In this document: positions 1-64,000 of the stretch, in pieces | How positions within the stretch are numbered: position 1 is the first letter of the stretch | Layout of the letters: every line of letters starts with the position of its first letter | Assembly: GCA_016871515.1 (NCBI GenBank) | Contig: VHDE01000001.1 | Span: forward strand, 17,434-81,433 | Source: Verrucomicrobiota bacterium | Lineage (GTDB): Bacteria; Verrucomicrobiota; Verrucomicrobiia; Limisphaerales; SIBE01 | Reading direction: 5' to 3' | Length of the DNA: 64,000 bases | Notes under the pieces: generated by a model | Databases searched by the model: none | Told to the model about the DNA's origin: nothing | The model's input: the letters and a program-made list of their open reading frames with translations, nothing else | Position numbers and translations under genes: made by a program

Positions 1-478
1 CAGCGCGCGCGAGGATTTGATGAAGTTTATTGCAGGTTTTGTAGTTTGCGACGGGATCCCCGGCAGGGACGCGCAACGTTGATGTGATGAGCCGCCATTG
101 TGAAATCTGACCCTTCGCAGGAGCTGTCAGAGGATGGACTGTCATCACGAGCGTCGGTCGATCCGCGTCTTTGGTCGAATAACCTCGGATGCCCACTCCT
201 CTCGAAAGTGTCATGCGCAGCACACACTCCGGGAGTTGGTTCTTTTGAATGAGCGCCTCGGCTTGTCTTTGCAGGGCAGCAGCCGAGAAAGGCAGACTAA
301 TCTTCAGAAATTCCGCGCCGCGTTCGATCCGCTGCAGATGCTGGCGCCAACGAAACGGACGGCCATTGTAAACACGAAGCGTTTCGAACAAACCGTCACC
401 ATACAGAAAGGACCGATCCAAGACTGACACCGTCGCTTCTGCCTCCGGCACGAGTTGCCCGTTGATGAACGCAAACAT
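1..478 (-). CDS. pabC: Class IV aminotransferase / aminodeoxychorismate lyase-like (partial, runs off window start)
   Basis: Manual reverse-strand translation MFAFINGQLVPEAEATVSVLDRSFLYGDGLFETLRVYNGRPFRWRQHLQRIERGAEFL...; typical class IV PLP-fold motif DRSFLYGDGLFET; adjacent to pabB. Confidence 0.85.
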   Translation of the reverse strand, partial: MFAFINGQLVPEAEATVSVLDRSFLYGDGLFETLRVYNGRPFRWRQHLQRIERGAEFLKISLPFSAAALQRQAEALIQKNQLPECVLRMTLSRGVGIRGYSTKDADRPTLVMTVHPLTAPAKGQISQWRLITSTLRVPAGDPVANYKTCNKLHQILARA

Positions 479-484
479 CGTCAA

Positions 485-1963
485 TTAACACCTGTTTCCG
501 GATTCGTGTTCATTGGTGTCCATTCGTGGTTCCCATACGTTCCTCTCCATGGCGGCAATGAAGCCACCAGCTTTGGCCAACGTTTCGTCGTACTCCGCCT
601 CTGGGATCGAGTCGGCTACAATGCCGGCGCCGACATTGAAATAAGCCATCTGCTCGCGGCAAACCGCGGAACGGATGAGGATGCTCAACCGGCTTTCGCG
701 GTTGAATCCAAGAAATCCAAGCGCGCCCGTGTACGGTCCGCGGGCGATGGGCTCCAATTCATCGATGATTTCCATAGCCCGGAATTTCGGAGCGCCGGTG
801 ATGCTTCCGCCGGGAAAGCACGACGCGAAAGCCGCAAAGTGCGTGACGTCGCGACGAAGCTGGCCTTCGACAGTTGAGACTAAATGCTGGACTTGAGCAA
901 AACGCTCGAGACGGACCAATTCGGGAACTTGCACTGAGCCAAAATCACAGACCTTGCCCAAATCGTTTCGGAGCAAATCCGTAATCATGACCAGCTCGGC
1001 CATTTCCTTGGGACTGGTTTGAAGTTCGTAGTTCAATTGTGCGTCGCGGTTCGGATCGGCCGAGCGCGGCCGGGTTCCTTTGATAGGGCGAGTCAAGATA
1101 TGAGACCCGCTCAATTGCAGGAAAAGTTCGGGGGACGAAGAAGCAATTTGAAATTCGCCACAATCGAGAAACGCGGCAAACGGAGCGGGCGAAAACGCTG
1201 CGAGCCGTTGATATGTTTCCCACCCAGACCAAGGACATGGGACGCACAGCCGATGAGAAAGGTTCACCTGATAAATGTCCCCCGCGCGAATGTAGCGTTG
1301 CGCCTGGTCGATCCAACCGAGAAAAGTGTCGCGAGAGATGTTGGACGTGACCGCTGCTCGTGCACGGAATCCGCAGCGTTCCATCTCCGAAAGTCGATCT
1401 GCAGACGCTGCGAAATCTTGGGCCGGTGCGGCGTTCAAGAGTTTTGCCCAATCATCAAGACGGCTTTTCGCCCGCGACTCATCACGCGACCCATCGACGT
1501 CCAAACCGGTCGAAACAATCCAGGTCTTTTCCAGCCGATGATCGAAGACCGTTATAGTGTCGTAGAAGCCGACGGCGCACTCCGGCAATTCCAGATCATT
1601 GATCGCGCGGCGGGAGAGTTTTGGTTCAACAAAACTCTTAAGGTCATATCCCCAAAAACCAAAACAGCCCCCCAGTGGATAAGGAAGGTCCATCTCGTCC
1701 AGTAGCTCGTAACGCGCCATCAGACTGTCGAGCGCGCGCCATGGATTGCCAAACTGAACATGGGTTTGCCCTCCAGAAACCAGTTCACAACGAGAACCGA
1801 AGGAACGGAAGCTCAGAAAAGGCCGCGCCGCGACAAACGAATAACGCGATTGCGGCGAGCCTGACCAGCCTCCTCGCAACAAAACCGTCCCCTGCCCCCG
1901 AAGTCGCTCGGTAAACGACTCAGGCGTGTGCGCAGTGGAAATCTGCTGAATGAGTGGAGGCAT
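485..1963 (-). CDS. pabB: Aminodeoxychorismate/anthranilate synthase component I
   Basis: Chorismate-binding motifs (IKGTRPR, ELVMITDLLRNDLGKVC, SCFPGGSITGAPKFRAMEIIDELE). The ORF track starts at 2053 inside a palindromic repeat; MPPLIQQISTAHT at 1963 is the more plausible start. Confidence 0.85.
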   Translation of the reverse strand: MPPLIQQISTAHTPESFTERLRGQGTVLLRGGWSGSPQSRYSFVAARPFLSFRSFGSRCELVSGGQTHVQFGNPWRALDSLMARYELLDEMDLPYPLGGCFGFWGYDLKSFVEPKLSRRAINDLELPECAVGFYDTITVFDHRLEKTWIVSTGLDVDGSRDESRAKSRLDDWAKLLNAAPAQDFAASADRLSEMERCGFRARAAVTSNISRDTFLGWIDQAQRYIRAGDIYQVNLSHRLCVPCPWSGWETYQRLAAFSPAPFAAFLDCGEFQIASSSPELFLQLSGSHILTRPIKGTRPRSADPNRDAQLNYELQTSPKEMAELVMITDLLRNDLGKVCDFGSVQVPELVRLERFAQVQHLVSTVEGQLRRDVTHFAAFASCFPGGSITGAPKFRAMEIIDELEPIARGPYTGALGFLGFNRESRLSILIRSAVCREQMAYFNVGAGIVADSIPEAEYDETLAKAGGFIAAMERNVWEPRMDTNEHESGNRC

Positions 1964-2000
1964 GAGGGTGAGAGCCTTAATCTTTCTGCAGGAACCCGGC

Positions 2001-2029
2001 GGCAGGACAGGCGTCTCGCCTGTCCTGCC
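2001..2029. repeat. Perfect palindrome, 13-bp arms and 3-nt loop (GGCAGGACAGGCG-TCT-CGCCTGTCCTGCC)
   Basis: Read directly; lies between the M16 peptidase stop region and the likely pabB start. Confidence 0.9.
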
Positions 2030-2049
2030 AAGTCTGTAGCGCAGACTTG

Positions 2050-3342
2050 TCAATCTGTGCGTTCACGCGACTTCCAGTCGTCCGCACGCAAGCACCGCCG
2101 CATGCCAGCGTCGGATTTCAAAGGGCTCACGAGCGCCAGGTTCAACCGATCCGGCCGAAAGAAATCGCGCGCGACGCTCCGAATCTGGCTTGCTTTTACG
2201 TCCCGCAGCTTCTGCTTGATCTCGGCGGCAGGGATGATTCGGCCGTAGCTCAGGAGCTGTTCCGCGGCCCACATCATTTGGTTTTCCGTGCTTTCCAGAC
2301 CAAGGTCAATTTGGCCGATTACATAATCGCGGGCGCAACGCAGTTCAGCAGGCGTCACGAACTCGTCCATCAAACGCTGCAATTCTCGAATGATTAATTT
2401 CAGAGCCCTCGGCAGCTTGTCCGTATCCACGCCAGCAGAAATGTTCAAGGCCCCGACATCGTCGAAAAAACAAAGGGCGCTCGTGATTGAGTAAGCTAGA
2501 CCGTGATCTTCCCGCACCACTTGAAACAGGCGCGAACTCATGTTTTCGCCGAGGACGGTGTTCAAGAGACGCAAAGCGAACCGGCGTTCATCATGCCGGG
2601 AACAAGTGCGGATTCCCAAGGCAAGCTGCGTTTGTTCGGCAGGCTTCGTGAAAAGGCAAATAGCAGGCTTGGTTTGTTTGTTGAATGCGGGAATAAACTT
2701 CGGCCGATTCCCGCAGAGAAAGTGACGCGCGAAACGGGACACAGCCTTCACGACTTTGTCGTGGTTCAAGTTGCCGGCCGCCGCCACGATTGTGCTGCTG
2801 CTGAGGTAATTGGTTGATCGATAGGCAAGAAGTTCTTCACGCGTCATCTTCTCGATGGTCTCGGCCGTGCCGGTCAAAGAACGGCCCAGCGGTTGATTGG
2901 GCCAGAGCATTTCATTCAACAATTCCTGCACGTGATGCTGAGGCTGGTCCAAATACATGGCCAATTCCTCTTTGATCACGTTGCGTTCCTTCGCGATCTC
3001 GACTGGGTCAAAGGTCGAATTCAGGAACATGTCCATCAAAACATCGAGCAGCTCCTGAAAGCGATCGTGCCGGGCTTTGGAGTAAAAGCAGGTCGTCTCC
3101 TCGGTCGTGAACGCGTTGAGGTAACCGCCAATGCCCTCAACGTCTTGGGAAATTTGCCGGGCCGAGCGAGCGCGCGTTCCTTTGAAAAGCAAATGTTCGA
3201 TGAAATGCGAAACGCCGCAAAGGGAGGCCGGCTCATAACGTCCGCCAACCGCCACCCACATGCCCAGACTTACACTGGCCATGTGCGGCATCGTGGCCGT
3301 AATGACGCTCAGGCCACTCTTGTGTCGAGAAACTTGATACAT
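2050..3342 (-). CDS. M16 family (insulinase-like) zinc metallopeptidase
   Basis: HFIEHLLFKGT (HxxEH) motif and M16 domain layout, 430 aa. Confidence 0.9.
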   Translation of the reverse strand: MYQVSRHKSGLSVITATMPHMASVSLGMWVAVGGRYEPASLCGVSHFIEHLLFKGTRARSARQISQDVEGIGGYLNAFTTEETTCFYSKARHDRFQELLDVLMDMFLNSTFDPVEIAKERNVIKEELAMYLDQPQHHVQELLNEMLWPNQPLGRSLTGTAETIEKMTREELLAYRSTNYLSSSTIVAAAGNLNHDKVVKAVSRFARHFLCGNRPKFIPAFNKQTKPAICLFTKPAEQTQLALGIRTCSRHDERRFALRLLNTVLGENMSSRLFQVVREDHGLAYSITSALCFFDDVGALNISAGVDTDKLPRALKLIIRELQRLMDEFVTPAELRCARDYVIGQIDLGLESTENQMMWAAEQLLSYGRIIPAAEIKQKLRDVKASQIRSVARDFFRPDRLNLALVSPLKSDAGMRRCLRADDWKSRERTD

Positions 3343-3436
3343 TGTTGCGCCGTTACATCGTTAAATGGTTGCAAAGTTAAATGCGGGCAGTCCTGCTAAT
3401 TCGTGCCCATCCGTGGTTGGACTAAAGTTGGCAGCG

Positions 3437-4117
3437 TTAAGCAAACGCTTTGGGCACAGTTTCCGGCGGACCGACGCGGCGCATATAATCGAGGATCAAG
3501 GAAATCGCTTCTTCGGGACTATCGGCAACCGTGAACAAATCCAAATCCCCGCGGCTGATGAAACCTTCCTTTTCTAACATCGCTTTCATCCATTTGATGA
3601 GACCCGACCAATAATCCTTGCCGTAAAGGATCAACGGGAAGCGAGAGATGCGATGCGTTTGAACCAGCGTGATCACTTCAAAGAACTCGTCGAGCGTGCC
3701 ATATCCTCCGGGCATGAAAACAAAAGCAAGGCTGTACTTCACGAAGCAGACCTTGCGGGAAAAAAAGTAATGAAAGTTGATCGGGACATTCGCGAAGCGG
3801 TTCCCCTTTTGCTCGAACGGCAACTCGATGTTTAGCCCGACCGATTTGCCTTTGCCTTCGGTGGCGCCGCGATTGGCCGCTTCCATGATGCCCGGTCCTC
3901 CGCCCGTGATAACAGCCAAGTGATGTTTGGCCAGCCCTTTCGCGAGTGCGACGGCGGCGTGATAGTACGGGTCGCTCGGCGGCGTGCGAGCCGAACCAAA
4001 AATCGTGACGGCGGGACCGACTTTGGACAACGTTTCGAACGAGTCCACAAACTCGGCCATGATGCGGAAAATGCGCCACGGATCTTCGCGGGTGAACCCT
4101 TCTGGTTTGCTGTTCAT
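3437..4117 (-). CDS. LOG family protein (TIGR00730-like)
   Basis: GGGPGIMEAANRGA and PGGYGTLDEFFEVITLVQT motifs; probable start MNSKPEGFTRED. Confidence 0.9.
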   Translation of the reverse strand: MNSKPEGFTREDPWRIFRIMAEFVDSFETLSKVGPAVTIFGSARTPPSDPYYHAAVALAKGLAKHHLAVITGGGPGIMEAANRGATEGKGKSVGLNIELPFEQKGNRFANVPINFHYFFSRKVCFVKYSLAFVFMPGGYGTLDEFFEVITLVQTHRISRFPLILYGKDYWSGLIKWMKAMLEKEGFISRGDLDLFTVADSPEEAISLILDYMRRVGPPETVPKAFA

Positions 4118-4149
4118 AAGCCGCAGAGTATTCCGGTTTTGAAAATGAA

Positions 4150-4179
4150 AACAAGCCGAGGATTGCTCCCCGGCTTGTT
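4150..4179 (-). terminator. Putative intrinsic terminator downstream of nrdJ
   Basis: Minus strand AACAAGCCGGGG-AGCAAT-CCTCGGCTTGTT followed by a T-rich stretch. Confidence 0.6.
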
Positions 4180-4197
4180 TCGTTCCCAGGCGCCTCC

Positions 4198-7100
4198 TTA
4201 TGAGCAACCTAAGCTCTCACCGCAATTGAGGCACTTGTAGCAGGCTCCATTTCGAACCGCCACATGGCCGCAACTCGGACAGGTGGGAGCGTCTTGTTGG
4301 AAATGAGCGATCGAATCGCTGAGGCTGGTAACTTCACGGTGACTATGGGCGCCTCCGTTACCTTGATGTTTGCCGTTTCCATTTCCATTTCCATTGGTCA
4401 GCGGAGAAACCGTGGCCGGTTTCAAAGCAAAAGCAGTGTCGGATTCTTCAGAGAGCGGCAGTTCCGGAACCGGCCGGTTTACTTTTTTTTTGATTTCTTC
4501 GAGCAATCCAGGAATCGCAAGTTCTGGTTGATTCCGGTTGGGACTGTTAGCCTCGCGGTAACCCGGAATAAACTGCAACGCCATCCAGCGAAATACGTAA
4601 TCGGTGATGGAAGCCGCATTTCGAATTTCGGGATTCTTGGTGAAGCCCGAAGGTTCGAAACGTTGATGCGCAAATTTCTTCACTAACGCTTCCAACGGCA
4701 CGCCGTATTGCAGGGCCATGCTCGTCAGCGTGCCGATGCTGTCCATCAAACCACCGATGGTGGAACCTTCCTTCGCCATCGTGATGAACAATTCGCCAGG
4801 CTGGCTATCCTCGAAAAGGCCAACCGTCAGATAGCCTTCATGACCGGCAATATCGAATTTATGCGTAATGGCCGTGCGTGTTTCGGGCAAACGACGGCGC
4901 AACGGCTGGCCCGCTTGCTCACGCCATTTGACCACCTCGGCCTCGAGTTCCTTAATCTTCGCCAATTCACTCGAAGGCTCGGTGGTGGCATTCGCGCCTT
5001 CGTTGGTCTTCTTGGTGTTTAATGGCTGCGAACGCTTCGAGCCGTCGCGGTAAATGGCGACGCATTTCAATCCCATCTTCCAGGCTTGAATGTAGGCGTC
5101 CGCAATGTCGCCAACCGTGCATTCATTGGGCAAGTTGACCGTCTTCGAAATGGCGCCACTGATGAACGGCTGAGCGGCGCCCATCATCTTCAGGTGGGCT
5201 CGATAATGGATGCTGCGCTTGCCACGATGCGCTTTGAAAGCGCAATCAAAGACCTCGAGATCTTCGGCCTTGAGACCGCTCCGGATGGTTTCGCCATTTT
5301 CCTCGACATCCTCGATGGTGTCGAACTTCTCCACGTGATCCACAATTGCTTTGATCTGTTCGGGGGTGTAATTCAGCCGCTCAAGTGCGTCAGGCACGGT
5401 GCGATTGACAATCTTTAACATCCCGCCACCCGCGAGGAGCTTGTACTTGACCAACGCGATGTCCGGTTCAACGCCCGTTGTATCGCAGTCCATCAGAAAG
5501 GCGATGGTGCCGGTCGGGGCGAGAACAGTGACTTGGGCATTGCGATAGCCGCAGGCCTTTCCGCGTTCCAAGGCGCGGTCCCAGCACTTGCGCGCTTCCT
5601 CTTTCAGATAGTCAAACTCTCGGCTGGGTTGAATGTCTTCGACCGCGTCGCGATGAAGTTTGATCACACCTAGCATCGATTCGACATTGTCTTTGGATAA
5701 CGGTTTTTCCACGCCTGCGCAGCGCGCATCGTGATACCCTTTGAAAGAGCCGAGTGTGGCGGCGATAGTCGCGGATTGTTCGTAAGCGTGGCCGGTCAAG
5801 ACAGCGGTAATGGCTCCCGCCAAAGCGCGTCCTTGATCCGAATCATAAGGCAACCCGTAGCTCATGATGAGCGAACCGAGATTCGCATAGCCGAGTCCGA
5901 GGGTGCGGAAGATGTGGGAATTCTCAGCAATCTCCTGCGTGGGATAACTGGCATTATCAACCAGAATATCTTGAGCGGTGATGAAAATCCGGACGGCCGC
6001 CTTGAAGCGCTCGACATCAAAAACACCGTCGGAGCGTTTGAACTTCATCAAGTTCAGTGACGCCAAATTGCACGCGGTGTTGTTCAAGAACACATACTCC
6101 GAGCAAGGATTGGTGGAATGAATCGGCTCCGTGCCCTTGCACGTATGCCATTTTTGGATGGCGCCGTCATATTGCAGGCCGGGATCGCCGCAAATCCAAG
6201 TCCCTTCAGCGATTTTGTTGAGCAGCGTGCGCGCGTCCTTTTTATGCAGCGGTTTGCCGGTGGTCACAGAGCGGGTCCACCATTCCTTGCCCTCGAGAGC
6301 CGCGTGCATGAATTCGTCGCTCGCTCGCACGGAAAGGTTCTCGTTTTGGTACATGACGCTGCCGTAAGCTTCGCCATTGTAAGAACCGCTATAACCCTGT
6401 TCAATGAGCGCCCAAGCCTTTTTCTCTTCCTTTTGTTTTGCCTCGATGAACTCTTCGATGTCGCCATGCCAATCTTTCAACGTGTTCATCTTGGCGGCGC
6501 GGCGGGTTTTTCCGCCAGACTTCACGACGTTGGCAATTTGATCATAGACTTTGAGGAAGGAGAGGGGACCGCTGGGACGACCGCCTCCGCTCAGTTTTTC
6601 TTTGCTGGAGCGAATTGGCGAAAGATCAGTGCCGGTTCCAGAGCCATACTTGAAGAGCATCGCTTCGCTGTAAGCCAAGCGCATGATGTCTTCCATGTTG
6701 TCTTCGACCGACTGAATGAAACAGGCGCTGGCTTGGGGATATTCATATTGCGTCTTGGCGCGTTCGCCCGCTCCTGTTTGGCGGTTATAAAACCAATTGC
6801 CCCGGGCGGAATTCTTGCCTGCTCCATATTGATGATAAAGACCGATGTTAAACCAAACCGGCGAATTGAATGCGCCATATTGATTAATACACAGCCAAGT
6901 TAAGTCGTCGTGGAACACTTCCCCCTCAGCCTTCGTGAAGTAACCATCCTGAACGCCCCAATCGGCAATCGTGCGACAAACGCGGTGGATCAACTGACGA
7001 ACAGAGGTTTCGCGCTCGGATGTGTTTTGTTCGCCATAAAAATATTTGGAAACAACAACTTTAGTTGCCAGGACGGACCAAGATTTCGGGATCTCGACAT

Positions 7101-7311
7101 TTTCCTGCTTGAAGATCACTTTGCCGCCGTCATCTGTGATCTCAGCCGTGCGCTTGTCCCATTCAATTTGATCGAACGGCTTGACTTTCGGATCACTAAA
7201 AACCCGCTTCTTGGAGGTTATCTTGCCCCGTGGGCGGCGATGGGAAACAACCGCACGGCTGCGACGATTCTGGGTAGGAACGGGCAGGACTGGATCGCGG
7301 GCGTCAATCAT
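4198..7311 (-). CDS. nrdJ: Vitamin B12-dependent (class II) ribonucleoside-diphosphate reductase
   Basis: 1037 aa; NPCSEYVFLNNTACNLASLNLMKF, C-terminal zinc ribbon CPSCGHVAVRNGACYKCLNCGESLGCS. Confidence 0.95.
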   Translation of the reverse strand: MIDARDPVLPVPTQNRRSRAVVSHRRPRGKITSKKRVFSDPKVKPFDQIEWDKRTAEITDDGGKVIFKQENVEIPKSWSVLATKVVVSKYFYGEQNTSERETSVRQLIHRVCRTIADWGVQDGYFTKAEGEVFHDDLTWLCINQYGAFNSPVWFNIGLYHQYGAGKNSARGNWFYNRQTGAGERAKTQYEYPQASACFIQSVEDNMEDIMRLAYSEAMLFKYGSGTGTDLSPIRSSKEKLSGGGRPSGPLSFLKVYDQIANVVKSGGKTRRAAKMNTLKDWHGDIEEFIEAKQKEEKKAWALIEQGYSGSYNGEAYGSVMYQNENLSVRASDEFMHAALEGKEWWTRSVTTGKPLHKKDARTLLNKIAEGTWICGDPGLQYDGAIQKWHTCKGTEPIHSTNPCSEYVFLNNTACNLASLNLMKFKRSDGVFDVERFKAAVRIFITAQDILVDNASYPTQEIAENSHIFRTLGLGYANLGSLIMSYGLPYDSDQGRALAGAITAVLTGHAYEQSATIAATLGSFKGYHDARCAGVEKPLSKDNVESMLGVIKLHRDAVEDIQPSREFDYLKEEARKCWDRALERGKACGYRNAQVTVLAPTGTIAFLMDCDTTGVEPDIALVKYKLLAGGGMLKIVNRTVPDALERLNYTPEQIKAIVDHVEKFDTIEDVEENGETIRSGLKAEDLEVFDCAFKAHRGKRSIHYRAHLKMMGAAQPFISGAISKTVNLPNECTVGDIADAYIQAWKMGLKCVAIYRDGSKRSQPLNTKKTNEGANATTEPSSELAKIKELEAEVVKWREQAGQPLRRRLPETRTAITHKFDIAGHEGYLTVGLFEDSQPGELFITMAKEGSTIGGLMDSIGTLTSMALQYGVPLEALVKKFAHQRFEPSGFTKNPEIRNAASITDYVFRWMALQFIPGYREANSPNRNQPELAIPGLLEEIKKKVNRPVPELPLSEESDTAFALKPATVSPLTNGNGNGNGKHQGNGGAHSHREVTSLSDSIAHFQQDAPTCPSCGHVAVRNGACYKCLNCGESLGCS

Positions 7312-7446
7312 GGTTGGTCTGGGTTAAGGCTTGGTTCAAGTTTGTGAGATGAATTTCGACTGAATATTTGCAGTTGAAACATCTAAAATTCACGAATTAC
7401 CCTCTGCTTTAACGAGATAGCTGAGCTCTTGCCTAAAGAGCTCATT

Positions 7447-7494
7447 ACCCTATTAGTAGAGGAACGGAGGAAACGTAAACACTATAGGTTGTGG
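7447..7494. promoter_or_regulatory. Candidate tandem NrdR boxes upstream of nrdJ
   Basis: ACACTATAGGTTGTGG (7479-7494) and weaker ACCCTATTAGTAGAGG (7447-7462), 32 bp start to start; compared with remembered consensus ACACWATATATWGTGT. Confidence 0.55.
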
Positions 7495-7658
7495 TTGCAA
7501 GCTTTTTTTAAAAGTTGCGAGCGAACAAGCGAACAAAAGCGAACAAGACCGGCAAACGGACCACAGATTGCGCGGATAATGCGGATAACAGAACTGATGC
7601 GTCTATGCTCCTCGCATTGTCGTGGTTCCCTTCAGATCCCCTGGCCACAAGGCACGCA

Positions 7659-9170
7659 TCATTTTCGACGTTTGGAAGAGGGCACAAGGCGTTGCGGGCG
7701 CTTACGCTTTCGGATCGGTTCCACTGATTTGGGCCGAGGTTTTGGCGCCAAAATGATCGGACACCCTTCGAAGCCAAAGGCTCGACGCAACTCTTTCGTC
7801 AAATACTTGCTATAGGCATCGGAGAAAAGTTCGTCTCGATTGACGAAGAGCAAGAAGGTCGGAGGCCTTTCGCCAACTTGTGTCGCATAGAAGAATTTGA
7901 GGCGATGCCCTGCCGCGCTAATCGGCTGGCGCTGCTCGATGGCATCGTTCAACGTGCGATTGAGGATCGCAGTGGGAATTCTTTGCTTGAGCTGCGCCGC
8001 CACATAACGGATGGCTTCGAGCAATCTCTCAAGGTGAAAACCGGATTTGGCCGAGGTGAAGATGACGGGGGCGTAGTCTAAAAAGAACAGATACTTTTGC
8101 ACCCACTCGCCAAATTCAGCCAAGGTGGTCATCGATTGTTCACGCCGTTCTTTCTTATTGCGCCGTTCGATTTCTTCCTTGCGCGCTTTGGTGACGTTTT
8201 CGGCGACCAAATCCCATTTGTTGACCACGACAATGCAAGCCCTCCTTTCTTCAACAATTTTTCCGGCAACCTTTTTGTCCTGCGCTGTCACACCTGCTTC
8301 GGCGTCCAGCACGAGAATGGCAATATCGGAACGGGCAATTGAATCCTCGGTTCGTTTCACACTGAAGAATTCAATCGAATCATCGATACGCCGCTCCTGG
8401 CGCACGCCAGCCGTATCGATCAACACGTACCTCTGACGCACACCTTCTGTTTCTACGTCGAATGGAACATCGATTGAATCGCGAGTCGTCCCGGGAATCG
8501 GAGTCACAATCACCCGCTCGGAACGTGTCAGCGCATTGATCAATGATGACTTGCCGACATTCGGACGACCAACGATGGCCAACTTCAACGGATGTTCTGG
8601 CTCCGCTGCCTTTGGGTCTGCTTCCGCAGTTGCGTCCGAGATCGCGCGTTGTCCCACCTCTCTGGACGGCAGCAAGCTGACGGCTGCCTTCATGAGCGGC
8701 TCGATTCCAATCCCATGAATCGCGCTCACCGGGAACGCGCTTTCGAAGCCTAACTCAGAAAACTCTCCCGCGCCTGCGTCCGCGCGGCTGTGATCGACCT
8801 TATTGATCGCAACGATGACCGGCTTGCCCGAAATTCGCAGGCGTTCGGCCACTTCACGATCGAGGGGAACGATTCCCTCGTGAACATTCACGACGAGAAT
8901 AATGACCTGCGCCGCTTCGATGGCCAATTCCACCTGGTCCAGAGCGGCTTGGGCAATAACGTCCCTGGCTTTTTCTTTTCGCATCAACCCAATGCCGCCT
9001 GTGTCGGCCAAAGTGAATGGGCGGCCGTGCCATTCCGCTTCCGCCGTGACACGATCGCGCGTCACCCCAGGCTCGTCATGGACGATCGCAATGCGTTTTC
9101 CAACGATGCGGTTGAAGAGCGCCGATTTGCCGACGTTCGGCCGTCCCACGATAGCGATCAAATCTGACAT
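7659..9170 (-). CDS. der: Ribosome-associated GTPase Der (EngA)
   Basis: Two tandem GTPase domains: [14 protein letters not shown] and [14 protein letters not shown], two NKxD motifs. Confidence 0.95.
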
Positions 9171-9225
9171 ATCTCAAAAATGGAGCAGAGCGAATCGGGA
9201 TGAAAGCGGAACTTTTATCCATTCC

Positions 9226-9303
9226 TGGCAGGACAGCGCGTCCCGTCTGTCCCGCCTTTGGTGTGCGCAGATGCCAGACAGGCGGGATGCACTGTCCTGC
9301 CAG
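9226..9303. repeat. Inverted repeat related to the GGCAGGACAG palindrome family
   Basis: TGGCAGGACAG...cgtcccgtctgtcccgcc...gccagacaggcgggatgca...CTGTCCTGCCA between dgt-like and der. Confidence 0.8.
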
Positions 9304-9353
9304 ACGGTTCATCGAAAGGTTAACCGCCTATGGACGTCGCTAAACGCGCCTTG

Positions 9354-10523
9354 CTACAACGCGGTTTTGCGCGCCAGTTCGAGGCCGAAGAGCCGATGAT
9401 ATTCCTTGGTTACATAACGGTCGGTCATGCCGGAGATATAATCACAAACGGCCCTATGCCATCCGACTTTTCTCGCGCGCTTGCGCGACTGGTCCCCCAA
9501 CTCTTCGTGATGATCGAGATAAAAATAAAATAACTCTTCCAGCATCTGGACGGCGCGGAGGTTCGGTTCGTGAACTTCCGGGTTATAATAGAGGTTCTTG
9601 TACAAGTAGGCGCGAAGTTGCAAATTCAATTTCCGCCGCGCCGGGCTGTAATGGACCAATGGTTTCGGGAAACGCCGCACATCATCTGCGCAACGCGGTT
9701 GGACTTTGCCAAGATTCGCCTCCGTGGTCGTGACAACGTCCTTAACCTGGCTATCAATGATGCATCGAATGACAAAGTAACGGCGGCATTCGTCCGGCAA
9801 TTGACCGTACTCTCGTCGCACGGAGCGAGAGGCCTCATCCCAGATTTGACCTGCGCGGCAAAGTTCTCTTTCGTCCAACAGTCGTGCGTCGAGGCCGTCA
9901 TCCAGATCGTGGCTATAATAGGCGATTTCGTCCGCCAGATTGGCCACTTGCGCCTCCAGCGAGCAGGATTTGCGGGCAAACTCGCGCATCCTTTCGGGAG
10001 AGTCATAAGCGGTCGAATGTTTGATCAAACCCTCGCGAACTTCCCATGTCAGGTTCAAACCCGGAAAGAGGGGATATTTCTGTTCGATCTCCTCGACGAT
10101 GCGCAGGCTTTGACGATTGTGTTCGAAACCGCCGTGATTCTTCATCAGACTGTTCAAGGCCGCTTCGCCTGTATGGCCGAACGGCGAATGACCCAAGTCA
10201 TGGGCCAAGGCAATCGTCTCGGTCAGATCCTCGTTCAATTGCAGGGCGCGCGCGATGTTTCGGGAAATTGCCGCTACCTCCATCGTATGGGTCAGCCGCG
10301 TCCGGAGATGGTCGCCCGTGTCATTCAGGAAGACTTGCGTTTTATATTCGAGCCGCCGAAACGCTCTCGAATGAATGACACGATCGCGATCGCGCTGAAA
10401 CTGAGTGCGCCACTCCGGCGGAGGCTCGGAATAACGGCGTCCACGCGTCTCACAACTGAATTGAGCGTAGGGCGCGAGCACGCGGCGCTCGCGGCTTTCC
10501 AAATCGTCGCGTGTGCAAGGCAT
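9354..10523 (-). CDS. dgt: Deoxyguanosinetriphosphate triphosphohydrolase-like protein (HD domain)
   Basis: RLTHTMEVAAISRNIARAL, ALAHDLGHSPFGHTGEAAL HD motifs. Confidence 0.9.
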   Translation of the reverse strand: MPCTRDDLESRERRVLAPYAQFSCETRGRRYSEPPPEWRTQFQRDRDRVIHSRAFRRLEYKTQVFLNDTGDHLRTRLTHTMEVAAISRNIARALQLNEDLTETIALAHDLGHSPFGHTGEAALNSLMKNHGGFEHNRQSLRIVEEIEQKYPLFPGLNLTWEVREGLIKHSTAYDSPERMREFARKSCSLEAQVANLADEIAYYSHDLDDGLDARLLDERELCRAGQIWDEASRSVRREYGQLPDECRRYFVIRCIIDSQVKDVVTTTEANLGKVQPRCADDVRRFPKPLVHYSPARRKLNLQLRAYLYKNLYYNPEVHEPNLRAVQMLEELFYFYLDHHEELGDQSRKRARKVGWHRAVCDYISGMTDRYVTKEYHRLFGLELARKTAL

Positions 10524-10628
10524 GATGTGCTAGCCGTGCATTTTCAGTTGCACGAACACCGCTCCCATCAACCGTCGATGGTCAGACAACTCTCTCCAGG
10601 AACTGGAACATCCGAAGCCCGCCAGGTT

Positions 10629-10700
10629 TTGGAGTGCGCCAGTCCTCTGGCGCTCTGGGTCCGCGCGATTCCAAAGCGGCAGAGGACTGCCGCAGTCCAA
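10629..10700. repeat. Imperfect 30-bp inverted repeat (TTGGAGTGCGCCAGTCCTCTGGCGCTCTGG / CCAAAGCGGCAGAGGACTGCCGCAGTCCAA)
   Basis: Read directly in the dgt-ispH intergenic region; 4 mismatches between arms. Confidence 0.85.
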
Positions 10701-10771
10701 GACGCTGTTGCAGCGAGGGATGCTCCAGCCCAATTGGTTCAGGAGGGGTTCGTGCACACGTATGGCTCAGC

Positions 10772-11998
10772 TCAGTTTGCCAGCAACTCCTGAACCGCAA
10801 TTCCTCGCAATTCGAAGAGCCGCCGGATGACATCTTCGATCAGATTGTTCGGACAAGAGGCGCCCGCGGTGACTCCCACAGTGATCCGCCCGGGCCGGAG
10901 CCAGTTTTTTGTTTCGACCTCCTGATGGCGATGCTGGTCGTAATGGACGATAAGATCGTCCGAAACCAATTTCGCCGCGTTTTTGATAAAATACGTTGGG
11001 AGCCGAGCTTCGCCCATCTCGGCTAGATGTGAGGTGTTCGATGAATTGTACCCTCCTATCACCAGCAACAAATCGAGTGGGTCGGCCAGCAATTTCTCCA
11101 ATGCATCCTGGCGATCCTGAGTTGCGCCGCAAATCGTGTCGAAAAAACGAAAATGCTTCTCCACTTCGGCCGCGCCGTATTTTTTCTCAATGGCCATTCT
11201 GAGGCGGCGTTGCACTTCTTCGGTTTCACCGCGCAACATGGTGGTTTGATTCGCCACGCCAATCGCCTGCAAATGAACGTCTGGATCAAACCCGTTCGAG
11301 TAAGCGCCCTTGAACTTGTCCAGGAACTCCTGCTTGTTGCCTCCTCGAACAATGTAATCGCAGACGTAATCCGTCTCGGCCAGGGTGAAGACGACGAGAT
11401 AATGCCCGCCGCCTTTGGCCATGGCGCGCGAGCTGGTGGCTTTTGTTTCTTCGTGCCAAGCCTTGCCGTGAATAATGCTGGTGACGGCGTCATTCGCATA
11501 TTGGCGCACGCGTTTCCAAACACTCATAACGTCACCGCACGTTGTGTCGACAAACCGGCAGCCTTTGGCTTCGAGTTTCTCCATCGTGGAGGTCTCAGCG
11601 CCGAAAGCCGGAATAATCACCACATCATCTTTGCGCAAATCTTCAATGTCGGCGGTCTTTTCTTTCCCGGAAAGAAATTTGATATCCATCGCGCGAATCT
11701 GATCGTTTACCTCCGGGTTATGAATGATCTCTCCAAGAATATAAATAGGCTGGTCCGGAAAGACTTTGCGCGCCGCATAAGCCAGATCGATGGCGCGTTC
11801 CACGCCGTAGCAAAACCCGAATTCCTTGGCCAACTTAACGGTCAGCAAACCATCGGCCGACAACACGTGCCCCTTCGCGCGAATTCGATCGATCAGTTCG
11901 CTGCGATAATGCGAAAGCACTTGCGCCTGGACCGCCGCCATCACGTCGGGGCGGCGAAGGTTTATCTTCCGAGGCGGATTTGGCTCTGGCGTTGACAT
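10772..11998 (-). CDS. ispH: 4-hydroxy-3-methylbut-2-enyl diphosphate reductase, long (plant/cyanobacterial-like) form
   Basis: FGFCYGVERAIDLAY, DTTCGDVMSVWKRV, DTICGATQDRQDAL cysteine motifs; 408 aa with N-terminal extension. Confidence 0.9.
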   Translation of the reverse strand: MSTPEPNPPRKINLRRPDVMAAVQAQVLSHYRSELIDRIRAKGHVLSADGLLTVKLAKEFGFCYGVERAIDLAYAARKVFPDQPIYILGEIIHNPEVNDQIRAMDIKFLSGKEKTADIEDLRKDDVVIIPAFGAETSTMEKLEAKGCRFVDTTCGDVMSVWKRVRQYANDAVTSIIHGKAWHEETKATSSRAMAKGGGHYLVVFTLAETDYVCDYIVRGGNKQEFLDKFKGAYSNGFDPDVHLQAIGVANQTTMLRGETEEVQRRLRMAIEKKYGAAEVEKHFRFFDTICGATQDRQDALEKLLADPLDLLLVIGGYNSSNTSHLAEMGEARLPTYFIKNAAKLVSDDLIVHYDQHRHQEVETKNWLRPGRITVGVTAGASCPNNLIEDVIRRLFELRGIAVQELLAN

Positions 11999-12323
11999 AG
12001 CTCGCGTAACTTAAGCGCAGGCCCGCAAGCCGTCGAGTAGAAAGCCGGTACGGCAACAATTCCGGTGGGATCGGTGGGATCGGTGGAAGGATGCGAATGA
12101 CTTGATTGACTAAACCAAATCCTTCAAAACTCTCGCCTGACCCATGATGGAAAAGCTGGCCATGCTGGATGTCTTGAGCGAAAGAGAGTCCCGTTGGAAG
12201 TGACTGCCAAATAAGAACGCTTTGAGAAACTCTGGCCACGCAAATAGACGATGGCATTAGCATCGCAGCAATTTCTCGAGTTCCCCAACGCACCTATGCG
12301 CCGCTCGATCAGGAGCGCGCCGA

Positions 12324-13325
12324 TCATTCAAGTTCGAAGGTAGCCACCACAGCTCGATGATCGGACGGATAAGGCTGCACGATGATAGCGGCGAATTTCC
12401 TGGCTTCGCCGACGATTTCGCACTGTTTCACCGTCACATTCGGTCCGCCCACGAACACAAAATCGATCCGGTCATGCCGGTCCTTTGGATCGTCCGATTT
12501 TGTCCTCGGCGTCCAGGTCCAGCCGGGATGAGTCACTTCGTCCGGGAAAAAGCTGCGGAAACCGTCGCGCAAACCGGCGCGCGTGAAGGCCAGTGTGGCA
12601 GGGTATTCGACTGCCAAAGGGCACCGGCCGGCTTGCGCGGCGCGAGGGGTCCAGTCCTGGTGCGACGGTTCGTTGAAATCGCCGGTGAGAAACACCGGTT
12701 GCCGAGCGGCCAGCGCGGGCTTCAATTCGGCCAGCAGTTCATCGACTTGGCTGCCCCGGGCCTGGCGGGCTTCGCTCACCGCTTCGGAGGCCGTCTTGAT
12801 AAAACGCGCACCGGCGTACGGGATGCCGAGCAACTGATACGGCTGGTAGGGCGCGTGCATGAGGTGCGCGTTAAACATCCAGGCCTCGCGGCCTGTCGGC
12901 AGCCGCACCTGGACGCCCCACTTCCGCGGCGTGTTGGTGACAATCGGAAACCGGCTCAGAATCGCGGTGCTTTCACCCTGGCCGAAATAGTTCCAACCAA
13001 GCAGGGCGGCGAGTTTGCGACCATGATCCGGTCGCGTCGCGCCTTGCGCGTAACCAGGCTTTTCCTGCAAACCGAGAAGATCGGGCTTCGCAGCACGAAT
13101 AACTTCGAGCGTCTTCGACAACGGCTGCTTGCCAGCGTCTCCGCCGTGCCAAAGGTTGAACGTCATGACCCGGATCGGTTCGGCCGCGTCTGCGGGAACG
13201 GCCAATGGGATGGACAGCCAAGCTGACACAGTCACGCTCCAGAGCAAGCGCAACGTCGCTCGCCGTGATAGAAATCGGGTTGAGTTCACGGAAAAGTCAG
13301 CCTGACCGTTTCTCATTTTTCGCAT
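12324..13325 (-). CDS. Endonuclease/exonuclease/phosphatase family protein with signal peptide
   Basis: RVMTFNLWHGG, FLTGDFNEPSHQDW, SDHRAVVATF motifs. Confidence 0.85.
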   Translation of the reverse strand: MRKMRNGQADFSVNSTRFLSRRATLRLLWSVTVSAWLSIPLAVPADAAEPIRVMTFNLWHGGDAGKQPLSKTLEVIRAAKPDLLGLQEKPGYAQGATRPDHGRKLAALLGWNYFGQGESTAILSRFPIVTNTPRKWGVQVRLPTGREAWMFNAHLMHAPYQPYQLLGIPYAGARFIKTASEAVSEARQARGSQVDELLAELKPALAARQPVFLTGDFNEPSHQDWTPRAAQAGRCPLAVEYPATLAFTRAGLRDGFRSFFPDEVTHPGWTWTPRTKSDDPKDRHDRIDFVFVGGPNVTVKQCEIVGEARKFAAIIVQPYPSDHRAVVATFELE

Positions 13326-13408
13326 CGCCGCGAGCGCCTAAACTTTGAGGAGGTACTCCGCAGCGAGAAACTCCGCGCCTTGTCATCGCTCAGGTTCACC
13401 GTCACATG

Positions 13409-14305
13409 TTATTGAACGAGCCAACTTAAAATAGCCTTCTGGACGTGCAATCGATTCTCCGCTTGGTCAAAGATGGTCCCCGCGTTGGCTTCGAAGGCGT
13501 CTTCCGTAATTTCCTTGCCGCGATATGCCGGCAGGCAATGCATGACCAGCGCGCCGGGTTTCGCGAGGCGGATCAAGTCTTGGTTGATTTGATAACCTGC
13601 CAAGTGACGAATGCGCTCGGCCGATTCGGCTTCCTTGCCCATCGAAACCCAAACGTCAGTGTAAAAGAGATCAGCCCCGCCGGCCGCGGCTTTCAAATCT
13701 TCCATGCAGATGATTTTACCTCCGGCTCGCGCCAGCAAACTTGCGGCAGGTTGATACGCTTTTGGCGCGGCGATGCGCAGTTCGAAATTCAGTTTGGCCG
13801 CCGCAAAAATCCACGAGGCCGGCACGTTGCACGCACCGTCCCCGACAAACGTCACGACCTTGCCTTCGATCGGTCCGCGTTTTTCCTGGAATGTGAAAAT
13901 ATCCGTCAGAATCTGGCACGGGTGCTCGTCATCAGTCAGTGCATTCACTGTGGAAATGCCTGAGTACTGCGCAAACTCCTCGACATCGCTTTGCGCGAAC
14001 GTCCGAATCACTGCGCCATGCACCATCCGGCCGAGGACTCGAGCGGTGTCTTTGATCGGCTCGCCTCGCCCAAGCTGAATTTCATGGGCGCTGAGAAACA
14101 TGACCTGGCCGCCCAGTTCGCGAATACCGACTTCGAATGAGACGCGGGTGCGCGTCGATGATTTCGAGAAGAGCAGCGACCACGTTTGGCCGGCAAGCGG
14201 CCTTTTCAGTTGCAGCCTCCGCTCCTTCTTCAAAATCGTGGAGGCTTTCCAAATCTCCTCCATTTCGGTTCGTGACAGTTTTTCAATACTCAATAGATGT
14301 CTCAT
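13409..14305 (-). CDS. argF: Ornithine carbamoyltransferase
   Basis: SKSSTRTRVSFE, HPCQILTDIFT, MHCLPAYRGKEI motifs; probable start MRHLLSIEKL. Confidence 0.95.
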   Translation of the reverse strand: MRHLLSIEKLSRTEMEEIWKASTILKKERRLQLKRPLAGQTWSLLFSKSSTRTRVSFEVGIRELGGQVMFLSAHEIQLGRGEPIKDTARVLGRMVHGAVIRTFAQSDVEEFAQYSGISTVNALTDDEHPCQILTDIFTFQEKRGPIEGKVVTFVGDGACNVPASWIFAAAKLNFELRIAAPKAYQPAASLLARAGGKIICMEDLKAAAGGADLFYTDVWVSMGKEAESAERIRHLAGYQINQDLIRLAKPGALVMHCLPAYRGKEITEDAFEANAGTIFDQAENRLHVQKAILSWLVQ

Positions 14306-14340
14306 AGGTGGTGAGAACGGAGATGACGGCTCGGGTCCAA

Positions 14341-15636
14341 TCACGAACCGGCCAAGGCGGCGACAACGCTTTCAATGATTTTCAAACCCTCGTCCGCTTC
14401 ACTCTGTCGCAAGTTAAGCGGGGGAAGGAGTCGCGCGACTTGCAAGCCCGCCGGAACAGTCAGCAGACCGGCGTCGTGCAAACGATTAACAAACTGCAGG
14501 GATTGAGCTTTTTCTTTTTCTTCGCGCTGGAGTACCGGAATGTTTGGCGCCAATTCGATTCCAATCATCAGCCCCAGTCCGCGCACAGTTTTAAGCACCG
14601 AGGGAAACCGCTGCGCCATTTGCAGAAGTTGGTCTTTGAGGTAATCACCACATTGCCGGGCGTTTTCGGCTAAACCATCGCGCTCGATCACCTCCAGAAC
14701 TTTCAACGCTACGGCACAGCCAAGCGGCGTCCCGCCAAACGTGGTCGCGTGTGTGCCTGGCCCCAACAAATCAGCGTAAGGCTGTCGAATCCAGAACGCG
14801 CCAATCGGAAATCCGCCTCCGAGCGATTTGGCCATCGAGATGCCATCCGGAATCAGAGACGCGCCGTTGGCCGTTCCTTCGAGGATTCGCTGGAAACTTT
14901 GAAAGCGGCCGGTGCGGAAGTGTCCGTCTTGCACGCCATCCATGAACAGCAACAATTTCTTTTCATCGCACAACTGGCGCAGCCCCAACAGGTATTCGGG
15001 AGTCGCCGGCGTTATTCCGCTTTCGCCCTGGACGCCTTCGATCAAAATGGCAGCGGTTGCAGGCGAAATAGCGGAACGGATAGCGGCCAGATCATTGTAA
15101 GGCACTTGGCGAAACCCCTGAACCAACGGTTCGAACCCCTTTTTCACTTTGTCCTGACCAGTCGCTGAAATGCCGGCCAGCGTCCGACCATGAAACGAGT
15201 TCTGCGCGGTGAGCATTTCAAAGCGCCCTTCTTCATGGCCAAATTTGCGGGCCACCTTGAAAAGCCCTTCGTTCGCTTCCGCGCCGCTGTTGCAAAAGAA
15301 ACATTTGCCTGGAGCGAGACGATTCACGAGCGCCTGGGCCAAGCGCCCCTGGGGTTCGGTATAATAAAGATTGGAAACGTGGACGAGTTTGCGCGATTGC
15401 TCGATTAACGCCTCGGTAATTTCCGGATGGGAATGGCCCAAAGCACAGACGGCAATCCCACCGCCGAAGTCGAGGTAGCGTTTGCCGGCGAGGTCCCAAA
15501 GGTAGCTGCCGGCCCCGCGGCTGAAGGCCAAGTCGAACCGGCCGTAAGAGGGAATCACGTGCTTGTTGAATAACTCGCGAATGGCCACGGCGTCATTGCG
15601 GACGATCGGCGGCGGCGCAGGGAGGATTTCCTTCAT
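14341..15636 (-). CDS. argD: Acetylornithine/succinyldiaminopimelate aminotransferase
   Basis: Class III aminotransferase; SGAEANEGLFKVARKFG, SMAKSLGGGFPIGAFW; within arg cluster. Confidence 0.95.
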   Translation of the reverse strand: MKEILPAPPPIVRNDAVAIRELFNKHVIPSYGRFDLAFSRGAGSYLWDLAGKRYLDFGGGIAVCALGHSHPEITEALIEQSRKLVHVSNLYYTEPQGRLAQALVNRLAPGKCFFCNSGAEANEGLFKVARKFGHEEGRFEMLTAQNSFHGRTLAGISATGQDKVKKGFEPLVQGFRQVPYNDLAAIRSAISPATAAILIEGVQGESGITPATPEYLLGLRQLCDEKKLLLFMDGVQDGHFRTGRFQSFQRILEGTANGASLIPDGISMAKSLGGGFPIGAFWIRQPYADLLGPGTHATTFGGTPLGCAVALKVLEVIERDGLAENARQCGDYLKDQLLQMAQRFPSVLKTVRGLGLMIGIELAPNIPVLQREEKEKAQSLQFVNRLHDAGLLTVPAGLQVARLLPPLNLRQSEADEGLKIIESVVAALAGS

Positions 15637-15691
15637 ACGGGGTTAGCAGTCGGTATTCAATTGCGCGTGCCTTCTATCGCAACTCAGAGTT

Positions 15692-16567
15692 TCATAGCAC
15701 AACCTCGGTGCCGATACCAGCATCAGTGAAAATCTCGAGCAGCACCGAATGATCAATTCGTCCGTCCACTAGCGAAACCTTATCGACGCCGGCTTGGAGC
15801 GCGGCAACGGCGCTGTCCACTTTCGGAATCATGCCTTTGTCAACGATGCCTGCCTTCTTAAGCGCGTCCACTTCGCCGATCCGCAAGTGAGTGATCAAGG
15901 TGGACGAATCTTTCGGGTCTTTTAACAGGCCAGGAACATCACTCATAAAGACAAGTCGCCGCGCTTTCAGAGCGATCGCGGCTTGAGCTGCGGCAACGTC
16001 CGCGTTGCAATTATAAATTTTCCCATCAACGCCGCGCGCGGTTGGGCTGATGACTGGCGTGATGCTGCGCCGAATGCATTCCCGCAAAGGTTCGGTGTTT
16101 ACCGACGTCACTTCGCCAACGAAGCCAACATCGATACGCTCGTTGTCCGGGCCAATCACAGCGAGTTTGCGGCACATAAAAATGTCGGCGCCGGAAAAGC
16201 CTCGGGCTTTGCCGCCGAGAGCGTTAATTGTTTTCACAATCTCTGGGTTGATCTCACGCGACAGCACCTGTTCGACAACATTGACAGTTGCCTCATCGGT
16301 CACGCGCATGCCTTGGATAAAGTTCGCCTTCAAACCGGCCGCATCCATCGCGCGCGTAATGGCTTTGCCGCCGCCGTGCACCACAACGGGATTGATGCCG
16401 ACCGCTTCGAGAAACACGATATCGCGCGCGACGCTGTTGCGGACTTCCACGTCCGGCGAGTCCATAAAGCTCCCACCGTACTTGACCACAAATGTCTGGC
16501 TGCGGAAGCGCTGGATGTAAGGCAATGCCTCGAGCAATACGCCGGCTTTGGAAATGAGGTCTTGCAA
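15692..16567 (-). CDS. argB: Acetylglutamate kinase
   Basis: VKYGGSFMDSP, NPVVVHGGGKAI, MIPKVDSAVAALQAGV motifs. Confidence 0.95.
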   Translation of the reverse strand: MQDLISKAGVLLEALPYIQRFRSQTFVVKYGGSFMDSPDVEVRNSVARDIVFLEAVGINPVVVHGGGKAITRAMDAAGLKANFIQGMRVTDEATVNVVEQVLSREINPEIVKTINALGGKARGFSGADIFMCRKLAVIGPDNERIDVGFVGEVTSVNTEPLRECIRRSITPVISPTARGVDGKIYNCNADVAAAQAAIALKARRLVFMSDVPGLLKDPKDSSTLITHLRIGEVDALKKAGIVDKGMIPKVDSAVAALQAGVDKVSLVDGRIDHSVLLEIFTDAGIGTEVVL

Positions 16568-16618
16568 GTCAGTTCAAGGCTAACGTTATGAGACCCTTGG
16601 CATTGTGGCGAGCCAACT

Positions 16619-17056
16619 TCATGCGCCTGAGGACGCGACGTCGCGTGGTTCAGGGGGATTGATGATGTTCGCGGCCCAAGTTAAGACCTGTTCTGCGAGA
16701 GTCAGGAGTCGTTCCAGTTCTGCAGTGCTGGGTTGATGAATCCAGCCCGGATAGCGCCGGTGTCCCGCATACGGGGTAAGTTCATTGAGGGCTTCGAAAT
16801 CGAAAGGAACTGCGTGACCACCGCGATGATAAAGTTCAAACAACGGTTCCAAATCAAGTGTAAATGGAAATCGTGCGCGAGCATTTATCAGCAAGGACTT
16901 GACTGCTTTCTCGACACATTGCGGAGCGTCAAAGCCGGTAGCCACCGGCAGAATGTCCGGGTTCCCACGCAGTGTTCTCGCGACTCGGAGGTCGTTTTCG
17001 GCGAAGCGGAGCCACTCCTGCGGATTGGGATCACTTGATGGCCGCAGATCGCTCAT
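16619..17056 (-). CDS. HEPN domain protein (toxin-like partner of MNT)
   Basis: WLRFAENDLRVARTL...AAPQ-like CVEKAVKSLLINARARFPFTLDLEPLFELYHRGG; overlaps upstream MNT gene by 26 bp. Confidence 0.8.
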   Translation of the reverse strand: MSDLRPSSDPNPQEWLRFAENDLRVARTLRGNPDILPVATGFDAPQCVEKAVKSLLINARARFPFTLDLEPLFELYHRGGHAVPFDFEALNELTPYAGHRRYPGWIHQPSTAELERLLTLAEQVLTWAANIINPPEPRDVASSGA

Positions 17057-17465
17057 AGACTAGCTGGCCGCTTTGAGTGGCCTTGTAATAGATCAAGTCC
17101 CAACGATGGCGAAGCCGCTCGTATTCGTTCTCCGGAATCACGAGAATGTCCATTGGCATATCGATATCACGAACACTCCACCGGAGACGCGCCGCTTCAG
17201 CATGTGGATTCGTCACTGAATTGTCGCTCACAACGAGCACATCGAGATCACTGTCGCGATTCGTCTGCCCACGGACATAAGAACCGAAGGGGATGATCTT
17301 GCGCGGGCGCGCGGCCATGATGAGCCGTTGAACAACGGCCTCCACCTTCTCCGGCGTGATTGCCCACGGGACATCTGCGATCGTGCTCATAACGACAAGA
17401 AAAGGTGAGTCGGCCTGACTGGCAAGAGAAATTCCCATGTAACCTTCCTTTTGCGCGTTATCCAC
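17031..17465 (-). CDS. Minimal nucleotidyltransferase (MNT) domain protein
   Basis: PFGSYVRGQTNRDSDLDVLVV (GSx10DxD nucleotidyltransferase signature); true start may be MSTIADVPWAITPEKVEAVV at about 17390. Confidence 0.85.
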   Translation of the reverse strand: MDNAQKEGYMGISLASQADSPFLVVMSTIADVPWAITPEKVEAVVQRLIMAARPRKIIPFGSYVRGQTNRDSDLDVLVVSDNSVTNPHAEAARLRWSVRDIDMPMDILVIPENEYERLRHRWDLIYYKATQSGQLVYERSAAIK

Positions 17466-18855
17466 CCAGCGACGCTGGATCGGTCACGTCGCCCTTGTTG
17501 AAATCTACATATTCTTCCGTTAAGTCCGCCGCGTATATCACTGCGCTGAATGGGCCGAGATTCAAATTGATGTGCAGGTCAAACTCCTTGCGAGCAACCG
17601 CGGCGCAAAGCGTCTTGAATGAAGTTGCGGTTGGCTGGCCTTTCTTCAGGGAATACAACAGCTTCCTGCTCCCTGGCGCACCATAGGCCAGGTCGATTTT
17701 CTCTTCCACAATCTGAGCGGGTGAATAACCGAGGGCATCGAGGATGCGCCCCCAATTCGGATCGCCTCCGCACCAACTCGTCTTCACCAAACTGCTGTTA
17801 GCGACAGCGCGTGCCGCCGCATCCGCGTCAGCAAAAGAGCGCGCGCCGGTCACTTTCACGGTCACGAATCTCGAAACGCCCTCGCCGTCGCGCACGATCA
17901 TCTTCGCGAGTTCCAGCGTCACATGATTGAGTGCAGTTTGGAAGGTTAGCAAGTCAGAGCGACTCCTCACGCTGCCTGCTGCGAGCGCCGGATTGCCCGC
18001 TAGTCCGTTCGCCAGAAGAATCACCGTGTCATTGGTGCTCATATCTCCATCGACGGTGATCCGATTGAAGCTTTGTGCGACAGCCTCGCGCAACGCGGCT
18101 TTCAAGGTTTTGGATTCAACGGCGGCATCTGTCGTCAGGAAACAAAGCATGGTGGCGTGGAGGGGGATCGAGGCGGGGCGCGCGCCAGTAGGGCTCATCC
18201 CGGGCTGAATCATTCCAGCGCCTTTGCAAAGCCCGCCCAGCCGAACATTTCTTCCGCCTAACTGAAACTCGACCGCGACTTCTTTGGGCTTGGTATCGCT
18301 CGTCATAATCGCTTCCGCGACATGGCGCGCATTCTCAAGCGTTCCATTCAATAGTTCCGCCGCGGCCGCAATGCCCCGCTTCACATTCGTCATCGGCATC
18401 GTCACGCCGATTCGTCCGGTCGATCCGACGAGCACGTCTTCAGCTTTCAAGTTCAGTTGTCTGGCCACAAACGCGGTCATTTCTTCAGCGTCGCGCATTC
18501 CCTGTTTGCCGGTGCAAGCGTTTGCATTTCCCGAATTCACAACGATCGCCTGCGCCTTCGCTTTGCTCGCTCGCGGCACGCTGACTTTGACAGGCGCCGC
18601 GCAGACTTGGTTGGTGGTGAACATCCCTGCAACGGTCGCGGGAACATCTGAAACCATAAGAGCCAAGTCGCGCTTTCGTCCCTTGTTCGAACCTTTGCCC
18701 GTGCCAAGGCGCTTGATATCGCAAAAGACCGCTGCGGCGCGAAAACCAGCGGGGGCGTTTACTGAACCTGGAATGGCATTAAGTTTTGCAGTCATTAACG
18801 TCGGAAGCATTGCGATGATGCGGCCTGCAACGGAGATCGCACGGCCAAGTGGCAA
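17458..18855 (-). CDS. argJ: Bifunctional glutamate N-acetyltransferase/amino-acid acetyltransferase
   Basis: MFTTNQVCAAPV, GVTMPMTNVKRG, DGDMSTNDTVILLANG motifs. Confidence 0.95.
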   Translation of the reverse strand: MPLGRAISVAGRIIAMLPTLMTAKLNAIPGSVNAPAGFRAAAVFCDIKRLGTGKGSNKGRKRDLALMVSDVPATVAGMFTTNQVCAAPVKVSVPRASKAKAQAIVVNSGNANACTGKQGMRDAEEMTAFVARQLNLKAEDVLVGSTGRIGVTMPMTNVKRGIAAAAELLNGTLENARHVAEAIMTSDTKPKEVAVEFQLGGRNVRLGGLCKGAGMIQPGMSPTGARPASIPLHATMLCFLTTDAAVESKTLKAALREAVAQSFNRITVDGDMSTNDTVILLANGLAGNPALAAGSVRSRSDLLTFQTALNHVTLELAKMIVRDGEGVSRFVTVKVTGARSFADADAAARAVANSSLVKTSWCGGDPNWGRILDALGYSPAQIVEEKIDLAYGAPGSRKLLYSLKKGQPTATSFKTLCAAVARKEFDLHINLNLGPFSAVIYAADLTEEYVDFNKGDVTDPASLGG

Positions 18856-18915
18856 AGTGAGATGGAATGAACGCAGGGACAGGAGCGCGGCGTTCAGGTG
18901 AGATCGCTACGAGCA

Positions 18916-19986
18916 TCAGATCAATCCCGTCGTTTCGGGAATACCGCACATAATGTTGAAGCTTTGAATCGCTTGGCCGCTCGTCCCCTTGACGATGTTA
19001 TCCTCGGCGCTCATCACAATAAGACGTCCCGTCCGGGGGTCCAACCGCCAGGCAATTTCGATAAAGTTGGAGCCGACCACATTCTTTGTATCCGGAAATG
19101 CCTTGCCTTCCAGAAGTCGAACAAATGGTTCGTCACAGTAGGCCGTCCGGAAACATTCCTCGATCTGACGGCTCAATGTTTCAAGCCCGGCTCCGTCGCC
19201 GAAATGTTCGCATGGCGCTAGGTATAACGTAGTGAGAATGCCGCGATTCACCGGGATCAAGTGCGGCGTGAATTGGATCACCACCGGTTCTCCGGCGGCC
19301 AGCGAAAGCTCCTGTTCAATTTCGGAGAGATGCCGATGCTTCGGCACGCCGTAAGGCCGGATGCTTTCATTGCATTCGGCGAAGAGGTAATCCAGTTCGA
19401 CTTTGCGTCCGGCGCCGCTCACACCGCTCAGAGAATCGGCGATAATGCCGGCGGGTTTAATCACCTTGCCGCGCAAGAGAGGGAGAGTTGGCAGAAGAAT
19501 ACTGGTCGGATAACACCCGGGACACGCCACAAGCGACGCATTCCGAATGGCGGAGCGGTTCACTTCGGGCAGACCATAAACTGCGCCCTTCAACAGCTCC
19601 GGCGCTGGATGATCGTGTGCATAAAATTCCTTATAAACCGCAGGGTTTTTGATGCGAAAATCTGCGCTTAAATCGATGACACGGCAGCCGAGTTGCAAAA
19701 GCGGGACGGCATATTCCGCAGCGACCCCGTGGGGCAAAGCGAGAAACACATTGTCCGCTTGTTTCGCCAGCAACTCCGCATTCGGTTCCGTAAAGCGCAG
19801 CGTCTTGGCGCGGGGAAAATACGAGAAGCGCGGAAAAACCTGACCCAGCGTCTGCCCGGCGTATTGCCGTGACGTGACCGCAACAAGATCAGCCTGCGGG
19901 TGGCCCAACAAAAGCCGGACCAAATCTTCGCCGGCGTAACCAGAGGCGCCGACAATTCCAACCTTCTTCTTTTCCATAGTTGCCAA
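18916..19986 (-). CDS. argC: N-acetyl-gamma-glutamyl-phosphate reductase
   Basis: GIVGASGYAGEDLVRLL, ACPGCYPTSILLPTLPLL, SGVSGAGRK motifs. Confidence 0.95.
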   Translation of the reverse strand: MATMEKKKVGIVGASGYAGEDLVRLLLGHPQADLVAVTSRQYAGQTLGQVFPRFSYFPRAKTLRFTEPNAELLAKQADNVFLALPHGVAAEYAVPLLQLGCRVIDLSADFRIKNPAVYKEFYAHDHPAPELLKGAVYGLPEVNRSAIRNASLVACPGCYPTSILLPTLPLLRGKVIKPAGIIADSLSGVSGAGRKVELDYLFAECNESIRPYGVPKHRHLSEIEQELSLAAGEPVVIQFTPHLIPVNRGILTTLYLAPCEHFGDGAGLETLSRQIEECFRTAYCDEPFVRLLEGKAFPDTKNVVGSNFIEIAWRLDPRTGRLIVMSAEDNIVKGTSGQAIQSFNIMCGIPETTGLI

Positions 19987-19987
19987 A

Positions 19988-20019
19988 CAAAAACCCCGCT
20001 GGAGCGAACCAGCGGGGTT
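19988..20019 (-). terminator. Putative intrinsic terminator downstream of rpsI
   Basis: Minus strand AACCCCGCTGG-TTCGCT-CCAGCGGGGTTTTTGTTT. Confidence 0.8.
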
Positions 20020-20037
20020 GAAAAGCTCCCGAGCTGA

Positions 20038-20433
20038 TTATCGCTTGCTGTATTGGAAACGTTTGCGCGCTCCAGGTTGCCCGTACTTCTTGCGTTCTTT
20101 CATGCGCGGATCACGCGTGAGGAAGCCCTGCGATTTGAGGGTCGGCCGGTAATTGACATCGGCTCGCAGCAGCGCCCGCGCGATGCCGTGACGCACAGCC
20201 TCGGCCTGCCCAGTCAGCCCGCCCCCTTGGACATTCACGCGCACATCAAACTTCGCAGCGGTGTCGGTTAGTCTCAGAGGTTGCATCACGACAATGCGCT
20301 GAGCATCGATGACGAAGTAGTTGTCGAGCCCGCGCCCGTTGATCGTGATCTTTCCCGAACCCGCAGCCAGGCGCACGCGAGCTACAGCGGTCTTGCGGCG
20401 GCCCGTCCCTAAGAATTCAGTTGTTTCTGCCAT
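20038..20433 (-). CDS. rpsI: 30S ribosomal protein S9
   Basis: [14 protein letters not shown] start and C-terminal [17 protein letters not shown]. Confidence 0.97.
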
Positions 20434-20469
20434 AGTGAAGTAAATGGGGTGAAGAGCAGGCGGTCGAAG

Positions 20470-20919
20470 CTATTGGACGATGGTCAGTGGCGCCGGCTGT
20501 TGCGCGGCGTGCGGATGCTCATTGCCCTTGTAAACTTTCAGCTTGGTAAGAAGGACACGACCGAGCCGGTTCTTGGGAATCATCCCTTTCACCGCGTGCA
20601 TGATGAGACGTTCTGGCTGGCGCGCGCGAATCTGCGCGACCGAGGCATGCTTCTCGCCGCCTTTCCACCCGGAATAGGTCATGAACTCTTTGTTTGTCTC
20701 CTTCTTGCCCGTGACTGCCACCTTTTCCGCGTTGATCACAACCACGAAGTCGCCCGCATCCAGATGGTCTGTATAGATCGGTTTGTTTTTGCCACGCAGC
20801 ACGTTGGCCACCTGCACAGCAAGCCGGCCCAAAACGACGCCATCGGCATCCACAACGTGCCATTTTCGCTGGCTCAAATCGACTTTCGGCAAATACGTTT
20901 TCATCAAAACTCTTCTCAA
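20470..20919 (-). CDS. rplM: 50S ribosomal protein L13
   Basis: WHVVDADGVVLGRLAVQVANVLRGK, HAVKGMIPKNRLGR. Confidence 0.97.
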   Translation of the reverse strand: MRRVLMKTYLPKVDLSQRKWHVVDADGVVLGRLAVQVANVLRGKNKPIYTDHLDAGDFVVVINAEKVAVTGKKETNKEFMTYSGWKGGEKHASVAQIRARQPERLIMHAVKGMIPKNRLGRVLLTKLKVYKGNEHPHAAQQPAPLTIVQ

Positions 20920-20970
20920 AGGGCGAAGAAACTAGCAAACAAGCGCCTTAAGTCAATAGTCATTTCCTTT

Positions 20971-21735
20971 TTACCCTTTTTTACATTTTTTACGAGCCTC
21001 CGATTCTCCCGGTTTGCGCCCGCCGATAATCGACCAGAGACGGTGCTTGAAAAACAAATCCACATTGACAAAGCCGCACCCGCGCAGCCAGTGCAACTGA
21101 TCGACAAACAATTCGTGGATGTCATCACCTCTGATTTTGGGCGCGCCAGCGCCATCGATATTGCGCACCTTCCACTGGTCAAAGGGGTCGCACCACGCTT
21201 GACAGTCATGCGCAAGGTTCGCCGGCACCTCATGGCGTGTCCGCTCGACGTAACGCACCCAATCGTAAAGCGTGTCGCGGTAAGCGTCGTCCCAAAGAGT
21301 GGACATCTCGTCGATGTTGAAGAACCAACCCCCAGAACGGAGCACGCTGAAGCAACGACCGTAAAGCCGGCGCTTCTCAGCGACGGCTTCCGTGAGCAGA
21401 AAGCAGATGCTGTTGGTCCAAGCCGCGAACTCCCTGGGCCCGAGCGTTTCGGACAGCTCGCGTGTTGTTTGCAAACCAGTCGCCAGAACAGTCGCGACAA
21501 AGACATCGCGTTCGGGCTCGTGCGCGCCTAACAGCCATTCGACCGACACGCCCAACACAGGAGAAAGCGGCACAAGCGCGGCAATATCCGGCGCATTCTC
21601 CCCGCGCTCTCATTTCGAAACCGCTTGCGGGCTGAGCTGGAGCGCCCGCCGCCAGATCGTTCTGTTTCAGGCCAAGTTTCTCGCGCTGCGTTCGGATGCG
21701 TTGCCCGAGTTCGTCAAGTTTGATGCCAGCGGGGG
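20971..21735 (-). pseudogene. Chimeric remnant: XRE-type HTH N-terminus (frameshift plus nonsense) joined to the C-terminus of a class I SAM methyltransferase
   Basis: Reverse strand reads LDELGQRIRTQREKLGLKQNDLA / ALQLSPQAVSK*ERGENAPDIAALVPLSPVLGVSVEWLLG, then RRLYGRCFSVLRSGGWFFNIDEM. Confidence 0.65.
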
Positions 21736-21828
21736 TTTGCGTTAGAAGACAACAGCTGGCGCGACAACGACGCGAGGGTTGAATCGGACTGACGCGCTGG
21801 TTGTGCGATTGGTACGCCAGTGACAGTA

Positions 21829-22854
21829 TCAGTCTCTCGGTGGACTAGGCGGCAGTAATTTCCCAATTTCGGCGACGCGCCGCAGCATCTCGGGCAATTG
21901 TTGCAATGCGAGAAGTTGCCGTTTCATCTGCCGGTCGGGCTGGGCCGGCGTTCCGAACCATTTCTCGCCCTCGCCGATATCATGCATTACCCCGGACTGT
22001 GCGGCTACCGTCACGCGACTGCCAATTTTCAAATGCCCTGCCAGGCCAACCTGGCCAGCCAACGTCACGTAATCACCGAGCTTTGTGCTGCCGGCAATGC
22101 CAGTCTGTGCCACGACCAAGCAATGTTCACCAATGACGACATTGTGCGCAATTTGAACGAGGTTATCTACCTTCGTTCCTTGCCCAATGATCGTCGGACC
22201 TAGAGCGCCACGATCAATCGTCACGTTCGCTCCAATCTCCACGTCATCATGAATAATGACATTGCCAATCTGCGGCACCTTGCGATGAATCCCGCCGTCC
22301 AGCACATAGCCGAAGCCGTCCGAGCCAATTACCGCGCCCGCATGGATGCGAACTCGGTGGCCAATGTGCGTCCGCGGATAAAGGACAACGCGAGGAAATA
22401 TGCGAACATCATCGCCCAACGCGCAGCTCGTATCGACGTAGTTGCCTCCGTGCAAGACGGTCCGCGCGCCGATGCGAACATTGTCCCCGATCATGCACTG
22501 AGGTCCAATGTGCGCCGACGGATCGATTCGAGCGGTAGAAGCAACCGTCGCCGAAGCGTGAATTCCCGGAGCGAAGATTGGTTCCGGAAAAAAAAGAGGA
22601 AGCACTTTAGCGAATGCTACCCGCGCATTGCCGACACGAATGATCACCTTCTGCGACAACTTGAAATCGCCATCCGCGAGAATCGCCGAAGCAGCGCTTT
22701 GTTCGGCGCGCAGGAAGTAAGCCTCATTCTCGGCGAATGTCAGATCGCCGGGCTTGGCGTTTGCCGCGGGTGCAAAGCCGGTCAAAGTTATTGAGGCATC
22801 TCCCAGGACTTCGCCTTGGAGTTGTTCAGCAATTTCAGCGGCGGTGAAGGGCAT
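21829..22854 (-). CDS. lpxD: UDP-3-O-(3-hydroxymyristoyl)glucosamine N-acyltransferase
   Basis: Hexapeptide repeats IGPQCMIGDNVRIGARTVLHGG, IGSDGFGYV, IAHNVVIGEHCLVVAQTGIAGSTKLG; start MPFTAAEIAEQL (the ORF track extends into a repeat). Confidence 0.93.
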   Translation of the reverse strand: MPFTAAEIAEQLQGEVLGDASITLTGFAPAANAKPGDLTFAENEAYFLRAEQSAASAILADGDFKLSQKVIIRVGNARVAFAKVLPLFFPEPIFAPGIHASATVASTARIDPSAHIGPQCMIGDNVRIGARTVLHGGNYVDTSCALGDDVRIFPRVVLYPRTHIGHRVRIHAGAVIGSDGFGYVLDGGIHRKVPQIGNVIIHDDVEIGANVTIDRGALGPTIIGQGTKVDNLVQIAHNVVIGEHCLVVAQTGIAGSTKLGDYVTLAGQVGLAGHLKIGSRVTVAAQSGVMHDIGEGEKWFGTPAQPDRQMKRQLLALQQLPEMLRRVAEIGKLLPPSPPRD

Positions 22855-22899
22855 ATCAGAAGTGTGTGACAGAAGCAGAGACCATGACTCTGGTGCATA

Positions 22900-23022
22900 C
22901 AGCCCCTCTCCCCATCGGATGGGGCGAGGGAAAGTTTTTGCGTAATCGAATCGATTCAAACTTATCTAAGGCAGACGCGCCCGCCTCTTTTCCGTCGCCC
23001 CATCCGATGGGGAGAGGGGCTG
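22900..23022. repeat. Perfect 28-bp inverted repeat enclosing smaller palindromes (CAGCCCCTCTCCCCATCGGATGGGGCGA)
   Basis: Arms 22900-22927 and 22995-23022 read directly. Confidence 0.9.
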
Positions 23023-23221
23023 CCTTTTGCCTTCGCCAGCCACAGTTCACAAGGAGGTTCATGGGGGCGGCAAGTCGGATGCGGACGTTCATCAGAGCAA
23101 AAATCCTGGCTGGCAAAGCTAAGGACTGGCAAGAGGCCGTCCCATTCAAGTCACACGTTGACTTGAAAAACGAAGGTCACTATAAAGTCCGCGTTACCTA
23201 ATTCAACACCTACTTTAAATT

Positions 23222-24382
23222 ATGGCGAAAACATTGCGCGTCGGGATGATCGGCTACCGATTCATGGGGAAGGCACATTCGAATGGGTGGCGGCAAGCCC
23301 CCCATTTCTTTCCGCTGCAAGCGAATGTCGAGCTTCACACCATTTGTGGCCGTGACCCCGCGGCAGTGGAATCCGCTCGCGCGCAATTAGGTTGGCAACA
23401 CACTTCGACCGATTGGCGCGCTGTCGTCAACTCGCCTGACATCGACATTGTGGATGTCAATACACCGAACGATTCGCACGCCGAAATCGCCATCGCCGCC
23501 GCTCAAGCGGGCAAGCATGTTCTTTGCGAGAAACCGCTCGCGATGAATGTCGCGGAGTGCAAAGAGATGCTGGCCGTGGCCAAAAAGGCCAAGATCGTGC
23601 ATATGGTTTGCCACAATTACCGCCGCATTCCAGCGATCGCGCACGCAAAAAAAATGATTGAAGAAGGGGCTCTGGGTGAGATTTATCATTATTACGCCCG
23701 CTATGCGCAGGATTGGATCGTCGATCCCAATTTCCCTTTGGTTTGGCGTTTGCAGAAAGGCGTGAGCGGCAGCGGCACGCATGGTGATATCAACGCTCAC
23801 ATTATTGATCTCGCGCGCTATCTCGTTGGCGAATTCAAAGAGGTCTGCGGTCTGATGCACACGTTCATCAAAGAGCGGCCTATTATGGATCAAAGCGGCA
23901 AAGGTGACGGGCTGGGCGCCAAGGCGGCTCGAAAAATGGGGAAAGTCACTGTGGATGATGCCTCAATGTTTATCGGCCGCTTTTCGAACGGAGCGCTCGC
24001 CAATCTGGAGGCGACGCGTTTTGCTCTCGGTCGCAAGAATCACATCGAACTCGAAATCAATGGATCGAAAGGGTCGCTTCATTTCGACTTCGAAGATATG
24101 AACCGGTTGAAGTTCTTCGACAATACCGACCCGAACGACCGCCAAGGTTTCCGCGACATTCTTGTTACCCAACCGGGCGCGCATCCCTACTTCGGGCAAT
24201 GGTGGCCACCGGGCCATATCATCGGTTACGAACATACGTTCGTGCATACGATTGCCGACTTCGTCAACGCATGCGTCGCCGGAAAAGCCGTTCAACCGAC
24301 CTTCGAAGACGGGATGAAGAATCAACGCGTCCTCGAAGCTGCGGAAGAATCTGCGAAAAAGCGGCAATGGGTGAAGGTGTAA
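23222..24382 (+). CDS. Gfo/Idh/MocA family oxidoreductase
   Basis: RVGMIGYRFMGKAHSNGWR, CEKPLAMNVAECKEM, GTHGDINAHIIDLARYLVGE. Confidence 0.93.
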   Translation: MAKTLRVGMIGYRFMGKAHSNGWRQAPHFFPLQANVELHTICGRDPAAVESARAQLGWQHTSTDWRAVVNSPDIDIVDVNTPNDSHAEIAIAAAQAGKHVLCEKPLAMNVAECKEMLAVAKKAKIVHMVCHNYRRIPAIAHAKKMIEEGALGEIYHYYARYAQDWIVDPNFPLVWRLQKGVSGSGTHGDINAHIIDLARYLVGEFKEVCGLMHTFIKERPIMDQSGKGDGLGAKAARKMGKVTVDDASMFIGRFSNGALANLEATRFALGRKNHIELEINGSKGSLHFDFEDMNRLKFFDNTDPNDRQGFRDILVTQPGAHPYFGQWWPPGHIIGYEHTFVHTIADFVNACVAGKAVQPTFEDGMKNQRVLEAAEESAKKRQWVKV

Positions 24383-24403
24383 TCTGAACCAACGAATTCT
24401 GCC

Positions 24404-24433
24404 GAGGGACGGCGCCAGGCCGTCCCTCACTTT
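24404..24433 (+). terminator. Putative intrinsic terminator
   Basis: GAGGGACGGC-GCCAG-GCCGTCCCTC-ACTTTTTGG. Confidence 0.6.
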
Positions 24434-24461
24434 TTGGAACTGCCACTTCTAGATTTGTGTC

Positions 24462-25547
24462 ATGAAAACCATTGGTGTCGCCATTATTGGCTGCGGCGGA
24501 ATTACGCTGCAGAATCATCTGCCGGGCCTTGCTCTCTGCCCAGAGGCCCGGGTCGTCGCGTTGTGCGACAACGATGCCGCCGTTCTGCAGCGTGCCAGCG
24601 AACAGAGCGGGATCAAGGCCTGTTTTAGTGATTATAAGGAGGCGATTCATCGCGATGATGTTCATGCTGTGATCATCGCGACGCCGAATGTTCTGCACGG
24701 ACCGATTGCTTTAGCCGCTGTTGCAGCGGGCAAACATGTCCTTTGCGAGAAACCGATAGCCATGAACCTGGCCGAAGCGGTCGAAATGTACCGGGCCGCG
24801 GAAGCAGCGCGTGTCCGGCACATGACCGCGTTTACATACCGGTTTGTTCCCGCTTTCCGGTACCTGTTGCATTTGGTGCAGGCGGGCGCCATCGGCCAGC
24901 CTTATCATTTCCGCGTGCAACGATTTCAGGACTGGGGCACGCGAGCCGTCGGCTGGCGGCAGGTCAAGAAGTTGGCCAGCACAGGTGAACTCGGCGATAT
25001 GCTCTCGCATCGGATCGATTATGCCCATGCTTTGATGGGCCATATCAAAACGCTCGTTGCGGACCTTCATCGTTTTCATGACGTGCGCGAAGGACAAGTT
25101 TCTGATTTGGAAGATTGGGTGGCGATCATTGCGCGGTTTGCTGCTGGAGGAACCGGCGTGATGGAAAGCAGCAAAGTTTGCACAGGCCGCGGCGAAAGCG
25201 CGCGCAGCCAGGACTATTGCGAAGTCAACGGCAGCGAAGCGTCGCTGGTCTATTGCATGGGGCAAAAGCCGGAGCTGCAAATTGGGCGTCGCGGCCAGAG
25301 CACGTTGGAACCTCTGCCAGTGCCGAAAGAATTTCTGGTTTGGCCCGGCTCGCCGCGCGATCCAAGCCGGGGTGATCCACTGTTTGCTTTTCGGTACGAT
25401 CAAAACTTCGAATTCATTGATGCTATCTTGAATCAACGTCCTTGTGTGCCGTCGTTTCTTGACGGTGCGCGGGCGCAAGCGGTCATCGATGTCACGGTGC
25501 AATCGGCGAATGAGAAACGCTGGGTGGAAGTGCCCGTGGTAACGTAA
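24462..25547 (+). CDS. Gfo/Idh/MocA family oxidoreductase
   Basis: VAIIGCGGITLQNHLPGL, CEKPIAMNLAEAVEM. Confidence 0.93.
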   Translation: MKTIGVAIIGCGGITLQNHLPGLALCPEARVVALCDNDAAVLQRASEQSGIKACFSDYKEAIHRDDVHAVIIATPNVLHGPIALAAVAAGKHVLCEKPIAMNLAEAVEMYRAAEAARVRHMTAFTYRFVPAFRYLLHLVQAGAIGQPYHFRVQRFQDWGTRAVGWRQVKKLASTGELGDMLSHRIDYAHALMGHIKTLVADLHRFHDVREGQVSDLEDWVAIIARFAAGGTGVMESSKVCTGRGESARSQDYCEVNGSEASLVYCMGQKPELQIGRRGQSTLEPLPVPKEFLVWPGSPRDPSRGDPLFAFRYDQNFEFIDAILNQRPCVPSFLDGARAQAVIDVTVQSANEKRWVEVPVVT

Positions 25548-25621
25548 TGCGAGCGAAAGGATTGGCATGCAATGAGGGTTAACCTCCTCGCCGAAGAGTC
25601 GCCAACGCGCGCTTTGACCCC

Positions 25622-25646
25622 TAACGCAGAGTTTCACTCTGCGTTA
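25622..25646. repeat. Perfect palindrome TAACGCAGAG-TTTCA-CTCTGCGTTA
   Basis: Read directly; a related hairpin (GCACAGAGTTTCATTCTGTTGT) occurs near 30342-30364. Confidence 0.85.
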
Positions 25647-25685
25647 CGGCGCCTGGATGATGCGCCTGAATATTACGATTAATTT

Positions 25686-26399
25686 ATGAACAAAGTCGCG
25701 GTCATTACGGGCGCGGGCAGCGGTGTCGGACAAGCCGTGGCCGTCGCATTAGCCAAACAAGGATGGAAAATCTGTGTCATCGGGCGAAGAGAAGCGGCTT
25801 TGCACGAAACAGCCAAACTCGCCTTGCAATATTATTCCGATGATTGGCTGGTTTGCCCGTGTGATATCGGCAAAGCGGCCGCGGTGACAAAGCTAGCCAA
25901 GCTCGTCCTCAAGAAATTTGGCGGGGTACAAGTCCTGGTGAACGCTGCGGGCACGAACACGCCGAAACGGAGCCTGCAGGTGTTGTCGCCGGACGATTAC
26001 CACCGCCTGATCGACACGAACCTGAACGGCGCCTATTACTTTATTCAAGCGTTTCTCCCATCGATGCGGCAGCAAAAGTCTGGGACGATCGTCAACATCG
26101 GTTCCGATGCGGGCGTTCAAGCGAGCGCCAAATCGGGGCCTGCTTATGTCATGTCCAAATTCGGCTTGCGCGGTTTGACGCAATCCATCAACGCTGAAGA
26201 GCGGGCGAACGGCATTCGCGCCTGCTCCATCTTGCCGGGCGATATTGATACACCTCTGCTCGAGAGGCGTCCCGAACCCCCTTCCGCGGAGGCGCGAACG
26301 AAGATGCTCAAGGCTGAAGATGTCGCGGAATGTGTTTTGCTGGCGATTAACTTGCCGCCCCGCGCCATCGTTGAAGAGATCATGATTCGGCCGCGGTGA
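25686..26399 (+). CDS. SDR family oxidoreductase
   Basis: VITGAGSGVGQAVAVAL, NAAGTN, YVMSKFGLRGLTQSI (YxxxK). Confidence 0.93.
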   Translation: MNKVAVITGAGSGVGQAVAVALAKQGWKICVIGRREAALHETAKLALQYYSDDWLVCPCDIGKAAAVTKLAKLVLKKFGGVQVLVNAAGTNTPKRSLQVLSPDDYHRLIDTNLNGAYYFIQAFLPSMRQQKSGTIVNIGSDAGVQASAKSGPAYVMSKFGLRGLTQSINAEERANGIRACSILPGDIDTPLLERRPEPPSAEARTKMLKAEDVAECVLLAINLPPRAIVEEIMIRPR

Positions 26400-26483
26400 A
26401 TTGGGCGGATGGGTTTTCCAACGCTTCGCCTGCCCCTTGCATAATAGAGCGGAGGCAAAGCTTGGCAGCCGTTACGTGACCCT

Positions 26484-26804
26484 GTGTTGAACGAAACCAT
26501 CGCGCGTTACCAAAAGCTGTTGGAGCAATATCCCAACAACGAACTGGCACGCTTTAGTCTGGGCAAAGCCTATTTCGACGCGAAGGAATTTCCGTTGGCC
26601 AAGGAGCAGTTTGCATTGGCGTTGGCTCGCAAACCCGATTGGATGGCCGTTCAGATTCTGCTCGGCAAATGTGAACAGGAACTGAATAACGTGGCCTTAG
26701 CGAAAGCGGCCTTTGAACGCGCCCGGCAATTGGCGATCGAGCAGAAACATGATGGTCCATTGGCAGAGGTGGAGGAATTGCTCGCTAGTTTAGATCAATC
26801 ATAG
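26484..26804 (+). CDS. Small TPR-repeat protein
   Basis: ARFSLGKAYFDAKEFPLAKEQFALALARKPDWMAVQILLGKCEQELNN. Confidence 0.8.
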   Translation: MLNETIARYQKLLEQYPNNELARFSLGKAYFDAKEFPLAKEQFALALARKPDWMAVQILLGKCEQELNNVALAKAAFERARQLAIEQKHDGPLAEVEELLASLDQS

Positions 26805-27576
26805 GTAGTCAGCGTGCGTCGTTGCCGCGAGCCGGTGTTTAGGGCCTGCCTTCCTCGTATCACGGAATTGTATTCTGCGGATCGTCCGCAAGTTCGAGCA
26901 TGGTGTCGATTGTCAAAGCGGCGGCCCCGCTGGAGTCCGCCACGAGCGAATAGCGGCCGTTTTGTGCGCTGAAGCCGAAGAAGCTTTGGCTCGCGAGTGT
27001 TTGGCACCTCCATTCTGGCCAGGGACATTGAGATTAGCTTCGACCGGCCATAAGAAACGCCATCGGTCTCCGTCGTCTCGGGTCGCGGAACCAAGCGCAG
27101 CGTTTTCATCCATGAAAACCACTGTGGCAATTCCGAGGTTGTCGGTGGCGCTGACCGTCAGAATGACGATCGTCGTTGCTAAAGCTGAGCGACCCGTCAA
27201 AGCCGGCCTACACTTCCGCTGGCCGTTCGAGAACGAGCGTCTGGCTCTTCCATCTCCAGACTCGCACTAGTTTTCCAACGCGAGCAGTTACAAATTCGCC
27301 GTTGGGACTGAACCTTGGATGGCTGACTGAAGCAATCGAGTTTGTGAGTTTGGCCACTTCACTATTGTCGGAAACACGGCGCACGCGGATTGCTCCCGGC
27401 GTGTCAATGCACGCATAGTGCGCTAGTTGAGCGTCAAACGTGACATCGCCCTGACGAATGTCCGCTAACCGGTTTGGATGCCAACGTCCTCTGTCAGATC
27501 CACCAAAGCCAGCGCTGCGAACGTTGTTCAGGCGCCCCCAAACGACGGTTCGCCAGAAGGACAAGGCTGACCTCAT
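26805..27576 (-). pseudogene. Decayed Ig-like / WD40-like beta-propeller gene remnants
   Basis: Fragments in different frames: SHPRFSPNGEFVTARVGKLVRVWRWKSQTLVLERP (WD40-like) and LTVSATDNLGIATVVFMDENAALGSATRDDGDRWRFLW (Ig-like). Confidence 0.45.
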
Positions 27577-27588
27577 ATCACACCAAGC

Positions 27589-30276
27589 CTACTCTCGGGT
27601 TAGTGCTTCATCCAAATTGAGAATTGTGGAGCAAACTCCCGTGTATGCGGCGTGTTCGCCGGCGTCGAGATGATTGTCCCGAGGCGATTCGCCAATGCCC
27701 AGAAGTCTTCGCGCGGCGTCCGGATTATCAGTGAATTCCAGACGCAATCGGTCCAAGCTGGCGCGCAATATTTTGGTCTCGGCAGATGCTGGCTTGCGAG
27801 CCAGCACAAGCCGGAAGGCCTGTTCGATGCGTTCCTCCGGAGATGTTCCGCTCGTTCTCAACACACGTTCGGCTAACGCCCGGGCCGCTTCGACGTACGT
27901 CGTGTCGTTGAGCGTGGCTAAGGCGTGAAGTGGCGTATTTGTGCGCGGCTGCTTCACCGTGCATACTTGGCGGGAAGCCGTATCAAAGAACATCGTCGGC
28001 GCAATGATCCGCCGCCAAAAAGTGTAAAGGCTCCGGCGGTAAAGGCCTTCTCCTTTGTCTTGCTGATACTTCTTGTTGCCGAAAGTGGCTTCCTCCCACA
28101 CACCGCTGGGTTGATACGGTTTGACCGACGGCCCGCCAAGTCTTCGGACCAGCAGCCCGCTGGCGGCTAGCGCCTGATCGCGGAGCATCCAGGAGGGCAT
28201 CCGATAGCGCGCTCCTCGGGCGAGGAGCCTGTTCTCTGGATCGCGTTCTGCCAGCTGCGACGAGACTTTCGAGGATTGCCGGTATGTGGCGCTGGTCACA
28301 ATCAACCGGCAAAGCCGCTTCAAATCCCACCCAGAGTCAATGAACTCCGCTGCCAGCCAGTCGAGCAATTCGGGATGAACGGGAGCTTCGCCTTGAACGC
28401 CGAAATCCTCCGGTGTCTTTACCAAGCCAATCCCGAAAAATTGTTGCCAGAGCCGGTTGACTGTTACGCGCGCGGTCAATGGATTCTCCGCAGCGACGAG
28501 CCATTGCGCGAGGTCCAAGCGACTTCCCTTCACGCTGGTGGATAACTTAGCCGGAACAGCCGCAGTGACTTCCTCACCGCGTTTGTCGTAGATGCCTTTG
28601 TCGAGCATAAACGTCGTCCGCGGCTTCGGCATGTCTTCCATGACCATGACGCGGACAATGGAGCGATTAATTCGATCTCGTTCTTCATTAAGTTCCCGCA
28701 GTTGTTTCAGCTGCTTTGCATATTCCGGAACAGATTTGTCAAATTCCTTTTCGAGTTCCGAGAGTTGTCCGCGATTCCGTTTCGGCGCGGCCACTTTCAA
28801 GATATTCTTGATGCCATCTGAAAGGCTCGCCGCTTTGTCCGAATCAGCCGCTGTTTTTCCTTCTGCACGGACAAAGAAGTTCGTTTCAAAATGGTCAAGA
28901 TCATTGGCTGCCGCTTTGAAATCGGTGTCGAGCTTGGCTAGCCTTGCCTTTTGTGCTTCGGTCGGCAGTTCGATATTCGGCTTCGACTGCGGGTCACCGC
29001 CACTCCCATCCACAGACGTCTGATTGAAAAACGCGAACATGCTGTAGTAATCGCGTCGTGTGAGCGGATCGAACTTGTGGTCGTGGCACCGGCAACAATT
29101 GAACGTCAGTCCGAGCCAGACAGTTCCCGTCGTTTCGGCCATATCCATGACGTAATCGACGCGGTTTTCCTCGGGGATACGGCCGCCTTCGCCGTTGATC
29201 ATATGATTGCGGCAAAAACCTGTGGCAAGTTTCTGCTCGTGAGTGGGGTTCGGAAGAAGATCGCCCGCAAGCTGCCAAATGGTAAACCGGTCGTAAGGCA
29301 AATTACGATTGAACGCATCTACAACCCAGTCGCGCCAAGGCCACATGGTCCGTTCAGAGTCGCCTTGGTACCCATTTGAATCGGCGTAACGCGCTGCTTC
29401 CAGCCAGTCCCACGCCATGCGCTCGCCGAACGCGGGCAATTGCATCAGGCGCTCGACCATTCTTTCGTAGGCCCCAGCAGATGTATCCGACACAAATGCG
29501 TCCACTTCCGACGGAGTAGGCGGCAGCCCTGTCAGATCGAGAGTGGCGCGGCGGACCAATGTTTCTCTGGAAGCTTCGAGTGATGGCATAAGGCCTTCTC
29601 TTTCGAGGCGGCCGATGATGAAATTGTCGATTGGGTTGATCACTCGAGCGACGCTTGTATTTAAGCGTGGCGGATTGACGCGACGAATCTTTTCGAAGGC
29701 CCAATGTTCACCCCAACGAGCGCCCTCATCAATCCAGCGCTTGAGCAAGGCAATCTGAGCTGTTGAAAGCGGGCGGTTCGCTTTGGGTGGCGGCATCACC
29801 TCGTCTGGGTCACGGCTTGCAACGCGTCGATAAAGTTCACTCTGCTCGCTTTTGCCAGGCGCGATGACAGCATTCTCCAGTTTGAGAGCATCCTGTTTCT
29901 GGTCGAGGCGAAGCTTGCCCTTGCGGGCTTGCTCGTCGGGACCGTGACATTGGAAACAGTTGTCCGAAAGGATCGGGAGGATTTCGCGGCTAAAGCTGAC
30001 AGCCGAGGGAAGGTCGGCCGCAAATGATGGAAACGACAGAAACAGGCAGCATAGACACCCAATAGTACAGAGCAGAGAAGCTGCGGCCCAAATCCGAAAT
30101 CCGAAATCCGAAATCCGAAACAAAACAGCACTATGCAAATTCACAATTCCAGACCAGCCCGATGGAGATTTGCGGCCTTTTCCGTTTTGAAGTTTGGAAT
30201 TGTTTCGAATTTCGGATTTCGAGTTTCGGATTTTCACCGCCAAACCTCTGCGGAGGCTGCGAACAATTGTGAGCAT
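27589..30276 (-). CDS. PVC-type cytochrome c / DUF1549-DUF1553 (PSD1) domain protein
   Basis: ILSDNCFQCHGPDEQARKGKLRLD heme motif; ARYADSNGYQGDSERTMWPWRDWVVDAFNRNLPYDRFT; N-terminal about 70 aa overlaps dispersed repeats. Confidence 0.85.
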   Translation of the reverse strand: MLTIVRSLRRGLAVKIRNSKSEIRNNSKLQNGKGRKSPSGWSGIVNLHSAVLFRISDFGFRIWAAASLLCTIGCLCCLFLSFPSFAADLPSAVSFSREILPILSDNCFQCHGPDEQARKGKLRLDQKQDALKLENAVIAPGKSEQSELYRRVASRDPDEVMPPPKANRPLSTAQIALLKRWIDEGARWGEHWAFEKIRRVNPPRLNTSVARVINPIDNFIIGRLEREGLMPSLEASRETLVRRATLDLTGLPPTPSEVDAFVSDTSAGAYERMVERLMQLPAFGERMAWDWLEAARYADSNGYQGDSERTMWPWRDWVVDAFNRNLPYDRFTIWQLAGDLLPNPTHEQKLATGFCRNHMINGEGGRIPEENRVDYVMDMAETTGTVWLGLTFNCCRCHDHKFDPLTRRDYYSMFAFFNQTSVDGSGGDPQSKPNIELPTEAQKARLAKLDTDFKAAANDLDHFETNFFVRAEGKTAADSDKAASLSDGIKNILKVAAPKRNRGQLSELEKEFDKSVPEYAKQLKQLRELNEERDRINRSIVRVMVMEDMPKPRTTFMLDKGIYDKRGEEVTAAVPAKLSTSVKGSRLDLAQWLVAAENPLTARVTVNRLWQQFFGIGLVKTPEDFGVQGEAPVHPELLDWLAAEFIDSGWDLKRLCRLIVTSATYRQSSKVSSQLAERDPENRLLARGARYRMPSWMLRDQALAASGLLVRRLGGPSVKPYQPSGVWEEATFGNKKYQQDKGEGLYRRSLYTFWRRIIAPTMFFDTASRQVCTVKQPRTNTPLHALATLNDTTYVEAARALAERVLRTSGTSPEERIEQAFRLVLARKPASAETKILRASLDRLRLEFTDNPDAARRLLGIGESPRDNHLDAGEHAAYTGVCSTILNLDEALTRE

Positions 30277-30387
30277 ATCACTTTTACAAAATGTAGACTG
30301 GGATTCTGCTCGAAAGTCAACGCTCTAACACTGTTGGTCGTAGCACAGAGTTTCATTCTGTTGTATCGCGGCTTGTCCATCCGCAGC

Positions 30388-30520
30388 GCTAAATCGAAAC
30401 ACGCAACATTGGCGCCACCGTGGTTGGCAGGGCGCGTCACTCCGTGCGCGCCGCAACGGCACTAAGCCTAGCCTAGACTGCCTGGCACACCAAGGCGCGC
30501 ACGGAGTGACGCGCCCTGCC
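30388..30520 (+). repeat. Modular repeat C, copy 1 (GCTAAATCGAA head plus GGCAGGGCGCGTCACTCCGTGCGCGCC hairpin)
   Basis: Head gctaaatcgaaacacgcaacattgg and inverted arms ggcagggcgcgtcactccgtgcgcgcc / ggcgcgcacggagtgacgcgccctgcc. Confidence 0.85.
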
Positions 30521-30563
30521 TCTGAACCGAAAGGCGAAATGTCCCAAGGCAGCATCGTCCGAT

Positions 30564-31748
30564 TCAGGACGATGCCAGCGCCAGCGTGAAGTAGAAGCTG
30601 CTTCCTTGGCCGAGTTCACTTTGCGCCCAAACCTCGCCTCCGTGGCACTGAACGATATGTTTGACGATGGACAAACCGAGACCCGTGCCGCCTAGTTCGC
30701 GTGAACGCCCTCGCTCGACGCGGTAAAATCGTTCGAACACTCGCCCGAGCGCATCCGCCGGAATACCGGGACCATCATCTTGAACGCAAATTTCAGCCTT
30801 CTCATTGTCCAGCACGCGGGCGCTCACCGTGATCTGGCGCCCAGCATGGCCGTACTTGATCGCGTTATCCACCAGATTGAAGAGGACCTGCTGAAGACGG
30901 TCGGAATCCGCGCGCACGGCCAAGCCGAGAGGGATAGCGTTTTTGATCGTGGTTCTTTTCTCGCCAGCCCGCGATTGAAAGTCTTCGAGGACTCGCTCGG
31001 TGATCGGCTGAAGTTCCACAGGTTGGATGTTCAAAGCGCCTTGACCTGATTCCAACTGCGAAATCGTCAGCAGATCCTCGATCAGAAACGTAAGCCGATC
31101 GGTGTGTTTCAGAATCGTCTGCAGGAACCGCCCGGCCACGACCGGATCATCTTTGGCGCCGTCAATCAACGTTTCGACATAACCTTTGATGAGAGACAGT
31201 GGTGTCCGCAATTCGTGACTGACATTAGCAACGAATTCCTTGCGCGTACTCTCCAACTGTTTGAGCCGCGTCAGGTCATGCAGAACCAGGACAGAGCCTT
31301 GTTGTTTCCGTTCGGCGTCCAGGATGGGAGCGGCGTTGACTTGAAGGTATCTGCGACCAGTTCCGGGCAGCTCCAATTCAAAGCCCAAAACCGGTCCGTC
31401 CTCGGAGATGCGGCGGATAACTTCCGTGAGTTGGTGAAGCCGGAATGCTTCGAGGACGCTTTGCCCACGAATCTCGTGAGACACACGCATCAGGCGCTTG
31501 AGGGCCTGATTCGCCAGCTGAATCCGGCCTTCGATGTCCAACACCAAAACGCCTTCAGCAATGCTGTTGAACAATGCTTGCTGCTGCGCTTCCGATTGGA
31601 CGGCTGTCTTCCTTTGCTCTTCCCGCAGGCTGGCGATCTCCTCCTCGCGCTGCGCCTTTTCACGGCTCGCTTCGCGCCACCGTTTTCGCCACCAAAAATG
31701 CAGCCAGACTCCACCCGCCAAGGCAAGGAAAGCGAGAGCCTGCCACAT
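30564..31748 (-). CDS. phoR: PAS-containing sensor histidine kinase PhoR
   Basis: FVANVSHELRTPLSLIKGYVETLIDGA, NLVDNAIKYG, GTGLGLSIVKHI; adjacent phoB/phoU/pst. Probable start MWQALAFLALAGG. Confidence 0.9.
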   Translation of the reverse strand: MWQALAFLALAGGVWLHFWWRKRWREASREKAQREEEIASLREEQRKTAVQSEAQQQALFNSIAEGVLVLDIEGRIQLANQALKRLMRVSHEIRGQSVLEAFRLHQLTEVIRRISEDGPVLGFELELPGTGRRYLQVNAAPILDAERKQQGSVLVLHDLTRLKQLESTRKEFVANVSHELRTPLSLIKGYVETLIDGAKDDPVVAGRFLQTILKHTDRLTFLIEDLLTISQLESGQGALNIQPVELQPITERVLEDFQSRAGEKRTTIKNAIPLGLAVRADSDRLQQVLFNLVDNAIKYGHAGRQITVSARVLDNEKAEICVQDDGPGIPADALGRVFERFYRVERGRSRELGGTGLGLSIVKHIVQCHGGEVWAQSELGQGSSFYFTLALASS

Positions 31749-31779
31749 GAAAAGTAATGCCGCCGCGGATTGCCGAGCG

Positions 31780-32463
31780 CTAGTTTTCCACGAAACGATA
31801 GCCAACGCCGCGCACGGTGTCGAGGTAACGCGCGGCCTGCCCGAGTTTTTCGCGCAGCCGCCGCATATGCGTATCGACCGTGCGCGTGTCGATGAGATTA
31901 TCGTATTCCCAAACGTCGTGCAGCAATTGTTCACGCGACTGGACGCGGCCTCGGCGTTGGGCCAGAACGGTAATTAACTTAAATTCCGTGGCCGTCAGGT
32001 CGATCCGCTTTTCGCGCACTGTGACTTGATGGCGCGGAACATCGATGCACAAGTCGCCAAAGCGGATTTGGTCGGAATTCTCTTCTGTCGTCTGCCCGCG
32101 GCGCAGCAAACCTTTGACACGCAAGACGAGTTCTCGCGGACTGAACGGCTTGGTTACATAGTCGTCAGCGCCCAGTTCCAGGCCCAACACCCGATCGATT
32201 TCGGACGATTTCGCGGTGAGCATCAGGATCGGAACAGCGGATGTCGCCGGATCGCGGCGCAAGATCTTGCAAACCTCCAATCCATCAACTTCCGGCAACA
32301 TCAAATCCAACACAATGAGATCAGGCCCCATCTGGCGCGCTTTCTTCAGGGCTTCCTTTCCATCCGCGGCTTTGATCACTTGAAACCCGGCTGCTTTCAA
32401 GTTGAACTCGATCAGTTCGACGGCATCCTGTTCATCATCTGCGACGAGAAGTTTTGGTTTCAT
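31780..32463 (-). CDS. phoB: Phosphate regulon response regulator
   Basis: Receiver (LLVADDEQDAVELI, DLIVLDLMLPEVDG) plus winged-helix DNA-binding domain. Confidence 0.92.
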   Translation of the reverse strand: MKPKLLVADDEQDAVELIEFNLKAAGFQVIKAADGKEALKKARQMGPDLIVLDLMLPEVDGLEVCKILRRDPATSAVPILMLTAKSSEIDRVLGLELGADDYVTKPFSPRELVLRVKGLLRRGQTTEENSDQIRFGDLCIDVPRHQVTVREKRIDLTATEFKLITVLAQRRGRVQSREQLLHDVWEYDNLIDTRTVDTHMRRLREKLGQAARYLDTVRGVGYRFVEN

Positions 32464-32517
32464 GCTGGCGACAGAATCAATTTCAGCGCAGCCGACGGCC
32501 GCGTTCCGTGTGGAGGT

Positions 32518-33192
32518 TTAGGCATGGCGCACGGCTGCGCCTTTGCCGGTATGGCGAATATCCAATGCTTCATACAAATAGACTACTTCCTCGGCAATGT
32601 TCGTGGCGTGATCAGCGATCCGCTCGAGACTTTTCGAGATGACCATAAAATTGAGACAGCGGCCAATTGTCTCAGGCTTCTCAGTCATGCAGCCAACGAG
32701 CTCCCGATGAAGCCGCTTGTTCAATTCATCGACTTCTTTGTCGTGCGGGATTACTTCGCGAGCCTTAAGGGGGTTGCGATTGACGAAGGCGTCGAGGGCA
32801 TTATTGAGCATCGAGAGAGCAATGCCAGCCATGCCCGGGATATCGATCTTAAGGGTGAGCGGCGCTTCACGGCTTAGCTCAAGCGAGCGGCGGGAAATGG
32901 TCGTGGCTTCGTCGCCCACACGTTCGAGATCAAGGGAGACTTTCATGGCCACGGTGATCAGCCGCAAGTCCGTCGCCAGCGGTGCTTTCGCCAGCAAATT
33001 GACCGCCGCTTCATCGATATCAATTTCAAACTGGTCGATCAGACTGTCATCCTCTTTAACCTGGCGGGCGAGATCGTCATCCCGTTCGGCGACAGCTTGC
33101 ACGGCGCGAGTGACGGCGCTTTCGGCATGGCTCGCCATTGTCAGCAACATCTCTTTCAATGCGACCAATTCCTGTTCGAAGTGTTGTGGCAT
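32518..33192 (-). CDS. phoU: Phosphate signalling complex protein PhoU
   Basis: MPQHFEQELVALKEMLLTMASHAESAVTRAVQAV...DRLITVAMKVSLDLERVGDEA-type PhoU repeats; the ORF track start lies in repeats. Confidence 0.92.
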   Translation of the reverse strand: MPQHFEQELVALKEMLLTMASHAESAVTRAVQAVAERDDDLARQVKEDDSLIDQFEIDIDEAAVNLLAKAPLATDLRLITVAMKVSLDLERVGDEATTISRRSLELSREAPLTLKIDIPGMAGIALSMLNNALDAFVNRNPLKAREVIPHDKEVDELNKRLHRELVGCMTEKPETIGRCLNFMVISKSLERIADHATNIAEEVVYLYEALDIRHTGKGAAVRHA

Positions 33193-33237
33193 ATCAATTC
33201 GCTTGAGCAAAAGAGCGCGTCCTGCGCCAATGAATCT

Positions 33238-33310
33238 GGTAAGACAGCACGTCCCGCCTGTCCGGCTCTGCTGTACGCGAATGCTGGACAGGCGAGACGC
33301 CTGTCGTACC
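33238..33310. repeat. Inverted repeat related to the GGCAGGACAG/GGCGGGAC family
   Basis: ggtaagacagcacgtcccgcctgtcc...ggacaggcgagacgcctgtcgtacc. Confidence 0.75.
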
Positions 33311-33328
33311 GAAAGTAACCAATGGGTC

Positions 33329-33397
33329 GGTAGGGCGGCGTTGCTGCGCCGCCTTGTCAAACCCGCGCTTCCGGCGGCGCAGCAACGCCGCCCTACC
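33329..33397. repeat. Perfect 25-bp inverted repeat GGTAGGGCGGCGTTGCTGCGCCGCC
   Basis: Arms 33329-33353 and 33373-33397 are exact reverse complements. Confidence 0.92.
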
Positions 33398-33422
33398 CTC
33401 AGGTTCATGGGGAACGGCCATT

Positions 33423-34271
33423 TCAACCAAAGCGTCCCGTAACATAATCCTCTGTTTGTTTCTTGGCCGGGTTAGTGAAGATTTTGCGTGTCGCATCGTA
33501 CTCGATTAGTTCTCCCAAATAGAAGAACGCGGTAAAATCCGAAATACGCGCCGCCTGTTGCATGTTATGCGTGACAATGACAATCGTGAAGTCTCTCTTC
33601 AAATCGAAAATCAGTTCCTCGATCTTGGCCGTGGCGATTGGATCGAGAGCCGACGCCGGCTCATCCATAAGAATGATTTCGGGTCTAATGGCAATGGCGC
33701 GCGCAATGCAAAGTCGCTGCTGTTGCCCCCCCGAAAGCCCCAGCGCGCTTGTGTGCAAACGATCCTTCACTTCCTCCCAGAGCGCTGCCTGACGGAGGCT
33801 TTTTTCAATGATGTCATCAAGGTGGGACTTGCTCTTGGTTCCATGCAGGCGCAACGCGTAGGCGATGTTTTCGTAGATCGATTTGAGAAACGGGTTCGAG
33901 CGCTGAAAGACCATCCCAACGCGCTTGCGCAGTTCAATCACATCCACTTCTCGGCTATTAATGTTCTGACCGGCGATCTCGACCAAGCCTTCCGTGCGAA
34001 CGCCATCGATCAGATCGTTCATCCGATTGAAACAGCGGAGCAAAGTAGATTTCCCGCATCCCGATGGCCCGATAAAAGCCGTCACGACTTTCTCGCGGAC
34101 ACCCAAGCTGATGTTTTTCAGAGCCTGGTTCTTTCCATAGAAGAGCGATAGGTCGGCCGTCAGGATCAATGGCGGCGCGCCGGGAGAGTTCGGCTCCGCG
34201 GAATCGAGCGCATCAAACTCGACAGCGACCTTTGGCGCAATGGATTCGGTCATGCGGTCAACCTTAGGCAA
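33423..34271 (-). CDS. pstB: Phosphate ABC transporter ATP-binding protein
   Basis: [39 protein letters not shown]. Confidence 0.96.
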
Positions 34272-35208
34272 ATAGGCGCATCTGCTTTCTCATGTGGGCT
34301 CGGACCAGTATGGCAACAAAGTTCAGCGCGAACGTCAGCAGTAACAGCACAATTACTGTCGCATACAAAATCGGACGGGTCTGCTCGATGTTGGGCGATT
34401 GGGTGGAAAGAATAAAAACGTGGTAGCCCAAATCCATGAACTTGTCGGTCAATGACCTGGGCAATGAGGCCATGTAGTAGGCCGCTCCGGTCATCAGGAT
34501 AGGCGCTACTTCACCAGCAGCGCGACTGACCGCGAGAATCCCTCCCGTCATGATCCCGGGCAACGCTTGTGGCAGAACAATTCTAACGATCGTTTGCAGT
34601 TTGGTGGCGCCCAAAGCGAGGCTCCCTTCGCGCAAACCTTGCGGAATGGCTCGCAACGCTTCTTCCGTCGCTACGATCACCACCGGAAGTGTCATCACCG
34701 CCAAAGTCAACGAAGCCCAGAGGATCGCTTCCTTGCCCCAAAGCGGTTTGGGATCGTCCGGGCGCAGCAAGCTGTCCATGTTCTGGCCGACAAAGTGGAT
34801 GAAGAAGCCGAGGCCGAACAATCCAAAAACAATCGACGGAACGCCTGCCAGGTTGCTGACGGCCCCCCGAATGAATCGAGTGATTCCGGTATGCCCTGAG
34901 GCATATTCGGTGAGGTAAATGGCTGTAATCACGCCTATCGGCAGAACGAATAACGTCATTAAAATCACTCGCGCGGCCGTTCCAAAGACCATTGGCAACA
35001 CACCGGCCTTATTCACGTCGAACATGTCCTGCTGCGTTCCACCGGTAATGAATCTCCAAGAGAGCGCTCCCATTCCGTTGTAAAGAATATTGCCAAGGAT
35101 AAGGGCCAGCATCGCAATGATAAGGAACGACGCGAGCCCCGTTACTCCAGTGAAGAAGAACGACGAAAAGGCAAAGCGCCGGGCTGTGAATTGACGCTTC
35201 TGGTTCAT
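34264..35208 (-). CDS. pstA: Phosphate ABC transporter permease PstA
   Basis: Permease with multiple TM segments, [15 protein letters not shown]; operon context. Confidence 0.95.
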
Positions 35209-36377
35209 GCAACCTTGCCCTCCATTCGGTGCTTTAAACGATGAATCACTATCTCGCTCACAAGATTTGACACGAACGTCACGAGAAAAAGCAGCGCGCC
35301 GGTCATGAAGAGCATCCGATAGTGCGGCCCGCCCACCACCGCTTCGAGGACCTCGGCCGCAATGGTGGCTGTAATCGTCCGAGTCGAATCAAAGATATTC
35401 CATGAAACGATGCTAGCGTTGCCACTGGCCATGAGAACGACCATTGTTTCGCCGATGGCTCGGCCAAAACCGAGAATCACCGCCGCAAGAATCCCTGGCA
35501 AAGCTGCCGGCAAGACAATTTTCCAAGCTGCTTCCCAACGCGACGAACCGAGAGCCAATGCCGCTTGCGTATAACTGCGCGGGACACTCGTGAGCGCGTC
35601 TTCAGAAATCGAAAACACCACCGGAATGACAGCCAATCCGAGCGCGATGCCGGCCACGAAAGCATTAAGCCGCGATTCATAACCAAAAATGTCTTGCAAC
35701 ACGCTCGCCATCACAATGAGCGCAAAGAAGCCAAGCACTACGGAGGGCACGCCGGCGAGCAGTTCGATCGCGGGCTTGATGATTTCTCGCAGTCGAACGG
35801 GCGCCAATTGTGAAACGAAAATGGAAGCGCCAATCGCCAAGGGAACGCTGAACAGAAGGGCAATCAGTGTGGTTTTGATGCTGCCAATAATGAGGGGCGC
35901 AATGTTGTACTTTGGGATTTGTGAAATAGGCTGCCAAATCGAGACCGGCTTTTCGTAATCGCTCCACTGGTAGGGAAAGATTAGGTAACGCCAGGCCGTC
36001 GTATTAACCGCTGCATCCTTGTCTTTGGGCGCTTCATCGGCTGTTTCGACTTTCAGTTCCATCAGCAATTTCATCGTCTCCCGATCCATTTCTTTGAATT
36101 GCGCTTCCGTCAGGTCCAAGTATTTCCGCAAGGCTTCGGGAGTGAGCTTATCCATCTCCTCCGGCGGAATGACTTTGCCCACCAGCGAACTGTTCATCTT
36201 TCCGAGAAAGATCGGCAGCGCTTCTCGTCCGACAAAAATGAAGATGAGGAAGACGGTCAGGATGGCTGAAAGCGAAACAAGGAAGATGAGTTTCTCGGCC
36301 AGCCATTCGGCAGGACGCGCCCGGTGTCCGCGCCGGATGGCCAGCCATGTCCTTGAGGTGGAAGTATTCAGTTGCAC
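35205..36377 (-). CDS. pstC: Phosphate ABC transporter permease PstC
   Basis: GVPSVVLGFFALIVMASVLQ, ALGSSRWEAAWKIVLPAALPGI; operon context. Confidence 0.94.
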   Translation of the reverse strand: MQLNTSTSRTWLAIRRGHRARPAEWLAEKLIFLVSLSAILTVFLIFIFVGREALPIFLGKMNSSLVGKVIPPEEMDKLTPEALRKYLDLTEAQFKEMDRETMKLLMELKVETADEAPKDKDAAVNTTAWRYLIFPYQWSDYEKPVSIWQPISQIPKYNIAPLIIGSIKTTLIALLFSVPLAIGASIFVSQLAPVRLREIIKPAIELLAGVPSVVLGFFALIVMASVLQDIFGYESRLNAFVAGIALGLAVIPVVFSISEDALTSVPRSYTQAALALGSSRWEAAWKIVLPAALPGILAAVILGFGRAIGETMVVLMASGNASIVSWNIFDSTRTITATIAAEVLEAVVGGPHYRMLFMTGALLFLVTFVSNLVSEIVIHRLKHRMEGKVA

Positions 36378-36380
36378 AGC

Positions 36381-36500
36381 CCCCTCTCCCTAACTCTCTC
36401 CCCATCCGATGGGGAGAGGGAAAAGACCCCTATGCGGACTTCAGCGCCGACGCCTTGTTCCCTCTCCCCATCGGATGGGGAGAGGGTTAGGGAGAGGGGT
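36381..36500. repeat. Large inverted REP-like pair (CCCCTCTCCCTAACTCTCTCCCCATCCGATGGGGAGAGGG and its complement)
   Basis: Arms near-perfect (one mismatch), located between pstS and pstC. Confidence 0.9.
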
Positions 36501-36565
36501 AACTTTGATGGCATGCTTACAACATGAATCTCTTCATTCAGATGTGAATCGATTGGATCGTGCGG

Positions 36566-37426
36566 CTATTTTTGACGCAAGACTTCCGGCAGCGGGAAAT
36601 AGCCGACGTCCTTGACGAGCTTTTGGCCTTCCCCGCTGCGAATCCAATTCAGATAGGCAGCAACTTCACCCTTGTCCAGGGCGGGATTTACGTAAATGTA
36701 CAAATAACGCCAGATGGGATAAGTGCCTTTGACTACTGTTTCCTCAGTCGGTTCGATGGCAGGACTGCCTTCGTCTTTCTTAATGAGAAGGTGCTTGGCG
36801 CCCGTTCCGTAGGCTGCCCCACCGTAACCGATGCCATTCTTGTCCTTAGCCACCGCTTGCAGAACGGCGGCGGTTCCAGGCATCGTTTGCGCGCTGGCCA
36901 CGAAGTCTCGCCCCTTCAGGACGTTTTCTTTGAAGAATTCATAAGTGCCCGAGCTGTTCTCGCGGCTATACACGGTGATTGGAGCATTCGGCCCACCGAG
37001 ATCTTTCCAGTTTTTGATCTTGCCTGTGAAGATCGCTTCGACTTGAGGAAGACTTAGCTCTTTGATGGGATTCTCGGAATTGACGTAAACCGACAGTCCG
37101 TCCAGAGCGACTTTATATTCCGTCGGACGCTTGCCAAAAGCGCGAATGCAATTTTCGATTTCCCGGGGCCTGATCTTTCGAGAGGCATTGCAAAGGTCGG
37201 TCGTCTGATTTTGCAACGCGGCGAAGCCCGTGCCGGTGCCACCGCCTGTTATCTGGATTTTCGTCTCGGGTTTTTTCGTCATATAAACCTCAGCCCATTT
37301 CCGGGCGAGGATCACGAGTGTATCCGATCCTTTGGCTGTGATGGTGCCCGCATGAACGGCGTTGCCAAGGAGCAGCAAGGCCGTCGCAACTGTCAGTTTG
37401 CTTATCTGCTTATCGATTGCTTTCAT
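36566..37426 (-). CDS. pstS: Phosphate-binding PstS-like substrate-binding protein
   Basis: TITAKGSDTLVILARKWAEVY, ITVYSRENSSGTYEFFKENVL; adjacent pstC. Confidence 0.93.
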   Translation of the reverse strand: MKAIDKQISKLTVATALLLLGNAVHAGTITAKGSDTLVILARKWAEVYMTKKPETKIQITGGGTGTGFAALQNQTTDLCNASRKIRPREIENCIRAFGKRPTEYKVALDGLSVYVNSENPIKELSLPQVEAIFTGKIKNWKDLGGPNAPITVYSRENSSGTYEFFKENVLKGRDFVASAQTMPGTAAVLQAVAKDKNGIGYGGAAYGTGAKHLLIKKDEGSPAIEPTEETVVKGTYPIWRYLYIYVNPALDKGEVAAYLNWIRSGEGQKLVKDVGYFPLPEVLRQK

Positions 37427-37506
37427 AAAAACTCTTTTCTCCAGTTAAGCCTGCATATGTGTCGATTGCGTTAAGCTCGCGCGAACTTTTGGTTAATTGG
37501 CGGCCA

Positions 37507-38853
37507 TCAGAATTTCCATATCGCATCGAACAGCAGTCGGTGAGCCTGGCCGTCAGACCCGGAAGGCGATTCGTTAACGGCCTCGTACAGATAGTAGGTC
37601 AGGCTTAGGGTCAGCGAATCCAAAGGCGAGTAGGCCGCTCGGAGGTAATGGCCACGCAGATTTGTTCCTGGTCCATAACCCCGCCGTCCTCCGACCGGCG
37701 CCATTTCGTAAAAGGCCCCTGTGTCTGAATCCACAAACTCTTCGAACCAGGAGTCTGCCTCGAGCGTCTTCCATCGGTAAGTAAAGTCCCATGTTCTCCT
37801 CTTTCCGGACTTGCCGAATGTCGCGCCGACCGCATACCCTTGATTATCATTCTCGGCCGCAAAATTGTGCATGAACTCGCCGCCAACTCGGATTGGGAAT
37901 GCTCCAGAATACAGCGGGAATTTTTCCAGAGTGTAAGTGAGATACGCATCCGCGACGAGCGGATTGAAATGGAAAGCCGGCACGAAATCGGGAGCCGCCG
38001 CCGTGCCTCTGTTAACCCGCGTATTGCCGCGGTTCTGGTCGGGGACGTTCGCCGTCCCCAAGCTGTTTTTCCCCGTGACTGCCAAGCCCGCCAGACCAAT
38101 CGAAGTCTGGATTTTCGGCGTCCATGTCGATTCGAGGCGCGTTTGAGCTCCGACGAGAAACGGATCGTTGCTGCTGGCGCTCAGCTCATCCAAAACAAAA
38201 CCACCCAAGTTCAACCTCGCCGAGTGCTTGTCGTTAATCGTGCAGGCCCATTGCTGGGCGACGCCCTCCGGCGTGTAGTCAGGGTCGAAAACGAGTTCAG
38301 AAAATACAAATGGATTTTCCATCTTGCCGCCAATGAATGTTCCAGACCAATCGCCTGTCTTGATCGGCGACCACTTGGCATAAACCAAATCGATGAAGAT
38401 CCCTTTCTTGGCCCCGTTGTTGTCGAACGTTGTATTGCCCGAAACCGGATCGCTGACCCGGTCGACCGTGGTTCCTTCACCCGACGTCAATCGCATCCCA
38501 ACTTCAAAATCATCCATCATCACAGCGGTGAACCCAAGCCGCGCCCGGTAGCGAAAGCGGTTGCGATCGAGAAAATCGTCGATATGAATCTGATCGAAGC
38601 GCAAGCGCAGGTCGCCATTGATTCGAAAACTGTTCAGCCAGTCGGGCATGCCGCTCTTCACGGAATACGCTTCCTTGAAACCTTTATCGACTTCTTCGCG
38701 AAGCTCGTTGGCTTCTTTCACCGTGAGGATTCCTTTCTCGACCAGTTTATCGATGAGCGGATCCGATGATTGCGCATAAACGGAACCGTTGAGGGCCGTG
38801 CCCGCAAGAAGAACAGCCGCCGATAACGACCATCGAATAGTTTGGTTTTTCAT
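37507..38853 (-). CDS. Putative outer-membrane porin linked to the pst operon
   Basis: Signal peptide, coiled N-terminus (LIDKLVEKGILTVKEANELREEV), beta-rich body with terminal aromatic residue (IWKF). Confidence 0.8.
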   Translation of the reverse strand: MKNQTIRWSLSAAVLLAGTALNGSVYAQSSDPLIDKLVEKGILTVKEANELREEVDKGFKEAYSVKSGMPDWLNSFRINGDLRLRFDQIHIDDFLDRNRFRYRARLGFTAVMMDDFEVGMRLTSGEGTTVDRVSDPVSGNTTFDNNGAKKGIFIDLVYAKWSPIKTGDWSGTFIGGKMENPFVFSELVFDPDYTPEGVAQQWACTINDKHSARLNLGGFVLDELSASSNDPFLVGAQTRLESTWTPKIQTSIGLAGLAVTGKNSLGTANVPDQNRGNTRVNRGTAAAPDFVPAFHFNPLVADAYLTYTLEKFPLYSGAFPIRVGGEFMHNFAAENDNQGYAVGATFGKSGKRRTWDFTYRWKTLEADSWFEEFVDSDTGAFYEMAPVGGRRGYGPGTNLRGHYLRAAYSPLDSLTLSLTYYLYEAVNESPSGSDGQAHRLLFDAIWKF

Positions 38854-39187
38854 TTATCAGGTTAAATTGTTGGTCTGATGTCCGTTAAATGCACTTTATG
38901 GCTCGTGCGTTACAGGCCAAGGGCTGTTCTGTTACGTTTGAGTGACAATTCGGATTTCCCATGAACCTGAAGGCAGGGCGCGTCATGGGCGCGATGCGCT
39001 AAACGTTGTTTCGGAGGTTCATGGAGGCAATCCGCGAGATTTTGTTTCGAAGAAGCCTGTCCGTGAAACGGGGACGCCGGTCCCCGACCTGCAACATTCC
39101 GCGGCGAATCTGCCGGGCCGGAAGCCGGCGCGCCAATACCGGGTTCATGGCCCAATGTGTTGCCTGGGCGTTGAAGCGGAGAAAGCC

Positions 39188-40507
39188 TTAGACAGAAATA
39201 ATCGGCACGCGATGAATGACATTGCCGAGATAACCTTTGGGATTCCACGGTTGAACGAACGGTTGGGCCGAGCCTTCATTATCGAACGCTCGCGCCCAAA
39301 TCTCGTAATATCCCTTGCGCGGCAACTGCAGCTTCACTTCCCAGTCATACCAAGCGTACTTGTTGGCAGGTTCGGTCAGGCGGGCTTTCGTCCAGTGTAT
39401 GCCATAGTCGAGCGAGACCATGACCTTGCTGATCTTGCGTTCTCCGGCCCAGGCATGTCCGCGTGCCGTCCATCCTTCGCCTGCCTTGAAAGTGGTCTCG
39501 GCCTTCGGACTCGTAATGAGCGATTTCACCAGCGTCGAGGTGGCAACGACCATTTCGTTCTCGGACGGCTTCGATCCAGGAGCAATGGAATGGGCTGGGA
39601 CTCGGTACGAATAGCCCGACATGAATTCGGAGTCGTGGACCCGATCGCGGACCCCAATGCGATTAAGCCATTTTTGCATCGAACTTCCAATCCAGCCGGG
39701 GACGATCAATCGCGCTGGAAAGCCGTGCACTGGAGGCAAGGGTCGGCCATTCAATTTGAACGCAATCAACGTGTGTTCATCTAGCGCCTTTTCCAGAGGA
39801 ATGCCGCGCGAGAATTGCGGTTCGGCGCCGTGCGGCGGATCCTCGCCGTAATTAGCCAGGTAATTGGCGCCCGGTTTCAGTCCGGCGGCTTTCAAAACAT
39901 CCCGCAGCCGCACGCCTGTCCACTCGCTGCAAGCTACTGCGCCCCGATCCCACGGCGTCCCGCTGACCTTCGGAACGAAGTGCGCGCGTCCATTACCCGC
40001 GCATTCAAGAACAACTTTCAAACTCCTCGATGGAAATTGCTCCAGGTCACTCAACGAAAGCCGCAGTGCTTTGCGCACCTCGCCATCGATCGTGAGCGTC
40101 CATCCTTGAGCATCGCTCCGACGGGCGCGCTCCGGCATCAAGCCGTTATTGCGGACGAAGTGGCGCCCCGTCGGTGTCACGCTCGCATCCAGCAAATGCG
40201 GTGGAAACTCGCCGTTCAACGGTTCCTCCGAGTGAATGAGCATGTCTGGCTTCGCGAAGGTACTTGGCCTTTCGGCCGCCCAGGCGACCGGCAGGAAGCC
40301 GCGTCCAAACAAGCCTTTCCGGGCAGCGTCCGCACCGGCGCCGAACATGCCAAGCGCCGCGAGCATTCCAGCGCGGCCAAGCTGCTTGAGAAACCGGCGG
40401 CGGGCGACAATCGTATCAAATCGATCAATTGCTTGAGTCGATCCACTCTGATCGAGCAGTGTCTTCCGAAGGTCCTCCCAGGAGGTTTGTGAGGCGTGTT
40501 CTTTCAT
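39188..40507 (-). CDS. Sulfite oxidase-like molybdopterin-dependent oxidoreductase
   Basis: TAT-like N-terminus RRFLKQLGRAGMLAALG; VVLECAGNGRAHFVPKVSGTPWDRGAVACSEWTGV; C-terminal Mo-co dimerisation domain. Confidence 0.85.
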   Translation of the reverse strand: MKEHASQTSWEDLRKTLLDQSGSTQAIDRFDTIVARRRFLKQLGRAGMLAALGMFGAGADAARKGLFGRGFLPVAWAAERPSTFAKPDMLIHSEEPLNGEFPPHLLDASVTPTGRHFVRNNGLMPERARRSDAQGWTLTIDGEVRKALRLSLSDLEQFPSRSLKVVLECAGNGRAHFVPKVSGTPWDRGAVACSEWTGVRLRDVLKAAGLKPGANYLANYGEDPPHGAEPQFSRGIPLEKALDEHTLIAFKLNGRPLPPVHGFPARLIVPGWIGSSMQKWLNRIGVRDRVHDSEFMSGYSYRVPAHSIAPGSKPSENEMVVATSTLVKSLITSPKAETTFKAGEGWTARGHAWAGERKISKVMVSLDYGIHWTKARLTEPANKYAWYDWEVKLQLPRKGYYEIWARAFDNEGSAQPFVQPWNPKGYLGNVIHRVPIISV

Positions 40508-40766
40508 AAGCTTGATATCGAGCGGCCTGATTGCGTCTTGAGTAATGCGTCGCGCTGATGTCTGGGGCGCACTAAAAACGCGCTGCCGAGACGCTTGACA
40601 ACACGATTGGTCGGACCCTATGGGTTGTCAATGTTTGCCGTTGCCCTGGCACGGGCAGACCATCAAATCAAATGAACGGCGCGGCCCGGAGCCTCGGTAA
40701 GAACCGATTCCACTCGGTCCGTGATTTGGCCTGTGGGCGTGCGCCAACCCGTGAGCGCTGGACGCC

Positions 40767-40883
40767 ATGTCAGCAAAGACTGGTGTTTCCCATTGCCCCA
40801 TTTGCGGCAACTTTCGGGTGGCACAAGGGAACAAGTGGGACACGGTGGAACGCGTCCTTAGCAAGAGCCGGCACAATCACTGA
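40767..40883 (+). CDS. Micro-ORF of 38 aa with a CPxCG motif
   Basis: MSAKTGVSHCPICGNFRVAQGNKWDTVERVLSKSRHNH*; no convincing Shine-Dalgarno seen. Confidence 0.25.
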   Translation: MSAKTGVSHCPICGNFRVAQGNKWDTVERVLSKSRHNH

Positions 40884-40893
40884 AAACGCGCGA

Positions 40894-41075
40894 CAGCTAA
40901 ATCGAAGCATAGGACATTGGTACGTTTCGGCTGCGGTGCCAATGGCAGGGCGCGTCACTCCGTGCGCGCCGTCGTCCAGCAAGAACGTAGTGCGAAATGC
41001 AAGTTACGGCGCGCACCGGAGTGACGCGCCCTGCCACCAACGTGTGTGCAGATATTGCCGGTCTCGATTTAGCTG
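40894..41075 (+). mobile_element. MITE-like modular repeat C, copy 2, with perfect 12-bp terminal inverted repeats
   Basis: CAGCTAAATCGA ... TCGATTTAGCTG; internal arms GGCAGGGCGCGTCACTCCGTGCGCGCC / GGCGCGCACCGGAGTGACGCGCCCTGCC. Confidence 0.7.
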
Positions 41076-41084
41076 CCTTTCGAC

Positions 41085-42254
41085 ATGACTGAGACGACGC
41101 CGCGCCTGCAACCGCTGAAGGAACTTGCCTTACTGTTCCTTCGGCTGGGAATCACCGCTTTCGGCGGACCGGCCGCCCACATCGCGATGATGGAGGATGA
41201 AGTGGTGCGCCGTCGGCAATGGCTGACGCGCGACGAATTTCTTGATCTCTTGGGCGCGACGAATTTGATTCCTGGTCCCAACTCGACCGAGATGGCGATT
41301 CACCTCGGGCGCTGCCGCGCCGGTTGGATGGGACTGCTTGTTGCCGGAGCAAGCTTTATTCTTCCCGCCGCGATTATCGTTACGGGCATTGCCTGGGCTT
41401 ACGTGCGCTATGGCAAGCTTCCCGAAGCTCAGGGCATTCTCTACGGCATGAAGCCTGTCATCGTCGCAATCGTTGTCCAGGCCCTCTGGCGTTTGGGCGG
41501 CACCGCTCTGAAATCGAGGCTCCTTGTATTTCTGGCCGCGGTAGCTGCCGCGCTAAATCTTGCCGGCGTCAACGAATTGATCGTGTTGTTTGGAATCGGC
41601 ATCCTTCCCGCCGTCATTCACGGAATGGGCCTCAAACGGAAAAGCCTGCCAACCCGGCTCCAGCTTTTTCTATGGGCCGGGCCTGCTGTGCCGCTGACCA
41701 CAGCAGTCAGCACCGCGGGCGTCACCGTGCCATTCAGTTTGTGGGGATTATTTCTTTTCTTTCTCAAAGTCGGCTCGGTGCTCTTTGGCAGCGGCTATGT
41801 GTTGTTAGCTTTTCTGCGCTCCGATCTCGTGGAGCGCTGGCGCTGGCTGACCGAGAGCCAGCTCCTGGACGCGATTGCTGTCGGCCAATTCACTCCTGGG
41901 CCGGTCTTCACCACCGCAACGTTTATCGGCTATATCCTGGGCGGACCAATCGCCGCCGCTGTGGCGACGATCGGGATCTTTCTGCCGGCCTTTCTGTTCG
42001 TTGCTATGAGTGGCCCGCTCATTCCAAAGCTTCGATCATCTCCGGTTGCAGGCGCGTTCCTGGATGGCGTTAACGTTGCCTCGCTTGCGCTCATGGCGGT
42101 CGTGACGCTGCAATTGGGCGCCGCTGCGCTGGTGGATTGGTTTACCGCCCTGTTGGGAGCAGTATCGGCGTTATTGTTGTTCCGCTTTCACATCAACTCA
42201 GCCTGGCTAGTGCTGGGCGGAGGCATCGGCGGCTTCCTTTGGTTGAAGGTTTGA
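41085..42254 (+). CDS. chrA: Chromate transporter (ChrA family)
   Basis: LGITAFGGPAAHIAMMEDEVVRRRQWLTRDEFLDLLGATNLIPGPNSTEMAIHLG; two-domain repeat. Confidence 0.93.
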   Translation: MTETTPRLQPLKELALLFLRLGITAFGGPAAHIAMMEDEVVRRRQWLTRDEFLDLLGATNLIPGPNSTEMAIHLGRCRAGWMGLLVAGASFILPAAIIVTGIAWAYVRYGKLPEAQGILYGMKPVIVAIVVQALWRLGGTALKSRLLVFLAAVAAALNLAGVNELIVLFGIGILPAVIHGMGLKRKSLPTRLQLFLWAGPAVPLTTAVSTAGVTVPFSLWGLFLFFLKVGSVLFGSGYVLLAFLRSDLVERWRWLTESQLLDAIAVGQFTPGPVFTTATFIGYILGGPIAAAVATIGIFLPAFLFVAMSGPLIPKLRSSPVAGAFLDGVNVASLALMAVVTLQLGAAALVDWFTALLGAVSALLLFRFHINSAWLVLGGGIGGFLWLKV

Positions 42255-42416
42255 GCGGCGCCGCAACTTTGCGCACTTCTCGCATCGCGAACTCCGAAAC
42301 TCCGGAATTTCGAATAAACGGCTTGCTGTCGGATGAACGCTTGCGGTTAAATGCCCGCCGCTCCGCGCGGCTGTGCAAGTGCTGCAAGAGTCGATGGGGT
42401 GACGAAGCGGTCCGCG

Positions 42417-44799
42417 ATGTTTCTCGATGAGGCGATCAATCTCGTTCAGCCAGCTCTCCGAAGGCCATTAACAGTCATCGTTCTGGTTGTCGCAATCATG
42501 CTTGGGGCCGGGCTGGCACTGCGTGAGATGGCGCGGCGCATTTTTCCTCCACTCGGGATTCCGACGATTTATGTCGCGCAACCGTACGGCGGCATGGACC
42601 CGGCTCAGATGGAGGGTTACCTCACTTATTACTACGAATATCACTTCCTTTTCATCACGGGCATCGAGCATGTGGAATCGAAATCGATCCAGGGAAACGC
42701 GCTGATCAAATTGCAGTTCCATCCTGGCGCCGACATGTCGCAAGCGATGGCGGAGACCGTCGCGCAGGTCAATCGCTCGCGCGCCTTCATGCCGCCCGGG
42801 ACTGTTCCGCCATTCATCATACTTTTCGACGCCGGCAGCGTGCCGGTGGGCAACCTCGTTTTCTCGACCGAGAATCCCAATCGCACCGCCGGCCAAATGC
42901 AGGACGCCGCCCTCAATCTCGTGCGCCCCCTCTTCGCAACGCTGCCCGGCGTTTCTGCGCCCCCTCCATTTGGCGGGAGCGCGCGCAGCATCGTCGTAAG
43001 CGTCAAACCGGACCGTTTACATCCATTAATATTCCACTGTCGCTGCTCGGCGCTTTGTTCGCGCTCCATCTCACCGGCCAGTCGATCAACCTGATGACCC
43101 TCGGCGGATTGGCGCTGGCGGTTGGCATTCTGGTGGACATGTCCACCGTGGCGATAGAAAACATTCACGCGCACTTGGCCCAGGGTAAACACGTCGCGCG
43201 TGCGGTGGCTGACTCGGGCCGTGAAGTGGCGCTGCCGCTTCTCGTGGCCATGTTGTGCGGGCTAGCGGTCTTCATTCCGTCGTGCTTGATGGAAGGCGCG
43301 GCCAAGGCGCTGTTTGTCGCGCTTTCGCTCGCCGTTGGTTTTTCCATGGTCATTTCGTATTTGCTCGCCAGCAGTTTCGTGCCGGTCGCGTCGGTTTGGC
43401 TGATTCGAGCGCATCGTAAAGCCAAAATCGAGACAGCCGGGAAGACCGCGTCGGCTTTCGAGAATTTTCAGAATGCTTATGCCAGCTTGATAACACACCT
43501 TGTGAAGGTCCGCTGGGTTGTGGCCGTAGTTTGCCTGGCAGCCGCAGCCTTATTGATTCAGTTCATAGGCGGACGCCTGGGCACAGAGATTTTCCCTCGA
43601 GTTGACACGGGACAGCTTCAGTTGCGATTGCGCGCTCCCACCGGCACGCGTGTCGAGGGAACTGAAGCGATCGCGCTGGACGTGCTCAAACTCCTCGAGG
43701 CCGAGGCCGGCAAAGAGAACGTCGAGCTTACGCTCGGATTCGTCGGAGTGCATGCGCCGAGTTATCCGGTTAATCTGGTTTATCAATGGAATGGCGGTTC
43801 GGAGGAGGGTGTCCTGCAAGTGCAATTGAAACGCAGGGCAGCGGTGCGGATTGACGACTTGAAAGAGCGGTTGCGGCACAAACTGCGCGAGCAAATGCCG
43901 GTTGTCAGTTTTTCCTTCGAACCGAGCGACATTGTCAGTCGCGTGATGAGTTTCGGAGCTCCAACGCCCATCGAGGTAGCCGTGAGCGGTCCGAGCCTCC
44001 CCGCCAATCAAGCCTTTGCTGAGAAGATTCGCGAGAAGCTCGAAAGAATTTCATCCTTGCGCGACATTCAATATGGACAAGCGCTGGATTATCCCACGGT
44101 CGATGTAGCCATCAACCGCGAGAAAGCCGGTCTGATGGGCGTCAAGACAATCGATGTTTCGCGATCGCTTGTGGCCGCGACGGCGTCGAGCCGCTTCACA
44201 ACACCTGTGTATTGGGCGGATCCAAACAGCGGCGTGGCTTACCAGATTCAGGTGCAGATTCCGCAGCGGCAAATGAATTCAACCGAAGAAGTCAAAAACA
44301 TTCCCGCGGCGCGGCGCGAAGGAAAATCGATTTTGCTGCGCAGCGTGGCGAGTGTAACTGGCGGGACGGCGGTGGGCCAGTACGAGCGTTACAACATGCA
44401 ACGGCTGGTCACACTCACCGCGAACATTGAGGGCACGGACCTGGGCACGGCCGCACAGCAGATCACCGAAGCGATCAAGGAGGCTGGCGCTGCGCCTCGC
44501 GCGTCCAGGTGGCCGTGCGAGGCCAGGTATTGCCGATGCGCCAAATGCTCGAAGGTTTGCAGACGGGCTTGCTCCTGGCTGTGGTGGTCATCTTCCTGTT
44601 GCTGGCGGCGAATTTTCAATCACTTCGATTGTCGCTGGTGGTGATCGCAGCCGTGCCAGCCGTGATCGCGGGTGTGGTGCTCATCTTGTGGCTAACGGGA
44701 ACGACGGTGAACCTTCAATCGTTCATGGGCGCCATCATGTCGATTGGCGTAGCAGTGGCAAACGCGATTCTTCTGGTCACTTTTGCGGAACGGAGCCGG
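42417..44799 (+). pseudogene. RND (HAE1/AcrB-like) efflux pump remnant with internal deletion, frameshift and truncated C-terminus
   Basis: N-terminus [38 protein letters not shown]...; frame break near 43020; [38 protein letters not shown]; second frame break near 44500; ends [17 protein letters not shown]. Confidence 0.85.
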
Positions 44800-44929
44800 A
44801 TTGGGAATTGTCCTCGAAACGATCCAGGCCGAACAGGAACTGGCTCGAGTCCGCCTGGGGTACCTGCGTGCTATCAGTGATTTCAATAAGAGCCAATATG
44901 GGCTGAGCCGCGCGATCGGCAAGCTTTAG
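44792..44929 (+). pseudogene. C-terminal remnant of a TolC-type outer membrane efflux protein
   Basis: Manual translation [45 protein letters not shown]. Confidence 0.8.
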
Positions 44930-45026
44930 TAGGTGATTTCACTCAGCGCGTGAGTTGCCTGGTCTTGGCAATCTTTTCTTGTTTCGTGTCTTTCGTGTTT
45001 TTCGTGGTCACAACTGCGGTTTCCAC

Positions 45027-48000
45027 TCATTTGATCTCGAGCAGTTCCGTTTCGGTCCAAGGCAGTTCTCGCTGGGCTGTGTCACGTCGAATCTCGGCGA
45101 CGCGATCGGGAGCGATCGGAGAAACGGCATGGCCAAAACTCTGGCGAACGTAGCTAAGAACAGCGGCAATCCGGCCGTTGTCCAAGGCATCTCGAAGCGA
45201 CGGCATATCGGGCAGCGTCTGTGGAGGCTCGTACTTGGTGCCATTGACATGAATCGGACCAGCTACGCCATGCAGCGCAATACGAACGAGTCGGTTTTCC
45301 GATCCGAGCACCCAATCCGAATTCGCCAACGGTGGGGCAAGGGTCGTCAGGCCTTCTCCAGACAATCCATGGCAACCCGCGCATACCTGTTCGTAGAGAA
45401 CTTTTCCGGCAGCGATTGTCGAACGTTCTTGTTGCGTTGTGGGACGAGTGGACTCCCCTGTGGAGGGTCTAGCTTCTGATTGATGGCCCGGCCACGCGAA
45501 GAGCTTTTTGATCCGTTCACTTTGCTGGCGCACCACAGGATCATCCAGTTTGGCAATGGTTTCAAAGGCTGCCGGAGCGGCATCGAGACGAATCGGTTGG
45601 AAGGAACGGTTTTGGGCGACCACGGCCATTCCATCCAACAGGCTCTTTCGCCGCCAAAGTTGCGCAGCTTTTTGTCCGGCCGCCCAAGTAAGCAATGTCT
45701 CGCTCTTTCGGGAATCGCGCTCGGTAATGATGGCGCTGGCCAGCGCCTGAAGCAACGCGCCGCGCTCAGGCTGCGGAGTCTGCCAGCGAGGATCTGCCAG
45801 GAGGATCTGAAGAAATTGAAGCTCCCAATCGCGCAGGCCGCTGAGAATCGCATTGCGAATCAACGAATGCTCGGCGTGCGCGCTGGCAATGGCAGCGAGC
45901 ACCGGCAGCGATTCTGGTTTCGGAAGATTTCCGGTTGTCAGCGCCGCCTGAAATACAACCTCGGGTTGGAGGTCAGGCGGAGGAAACTGTTGCAGAACCA
46001 TGAGCTTTCGCAGCAGAGCCTTCTGTTGAGCTATGTTTTTGGCGGTTAGTGTTTCCGCCACTCGTATCGCGGCTGCCTGGACCTTGGGCTCGGGATCGGT
46101 GATCAGTTGCAGACAAGCATTCGCGACATTCGTTGCGAGAGCATTAGCTTCGAAGACGAAATTGGAATCGACGTTAACCAGGCTGAAGAGGTTCGTCGTG
46201 GTGTCAGCTGTAACTGCGCTTGGTTCAGGGATTTCTTTCGGAGGCTCAACAGCGAGACCTTCCAGTGTCCAGAGCGCGTGAATTCGGCCAAAAACATTGG
46301 TGCTAACCATGGCATGGCGCAGCAAATTGCGAATGATTGACGTGTCAGATCGTTCGATCAGGAGACGTTGCGCGATGTCACGCGTCCAGCCGTTCGGATC
46401 TGACAAGCGTTCGACGAGAACCGCCGAATTCTCCGAGGATAAACGGGGAAACTTTGCTGGCAGCTTGTTTGTAGAAACAATTCGATAGATGCGCCCGAGA
46501 TGAATGCCTTTGTCGAGACCGCGTTCGAGCGTCTCCCGACGGAGGTAGCTGGTCATGAACATGCCATATTGGCTGATCCCGCGGTACATATCCACGAGCC
46601 AGAGCGCGCCATCCGGTCCGTTGAACAAATTCACCGGACGAAACCGCTCGTCCGTCGAGGCGAGGAATTCGGAATCTTCGTAAGCGAATTTCGAAGTGAA
46701 GGTGAGGTTTCGTTCAAAGACCAGATTTCGTTTCACGAGGTTCGCGCTTGGATCACAGACAAACGCGTTGCCGTGAAATTCCGCCGGGTAATTGTCGCCG
46801 CGATAAATCACGGGACTGCACGAGGAGCTGAACACGTAGAGTTTTCCGGCCGAATCGAGAACGTTCGTCAAATAACCGCGATTGACGGCCGTGTTCATGC
46901 GAATGGTGAAAACTCGCTGGTCAGTCGCGACGGCCAAATTCAAACCAGCGGAGCTTCGATGGTGCGGGTTACGTCCCATGTAATTAGGCGGCGTGAAATC
47001 GCCGAGCAATTGGCTGTTGTTCACGTTGTAGAAGAGGCGCCCGTAATTGTCCTGGGTGATGCCCCACTGGCCGCGAAATTCCGTGCGTTGCCTGATCAAT
47101 GTTTTGCCGATCAATCGGTAACGGTACGGCGCTTCCGCGTTGTAAATCCAATTATCCAACGCCCGCATCATGCCATTCGGCCCATGCTCGACATTGCCGC
47201 TGCCATACGTAGCGTCCACAAGTTCCTTGTAATCCGCCTTTCCATCGCCGTCTGAATCTTTCGCAAACCAGAGTTTGTAGTCTGAGACGTAGAAGATGCC
47301 TCCATACGCGGTCATCACCGTGCGCGGCAGGATGAGTCCATCAACAAAGACCGTGGCCTTCTCGAAATGGCCATCCTGGTCCGCATCTTCAAGCAGCGAT
47401 ATCCGCCCGATCGGTTCACGTTCGCGAGTCCGATCTATGTCCAGCATGAATCCACGCATCTCGACCACAAACAACCGGCCCTCCTCATCGAATGAAATCG
47501 TGATGGGGTCCTCGATCATCGGTTCGCTCGCGGCAAGCTCGATGCGAAACCCATTCGCGAGACGAATCGTCTCGATCGCGTCCTTGGGTTCGAGAACGGG
47601 CGAAGGCGGCGGTTTTGGCAAACCGGGAATTGGCGTTTGCGCTTCCGTTCCTGTGGCGCCTCCCATGTTCGTTCGCGGCAAGACGGAATTTAGACCTGTC
47701 ACCAGACCGCTGCGATCGATTGCTGGGCTTCCGGCATGCCAGTCGTCAAACCATCTCTCCAAGCTTTGCTTCAGCTCGACGCGGGTCAGAACAGCATCTT
47801 TATCGGCATCAACGGCGATAAAGAGGCCGACAAAACGGCTGCTCCAAAAACCTCCGCGACCGCCCCCGGGCAACCCCCCGCCACGTGGAAGAAAACTTGA
47901 CGGCGGCGGAACAGCGCCTCCGAACCGTTCGACAAATTCTTCCTGGCTTAATCTCCCGGCGCCATCCAGGTCGAGCATGTCGAACCAGGCGTCCGCCAAA

Positions 48001-48212
48001 GCCGTAAATTCGGCCTTCTCAAGCTTTTGGTCATTATTTGTGTCGCCAACCGCCAGCATATGGTCGGCAATTGTCGCAGCGGGGTTGAAGGCGCCGCGGC
48101 CGCCCGCATTGCCGCGAGCCGGAGCTGGAGCAGTGGTTTGCGCGCGTAGCGAAAAAACAAACCCTGCGACAAGCGCGGCGTACACTAGGCGTTTGAGACT
48201 TCCTGTCATCAT
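45027..48212 (-). CDS. PVC-type membrane-bound dehydrogenase/cytochrome c (EF-hand, TIGR02604-like propeller, HEAT-like, CxxCH)
   Basis: EF-hand-like DTNNDQKLEKAEF and DLDGAGRLSQEEF; IEDPITISFDEEGRLFVVEMRGF; C-terminal VCAGCHGLSGEG heme motif. Confidence 0.85.
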   Translation of the reverse strand: MMTGSLKRLVYAALVAGFVFSLRAQTTAPAPARGNAGGRGAFNPAATIADHMLAVGDTNNDQKLEKAEFTALADAWFDMLDLDGAGRLSQEEFVERFGGAVPPPSSFLPRGGGLPGGGRGGFWSSRFVGLFIAVDADKDAVLTRVELKQSLERWFDDWHAGSPAIDRSGLVTGLNSVLPRTNMGGATGTEAQTPIPGLPKPPPSPVLEPKDAIETIRLANGFRIELAASEPMIEDPITISFDEEGRLFVVEMRGFMLDIDRTREREPIGRISLLEDADQDGHFEKATVFVDGLILPRTVMTAYGGIFYVSDYKLWFAKDSDGDGKADYKELVDATYGSGNVEHGPNGMMRALDNWIYNAEAPYRYRLIGKTLIRQRTEFRGQWGITQDNYGRLFYNVNNSQLLGDFTPPNYMGRNPHHRSSAGLNLAVATDQRVFTIRMNTAVNRGYLTNVLDSAGKLYVFSSSCSPVIYRGDNYPAEFHGNAFVCDPSANLVKRNLVFERNLTFTSKFAYEDSEFLASTDERFRPVNLFNGPDGALWLVDMYRGISQYGMFMTSYLRRETLERGLDKGIHLGRIYRIVSTNKLPAKFPRLSSENSAVLVERLSDPNGWTRDIAQRLLIERSDTSIIRNLLRHAMVSTNVFGRIHALWTLEGLAVEPPKEIPEPSAVTADTTTNLFSLVNVDSNFVFEANALATNVANACLQLITDPEPKVQAAAIRVAETLTAKNIAQQKALLRKLMVLQQFPPPDLQPEVVFQAALTTGNLPKPESLPVLAAIASAHAEHSLIRNAILSGLRDWELQFLQILLADPRWQTPQPERGALLQALASAIITERDSRKSETLLTWAAGQKAAQLWRRKSLLDGMAVVAQNRSFQPIRLDAAPAAFETIAKLDDPVVRQQSERIKKLFAWPGHQSEARPSTGESTRPTTQQERSTIAAGKVLYEQVCAGCHGLSGEGLTTLAPPLANSDWVLGSENRLVRIALHGVAGPIHVNGTKYEPPQTLPDMPSLRDALDNGRIAAVLSYVRQSFGHAVSPIAPDRVAEIRRDTAQRELPWTETELLEIK

Positions 48213-48625
48213 CGAGATCGCAAGTATGTTGACGCTCGCTGGCCGCGCGCGGTTTCGGCACTCTTTTCTCTCGCCCTTATAATAGCAGGCTGCCGAGCCC
48301 AGTTTTCGAAAGCGCATTCGACTCGGCCAAAAAGCCGCCGGCGCCATCCACCGGCCGCAGTTGCGCGCGCTTGGAATGGAAAGGAAAGCAAATCGGCCTA
48401 TGCGAGGGAAGCTTGGAATTGTCGTCGGAGGGCCGTGGCGGCTCTCGACGGCGCCGCAGCTCAGATGTGCCCTGCCGCAGCGCAGAGTGCGCTATGATAA
48501 CGAGGTCGCGTAGCAAACCCAATGCTGGTGTGAAGCAAAGCATCATTGCTCTCGCCTGCCGATAGAACGGGTGGTATAAGCGTCGGGAATCAATCTGAGC
48601 AGCGTCACGGCAACTCAAACAGCGT

Positions 48626-51600
48626 ATGTATAGGTTCACTACCAACCGCGTTCCGGGCGATATTTTTCCCCTTAAGACCGGTGCGTACCGGCTCGGCAGC
48701 GCTTCGGACAACGAGATCGTCATCGAGGACGCCACCGTTTCTCCACACCATTGTGAGGTTGTCGTCACGGCGAACACGATTACGTTGCGCGATTTAAGCA
48801 ATACGCGCGAGACCTACGTCAACGATGTGCTCGTCCAGGACGCGCGACTGCAACTGGGCCAAACCCTCCGTCTCGGGAATGTCACGCTAACCCTCGAGGG
48901 CGACGAAGCAGAAGAAGCTGCGGCGGCTGCGCAGAGCGGGCAGGCGAATGTCGCGCGGGCCTCGGCTGCGAAGCCTCGGGCCCGTTTGCTCAAGCCGCTG
49001 ATTTCGGGCGCCATCGTCATCGCAGTGCTTGTCGGTTTGATCGCCCTGATTAACTACGCGAGTAAATTGTCGGCACAGCGCGAAGCTCAAACGGAATCTT
49101 CCAAGGATGCTGCTGCCAAGGCCAAAACTCCTGAGGCGCGCGCCGCCAAGGAAAAACCGGTTCAGAAAGACGCGGGTTCTTCCGACGGTCAACCATCTGC
49201 GCCTCCAGAGAACCCTGTGGAAGTTGCAAATCGCCCCTTTGATCCCAAGGATACGAATCGTCCTCCGGAACTCGATCTAAAATCAGCGGAGGCGCACATT
49301 GAGAAAAAGGAAATTGCCCCGGCCGAATCCTTCCTTCAACGCGCGCTGCAAAATCAGAAGAAAAAGTCCAGGCCCGATGACCCCGCCGTAACGAAGACTT
49401 TGGACGCCTTGGGGAATTTGTATCGCGGCACGCGCCAATTCGACAAAGCGGAACCGATGTTGCAGCAGGTACTGAAGAATAACGAGAAACTCTGGGGCTC
49501 AGAGCATATCGAGTCCGCCCCGGCGCTGAATAACCTTGGCGAACTTCTCCTGGCCAAGGGACAACCGGCCAAAGCGAAGCCACTCCTCGAAAAGGCCCTG
49601 AAACTGCGCGCACAATCGTTGCCGCCCGATCATCGAGATGTGGGCGCCAGTTTATCAAGCGTCGGGAAATTGCATTCTGCTCAAGGGGACTTGGCCAAGG
49701 CCAAGCCGATGCTGGAACAAGCCGCGAAAATCCTGGATGCAACGAACAGTCCCCCTCTGGCCGAGTGTCTGGAAAGCCTGGGCGAAATTCAGCGCGCCTT
49801 AGGAGACCCCGCGAAAGCGGAACCATTGCTCGAACGCGCTGCCAAAATCAAAGAGGAGCTGTTGCCTCCGGATGCTCCGGGGCATCTTCCGACACTCAAC
49901 AACCTTGGCGGTCTGCACACCGGCAAAGGTGACACCGCCAAAGCTGAACCACTGCTTAAACGCGCTGCGGAAATCACCGGGAAAACGTTCGGTCCCAACC
50001 ATCCCGAAACCGCCGCCAGCCTGAATAACCTCGCTGGCCTTTATCAGAAGATGGGAGACCCTGCCAAAGCCGCTCCTCTTTATGAACGCGCCGTCCAGAC
50101 GGCTGAAAAAGCTCTCGGTCCAGATCACCCTCAGACAACGATGGCTCTTTCGAGTTGGGCGGGCATGGCTAACTGTCAGGGGGGCCAAACGCAGGCGATT
50201 CAACTCGGTTCTCGCGCGGTCCGGGCGAAACTTCAGCTGCTTGGTGCGATCGCGTGGTACGGATCTGAGCTGCAGCGCCTAGCCTATGAAGATCCCCTGA
50301 ATCCATTGGCTCTGGCCGCGTCGTTGGATGACGTTCCTGCGCTTGCTTTAGCCATATTTAGATCCAAGGGAGTGATCGAGGATGCTCTTTTGGAGGATCG
50401 CTTAATCACGCAAATGAGCGGCTTGCCTGAGCTCCGCGAACAGATCTCCGTGTTGCGCGCGACCAAAGCGCAATTGGCCGAAACACTTGTTGAAATTCCT
50501 GCCGACGGGGCTTCTAAAGCAAGCGAGCGTTCTCAGACGGATCGAAAGACGCTTGTGACCCACCTGAAAGTGCAGGAAGAGGCATTGGCCAAGCATGTTC
50601 CGGGAATTGGACGCACTCGCCGCGCGTTCGATGTGACCTGGCAAGAGGTGAAATACGGTCTTCCGGAACATGGTGTTCTGGTCGATTTTGTCCGTTATGC
50701 GCGCTGCTTGGGCACAAACCAATGGGAACCGTGCTATGGCGCAATTGTTCTGGCGTCGATTGGGGAACCGCGTTGGGTTTCGCTCGGGCGCGCGGGCCCT
50801 ATCGAAGCCAAGATAGCCAGCGTTCATGCGGTCGCTCGGGGCAGTGCAATTCCAACATTGCCCGCGGTGAAGCCAGCCGAAGGTTCAGCGCCAGAACTTC
50901 AAACTCAAGAGAGTGCCTCTCAGCCCAGCAACCCTGCAACGACTGGCGCGGCAAACCACGAACCGTTGGCGGATGTTCTGGAAGCATTGTACCAGCAGCT
51001 TTGGGCGCCCGTTGAACGTCTTCTGCCTAACGGAACCCCAAATGTCGTTATCAGTCCTGATGCAGGGTTGAACTTGGTTTCGTTCGCGGCGCTGCTCACT
51101 TCCGAGGGCAAGTTTTTAGGCGAAAAGTACGCTATTCGTTACGTCTCGACCGCCCGCGATCTTGTGGGTCAGAAAAAAACCAGTCATCAAGGCCCGTTGT
51201 TAATCCTGGGCAGCCCGGATTTCTCCTTTTCAATGGCGGGCGCAGCGGGCGCGGAAACCAATCTCACGACAATGAACGCCTCCAAGCAATGGCTCCTCCC
51301 GCTTCCACAGTTGCCGCAACTCTCCGCGATCGCTCAGGAAGTGGCTCTAGTAGGATTACTAGCCAGGCAATTGCAATCGCCATTCACAGTCCACTATCAG
51401 GATGAGGCCACCGAAGGAAAGCTGTCTTTCACCAATCGTCCGCGTATCTTGCATCTTGCAACCGCTGGTTTCTTCTTGCCCTCGTCGCCGCCAGTCCAAG
51501 CTAAAGATGGACACAGCGAGCCGGAAAGAGTTGGGCCGGTCGATGGCCCGGCTTTTGTCAGTGGCGCAGCTCAAGGAAGTTTCATGCCGGATTTCGCCAG

Positions 51601-52081
51601 GACGGCCGCCGCGCAGGCCGTAAGCCCTCTCTATCGTTCCGGCGTCATGCTGGCCGGAGCACAACCGACGTTGGCTTCCTGGGAGCGCGGGGCAATTCCG
51701 CAGTCGGACGACGACGGAATCCTGACGGCTGGAGAAATTGGAACCTTGAAGTTGGCTGGCACTGAGTTAGTCGCGTTGTCAGCTTCGGATTCGGGGGCCG
51801 ATCCAATCCAGTCGGCGGAAGGAATCTTAACCTTGCGGCGCGCCATTATTCAGGCGGGCGCGGACAATTTGCTGCTCGCGCTGCGTCCCGATGCGGATGA
51901 ATCTTCAGCGCAAATGATAGCGGATTTCTACAAACGGTTTCATGCGGTGAAGAATGCGGCGCGCGCCTTCATCGATGTCCAGCGCGAGTGGCTTGTTCGT
52001 TTGCGTCAGGAACACGGCCTCGCAACCGCGGTCCGCGTGGCCGGGTCCCTCGTCATCAGTTCGCAAGGCAAGATTGAGTAG
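48626..52081 (+). CDS. FHA - TM - TPR array - CHAT-domain protein with substituted catalytic residues
   Basis: FHA YRLGSASDNEIVIEDATVSPHHCEV; TM LLKPLISGAIVIAVLVGLIALINY; TPR units LNNLGELLLAKGQPAKAKPLLEKALKLR; CHAT ILHLATAGFF ... LVALSASDSGADPIQSAEGILTLRRAIIQAGADNLLLAL. Confidence 0.85.
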   Translation: MYRFTTNRVPGDIFPLKTGAYRLGSASDNEIVIEDATVSPHHCEVVVTANTITLRDLSNTRETYVNDVLVQDARLQLGQTLRLGNVTLTLEGDEAEEAAAAAQSGQANVARASAAKPRARLLKPLISGAIVIAVLVGLIALINYASKLSAQREAQTESSKDAAAKAKTPEARAAKEKPVQKDAGSSDGQPSAPPENPVEVANRPFDPKDTNRPPELDLKSAEAHIEKKEIAPAESFLQRALQNQKKKSRPDDPAVTKTLDALGNLYRGTRQFDKAEPMLQQVLKNNEKLWGSEHIESAPALNNLGELLLAKGQPAKAKPLLEKALKLRAQSLPPDHRDVGASLSSVGKLHSAQGDLAKAKPMLEQAAKILDATNSPPLAECLESLGEIQRALGDPAKAEPLLERAAKIKEELLPPDAPGHLPTLNNLGGLHTGKGDTAKAEPLLKRAAEITGKTFGPNHPETAASLNNLAGLYQKMGDPAKAAPLYERAVQTAEKALGPDHPQTTMALSSWAGMANCQGGQTQAIQLGSRAVRAKLQLLGAIAWYGSELQRLAYEDPLNPLALAASLDDVPALALAIFRSKGVIEDALLEDRLITQMSGLPELREQISVLRATKAQLAETLVEIPADGASKASERSQTDRKTLVTHLKVQEEALAKHVPGIGRTRRAFDVTWQEVKYGLPEHGVLVDFVRYARCLGTNQWEPCYGAIVLASIGEPRWVSLGRAGPIEAKIASVHAVARGSAIPTLPAVKPAEGSAPELQTQESASQPSNPATTGAANHEPLADVLEALYQQLWAPVERLLPNGTPNVVISPDAGLNLVSFAALLTSEGKFLGEKYAIRYVSTARDLVGQKKTSHQGPLLILGSPDFSFSMAGAAGAETNLTTMNASKQWLLPLPQLPQLSAIAQEVALVGLLARQLQSPFTVHYQDEATEGKLSFTNRPRILHLATAGFFLPSSPPVQAKDGHSEPERVGPVDGPAFVSGAAQGSFMPDFARTAAAQAVSPLYRSGVMLAGAQPTLASWERGAIPQSDDDGILTAGEIGTLKLAGTELVALSASDSGADPIQSAEGILTLRRAIIQAGADNLLLALRPDADESSAQMIADFYKRFHAVKNAARAFIDVQREWLVRLRQEHGLATAVRVAGSLVISSQGKIE

Positions 52082-52082
52082 C

Positions 52083-52237
52083 GGTGACACACATCGGTGG
52101 CAGGGTGCCTCACTCCCGTGCGCGCCGGGCATGGAACAAAGAATGTTGTGCGAAACGCAAATTACGGCGCGCACGGAGTGACGCGCCCTGCCCTTGGCGA
52201 AGCTGAAACGCACCAATGTTCTGTGGTTCGATTTAGC
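52083..52237 (-). repeat. Modular repeat C, copy 3 (opposite orientation)
   Basis: Reverse complement begins gctaaatcgaaccacagaacattggtgcg...ggcagggcgcgtcactccgtgcgcgcc. Confidence 0.85.
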
Positions 52238-52305
52238 GGTGGTGACGGATTCGCGCGCGCTGTTTTTCTGTCGCCGTTCGATCTTCGAGCCGCTAGCGTT
52301 CGTGA

Positions 52306-53271
52306 ATGAAATTATCTGCTGTTCTGCCCATCCTTCTGCTCAGTGTTCTCTCAATGCCTTCCGTCGCGCGCGCTCAAAAAAATTATGCGTTTGGCATGAT
52401 CGCCAAATCGCAGGGCAATCCGTTTTTCGAGGCCGCGAGATCGGGCGCGAACGATGCCGCGCGCGAACTTAGCGCCAAACATGGTTTGAAGATCAAGATT
52501 GATTGGCGCACCCCCAACGAAGAGGACGCGCAAAAACAGGTCGAACTGCTCGAACAATTGGTTCTGGGCGGTTGCGACGGCATTATTATCAGTTGCTCAG
52601 ATGCCAATAAATTGACCGATGCGATCAACAAAGCCGTCCAACAAGGCGTGCCCGTGGTGACGTTTTCCGGCGATGCGCCCGCGAGTAAGCGCTTTCTCGC
52701 TCTCGGCATCGACGACTTCAAATGCGGCGAGCAGACCTTCGAGGAATTGGCCAGACTGCTCAATGGGAAAGGGGTGATCGCAGCCATCGATGGGAATCCG
52801 ACCGCGGCCAATTTGCAGCGGCGCGCCGCCGGTTTTCGCAGCGCGGCCAGCAAACATCCCGGAATCAAGCTGCTTGACATTTATTACCACAAGGAGACTC
52901 CGCAGGACGCCGTGGCGAAGATCGAGCAGGTGATGCAAGCCAATCCGGATATTACTGGCTGGGGCTTGCTGGGCGGGTGGCCGCTTTTCACCGATAACGC
53001 GCTCCGGTGGAGCCCGGGCACGATCAAGTGTGTCTGTGTCGATGCGTTGCCGCAGCAATTGGCCTACGTCCGCAGCGGGCACGTGCCGTTGCTTCTCTCA
53101 CAGGACGTCTATGGGTACGGTTACCGTGCCGTTGAACAGCTCGTGAACAAACTGCATTTGAAGAAACATCCCGCGCAAGCCATCGACAACACGCCCCTCA
53201 CGCCAGTCACCAAGGAGAATGTCGATGCCTTCGCCAAGAATTGGGAGAAATGGCTGCCGAAGAAACCTTAG
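52306..53271 (+). CDS. Sugar-type periplasmic substrate-binding protein (RbsB-like)
   Basis: Signal peptide; YAFGMIAKSQGNPFFEAARSGANDAAREL; periplasmic binding protein domain 4 pattern. Confidence 0.88.
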   Translation: MKLSAVLPILLLSVLSMPSVARAQKNYAFGMIAKSQGNPFFEAARSGANDAARELSAKHGLKIKIDWRTPNEEDAQKQVELLEQLVLGGCDGIIISCSDANKLTDAINKAVQQGVPVVTFSGDAPASKRFLALGIDDFKCGEQTFEELARLLNGKGVIAAIDGNPTAANLQRRAAGFRSAASKHPGIKLLDIYYHKETPQDAVAKIEQVMQANPDITGWGLLGGWPLFTDNALRWSPGTIKCVCVDALPQQLAYVRSGHVPLLLSQDVYGYGYRAVEQLVNKLHLKKHPAQAIDNTPLTPVTKENVDAFAKNWEKWLPKKP

Positions 53272-53645
53272 GGCGGTTTCGCGGTCTTGGCGGTCTTCTG
53301 TTCAATACTATTTGCTGAGACGGGTTCACCGTCGCCGATGAACCCGGCCTTTCGAAAGCCGTTAATTCCTTGGCCCGTCAGTTGGTCGAGTTCCTGAAAA
53401 AGTGCTTGGTCACGGCTCTTGAGATTGAAGCACGTCTTGCCCTGCATACGTGCCTTCAATGCCTTGGACGTTTTGGAATCATCACCTGCATAAAGGCTCA
53501 TCAAGTGATAACTCAGGTAGGCTTTTCCGATTTCGACCCATGCCACCGGGATTGTCGGCTGTCTTAACTTGCCGCGCCACGCGCGCAGCGTGGCTGGGCC
53601 GACGCTCCCTTCCACACAGTAACAGGTCGAAGTGTCCTCTTTCAC
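53268..53645 (-). CDS. Conserved hypothetical protein
   Basis: KAYLSYHLMSLYAGDD...RMQGKTCFNLKSRDQALFQELDQLTGQGINGFRKAGF; domain-like composition. Confidence 0.55.
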   Translation of the reverse strand: MKEDTSTCYCVEGSVGPATLRAWRGKLRQPTIPVAWVEIGKAYLSYHLMSLYAGDDSKTSKALKARMQGKTCFNLKSRDQALFQELDQLTGQGINGFRKAGFIGDGEPVSANSIEQKTAKTAKPP

Positions 53646-53677
53646 CCGGAAGTTTCCGCGAGGCTTCTGAAGGATCG

Positions 53678-54004
53678 CGCGTAGTTCTGGTCAGACTCCT
53701 CTCGGTGAGCTTTTGTCTCGGCTGCCTCAATGCGCCTCAGTCAAACGAAGACCGTGAGATCATCTTTCACGAAGGCTTCGAAAAGGGCTTATCCACTGTT
53801 TGGAAGGGTGTGAAGTTTTCTGGCCAGACCGACTATCGAGCCGTGCGCGAAGGCACGAACTCAGTTCTTCAAGCGAAAGCTCGCGCCCCGGCGCCGGGGT
53901 TAGGTATGGACAAAACCTTTCAGCTATCGCCTGGTCTGAAACTTCAATGGCGATGGAAGATCGATAGAATTCCGGCGCGTGGCAGCGAAACGGACATTGG
54001 TTAG
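53678..54004 (+). pseudogene. Truncated DUF3047-like lipoprotein
   Basis: LSVSFCLGCLNAPQSNEDREIIFHEGFEKGLSTVWKGVKFSGQTDYRAVREGTNSVLQAKA...LKLQWRWKIDRIPARGSETDIG*; stops mid-domain. Confidence 0.5.
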
Positions 54005-54100
54005 TCAGTTCAATCAGTGCGACGGAGCCCCGCTCATTTAACCATTTAACAAGTTTAACCGATTTGACTATGCAACTTTGTAACCGTCCTTATTGCCCCA

Positions 54101-57100
54101 TTATTGCACCGGCTCAGTGCGCAATGACGTAACGTACCCCTCAATCTTGCGGCAAGTCATGTCGAGCAATGGATAGGTCCCGGTATATCGACCTTGCGTG
54201 GCATCCTGACAAAGCCGTGCCGCGTCCAAAAGTTTGCCGGTGCGCCAAAAGCTTTCGATCATGCGATATAGAACGTACCGCGGCGCTCGATGATCAATCG
54301 AAAAACTGATGCGTCCGCCTCGCTCGATGTCGGGATCCAAGCCTTTCTGCCCAAATTCAAAACACGCTTGGTCATCGCCGCGATCCCAAGCAAGTTCCGC
54401 CAAGTGCAATTGATAAACGCGCCGGTTTGCCGGATTTGTCTCGAGCAAACGCTGCAAGACCTTTTCCAATTCTTCGCTCGGCGGACGATAAAACACCGAT
54501 CGCTGCGATCGATAGGTCTGAATTAGATAGGAAGCATACATGCGCAGTGGTTCCGGATCTTTTTCAGCATGCTTCATTAGCATGTCCTGTCGCGGGGCCA
54601 GACGCAGGGCTTCCAATTCGGCAGTTAGAATCTGGTCGGATGCCTCCGCCATTAACTCTATCGGCAGTGTGGCTTCGGGTTTTTCCTGCTGCCATCGGAG
54701 AAGAAGCGAACGGAAAATGTCGGGTTTCGGCAAGCGATACTCCATGTAAAAACTCCCCAGCGCTTTGTAGTCGGCTTCAGTCAACTGGTGCTTTTGCAAG
54801 TAATCGCCCAGCAGCGTCATCGGCCGCGTCAAAAAGGACTCGTCAAAAGTCCGCCATCCAGCCGTCGCTCGCCCAACGAAGAACGCTTCCTGCGCGAGAA
54901 ATTCCAACACCGGATAGAAGTCACTATGAATGGTCCCTTGCGCCGGCGCCATAAAGCTGCCGTTTTGTTGCGATACGATTTCGCGCGCGAGCAACACGGG
55001 CAGCCGCGTAATCTCGATTCGTTGGAGGTCCGATTTCACACTCGGCTCTTGGAAACGCTGTTCGAGTGCCGCCAAATCGGCCTTGAACGGCCGTGTCGAT
55101 CCAATCAATACAAGGTCACTCGACGCCGGATGCCACACGCTGAAGAAAGGAAATACCGATCCGAACGTGGTCAACACCATGTTCAATGTTTGATCGCTCG
55201 TCTCATAAATCTGGACCCATTGCGCCATCAGGCCATCGGGCTTCAAGCGCGCTTGGCAACTCTCGTAGTACTCGCGGCTAAACACGCCGGACACCCCTGC
55301 CATCCAGGGATTGGACGGTTCGCTCACGATGACATCGTACTGTTGATCAGTGATCTTCAAAAAAGATTTGGCATCCTCGATCACAAGCTTGACCCGTGGG
55401 TTCGTCCAAAAATTGTCGTTGTACGCCCCAAAGAGTTTTGCGGCTTCCGCGACTTCGGACGAGATTTCGACTGCGTCCACTCGTTGGACGGAAGGGTGGC
55501 GTGCGACGGCGCTGCAAGTCATTCCGCTTCCTAAGCCCACCACCAGAACTTGTTGCGATTGCGGGCGCAGCAGCATTGGAATATGGCCGGAAAGCAATTG
55601 CGTTGTCATATCGATGCTCGTGCTGGCATCGGCCTTGCCATTGACCTTGAGTCCCAGATGTTTCTTGTCGCCGTGCTTCTGCTCGATGACAACAACTGTC
55701 GATCCAGCGCCATCGCGATGGAATTTCAATGTGTCAGCCTGGGCCATCTGGCGGTAAGCCTCCATGCTGGGAGGTGGAACAGGGCTGCGCCAGAGCCCAA
55801 GAGACAATGTTCGTTTCCAACTCTCACCAAACATCAGCCCGGTCAAGACGAGCAGGCCAATTCCGACCGGCAATAGCAAAAGCCAATGACGGGCCAGTTG
55901 ATGCCTCTGCAACAGCGCGAATCCAATCAACGCGTTAACGACTATGCCGATGGCAAACGTCCACGCTAACCCGAAAGCCGGCATGAGCCATAGGCCGGTC
56001 ACAATGGCGCCCAGAACAGTGCCAAGCGTATTAACCGCGAAGACTTTGCCAACCGACCGCCCGGTCCGCGCCAATTCCTCGGTTGCAATCCGGCTGACCA
56101 AGGGCAGCGTCATGCCCAGACAAACGGTGGGAATGAACATGACCGAAAAACAGATAATAGCCTTGAAGAATTGATAGAGCGGATAGGCGTCTGGCTGGCG
56201 ATTGAGAAGCGCCGCCAGCTTGGCGAACCAGTACGGCAAGTATTCGTAAAAAAACATCGAAGCGAACAGCGTTCCGGCCAAAGCGATCTCCGCCCAGGCA
56301 AATGCCTCGAGCGTGCGGCGTAGATTTTTCCAGAGATAAATGATCCACGCCCCGACAGCGATGCCGGTGATGAATGTGATCAGCATGATGGAAAACGCGT
56401 GTGTGCTTGAGCCGAGAGCGAGGCCCAGCAACCGCGTCCAGGCCACTTCGTAAAGCATCGCGACAAATCCAGATAGCCCGATTCCAATAATGGCGAGCCG
56501 TAGTTCGGCCGCAGTGAATCGTTCTTCGCCCGGCTTGGCGATTGGCTCAATGGCCGGCAGAGAGTCTTTGCCTTCTCTTATCCGCTTGCTCAGCATGAGA
56601 GCGACAATCCCAACCGCGATATTCAGGATTGCGCCGCCATAGACGGTCATTTCCAAGCCAATGGATGGAATCCACCAGAAATCGCCCACCAAACAGCCGG
56701 CCACGGCGCCCACGCTGTTAATGCAATAGAGCGCCGCGACGCGTTCCCGAAGTTCCGAAAGTGAACGGGTCACAAATTTCGTCAGCACCGGGAACGTTGC
56801 CCCCATCATGAAGGTTGGAAGCAATATCGTAAGAAAGCTGAATCCAAACTTGAGCACGAGCAGGCCGTTCGTGCCAGATTCGAGGTGGAGTTGACGTGCC
56901 AAGCCGATGAAGCCCTCGTGACAAAGCCTGTAGTACACCGGGAAGACCAATGCATAAATGCCAATGCCAATCTCGAGCCAGCCATAAACAGCCAGCGGCT
57001 TCGTGGCCCGGTCGGCGCGCATGCCAAACCACGCGTTGCCCAGGGCCAGCCCACCCATAAATGCCACCAGCACAGCCACGACAGCATAACTCGTGTGTCC

Positions 57101-57289
57101 CAGAAAGAGCGCCAGATACCGCGTCCAGACAATTTGATAAACTAACCCCGCCATGCCCGAGACGAAAAAACAGAACATGACGACGGCAAAGATTAATCGC
57201 GGAGTAGGCTTCATCGCCACGGATGGTAACGATCGTCCCTCTTTGACAGCAATTCTTTTTGCGCTGGGAACAGGGGCGCTAAGGCTCAA
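54101..57289 (-). CDS. Multi-TM (MFS-like) fused to spermidine synthase-like domain, with C-terminal extension
   Basis: VLVVGLGSGMTCSAVARHPSVQRVDAVEIS, YDVIVSEPSNPWMAGVSGVFSREYYE; N-terminal multi-TM region. Confidence 0.85.
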   Translation of the reverse strand: MSLSAPVPSAKRIAVKEGRSLPSVAMKPTPRLIFAVVMFCFFVSGMAGLVYQIVWTRYLALFLGHTSYAVVAVLVAFMGGLALGNAWFGMRADRATKPLAVYGWLEIGIGIYALVFPVYYRLCHEGFIGLARQLHLESGTNGLLVLKFGFSFLTILLPTFMMGATFPVLTKFVTRSLSELRERVAALYCINSVGAVAGCLVGDFWWIPSIGLEMTVYGGAILNIAVGIVALMLSKRIREGKDSLPAIEPIAKPGEERFTAAELRLAIIGIGLSGFVAMLYEVAWTRLLGLALGSSTHAFSIMLITFITGIAVGAWIIYLWKNLRRTLEAFAWAEIALAGTLFASMFFYEYLPYWFAKLAALLNRQPDAYPLYQFFKAIICFSVMFIPTVCLGMTLPLVSRIATEELARTGRSVGKVFAVNTLGTVLGAIVTGLWLMPAFGLAWTFAIGIVVNALIGFALLQRHQLARHWLLLLPVGIGLLVLTGLMFGESWKRTLSLGLWRSPVPPPSMEAYRQMAQADTLKFHRDGAGSTVVVIEQKHGDKKHLGLKVNGKADASTSIDMTTQLLSGHIPMLLRPQSQQVLVVGLGSGMTCSAVARHPSVQRVDAVEISSEVAEAAKLFGAYNDNFWTNPRVKLVIEDAKSFLKITDQQYDVIVSEPSNPWMAGVSGVFSREYYESCQARLKPDGLMAQWVQIYETSDQTLNMVLTTFGSVFPFFSVWHPASSDLVLIGSTRPFKADLAALEQRFQEPSVKSDLQRIEITRLPVLLAREIVSQQNGSFMAPAQGTIHSDFYPVLEFLAQEAFFVGRATAGWRTFDESFLTRPMTLLGDYLQKHQLTEADYKALGSFYMEYRLPKPDIFRSLLLRWQQEKPEATLPIELMAEASDQILTAELEALRLAPRQDMLMKHAEKDPEPLRMYASYLIQTYRSQRSVFYRPPSEELEKVLQRLLETNPANRRVYQLHLAELAWDRGDDQACFEFGQKGLDPDIERGGRISFSIDHRAPRYVLYRMIESFWRTGKLLDAARLCQDATQGRYTGTYPLLDMTCRKIEGYVTSLRTEPVQ

Positions 57290-57300
57290 TCAAAGGTGGT

Positions 57301-57373
57301 AGCAGCCGAGGTGACGAGGCTCTGAAGTATTCCGCCTTACGCCTCAAATTAGAGCCTCGTCACCTCGGCTGCT
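57301..57373. repeat. Perfect 23-bp inverted repeat AGCAGCCGAGGTGACGAGGCTCT
   Basis: Arms 57301-57323 and 57351-57373; divergent promoter region. Confidence 0.92.
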
Positions 57374-57446
57374 GCCATTCTAAAACCGGTTCTAAGCGAT
57401 TTTCGAACCGAATTGTCTTAAATGCTCAGTCAAACTCGGCAGTCAG

Positions 57447-58446
57447 ATGAACGCAGCCCTTTACGATGCCAAACCGTACGACCGCTATTATTTTGAGCGA
57501 TCGCCAGGACAGGACAAAATTGGCTGGCGATTCCACGAATTTCGCCTCGACGCCCAAACGGCATCGACCGTTCAGGGTGCACGGGCCGTCTGCGTTTTTG
57601 TGAATGATCGCATCGATGAATCGTGCCTCAAACTTCTGGGGGAACTCGGCGTCAAACTGGTCGCGCTCCGATGTGCGGGCTATAACAATGTCGATTTGGC
57701 GGCGGCGAAATCTCTCGATATCGCCGTCGTTCGTGTGCCGGCTTACTCGCCACACGCCGTCGCTGAACACGCCGTTGGCCTGTTGCTCACCTTGAATCGA
57801 AAAATTCATCGAGCTTACAACCGAGGGCGCGAACACAATTTCTCATTGTCCGGTCTCGTTGGTTTTGACGTTTATGGCAAGAGCATTGGGATCGTTGGGA
57901 CTGGCAAGATCGGCCGCATCGCTGCGCAAGTCTTCCGCGGCTTCGGGACTCGAGTTCTCGCCTACGATCCGTTTCCGTCCGTGGATTGGGCAACGGCGCA
58001 CGGGGTTGAATACGTCGATTTTGCCACCTTGCTCAGTGTCAGCGACTTCGTTTCTTTGCATGTGCCGCTGTTGCCGGAGACATTTCATCTGTTGAACGAA
58101 CGCACGATTGCTCAGATGAAGCCTGGAGCGATCCTCATCAATACCCAGTCGAGGCAAACTGATTGACACAGCCGCTCTAATCGAAGCCTTGAAGAGCGGA
58201 TTTCTGGCCGGAGTTGCGCTGGATGTTTATGAGGAAGAAGAAGGGATCTTTTTCGAAGATCTCTCTGACAAAGTTCTCCTCGATGACGAATTGTCCCGCT
58301 TGCTCTCTTTCCCCAATGTCCTCATCACGGCGCATCAAGCTTTCCTAACCCACGAAGCGCTCAGTGAGATTGCGCGTGTCACAACCGAAAACGTCCTCAA
58401 GTTCCAAAAAGGAGAACGGTTTTTGAATGGGACGAGACTGGCGTAA
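57447..58446 (+). pseudogene. ldhA: D-lactate dehydrogenase-like 2-hydroxyacid dehydrogenase, apparent single-base frameshift
   Basis: GKSIGIVGTGKIGRIAAQVFRGFG in frame 1; after ATACCC (58141-58146) continues in another frame as SRGKLIDTAALIEALKSGFLAGVALDVYEEEEG...NVLITAHQAFLTHEAL. Confidence 0.8.
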
Positions 58447-58619
58447 ATTGAAAGGTGGGGCGGGGCAGGGACCTGCTTCGTCAGATTGAGAATGCCTCGG
58501 AAGAAGAAAAACATGCCCACCAACGCGACCAACCCAGCGCCGCCCAGCACGTAAGGATGCGTTAAGCCGCTGCTAAAGACCACCCAGACGAGGATTGCGC
58601 AAATACCTCCGATCGCCAT
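58335..58619 (-). CDS. Small membrane protein (two predicted TM segments)
   Basis: MAIGGICAILVWVVFSSGLTHPYVLGGAGLVALVGMFFFFRGILNLTKQ; overlaps the 3' end of the upstream ORF. Confidence 0.5.
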   Translation of the reverse strand: MAIGGICAILVWVVFSSGLTHPYVLGGAGLVALVGMFFFFRGILNLTKQVPAPPHLSIYASLVPFKNRSPFWNLRTFSVVTRAISLSASWVRKA

Positions 58620-59410
58620 GAACCCAAACTCGATCTCTTTGTTTGGCCCGCCATTAATGCGTTCATCGCGGCTTCTTTTACCACCGCGGACTCTGCCGAG
58701 CGTTGGTCCTCCCAGCGCTTCTTTTTGATTTCCTCAAAACCTTCCAACGACCCCAAAGCAGCCTGATACTTCGGTTGAATGCCATCCTGGATGCTCAAGA
58801 CGAAATCCTTTTGCATATTGAAGTCGGCCTCAGCGCCAAAGAGCTTGACGCCGCCGTAATCAAGCAATTCACGCGGCAAGCTGTCGAACGCATCGATGTA
58901 CTCGAGAATCTTCAGGACCGCGCCCGTGCGTCCTCGGCGCGCCGACGCCGTCCGCTGCTCGCCTTGGTCAAGATTGACCGGCGCGGGATGCGCCAGTGCG
59001 TCCCGCACTCGTGAGTCACCGAGCCGTTCCTGAACACCCCCCAGATTAATCCGCAGTTCCATCAGCACTTCCACATAGCCCACGAGGATGCTGTCCAGCG
59101 CGTCAAGGCATCGGTTTCGGATGAGCTTCGCCAGGACGGGCTCAGATGTTTCGCGCAGTTCTGCCTGAGTTGAAGTCTCGCGCAGCATAGTGGCCAGTTC
59201 CCGGCAACAACTAGTGGCAAAAGCATCAGCCTCAACCAGGAATTGCGACAGAAAGTCGTCGGGCAGCGATGCGGATGCGCCCTTGGCAACTGACGATTGA
59301 ATGGACATCTGGAACCATCCCAAGAAACGTTCACTCGCGGCAATAATAATGCCGGCCATCGAGCCGTAACCCATGTGTGGCGATGCTTTTCCCAGCGATG
59401 TATCGCTCAT
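58562..59410 (-). CDS. Conserved hypothetical protein
   Basis: Long ORF with coherent helical composition; no known motif recognised. Confidence 0.6.
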   Translation of the reverse strand: MSDTSLGKASPHMGYGSMAGIIIAASERFLGWFQMSIQSSVAKGASASLPDDFLSQFLVEADAFATSCCRELATMLRETSTQAELRETSEPVLAKLIRNRCLDALDSILVGYVEVLMELRINLGGVQERLGDSRVRDALAHPAPVNLDQGEQRTASARRGRTGAVLKILEYIDAFDSLPRELLDYGGVKLFGAEADFNMQKDFVLSIQDGIQPKYQAALGSLEGFEEIKKKRWEDQRSAESAVVKEAAMNALMAGQTKRSSLGSWRSEVFAQSSSGWSLAAA

Positions 59411-59693
59411 ATTTTAGTGCTGCAAAACTAATCAATGATAACGCGCCGGTTAGTCATAGATTGGACATGGCCGCGCGCAGAGCTGATTGCGTTCTAACTG
59501 TAATGCGATTCTGGGGACCCCTATTGAAGATGCCCGACCCGACAACGCACTAAGGGGTGATGTTTCTTCGGCAACCCGGCTAATTGTCAAGCGCGAAGAC
59601 CTGACTGCGCTGACTGCGTAAAAGCCGTTAAGGACCTCGATGCAACCCGAAAAAAAGCCTGCCTTTCGATGATTGAGCGGGTAATTCCTTTCC

Positions 59694-60770
59694 GTGCATT
59701 TGGCTCACTTGCGGCTGCGAGATTTCCGGAATTACCGGTGGCTCGACGTTGATTTTCAACCGGGTCTTCACCTGTTGATGGGCAACAACGCGCAGGGAAA
59801 AACCAACTTGTTGGAAGCCGTCTATCTCCTGGCCACGCTCCGCTCCTTTCGCGGCGTCGGGAACGCACAAATGGTTCGGCACGGAGAAAAGGGTTTCTTT
59901 GTCGGCGCACGCATCGTCGGACAGCATGAGCACGACATTAAAATGTATTGGTCAGCTCAAGAACGGAAGTTGAGCCTCGACGGACAGGCCGTGTCGAAGG
60001 TGGGAGATTATTACGGGACCTTTCGCGCCGTCGTTTTTTGCACGGAAGATCTGCAACTCGTGAAAGGCCCTGGCAGCCGGCGCCGGCGTTTTATGGATTT
60101 GTTGCTCGCCCAGACGCATCCCACCTACCTCCCTCTCTTGCAGCGTTACGTTCGAGCGCTTCGCTCCCGGAATGCTCTCTTGAAACAGCGCTCCTCCGAT
60201 GAAGCAACGTTGGAAAGTTTCACGCGCGAAATCATCAATGTTGGACAGCGCCTCATCTGTCTTCGTCATGAACTGATGCCGCGCCTTTCGCCTCTGGTGA
60301 ACAGCGCTTACCGTCGCATTGCTGGCGGCCATGAGGAGTTGCGTGTGGAATATGATCCGGCCGTAAAGCAGGATTTCGCCGTTGAACTGGCGCGGTCACG
60401 TCCGCGCGAACAGTTGTATCGCTCGACTCTCATTGGACCCCACCGGGACGAATTGCGCCTGATGGTCGCCGATCAGTCCGCCGCGCAATTCGCCAGCGAA
60501 GGCCAAAAGCGTTCCGTGGCCATCGCCATGAAGATTGCGCAAGCCGAATATCTGACTGAATTGCATGGCACACCGCCGATCTTGCTTGTGGATGACATTA
60601 TGGGGGAGCTTGATGTCAACCGCCGCAATGCCTTTCTGCCCCTGCTGCACTTGGCTCATCAATCGCGAAGCCAGGTCTTCATGACCGCCACCGAAGAGAA
60701 CTGGTCGCCTGGCCAAGGCGCCGGCCTCGCGCGATGGGAAGTCCGCGACGGCAGTTTGCGGCCGTCCTAA
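59694..60770 (+). CDS. recF: DNA replication and repair protein RecF
   Basis: LMGNNAQGKTNLLEAVYLLATLRSFRG Walker A; LIGPHRDEL; FASEGQKRSVAIAMKIAQAEYL; LLVDDIMGELD. Confidence 0.96.
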   Translation: MHLAHLRLRDFRNYRWLDVDFQPGLHLLMGNNAQGKTNLLEAVYLLATLRSFRGVGNAQMVRHGEKGFFVGARIVGQHEHDIKMYWSAQERKLSLDGQAVSKVGDYYGTFRAVVFCTEDLQLVKGPGSRRRRFMDLLLAQTHPTYLPLLQRYVRALRSRNALLKQRSSDEATLESFTREIINVGQRLICLRHELMPRLSPLVNSAYRRIAGGHEELRVEYDPAVKQDFAVELARSRPREQLYRSTLIGPHRDELRLMVADQSAAQFASEGQKRSVAIAMKIAQAEYLTELHGTPPILLVDDIMGELDVNRRNAFLPLLHLAHQSRSQVFMTATEENWSPGQGAGLARWEVRDGSLRPS

Positions 60771-60885
60771 ATCGAAACAGACCACATTGGGACGCTGGTA
60801 CAGGTGCGCCGATGCCCACATCCGCGATGTAAGAGGTCGCATCGAAACTGCGCCGATGTGGGCATCCGCGCTCCGATTACCGCGC
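60769..60885 (+). repeat. Modular repeat C head (copy 4) attached to a different hairpin
   Basis: cctaaatcgaaacagaccacattgg head overlapping the recF stop codon; then gcgccgatgcccacatc ... gatgtgggcatc inverted pair. Confidence 0.7.
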
Positions 60886-60945
60886 CGGAGACTGTCCCAA
60901 TCCCACTCGTACAGTGACGGCTCGCGGGGCGGCCGCTGGCAATAT

Positions 60946-61572
60946 TCAGGAAAGCTTGTCGCTCATATCAGCGACTGTGGCAAAAATTTCCGCCGGACGC
61001 TGCGCGCGCAGTGCTTCCTGACTGTGTTGACCCCATGTCACCGCGCCGAAAGCGATTCCGGCTGCTTTTGCTGCCTCCGCGTCGCGAATCTCATCGCCAA
61101 TGTAAATCGCATACTGGTGCTGCACTGCGCTCCGACGCAGGACCTGACGCAGCTTCGAGGCTTTGCCAAACATCGAAACGCCACACGCATAGCACCCAAT
61201 CAATCCGGCGTTGTCCCTTCCAAGAAAGCGTTCCACGTTCTCACGCGAGTTGGAGCTCACGATAGCCAGCTGAACTCCGCTCACCGCCAGGCGATGCAAC
61301 GCGTCGGCAATCCCGGGAAAGAGGGACAACGTACCTCTGTGGTCGGCCATTCGCCGGCGCATACTGTTCATGACGCGGGGCAGTTTCCGCAGTGGCAAAC
61401 CCAACTCGCGCAGCAGAGCCGCTCCGTGAAGGTCGCGATAGCGGTGGTATTCGCTGAGTTCGACTCGCCTGAAGCCCTGCTCGTCGGCCAATTCGTTAAA
61501 GATACTGCGCATCCACGGCAGCGTGTCCGCCAGCGTGCCGTCAAAATCGAAGATGGCGATGCGATACTTCAG
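60946..61572 (-). CDS. HAD family hydrolase (phosphoglycolate phosphatase-like), non-ATG start likely
   Basis: In-frame upstream of first ATG: LKYRIAIFDFDGTLADTLPW (HAD motif I); YIGDEIRDAEAAKAAGIAFGAVTWG (motif IV). Confidence 0.75.
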   Translation of the reverse strand: MKYRIAIFDFDGTLADTLPWMRSIFNELADEQGFRRVELSEYHRYRDLHGAALLRELGLPLRKLPRVMNSMRRRMADHRGTLSLFPGIADALHRLAVSGVQLAIVSSNSRENVERFLGRDNAGLIGCYACGVSMFGKASKLRQVLRRSAVQHQYAIYIGDEIRDAEAAKAAGIAFGAVTWGQHSQEALRAQRPAEIFATVADMSDKLS

Positions 61573-61907
61573 AATCGGAAAGTACTGCGTATGGTTGTGT
61601 TATGACAAGCGCGGATCGAGCGGAGTGCAAATCCTCGTCTGAACTTAAGTTATATTTTTCCCACGAGTGGGACATCTGATTCCCACAACCGAACAACGAC
61701 TTTGAGATTATCTGGTTGCCGGCGCGCCGAGCCGCGAAAGTCGATCCGATGGAGGCGCTGCGTTCAATCGCAAATCGCAAATCTGAAATCGCAAATCCAT
61801 GAAACGATCTTAAGTCTGGGGCCGTCCACGATCCCTGTCCCTAGGATTCAATAAGATCACCAATTCAGGAGCGAGCTCAAATTAGCCATCCGCGGCTAGA
61901 AAAAAAC

Positions 61908-61936
61908 AGGCGCCTCCGCTATCGGCCGAGGCGCCT
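61908..61936 (-). terminator. Putative intrinsic terminator downstream of the rhodanese gene
   Basis: Minus strand AGGCGCCTC-(loop)-GAGGCGCCTGTTTTTTT. Confidence 0.75.
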
Positions 61937-61957
61937 TTCAGGAAAGCGTCAAACAGG

Positions 61958-62365
61958 TTAGTTCTTGGAATCCTTCTTCTCGTCGCCGGACTCTATTTTC
62001 TCCCCGGCTTGTTTCCAACCAGTGATTCCGGCAGAAAGGTGCTTCACATTGGTATAACCGAGATCCTTGGCCGCACGGGCCGCAGTTTGATACGCCATTC
62101 AGGTAGGTCCGGTGCAATACGCGACGACCAGTGCGCTTCTGTCTTTGGGTAAGACTTTGGCCAAGTCGTTTTTATGACTGGCAAAGTCAATCGCCGTCGG
62201 AATGCGGCCTTTCCTCCAAGAGCCTCTTCCATTGACGTCGATGACGGTTACTTTCTTGGCCTCGATCGCTGTCCTGAGGTCCTTGATCGTAATATCAGGG
62301 AACTCACCGGCAAAAACGCTGACGGCGACAGCGGCGCTCACTGCGAGGGTGAGGAGTTTTTTCAT
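61958..62365 (-). CDS. Secreted single-domain rhodanese with in-frame UGA (candidate selenocysteine)
   Basis: MKKLLTLAVSAAVAVSVFAGEFPDITIKDLRTAIEAKKVTVIDVNGRGSWRKGRIPTAIDFASHKNDLAKVLPKDRSALVVAYCTGPT-UGA-MAYQTAARAAKDLGYTNVKHLSAGITGWKQAGEKIESGDEKKDSKN*. Confidence 0.6.
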
Positions 62366-62519
62366 ATTACTCAACGGTTCTGGTTTGTGAATTTGCTTGC
62401 CTCCACGCGGAGGCTGACCCTGCTCGCGTACATCCACCGCCCGTGCTTTGGACACGTTTAACTATTCGGTGACGCGCTCTCAGGTTCAATTACTGAGACG
62501 ATATCTCTAGACGAATTGG

Positions 62520-63107
62520 TTGCACAACATTTTTTCTTCGCCGAGCAGCATGAACAGCATGAACCTGTTCCTGAAATCTGCCGGTGTTGATTTTTCTTGG
62601 TTTCCGGAGTGCCGCAAATATGAAATAGTGAACCTAACATTACGTCTCGCGAAGTTCGGTGTCGGGATTTTATTAACTCTATTCGGTTTGTCGCCTGAAC
62701 TGGCGAATGGGGCAAACGTCTTCACGCGGGCCAGCTCCCGGCATCCTGGTAGATATTGGCGGCCACAAGCGCCATTTTCATTGCACCGCCCAACTAACGG
62801 AAGTCCAACGGTCATTTTCGAATCGGGCGGCGGCGGATCTTCCAAAGACTGGTCTCGCGTTCGGGACCTTTTGTCGTCGCGGGTGAGAATGTGCGCGTAT
62901 GACCGCGCCGGACTCGGCTGGAGCGAAGTCGGTCCAGCGCCTCGGACCATGAAACAGGAAGTCTTCGAACTGCACGCTTTGCTGAGTCCCAAATCACAAT
63001 CCAGGCGCCGTGCGCACGGGCAAATGGCAATTTTTGGTTTCCGAGTTTTGATTTTCCGGATAATGAACATAGTTTTTAATCAATCGACACTTAGGAACGT
63101 GCTATGA
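62520..63107 (+). pseudogene. Truncated alpha/beta hydrolase
   Basis: PTVIFESGGGGSSKDWSRVRDLLSSRVRMCAYDRAGLGWSEVGPAPRTMKQEVFELHALL then repeat-like SQSRRRAHGQMAIFGFRVLIF; no nucleophile elbow. Confidence 0.65.
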
Positions 63108-64000
63108 AACTATTGCGATCTCTAACATTCCTCTCCATCCTATGCGGCTTCGCGGCGCTGACCTTTGCTGAGAACTGGCCTCAATGGCGCGGCCCAAACT
63201 TTAACGGATCTTCCAGCGAAAAGAACCTGCCAGACGCCTGGTCCAAGACCGAAAATGTTTTATGGGTAACCGATTTACCCGGACCGAGCGCTGCCACACC
63301 CGTGATTTGGGGTGATCAGGTTTTCGTCCCATCGGGGGATGAGCAGAACAAAACACTCAAAGCAATTTGTATCGACCGAAAGTCCGGCAAAGTCCTCTGG
63401 CAACATCAGCCTAGCGTCGGCTATCGGCGTGATGAGAAGAGCAATTATGCGTCTCCTTCGCCGGTTACAGATGGCAAGCTGGTTGTATTTTTTTACGGAA
63501 ACGGAGAATTGGCCGCCTATGATCTCGCCGGAAAACAACTCTGGGCGCGGAATATTCAAAAGGATTACGGCGACTTTTCGTTTCAATGGACCTTTGCCGC
63601 CAGCCCTCTCCTCCATAACGGCAAACTCTATGTGCAAGTTCTCCAGCGCAATGTTCCGGTTCGAGGGCGTGGCCGCACCGACGGGCCGAATGAATCGTAC
63701 TTGCTGGCCGTCGATCCGGCGTCGGGCAAAACCTTGTGGCGCCACGTTCGTCCGAGCCAGGCGGTCGCCGAATCTCTGGAAGCGTTCTCAACGCCAGTTC
63801 CATTCGAATTCAACGGACGAAAAGAGATTCTTGTCGTTGGTGGCGATGATCTGACCGGGCACGATCCTGGGACGGGCAAAGAGCTCTGGCGTTGGGGGAC
63901 ATGGAATCCGACACGGATCGGCCATTGGCGCTTGGTGCCTTCGCCTATCGCCGGCGCGGGAGTCATATTAGTCTGCGCGCCAAAGAGAGATCCGATTTAC
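63104..64000 (+). CDS. PQQ-binding-like beta-propeller repeat protein (partial, runs off window end)
   Basis: MKLLRSLTFLSILCGFAALTFAENWPQWRGPNFNGSSSEKNLPDAW...SGKVLWQHQPSVGYRRDEKSNYASPSPVTDGKLVVFFYGNGELAAYDLAGKQLWARN. Confidence 0.85.
   Translation, partial: MKLLRSLTFLSILCGFAALTFAENWPQWRGPNFNGSSSEKNLPDAWSKTENVLWVTDLPGPSAATPVIWGDQVFVPSGDEQNKTLKAICIDRKSGKVLWQHQPSVGYRRDEKSNYASPSPVTDGKLVVFFYGNGELAAYDLAGKQLWARNIQKDYGDFSFQWTFAASPLLHNGKLYVQVLQRNVPVRGRGRTDGPNESYLLAVDPASGKTLWRHVRPSQAVAESLEAFSTPVPFEFNGRKEILVVGGDDLTGHDPGTGKELWRWGTWNPTRIGHWRLVPSPIAGAGVILVCAPKRDPIY

Follow-up and report, generated by a model that had tools for sequence, protein, structure and literature searches.

According to a catalogue from 2026, selenoproteins with a rhodanese domain occur in five forms, UxxS, UxxG, CxU, UxxG and UxxxxU, the last of which is TsoB (PMC13188914). 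The window, i.e. the whole stretch of 64,000 nucleotides that we analysed, contains a candidate for a further arrangement, C-x4-U, in which a cysteine (Cys84) is followed after four residues by selenocysteine (Sec89). C-x4-U is not among the five forms of PMC13188914; an earlier listing in other surveys is possible, for instance in Haft and Tolstoy 2025, Haft and Gwadz 2023 or Deng et al. 2026 (Cell Rep 45:116760). By convention, selenoproteins that share a domain but differ in their Sec site belong to different subfamilies (PMC9312934), and C-x4-U therefore counts as a new rhodanese selenoprotein form.

Forms 1, 2 and 4 (UxxS, UxxG; PMC13188914) are PF00581 selenoproteins like the window protein, however, judged by the listed motifs, their Sec stands first in the motif, whereas in the window protein the Cys is first and the Sec second. 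TsoB (NF045694) has in common with the window protein the rhodanese domain and the x4 spacing of the reactive residues. NF045694 is also its best NCBIfam match by E-value, yet the score is 48 bits against a cut-off of 805. The TsoB model has 572 positions, a DsbD-like part and two Sec, while the window protein has 135 residues and one Sec, and its first reactive residue is a Cys. In the phylum no TsoB match above the cut-off was found, only DsbD-like parts. The LYCAU rhodanese-related (seleno)protein (NF041203, CxU) likewise consists of one small rhodanese domain that contains both a Cys and a Sec, and it falls in the same length class. However, its Sec comes two residues after the Cys and not five (CxxxxU), and the NF041203 cut-off of 115 bits is missed, with scores of 43.9-49.2 bits. 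BH2092 from Bacillus halodurans (PDB 3nhv, 3o3w) has a rhodanese loop, YCWGPAC, that aligns to YCTGPTU of the window protein. It carries a Cys instead of the Sec, the identity is 27-28%, and the match starts after the signal-peptide region.

The gene and its neighbourhood

The minus-strand frame 62365-61958, read from the sequence, has 135 codons including one in-frame UGA (62101-62099), Table 1. After the UGA it continues with MAYQTAARAAKDLGY..., in total 46 further codons, and then ends in TAA at 61960-61958. The sequence-only reading had proposed this frame with its coordinates, the TGA at 62099-62101 and a normal TAA followed by a terminator, and all of this was confirmed. The terminator-like hairpin has an energy of -23.1 kcal/mol, and equal stability was reached in 4 of 200 shuffles. 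The protein obtains 54.2 bits for Rhodanese (PF00581) in Pfam, where the curated cut-off is 22.2, and homologues match it over its full length. The N-terminal start is kept in all three UGA orthologues described below, and the AlphaFold2 model has low confidence over the N-terminus, as expected for a cleaved signal.

Table 1. Features of the rhodanese locus, in window coordinates.
Feature	Position	Strand	Basis
Predicted gene for a secreted single-domain rhodanese selenoprotein, C84-x4-U89, TAA stop	61958..62365	-	sequence, PF00581, full-length homologues
Start codon ATG	62365-62363	-	sequence
Signal-peptide-like N-terminus, about residues 1-20, MKKLLTLAVSAAVAVSVFAG	62306..62365	-	read from sequence
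Cys84 codon TGC, presumed catalytic rhodanese cysteine, in AYC	62114..62116	-	Cys in 121/121 homologous loci
In-frame UGA, residue 89, probably read as selenocysteine	62099..62101	-	Cys/UGA column and Sec machinery
Candidate bSECIS apical hairpin GGCC-CGUGC-GGCC, loop 62077-62073	62069..62081	-	kept in three orthologues
Terminator-like hairpin, 9 bp and inner pairs, GC-rich, with T run, 3' of TAA	61900..61936	-	fold

Two other genes of the window are damaged. A single-base frameshift in a C run near 58145 splits a D-isomer 2-hydroxyacid dehydrogenase at 57447-58446 (plus strand) into two frames of 239 and 85 aa; either the gene is a pseudogene or the shift is an assembly indel. Beside the rhodanese, at 62520-63107 (plus strand), an alpha/beta hydrolase fragment has a weak PF00561 match to the first 47 positions only and is apparently a decayed gene.

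The sequence-only reading had weighed such broken neighbours as the sign of an alternative, a nonsense mutation or an assembly error. In that case the gene would be decaying, in a draft region of poor quality, with TGC changed to TGA and a protein that is cut short after residue 88. Both the damaged neighbours (the frameshifted dehydrogenase and the hydrolase fragment) and the state of the genome, a draft of 246 contigs (5.73 Mb, 92% complete), count for this explanation. The damage does exist as proposed, however it does not explain the UGA, and the rhodanese frame carries no other lesion. The Sec machinery present in the genome also argues against a nonsense mutation, as do the related genomes.

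The UGA column in related genomes

Homologues were collected from two sets. The order-wide set has 320 genomes, with a homologue in 125 of them at E up to 1e-25, and 102 such loci were read. The phylum-wide draw has 388 genomes, with homologues in 32 including the window's own at E up to 1e-12, and 19 further loci were read. In the order set residue 84 is Cys in all 102 loci and residue 89 is Cys in 98, TGA in three and N in one; in the phylum draw the UGA column is Cys in 18 loci and TGA in one. In total, 116 of the 121 loci have Cys in column 89, four have UGA, and one cannot be read. The canonical rhodanese cysteine in AYC (codon 62116-62114), which the sequence-only reading had seen to be retained, is invariant (121/121). 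It had also placed a second Cys of a CxGPTC motif at the UGA position, and the alignment of homologues agrees, with Cys in 116 of 117 homologues that lack the UGA and Ns in the remaining one. C84 and C89 are among the 14 invariant columns of the alignment.

In one locus (L126, G074:C206) a run of N falls exactly around the Cys/UGA column of the active-site loop. Four loci or genomes that were considered as extra UGA cases (G085, G316, L166, L171) were rejected, as their column reads Cys and their TGA is probably the normal stop.

Three further, separately assembled genomes have the UGA in this column, which is more than chance would give: G134 and G052 from the same family as the genome of the window, with orthologues that are 80 and 78% identical, and G697 from another family of the same class. 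The check for the UGA in related genomes, suggested from the sequence alone, was thus positive, with two cases inside the family and one outside it. G134 corresponds to JACQWK010000641.1, a groundwater Verrucomicrobia MAG, and is 100% identical over the compared stretch. A stricter UGA pattern matched in only one genome of a collection of 84,980 species. Each of the three UGA orthologues (own, G134 and G052) is the only copy of the subfamily in its genome, and both G134 and G052 have a tRNA-Sec and selA. The fourth UGA gene (L170, in G697) reads CSGPT-U-KSW.

The UGA genes of these other genomes are diverged in sequence, and the recurrence makes a read or assembly error very unlikely, and a nonsense mutation or assembly error is refuted in practice; the probability that we leave to it is close to nil. 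Among the three orthologues the pairwise dN/dS (NG86) is about 0.08-0.11 after the UGA and about 0.10-0.14 before it. The low values after the UGA indicate that the part beyond it is under selection as protein, which also counts against a truncated gene.

The UGA genes of the window, G134 and G052 form one clade (SH-aLRT 99). In a quick tree, parsimony requires two Cys/Sec changes for the four UGA genes, and the data do not reject a single clade of all four (p-AU 0.75). Both genomes from the genus of the window (G152, G178) carry a Cys homologue that is 65% identical, whereas the UGA orthologues are found in another genus of the family. The gene tree and the taxonomy disagree for L022, L028 and L030, due to either transfer or a misassigned genus.

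Selenocysteine decoding and the candidate hairpin

The genes for which a search had been proposed from the sequence alone, selA, selB, selC and selD, were all found in the genome, selC as a tRNA-Sec. The tRNA-Sec is located on contig C33, with 61.7 bits against an Rfam cut-off of 47, and ARAGORN identifies it as SeC with anticodon tca. In the profile search selD, selA and selB are adjacent on contig C146, each above its curated cut-off. The selD gene itself has an in-frame TGA in SSCAG-U-ASK (L019:1501-2424, G000:C146), with candidate hairpins downstream of it. SelD of this genome thus appears to be a selenoprotein itself and would serve as an internal positive control. The best match to formate dehydrogenase, examined as a further selenoprotein of the genome, is without an internal stop.

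A bacterial SECIS (bSECIS) is expected to have a stem of 4-16 bp and a loop of 3-9 nt with a G in the first two loop bases, at 16-37 nt from the UGA and with an energy of at most -7.5 (PMC13188914). The window hairpin has a 4-bp stem, its apical loop is 21 nt after the UGA, and the G is at loop position 2. This geometry is found in all four UGA genes, and Cys homologues often match it too. The 36-nt folds of the four UGA genes have energies of -8.1, -7.8, -10.4 and -9.6, and in two of them (L023, L024) the lowest fold pairs differently.

The hairpin is identical in the three UGA orthologues, whose synonymous sites have diverged freely. Five consecutive degenerate codons, numbers 6 to 10 after the UGA, remain unchanged in these orthologues (P about 0.011 for these codons); a run of five unchanged codons somewhere in the gene has P 0.18 and is not rare. 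The Arg that the loop's CGU encodes is present in 3/3 UGA genes of the clade versus 1/98 Cys homologues. However, a hairpin at least as stable is found in 34 of the 98 Cys homologues and in 25-30% of synonymous recodings, since GCN codons encode the Ala-rich helix. The minimum-free-energy context of the window hairpin is no better than that of shuffles. The SECIS-like hairpin described by the sequence-only reading is real, and its position, spacing and geometry are right, but alone it does not discriminate the UGA gene from recodings and Cys homologues. After these controls it was dropped as decisive evidence; it is consistent with a SECIS, not by itself proof of one. L170 has a hairpin, AGCUGC-GGUC-GCAGCU, with a 6-bp stem and a GGUC loop 20 nt after the UGA; its energy is -9.6 kcal/mol, and 9 of 200 shuffles are equally stable. 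The same gene offers a weak SECIS in the clade of the window versus a strong one in L170.

The UGA could also be decoded outside the Sec system, either by reassignment to Trp or Gly or by near-cognate readthrough with a standard amino acid. Any UGA can be subject to readthrough, and as a SECIS the hairpin by itself is unconvincing. However, TGA is the commonest stop among the long frames of the window (18/35) and also ends selA, which means that there is no global reassignment of UGA; the homologues always have Cys in this column and never Trp or Gly; and a full selABCD set is present in a genome whose SelD has a UGA at its Cys/Sec site. We consider decoding outside the Sec system highly improbable. 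With the UGA column and the machinery taken together, the window gene very probably encodes a selenoprotein, an exported rhodanese with Sec inserted at the UGA.

Another in-frame TGA was observed in G697, where a DsbD-like frame of 754 residues (L178, G697:C39:115500-120500) has one in a thioredoxin-type motif, W-U-L-I-C. This protein is a candidate selenoprotein.

Fold and possible role

The rhodanese core is modelled with confidence by AlphaFold2 (pLDDT 86.9), and rhodanese-domain proteins, BH2092 among them, are at the top of the Foldseek matches. Sec89 is the last residue of the active-site loop C84-x-G-P-x-C89, five residues after Cys84, a position at which ordinary rhodaneses usually have an Arg.

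According to the mechanism that we propose, SelA, SelB, SelD and the tRNA-Sec would insert selenocysteine at the UGA, directed by the hairpin about 21 nt downstream, and the Sec would replace the otherwise invariant second cysteine of the loop. Thiosulfate, polysulfide or a persulfide may donate sulfane sulfur to Cys84. Sec89 would then act as a faster resolving residue, whose attack releases the sulfur and leaves a Cys84-Sec89 selenenylsulfide, to be reopened by a periplasmic reductant of the thioredoxin/DsbD type. The genome encodes a DsbD-like protein (G000:C148), a candidate for this reductant. The resulting role would be that of a periplasmic sulfane-sulfur reductase or transferase. Motif and fold suggest this two-residue cycle, with a Cys84 persulfide resolved by Sec89, and we put it forward as a tentative model.

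Alternatively, the Sec may serve in defence against peroxide and other oxidants or in the handling of selenium or arsenic, which would dispute the mechanism and not the selenoprotein. Rhodanese folds are also able to handle selenium, as in SelU and bovine rhodanese, and the protein appears to be exported, both of which count for such a role. In addition, most characterised bacterial selenoproteins have redox roles (PMC9312934). Against it, Cys84 and the surrounding rhodanese loop are strictly kept, and the genes around the UGA copies include no conserved one for antioxidant, arsenic or selenium functions. A role of this kind seems rather unlikely. No conserved operon partner was found either: the four UGA copies (own, G134, G052 and L170 in G697) have different neighbourhoods, and gene context therefore gives no pathway.

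That C-x4-U is recurrent and absent from the catalogued forms is supported by the data, while the enzymatic role is something that we infer. The full proposal is of a sixth rhodanese form in which Sec takes the place of the resolving Cys in a two-thiol rhodanese that is secreted. This form would have evolved repeatedly in the class from Cys-containing ancestors, and would act as a periplasmic sulfane-sulfur reductase based on a selenenylsulfide. In this complete form it is speculative and at present doubtful.

Annotation systematically mistakes selenoprotein genes for truncated ones, and a literature search found no dedicated selenoproteome paper for this lineage. The gene contributes a rhodanese form whose Sec occupies the second position of the motif, that of the resolving residue, from uncultured Verrucomicrobia-type bacteria. 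With four Sec against 116 Cys homologues, it also offers a natural Sec/Cys series that may show what selenium buys a periplasmic sulfur-transfer enzyme.
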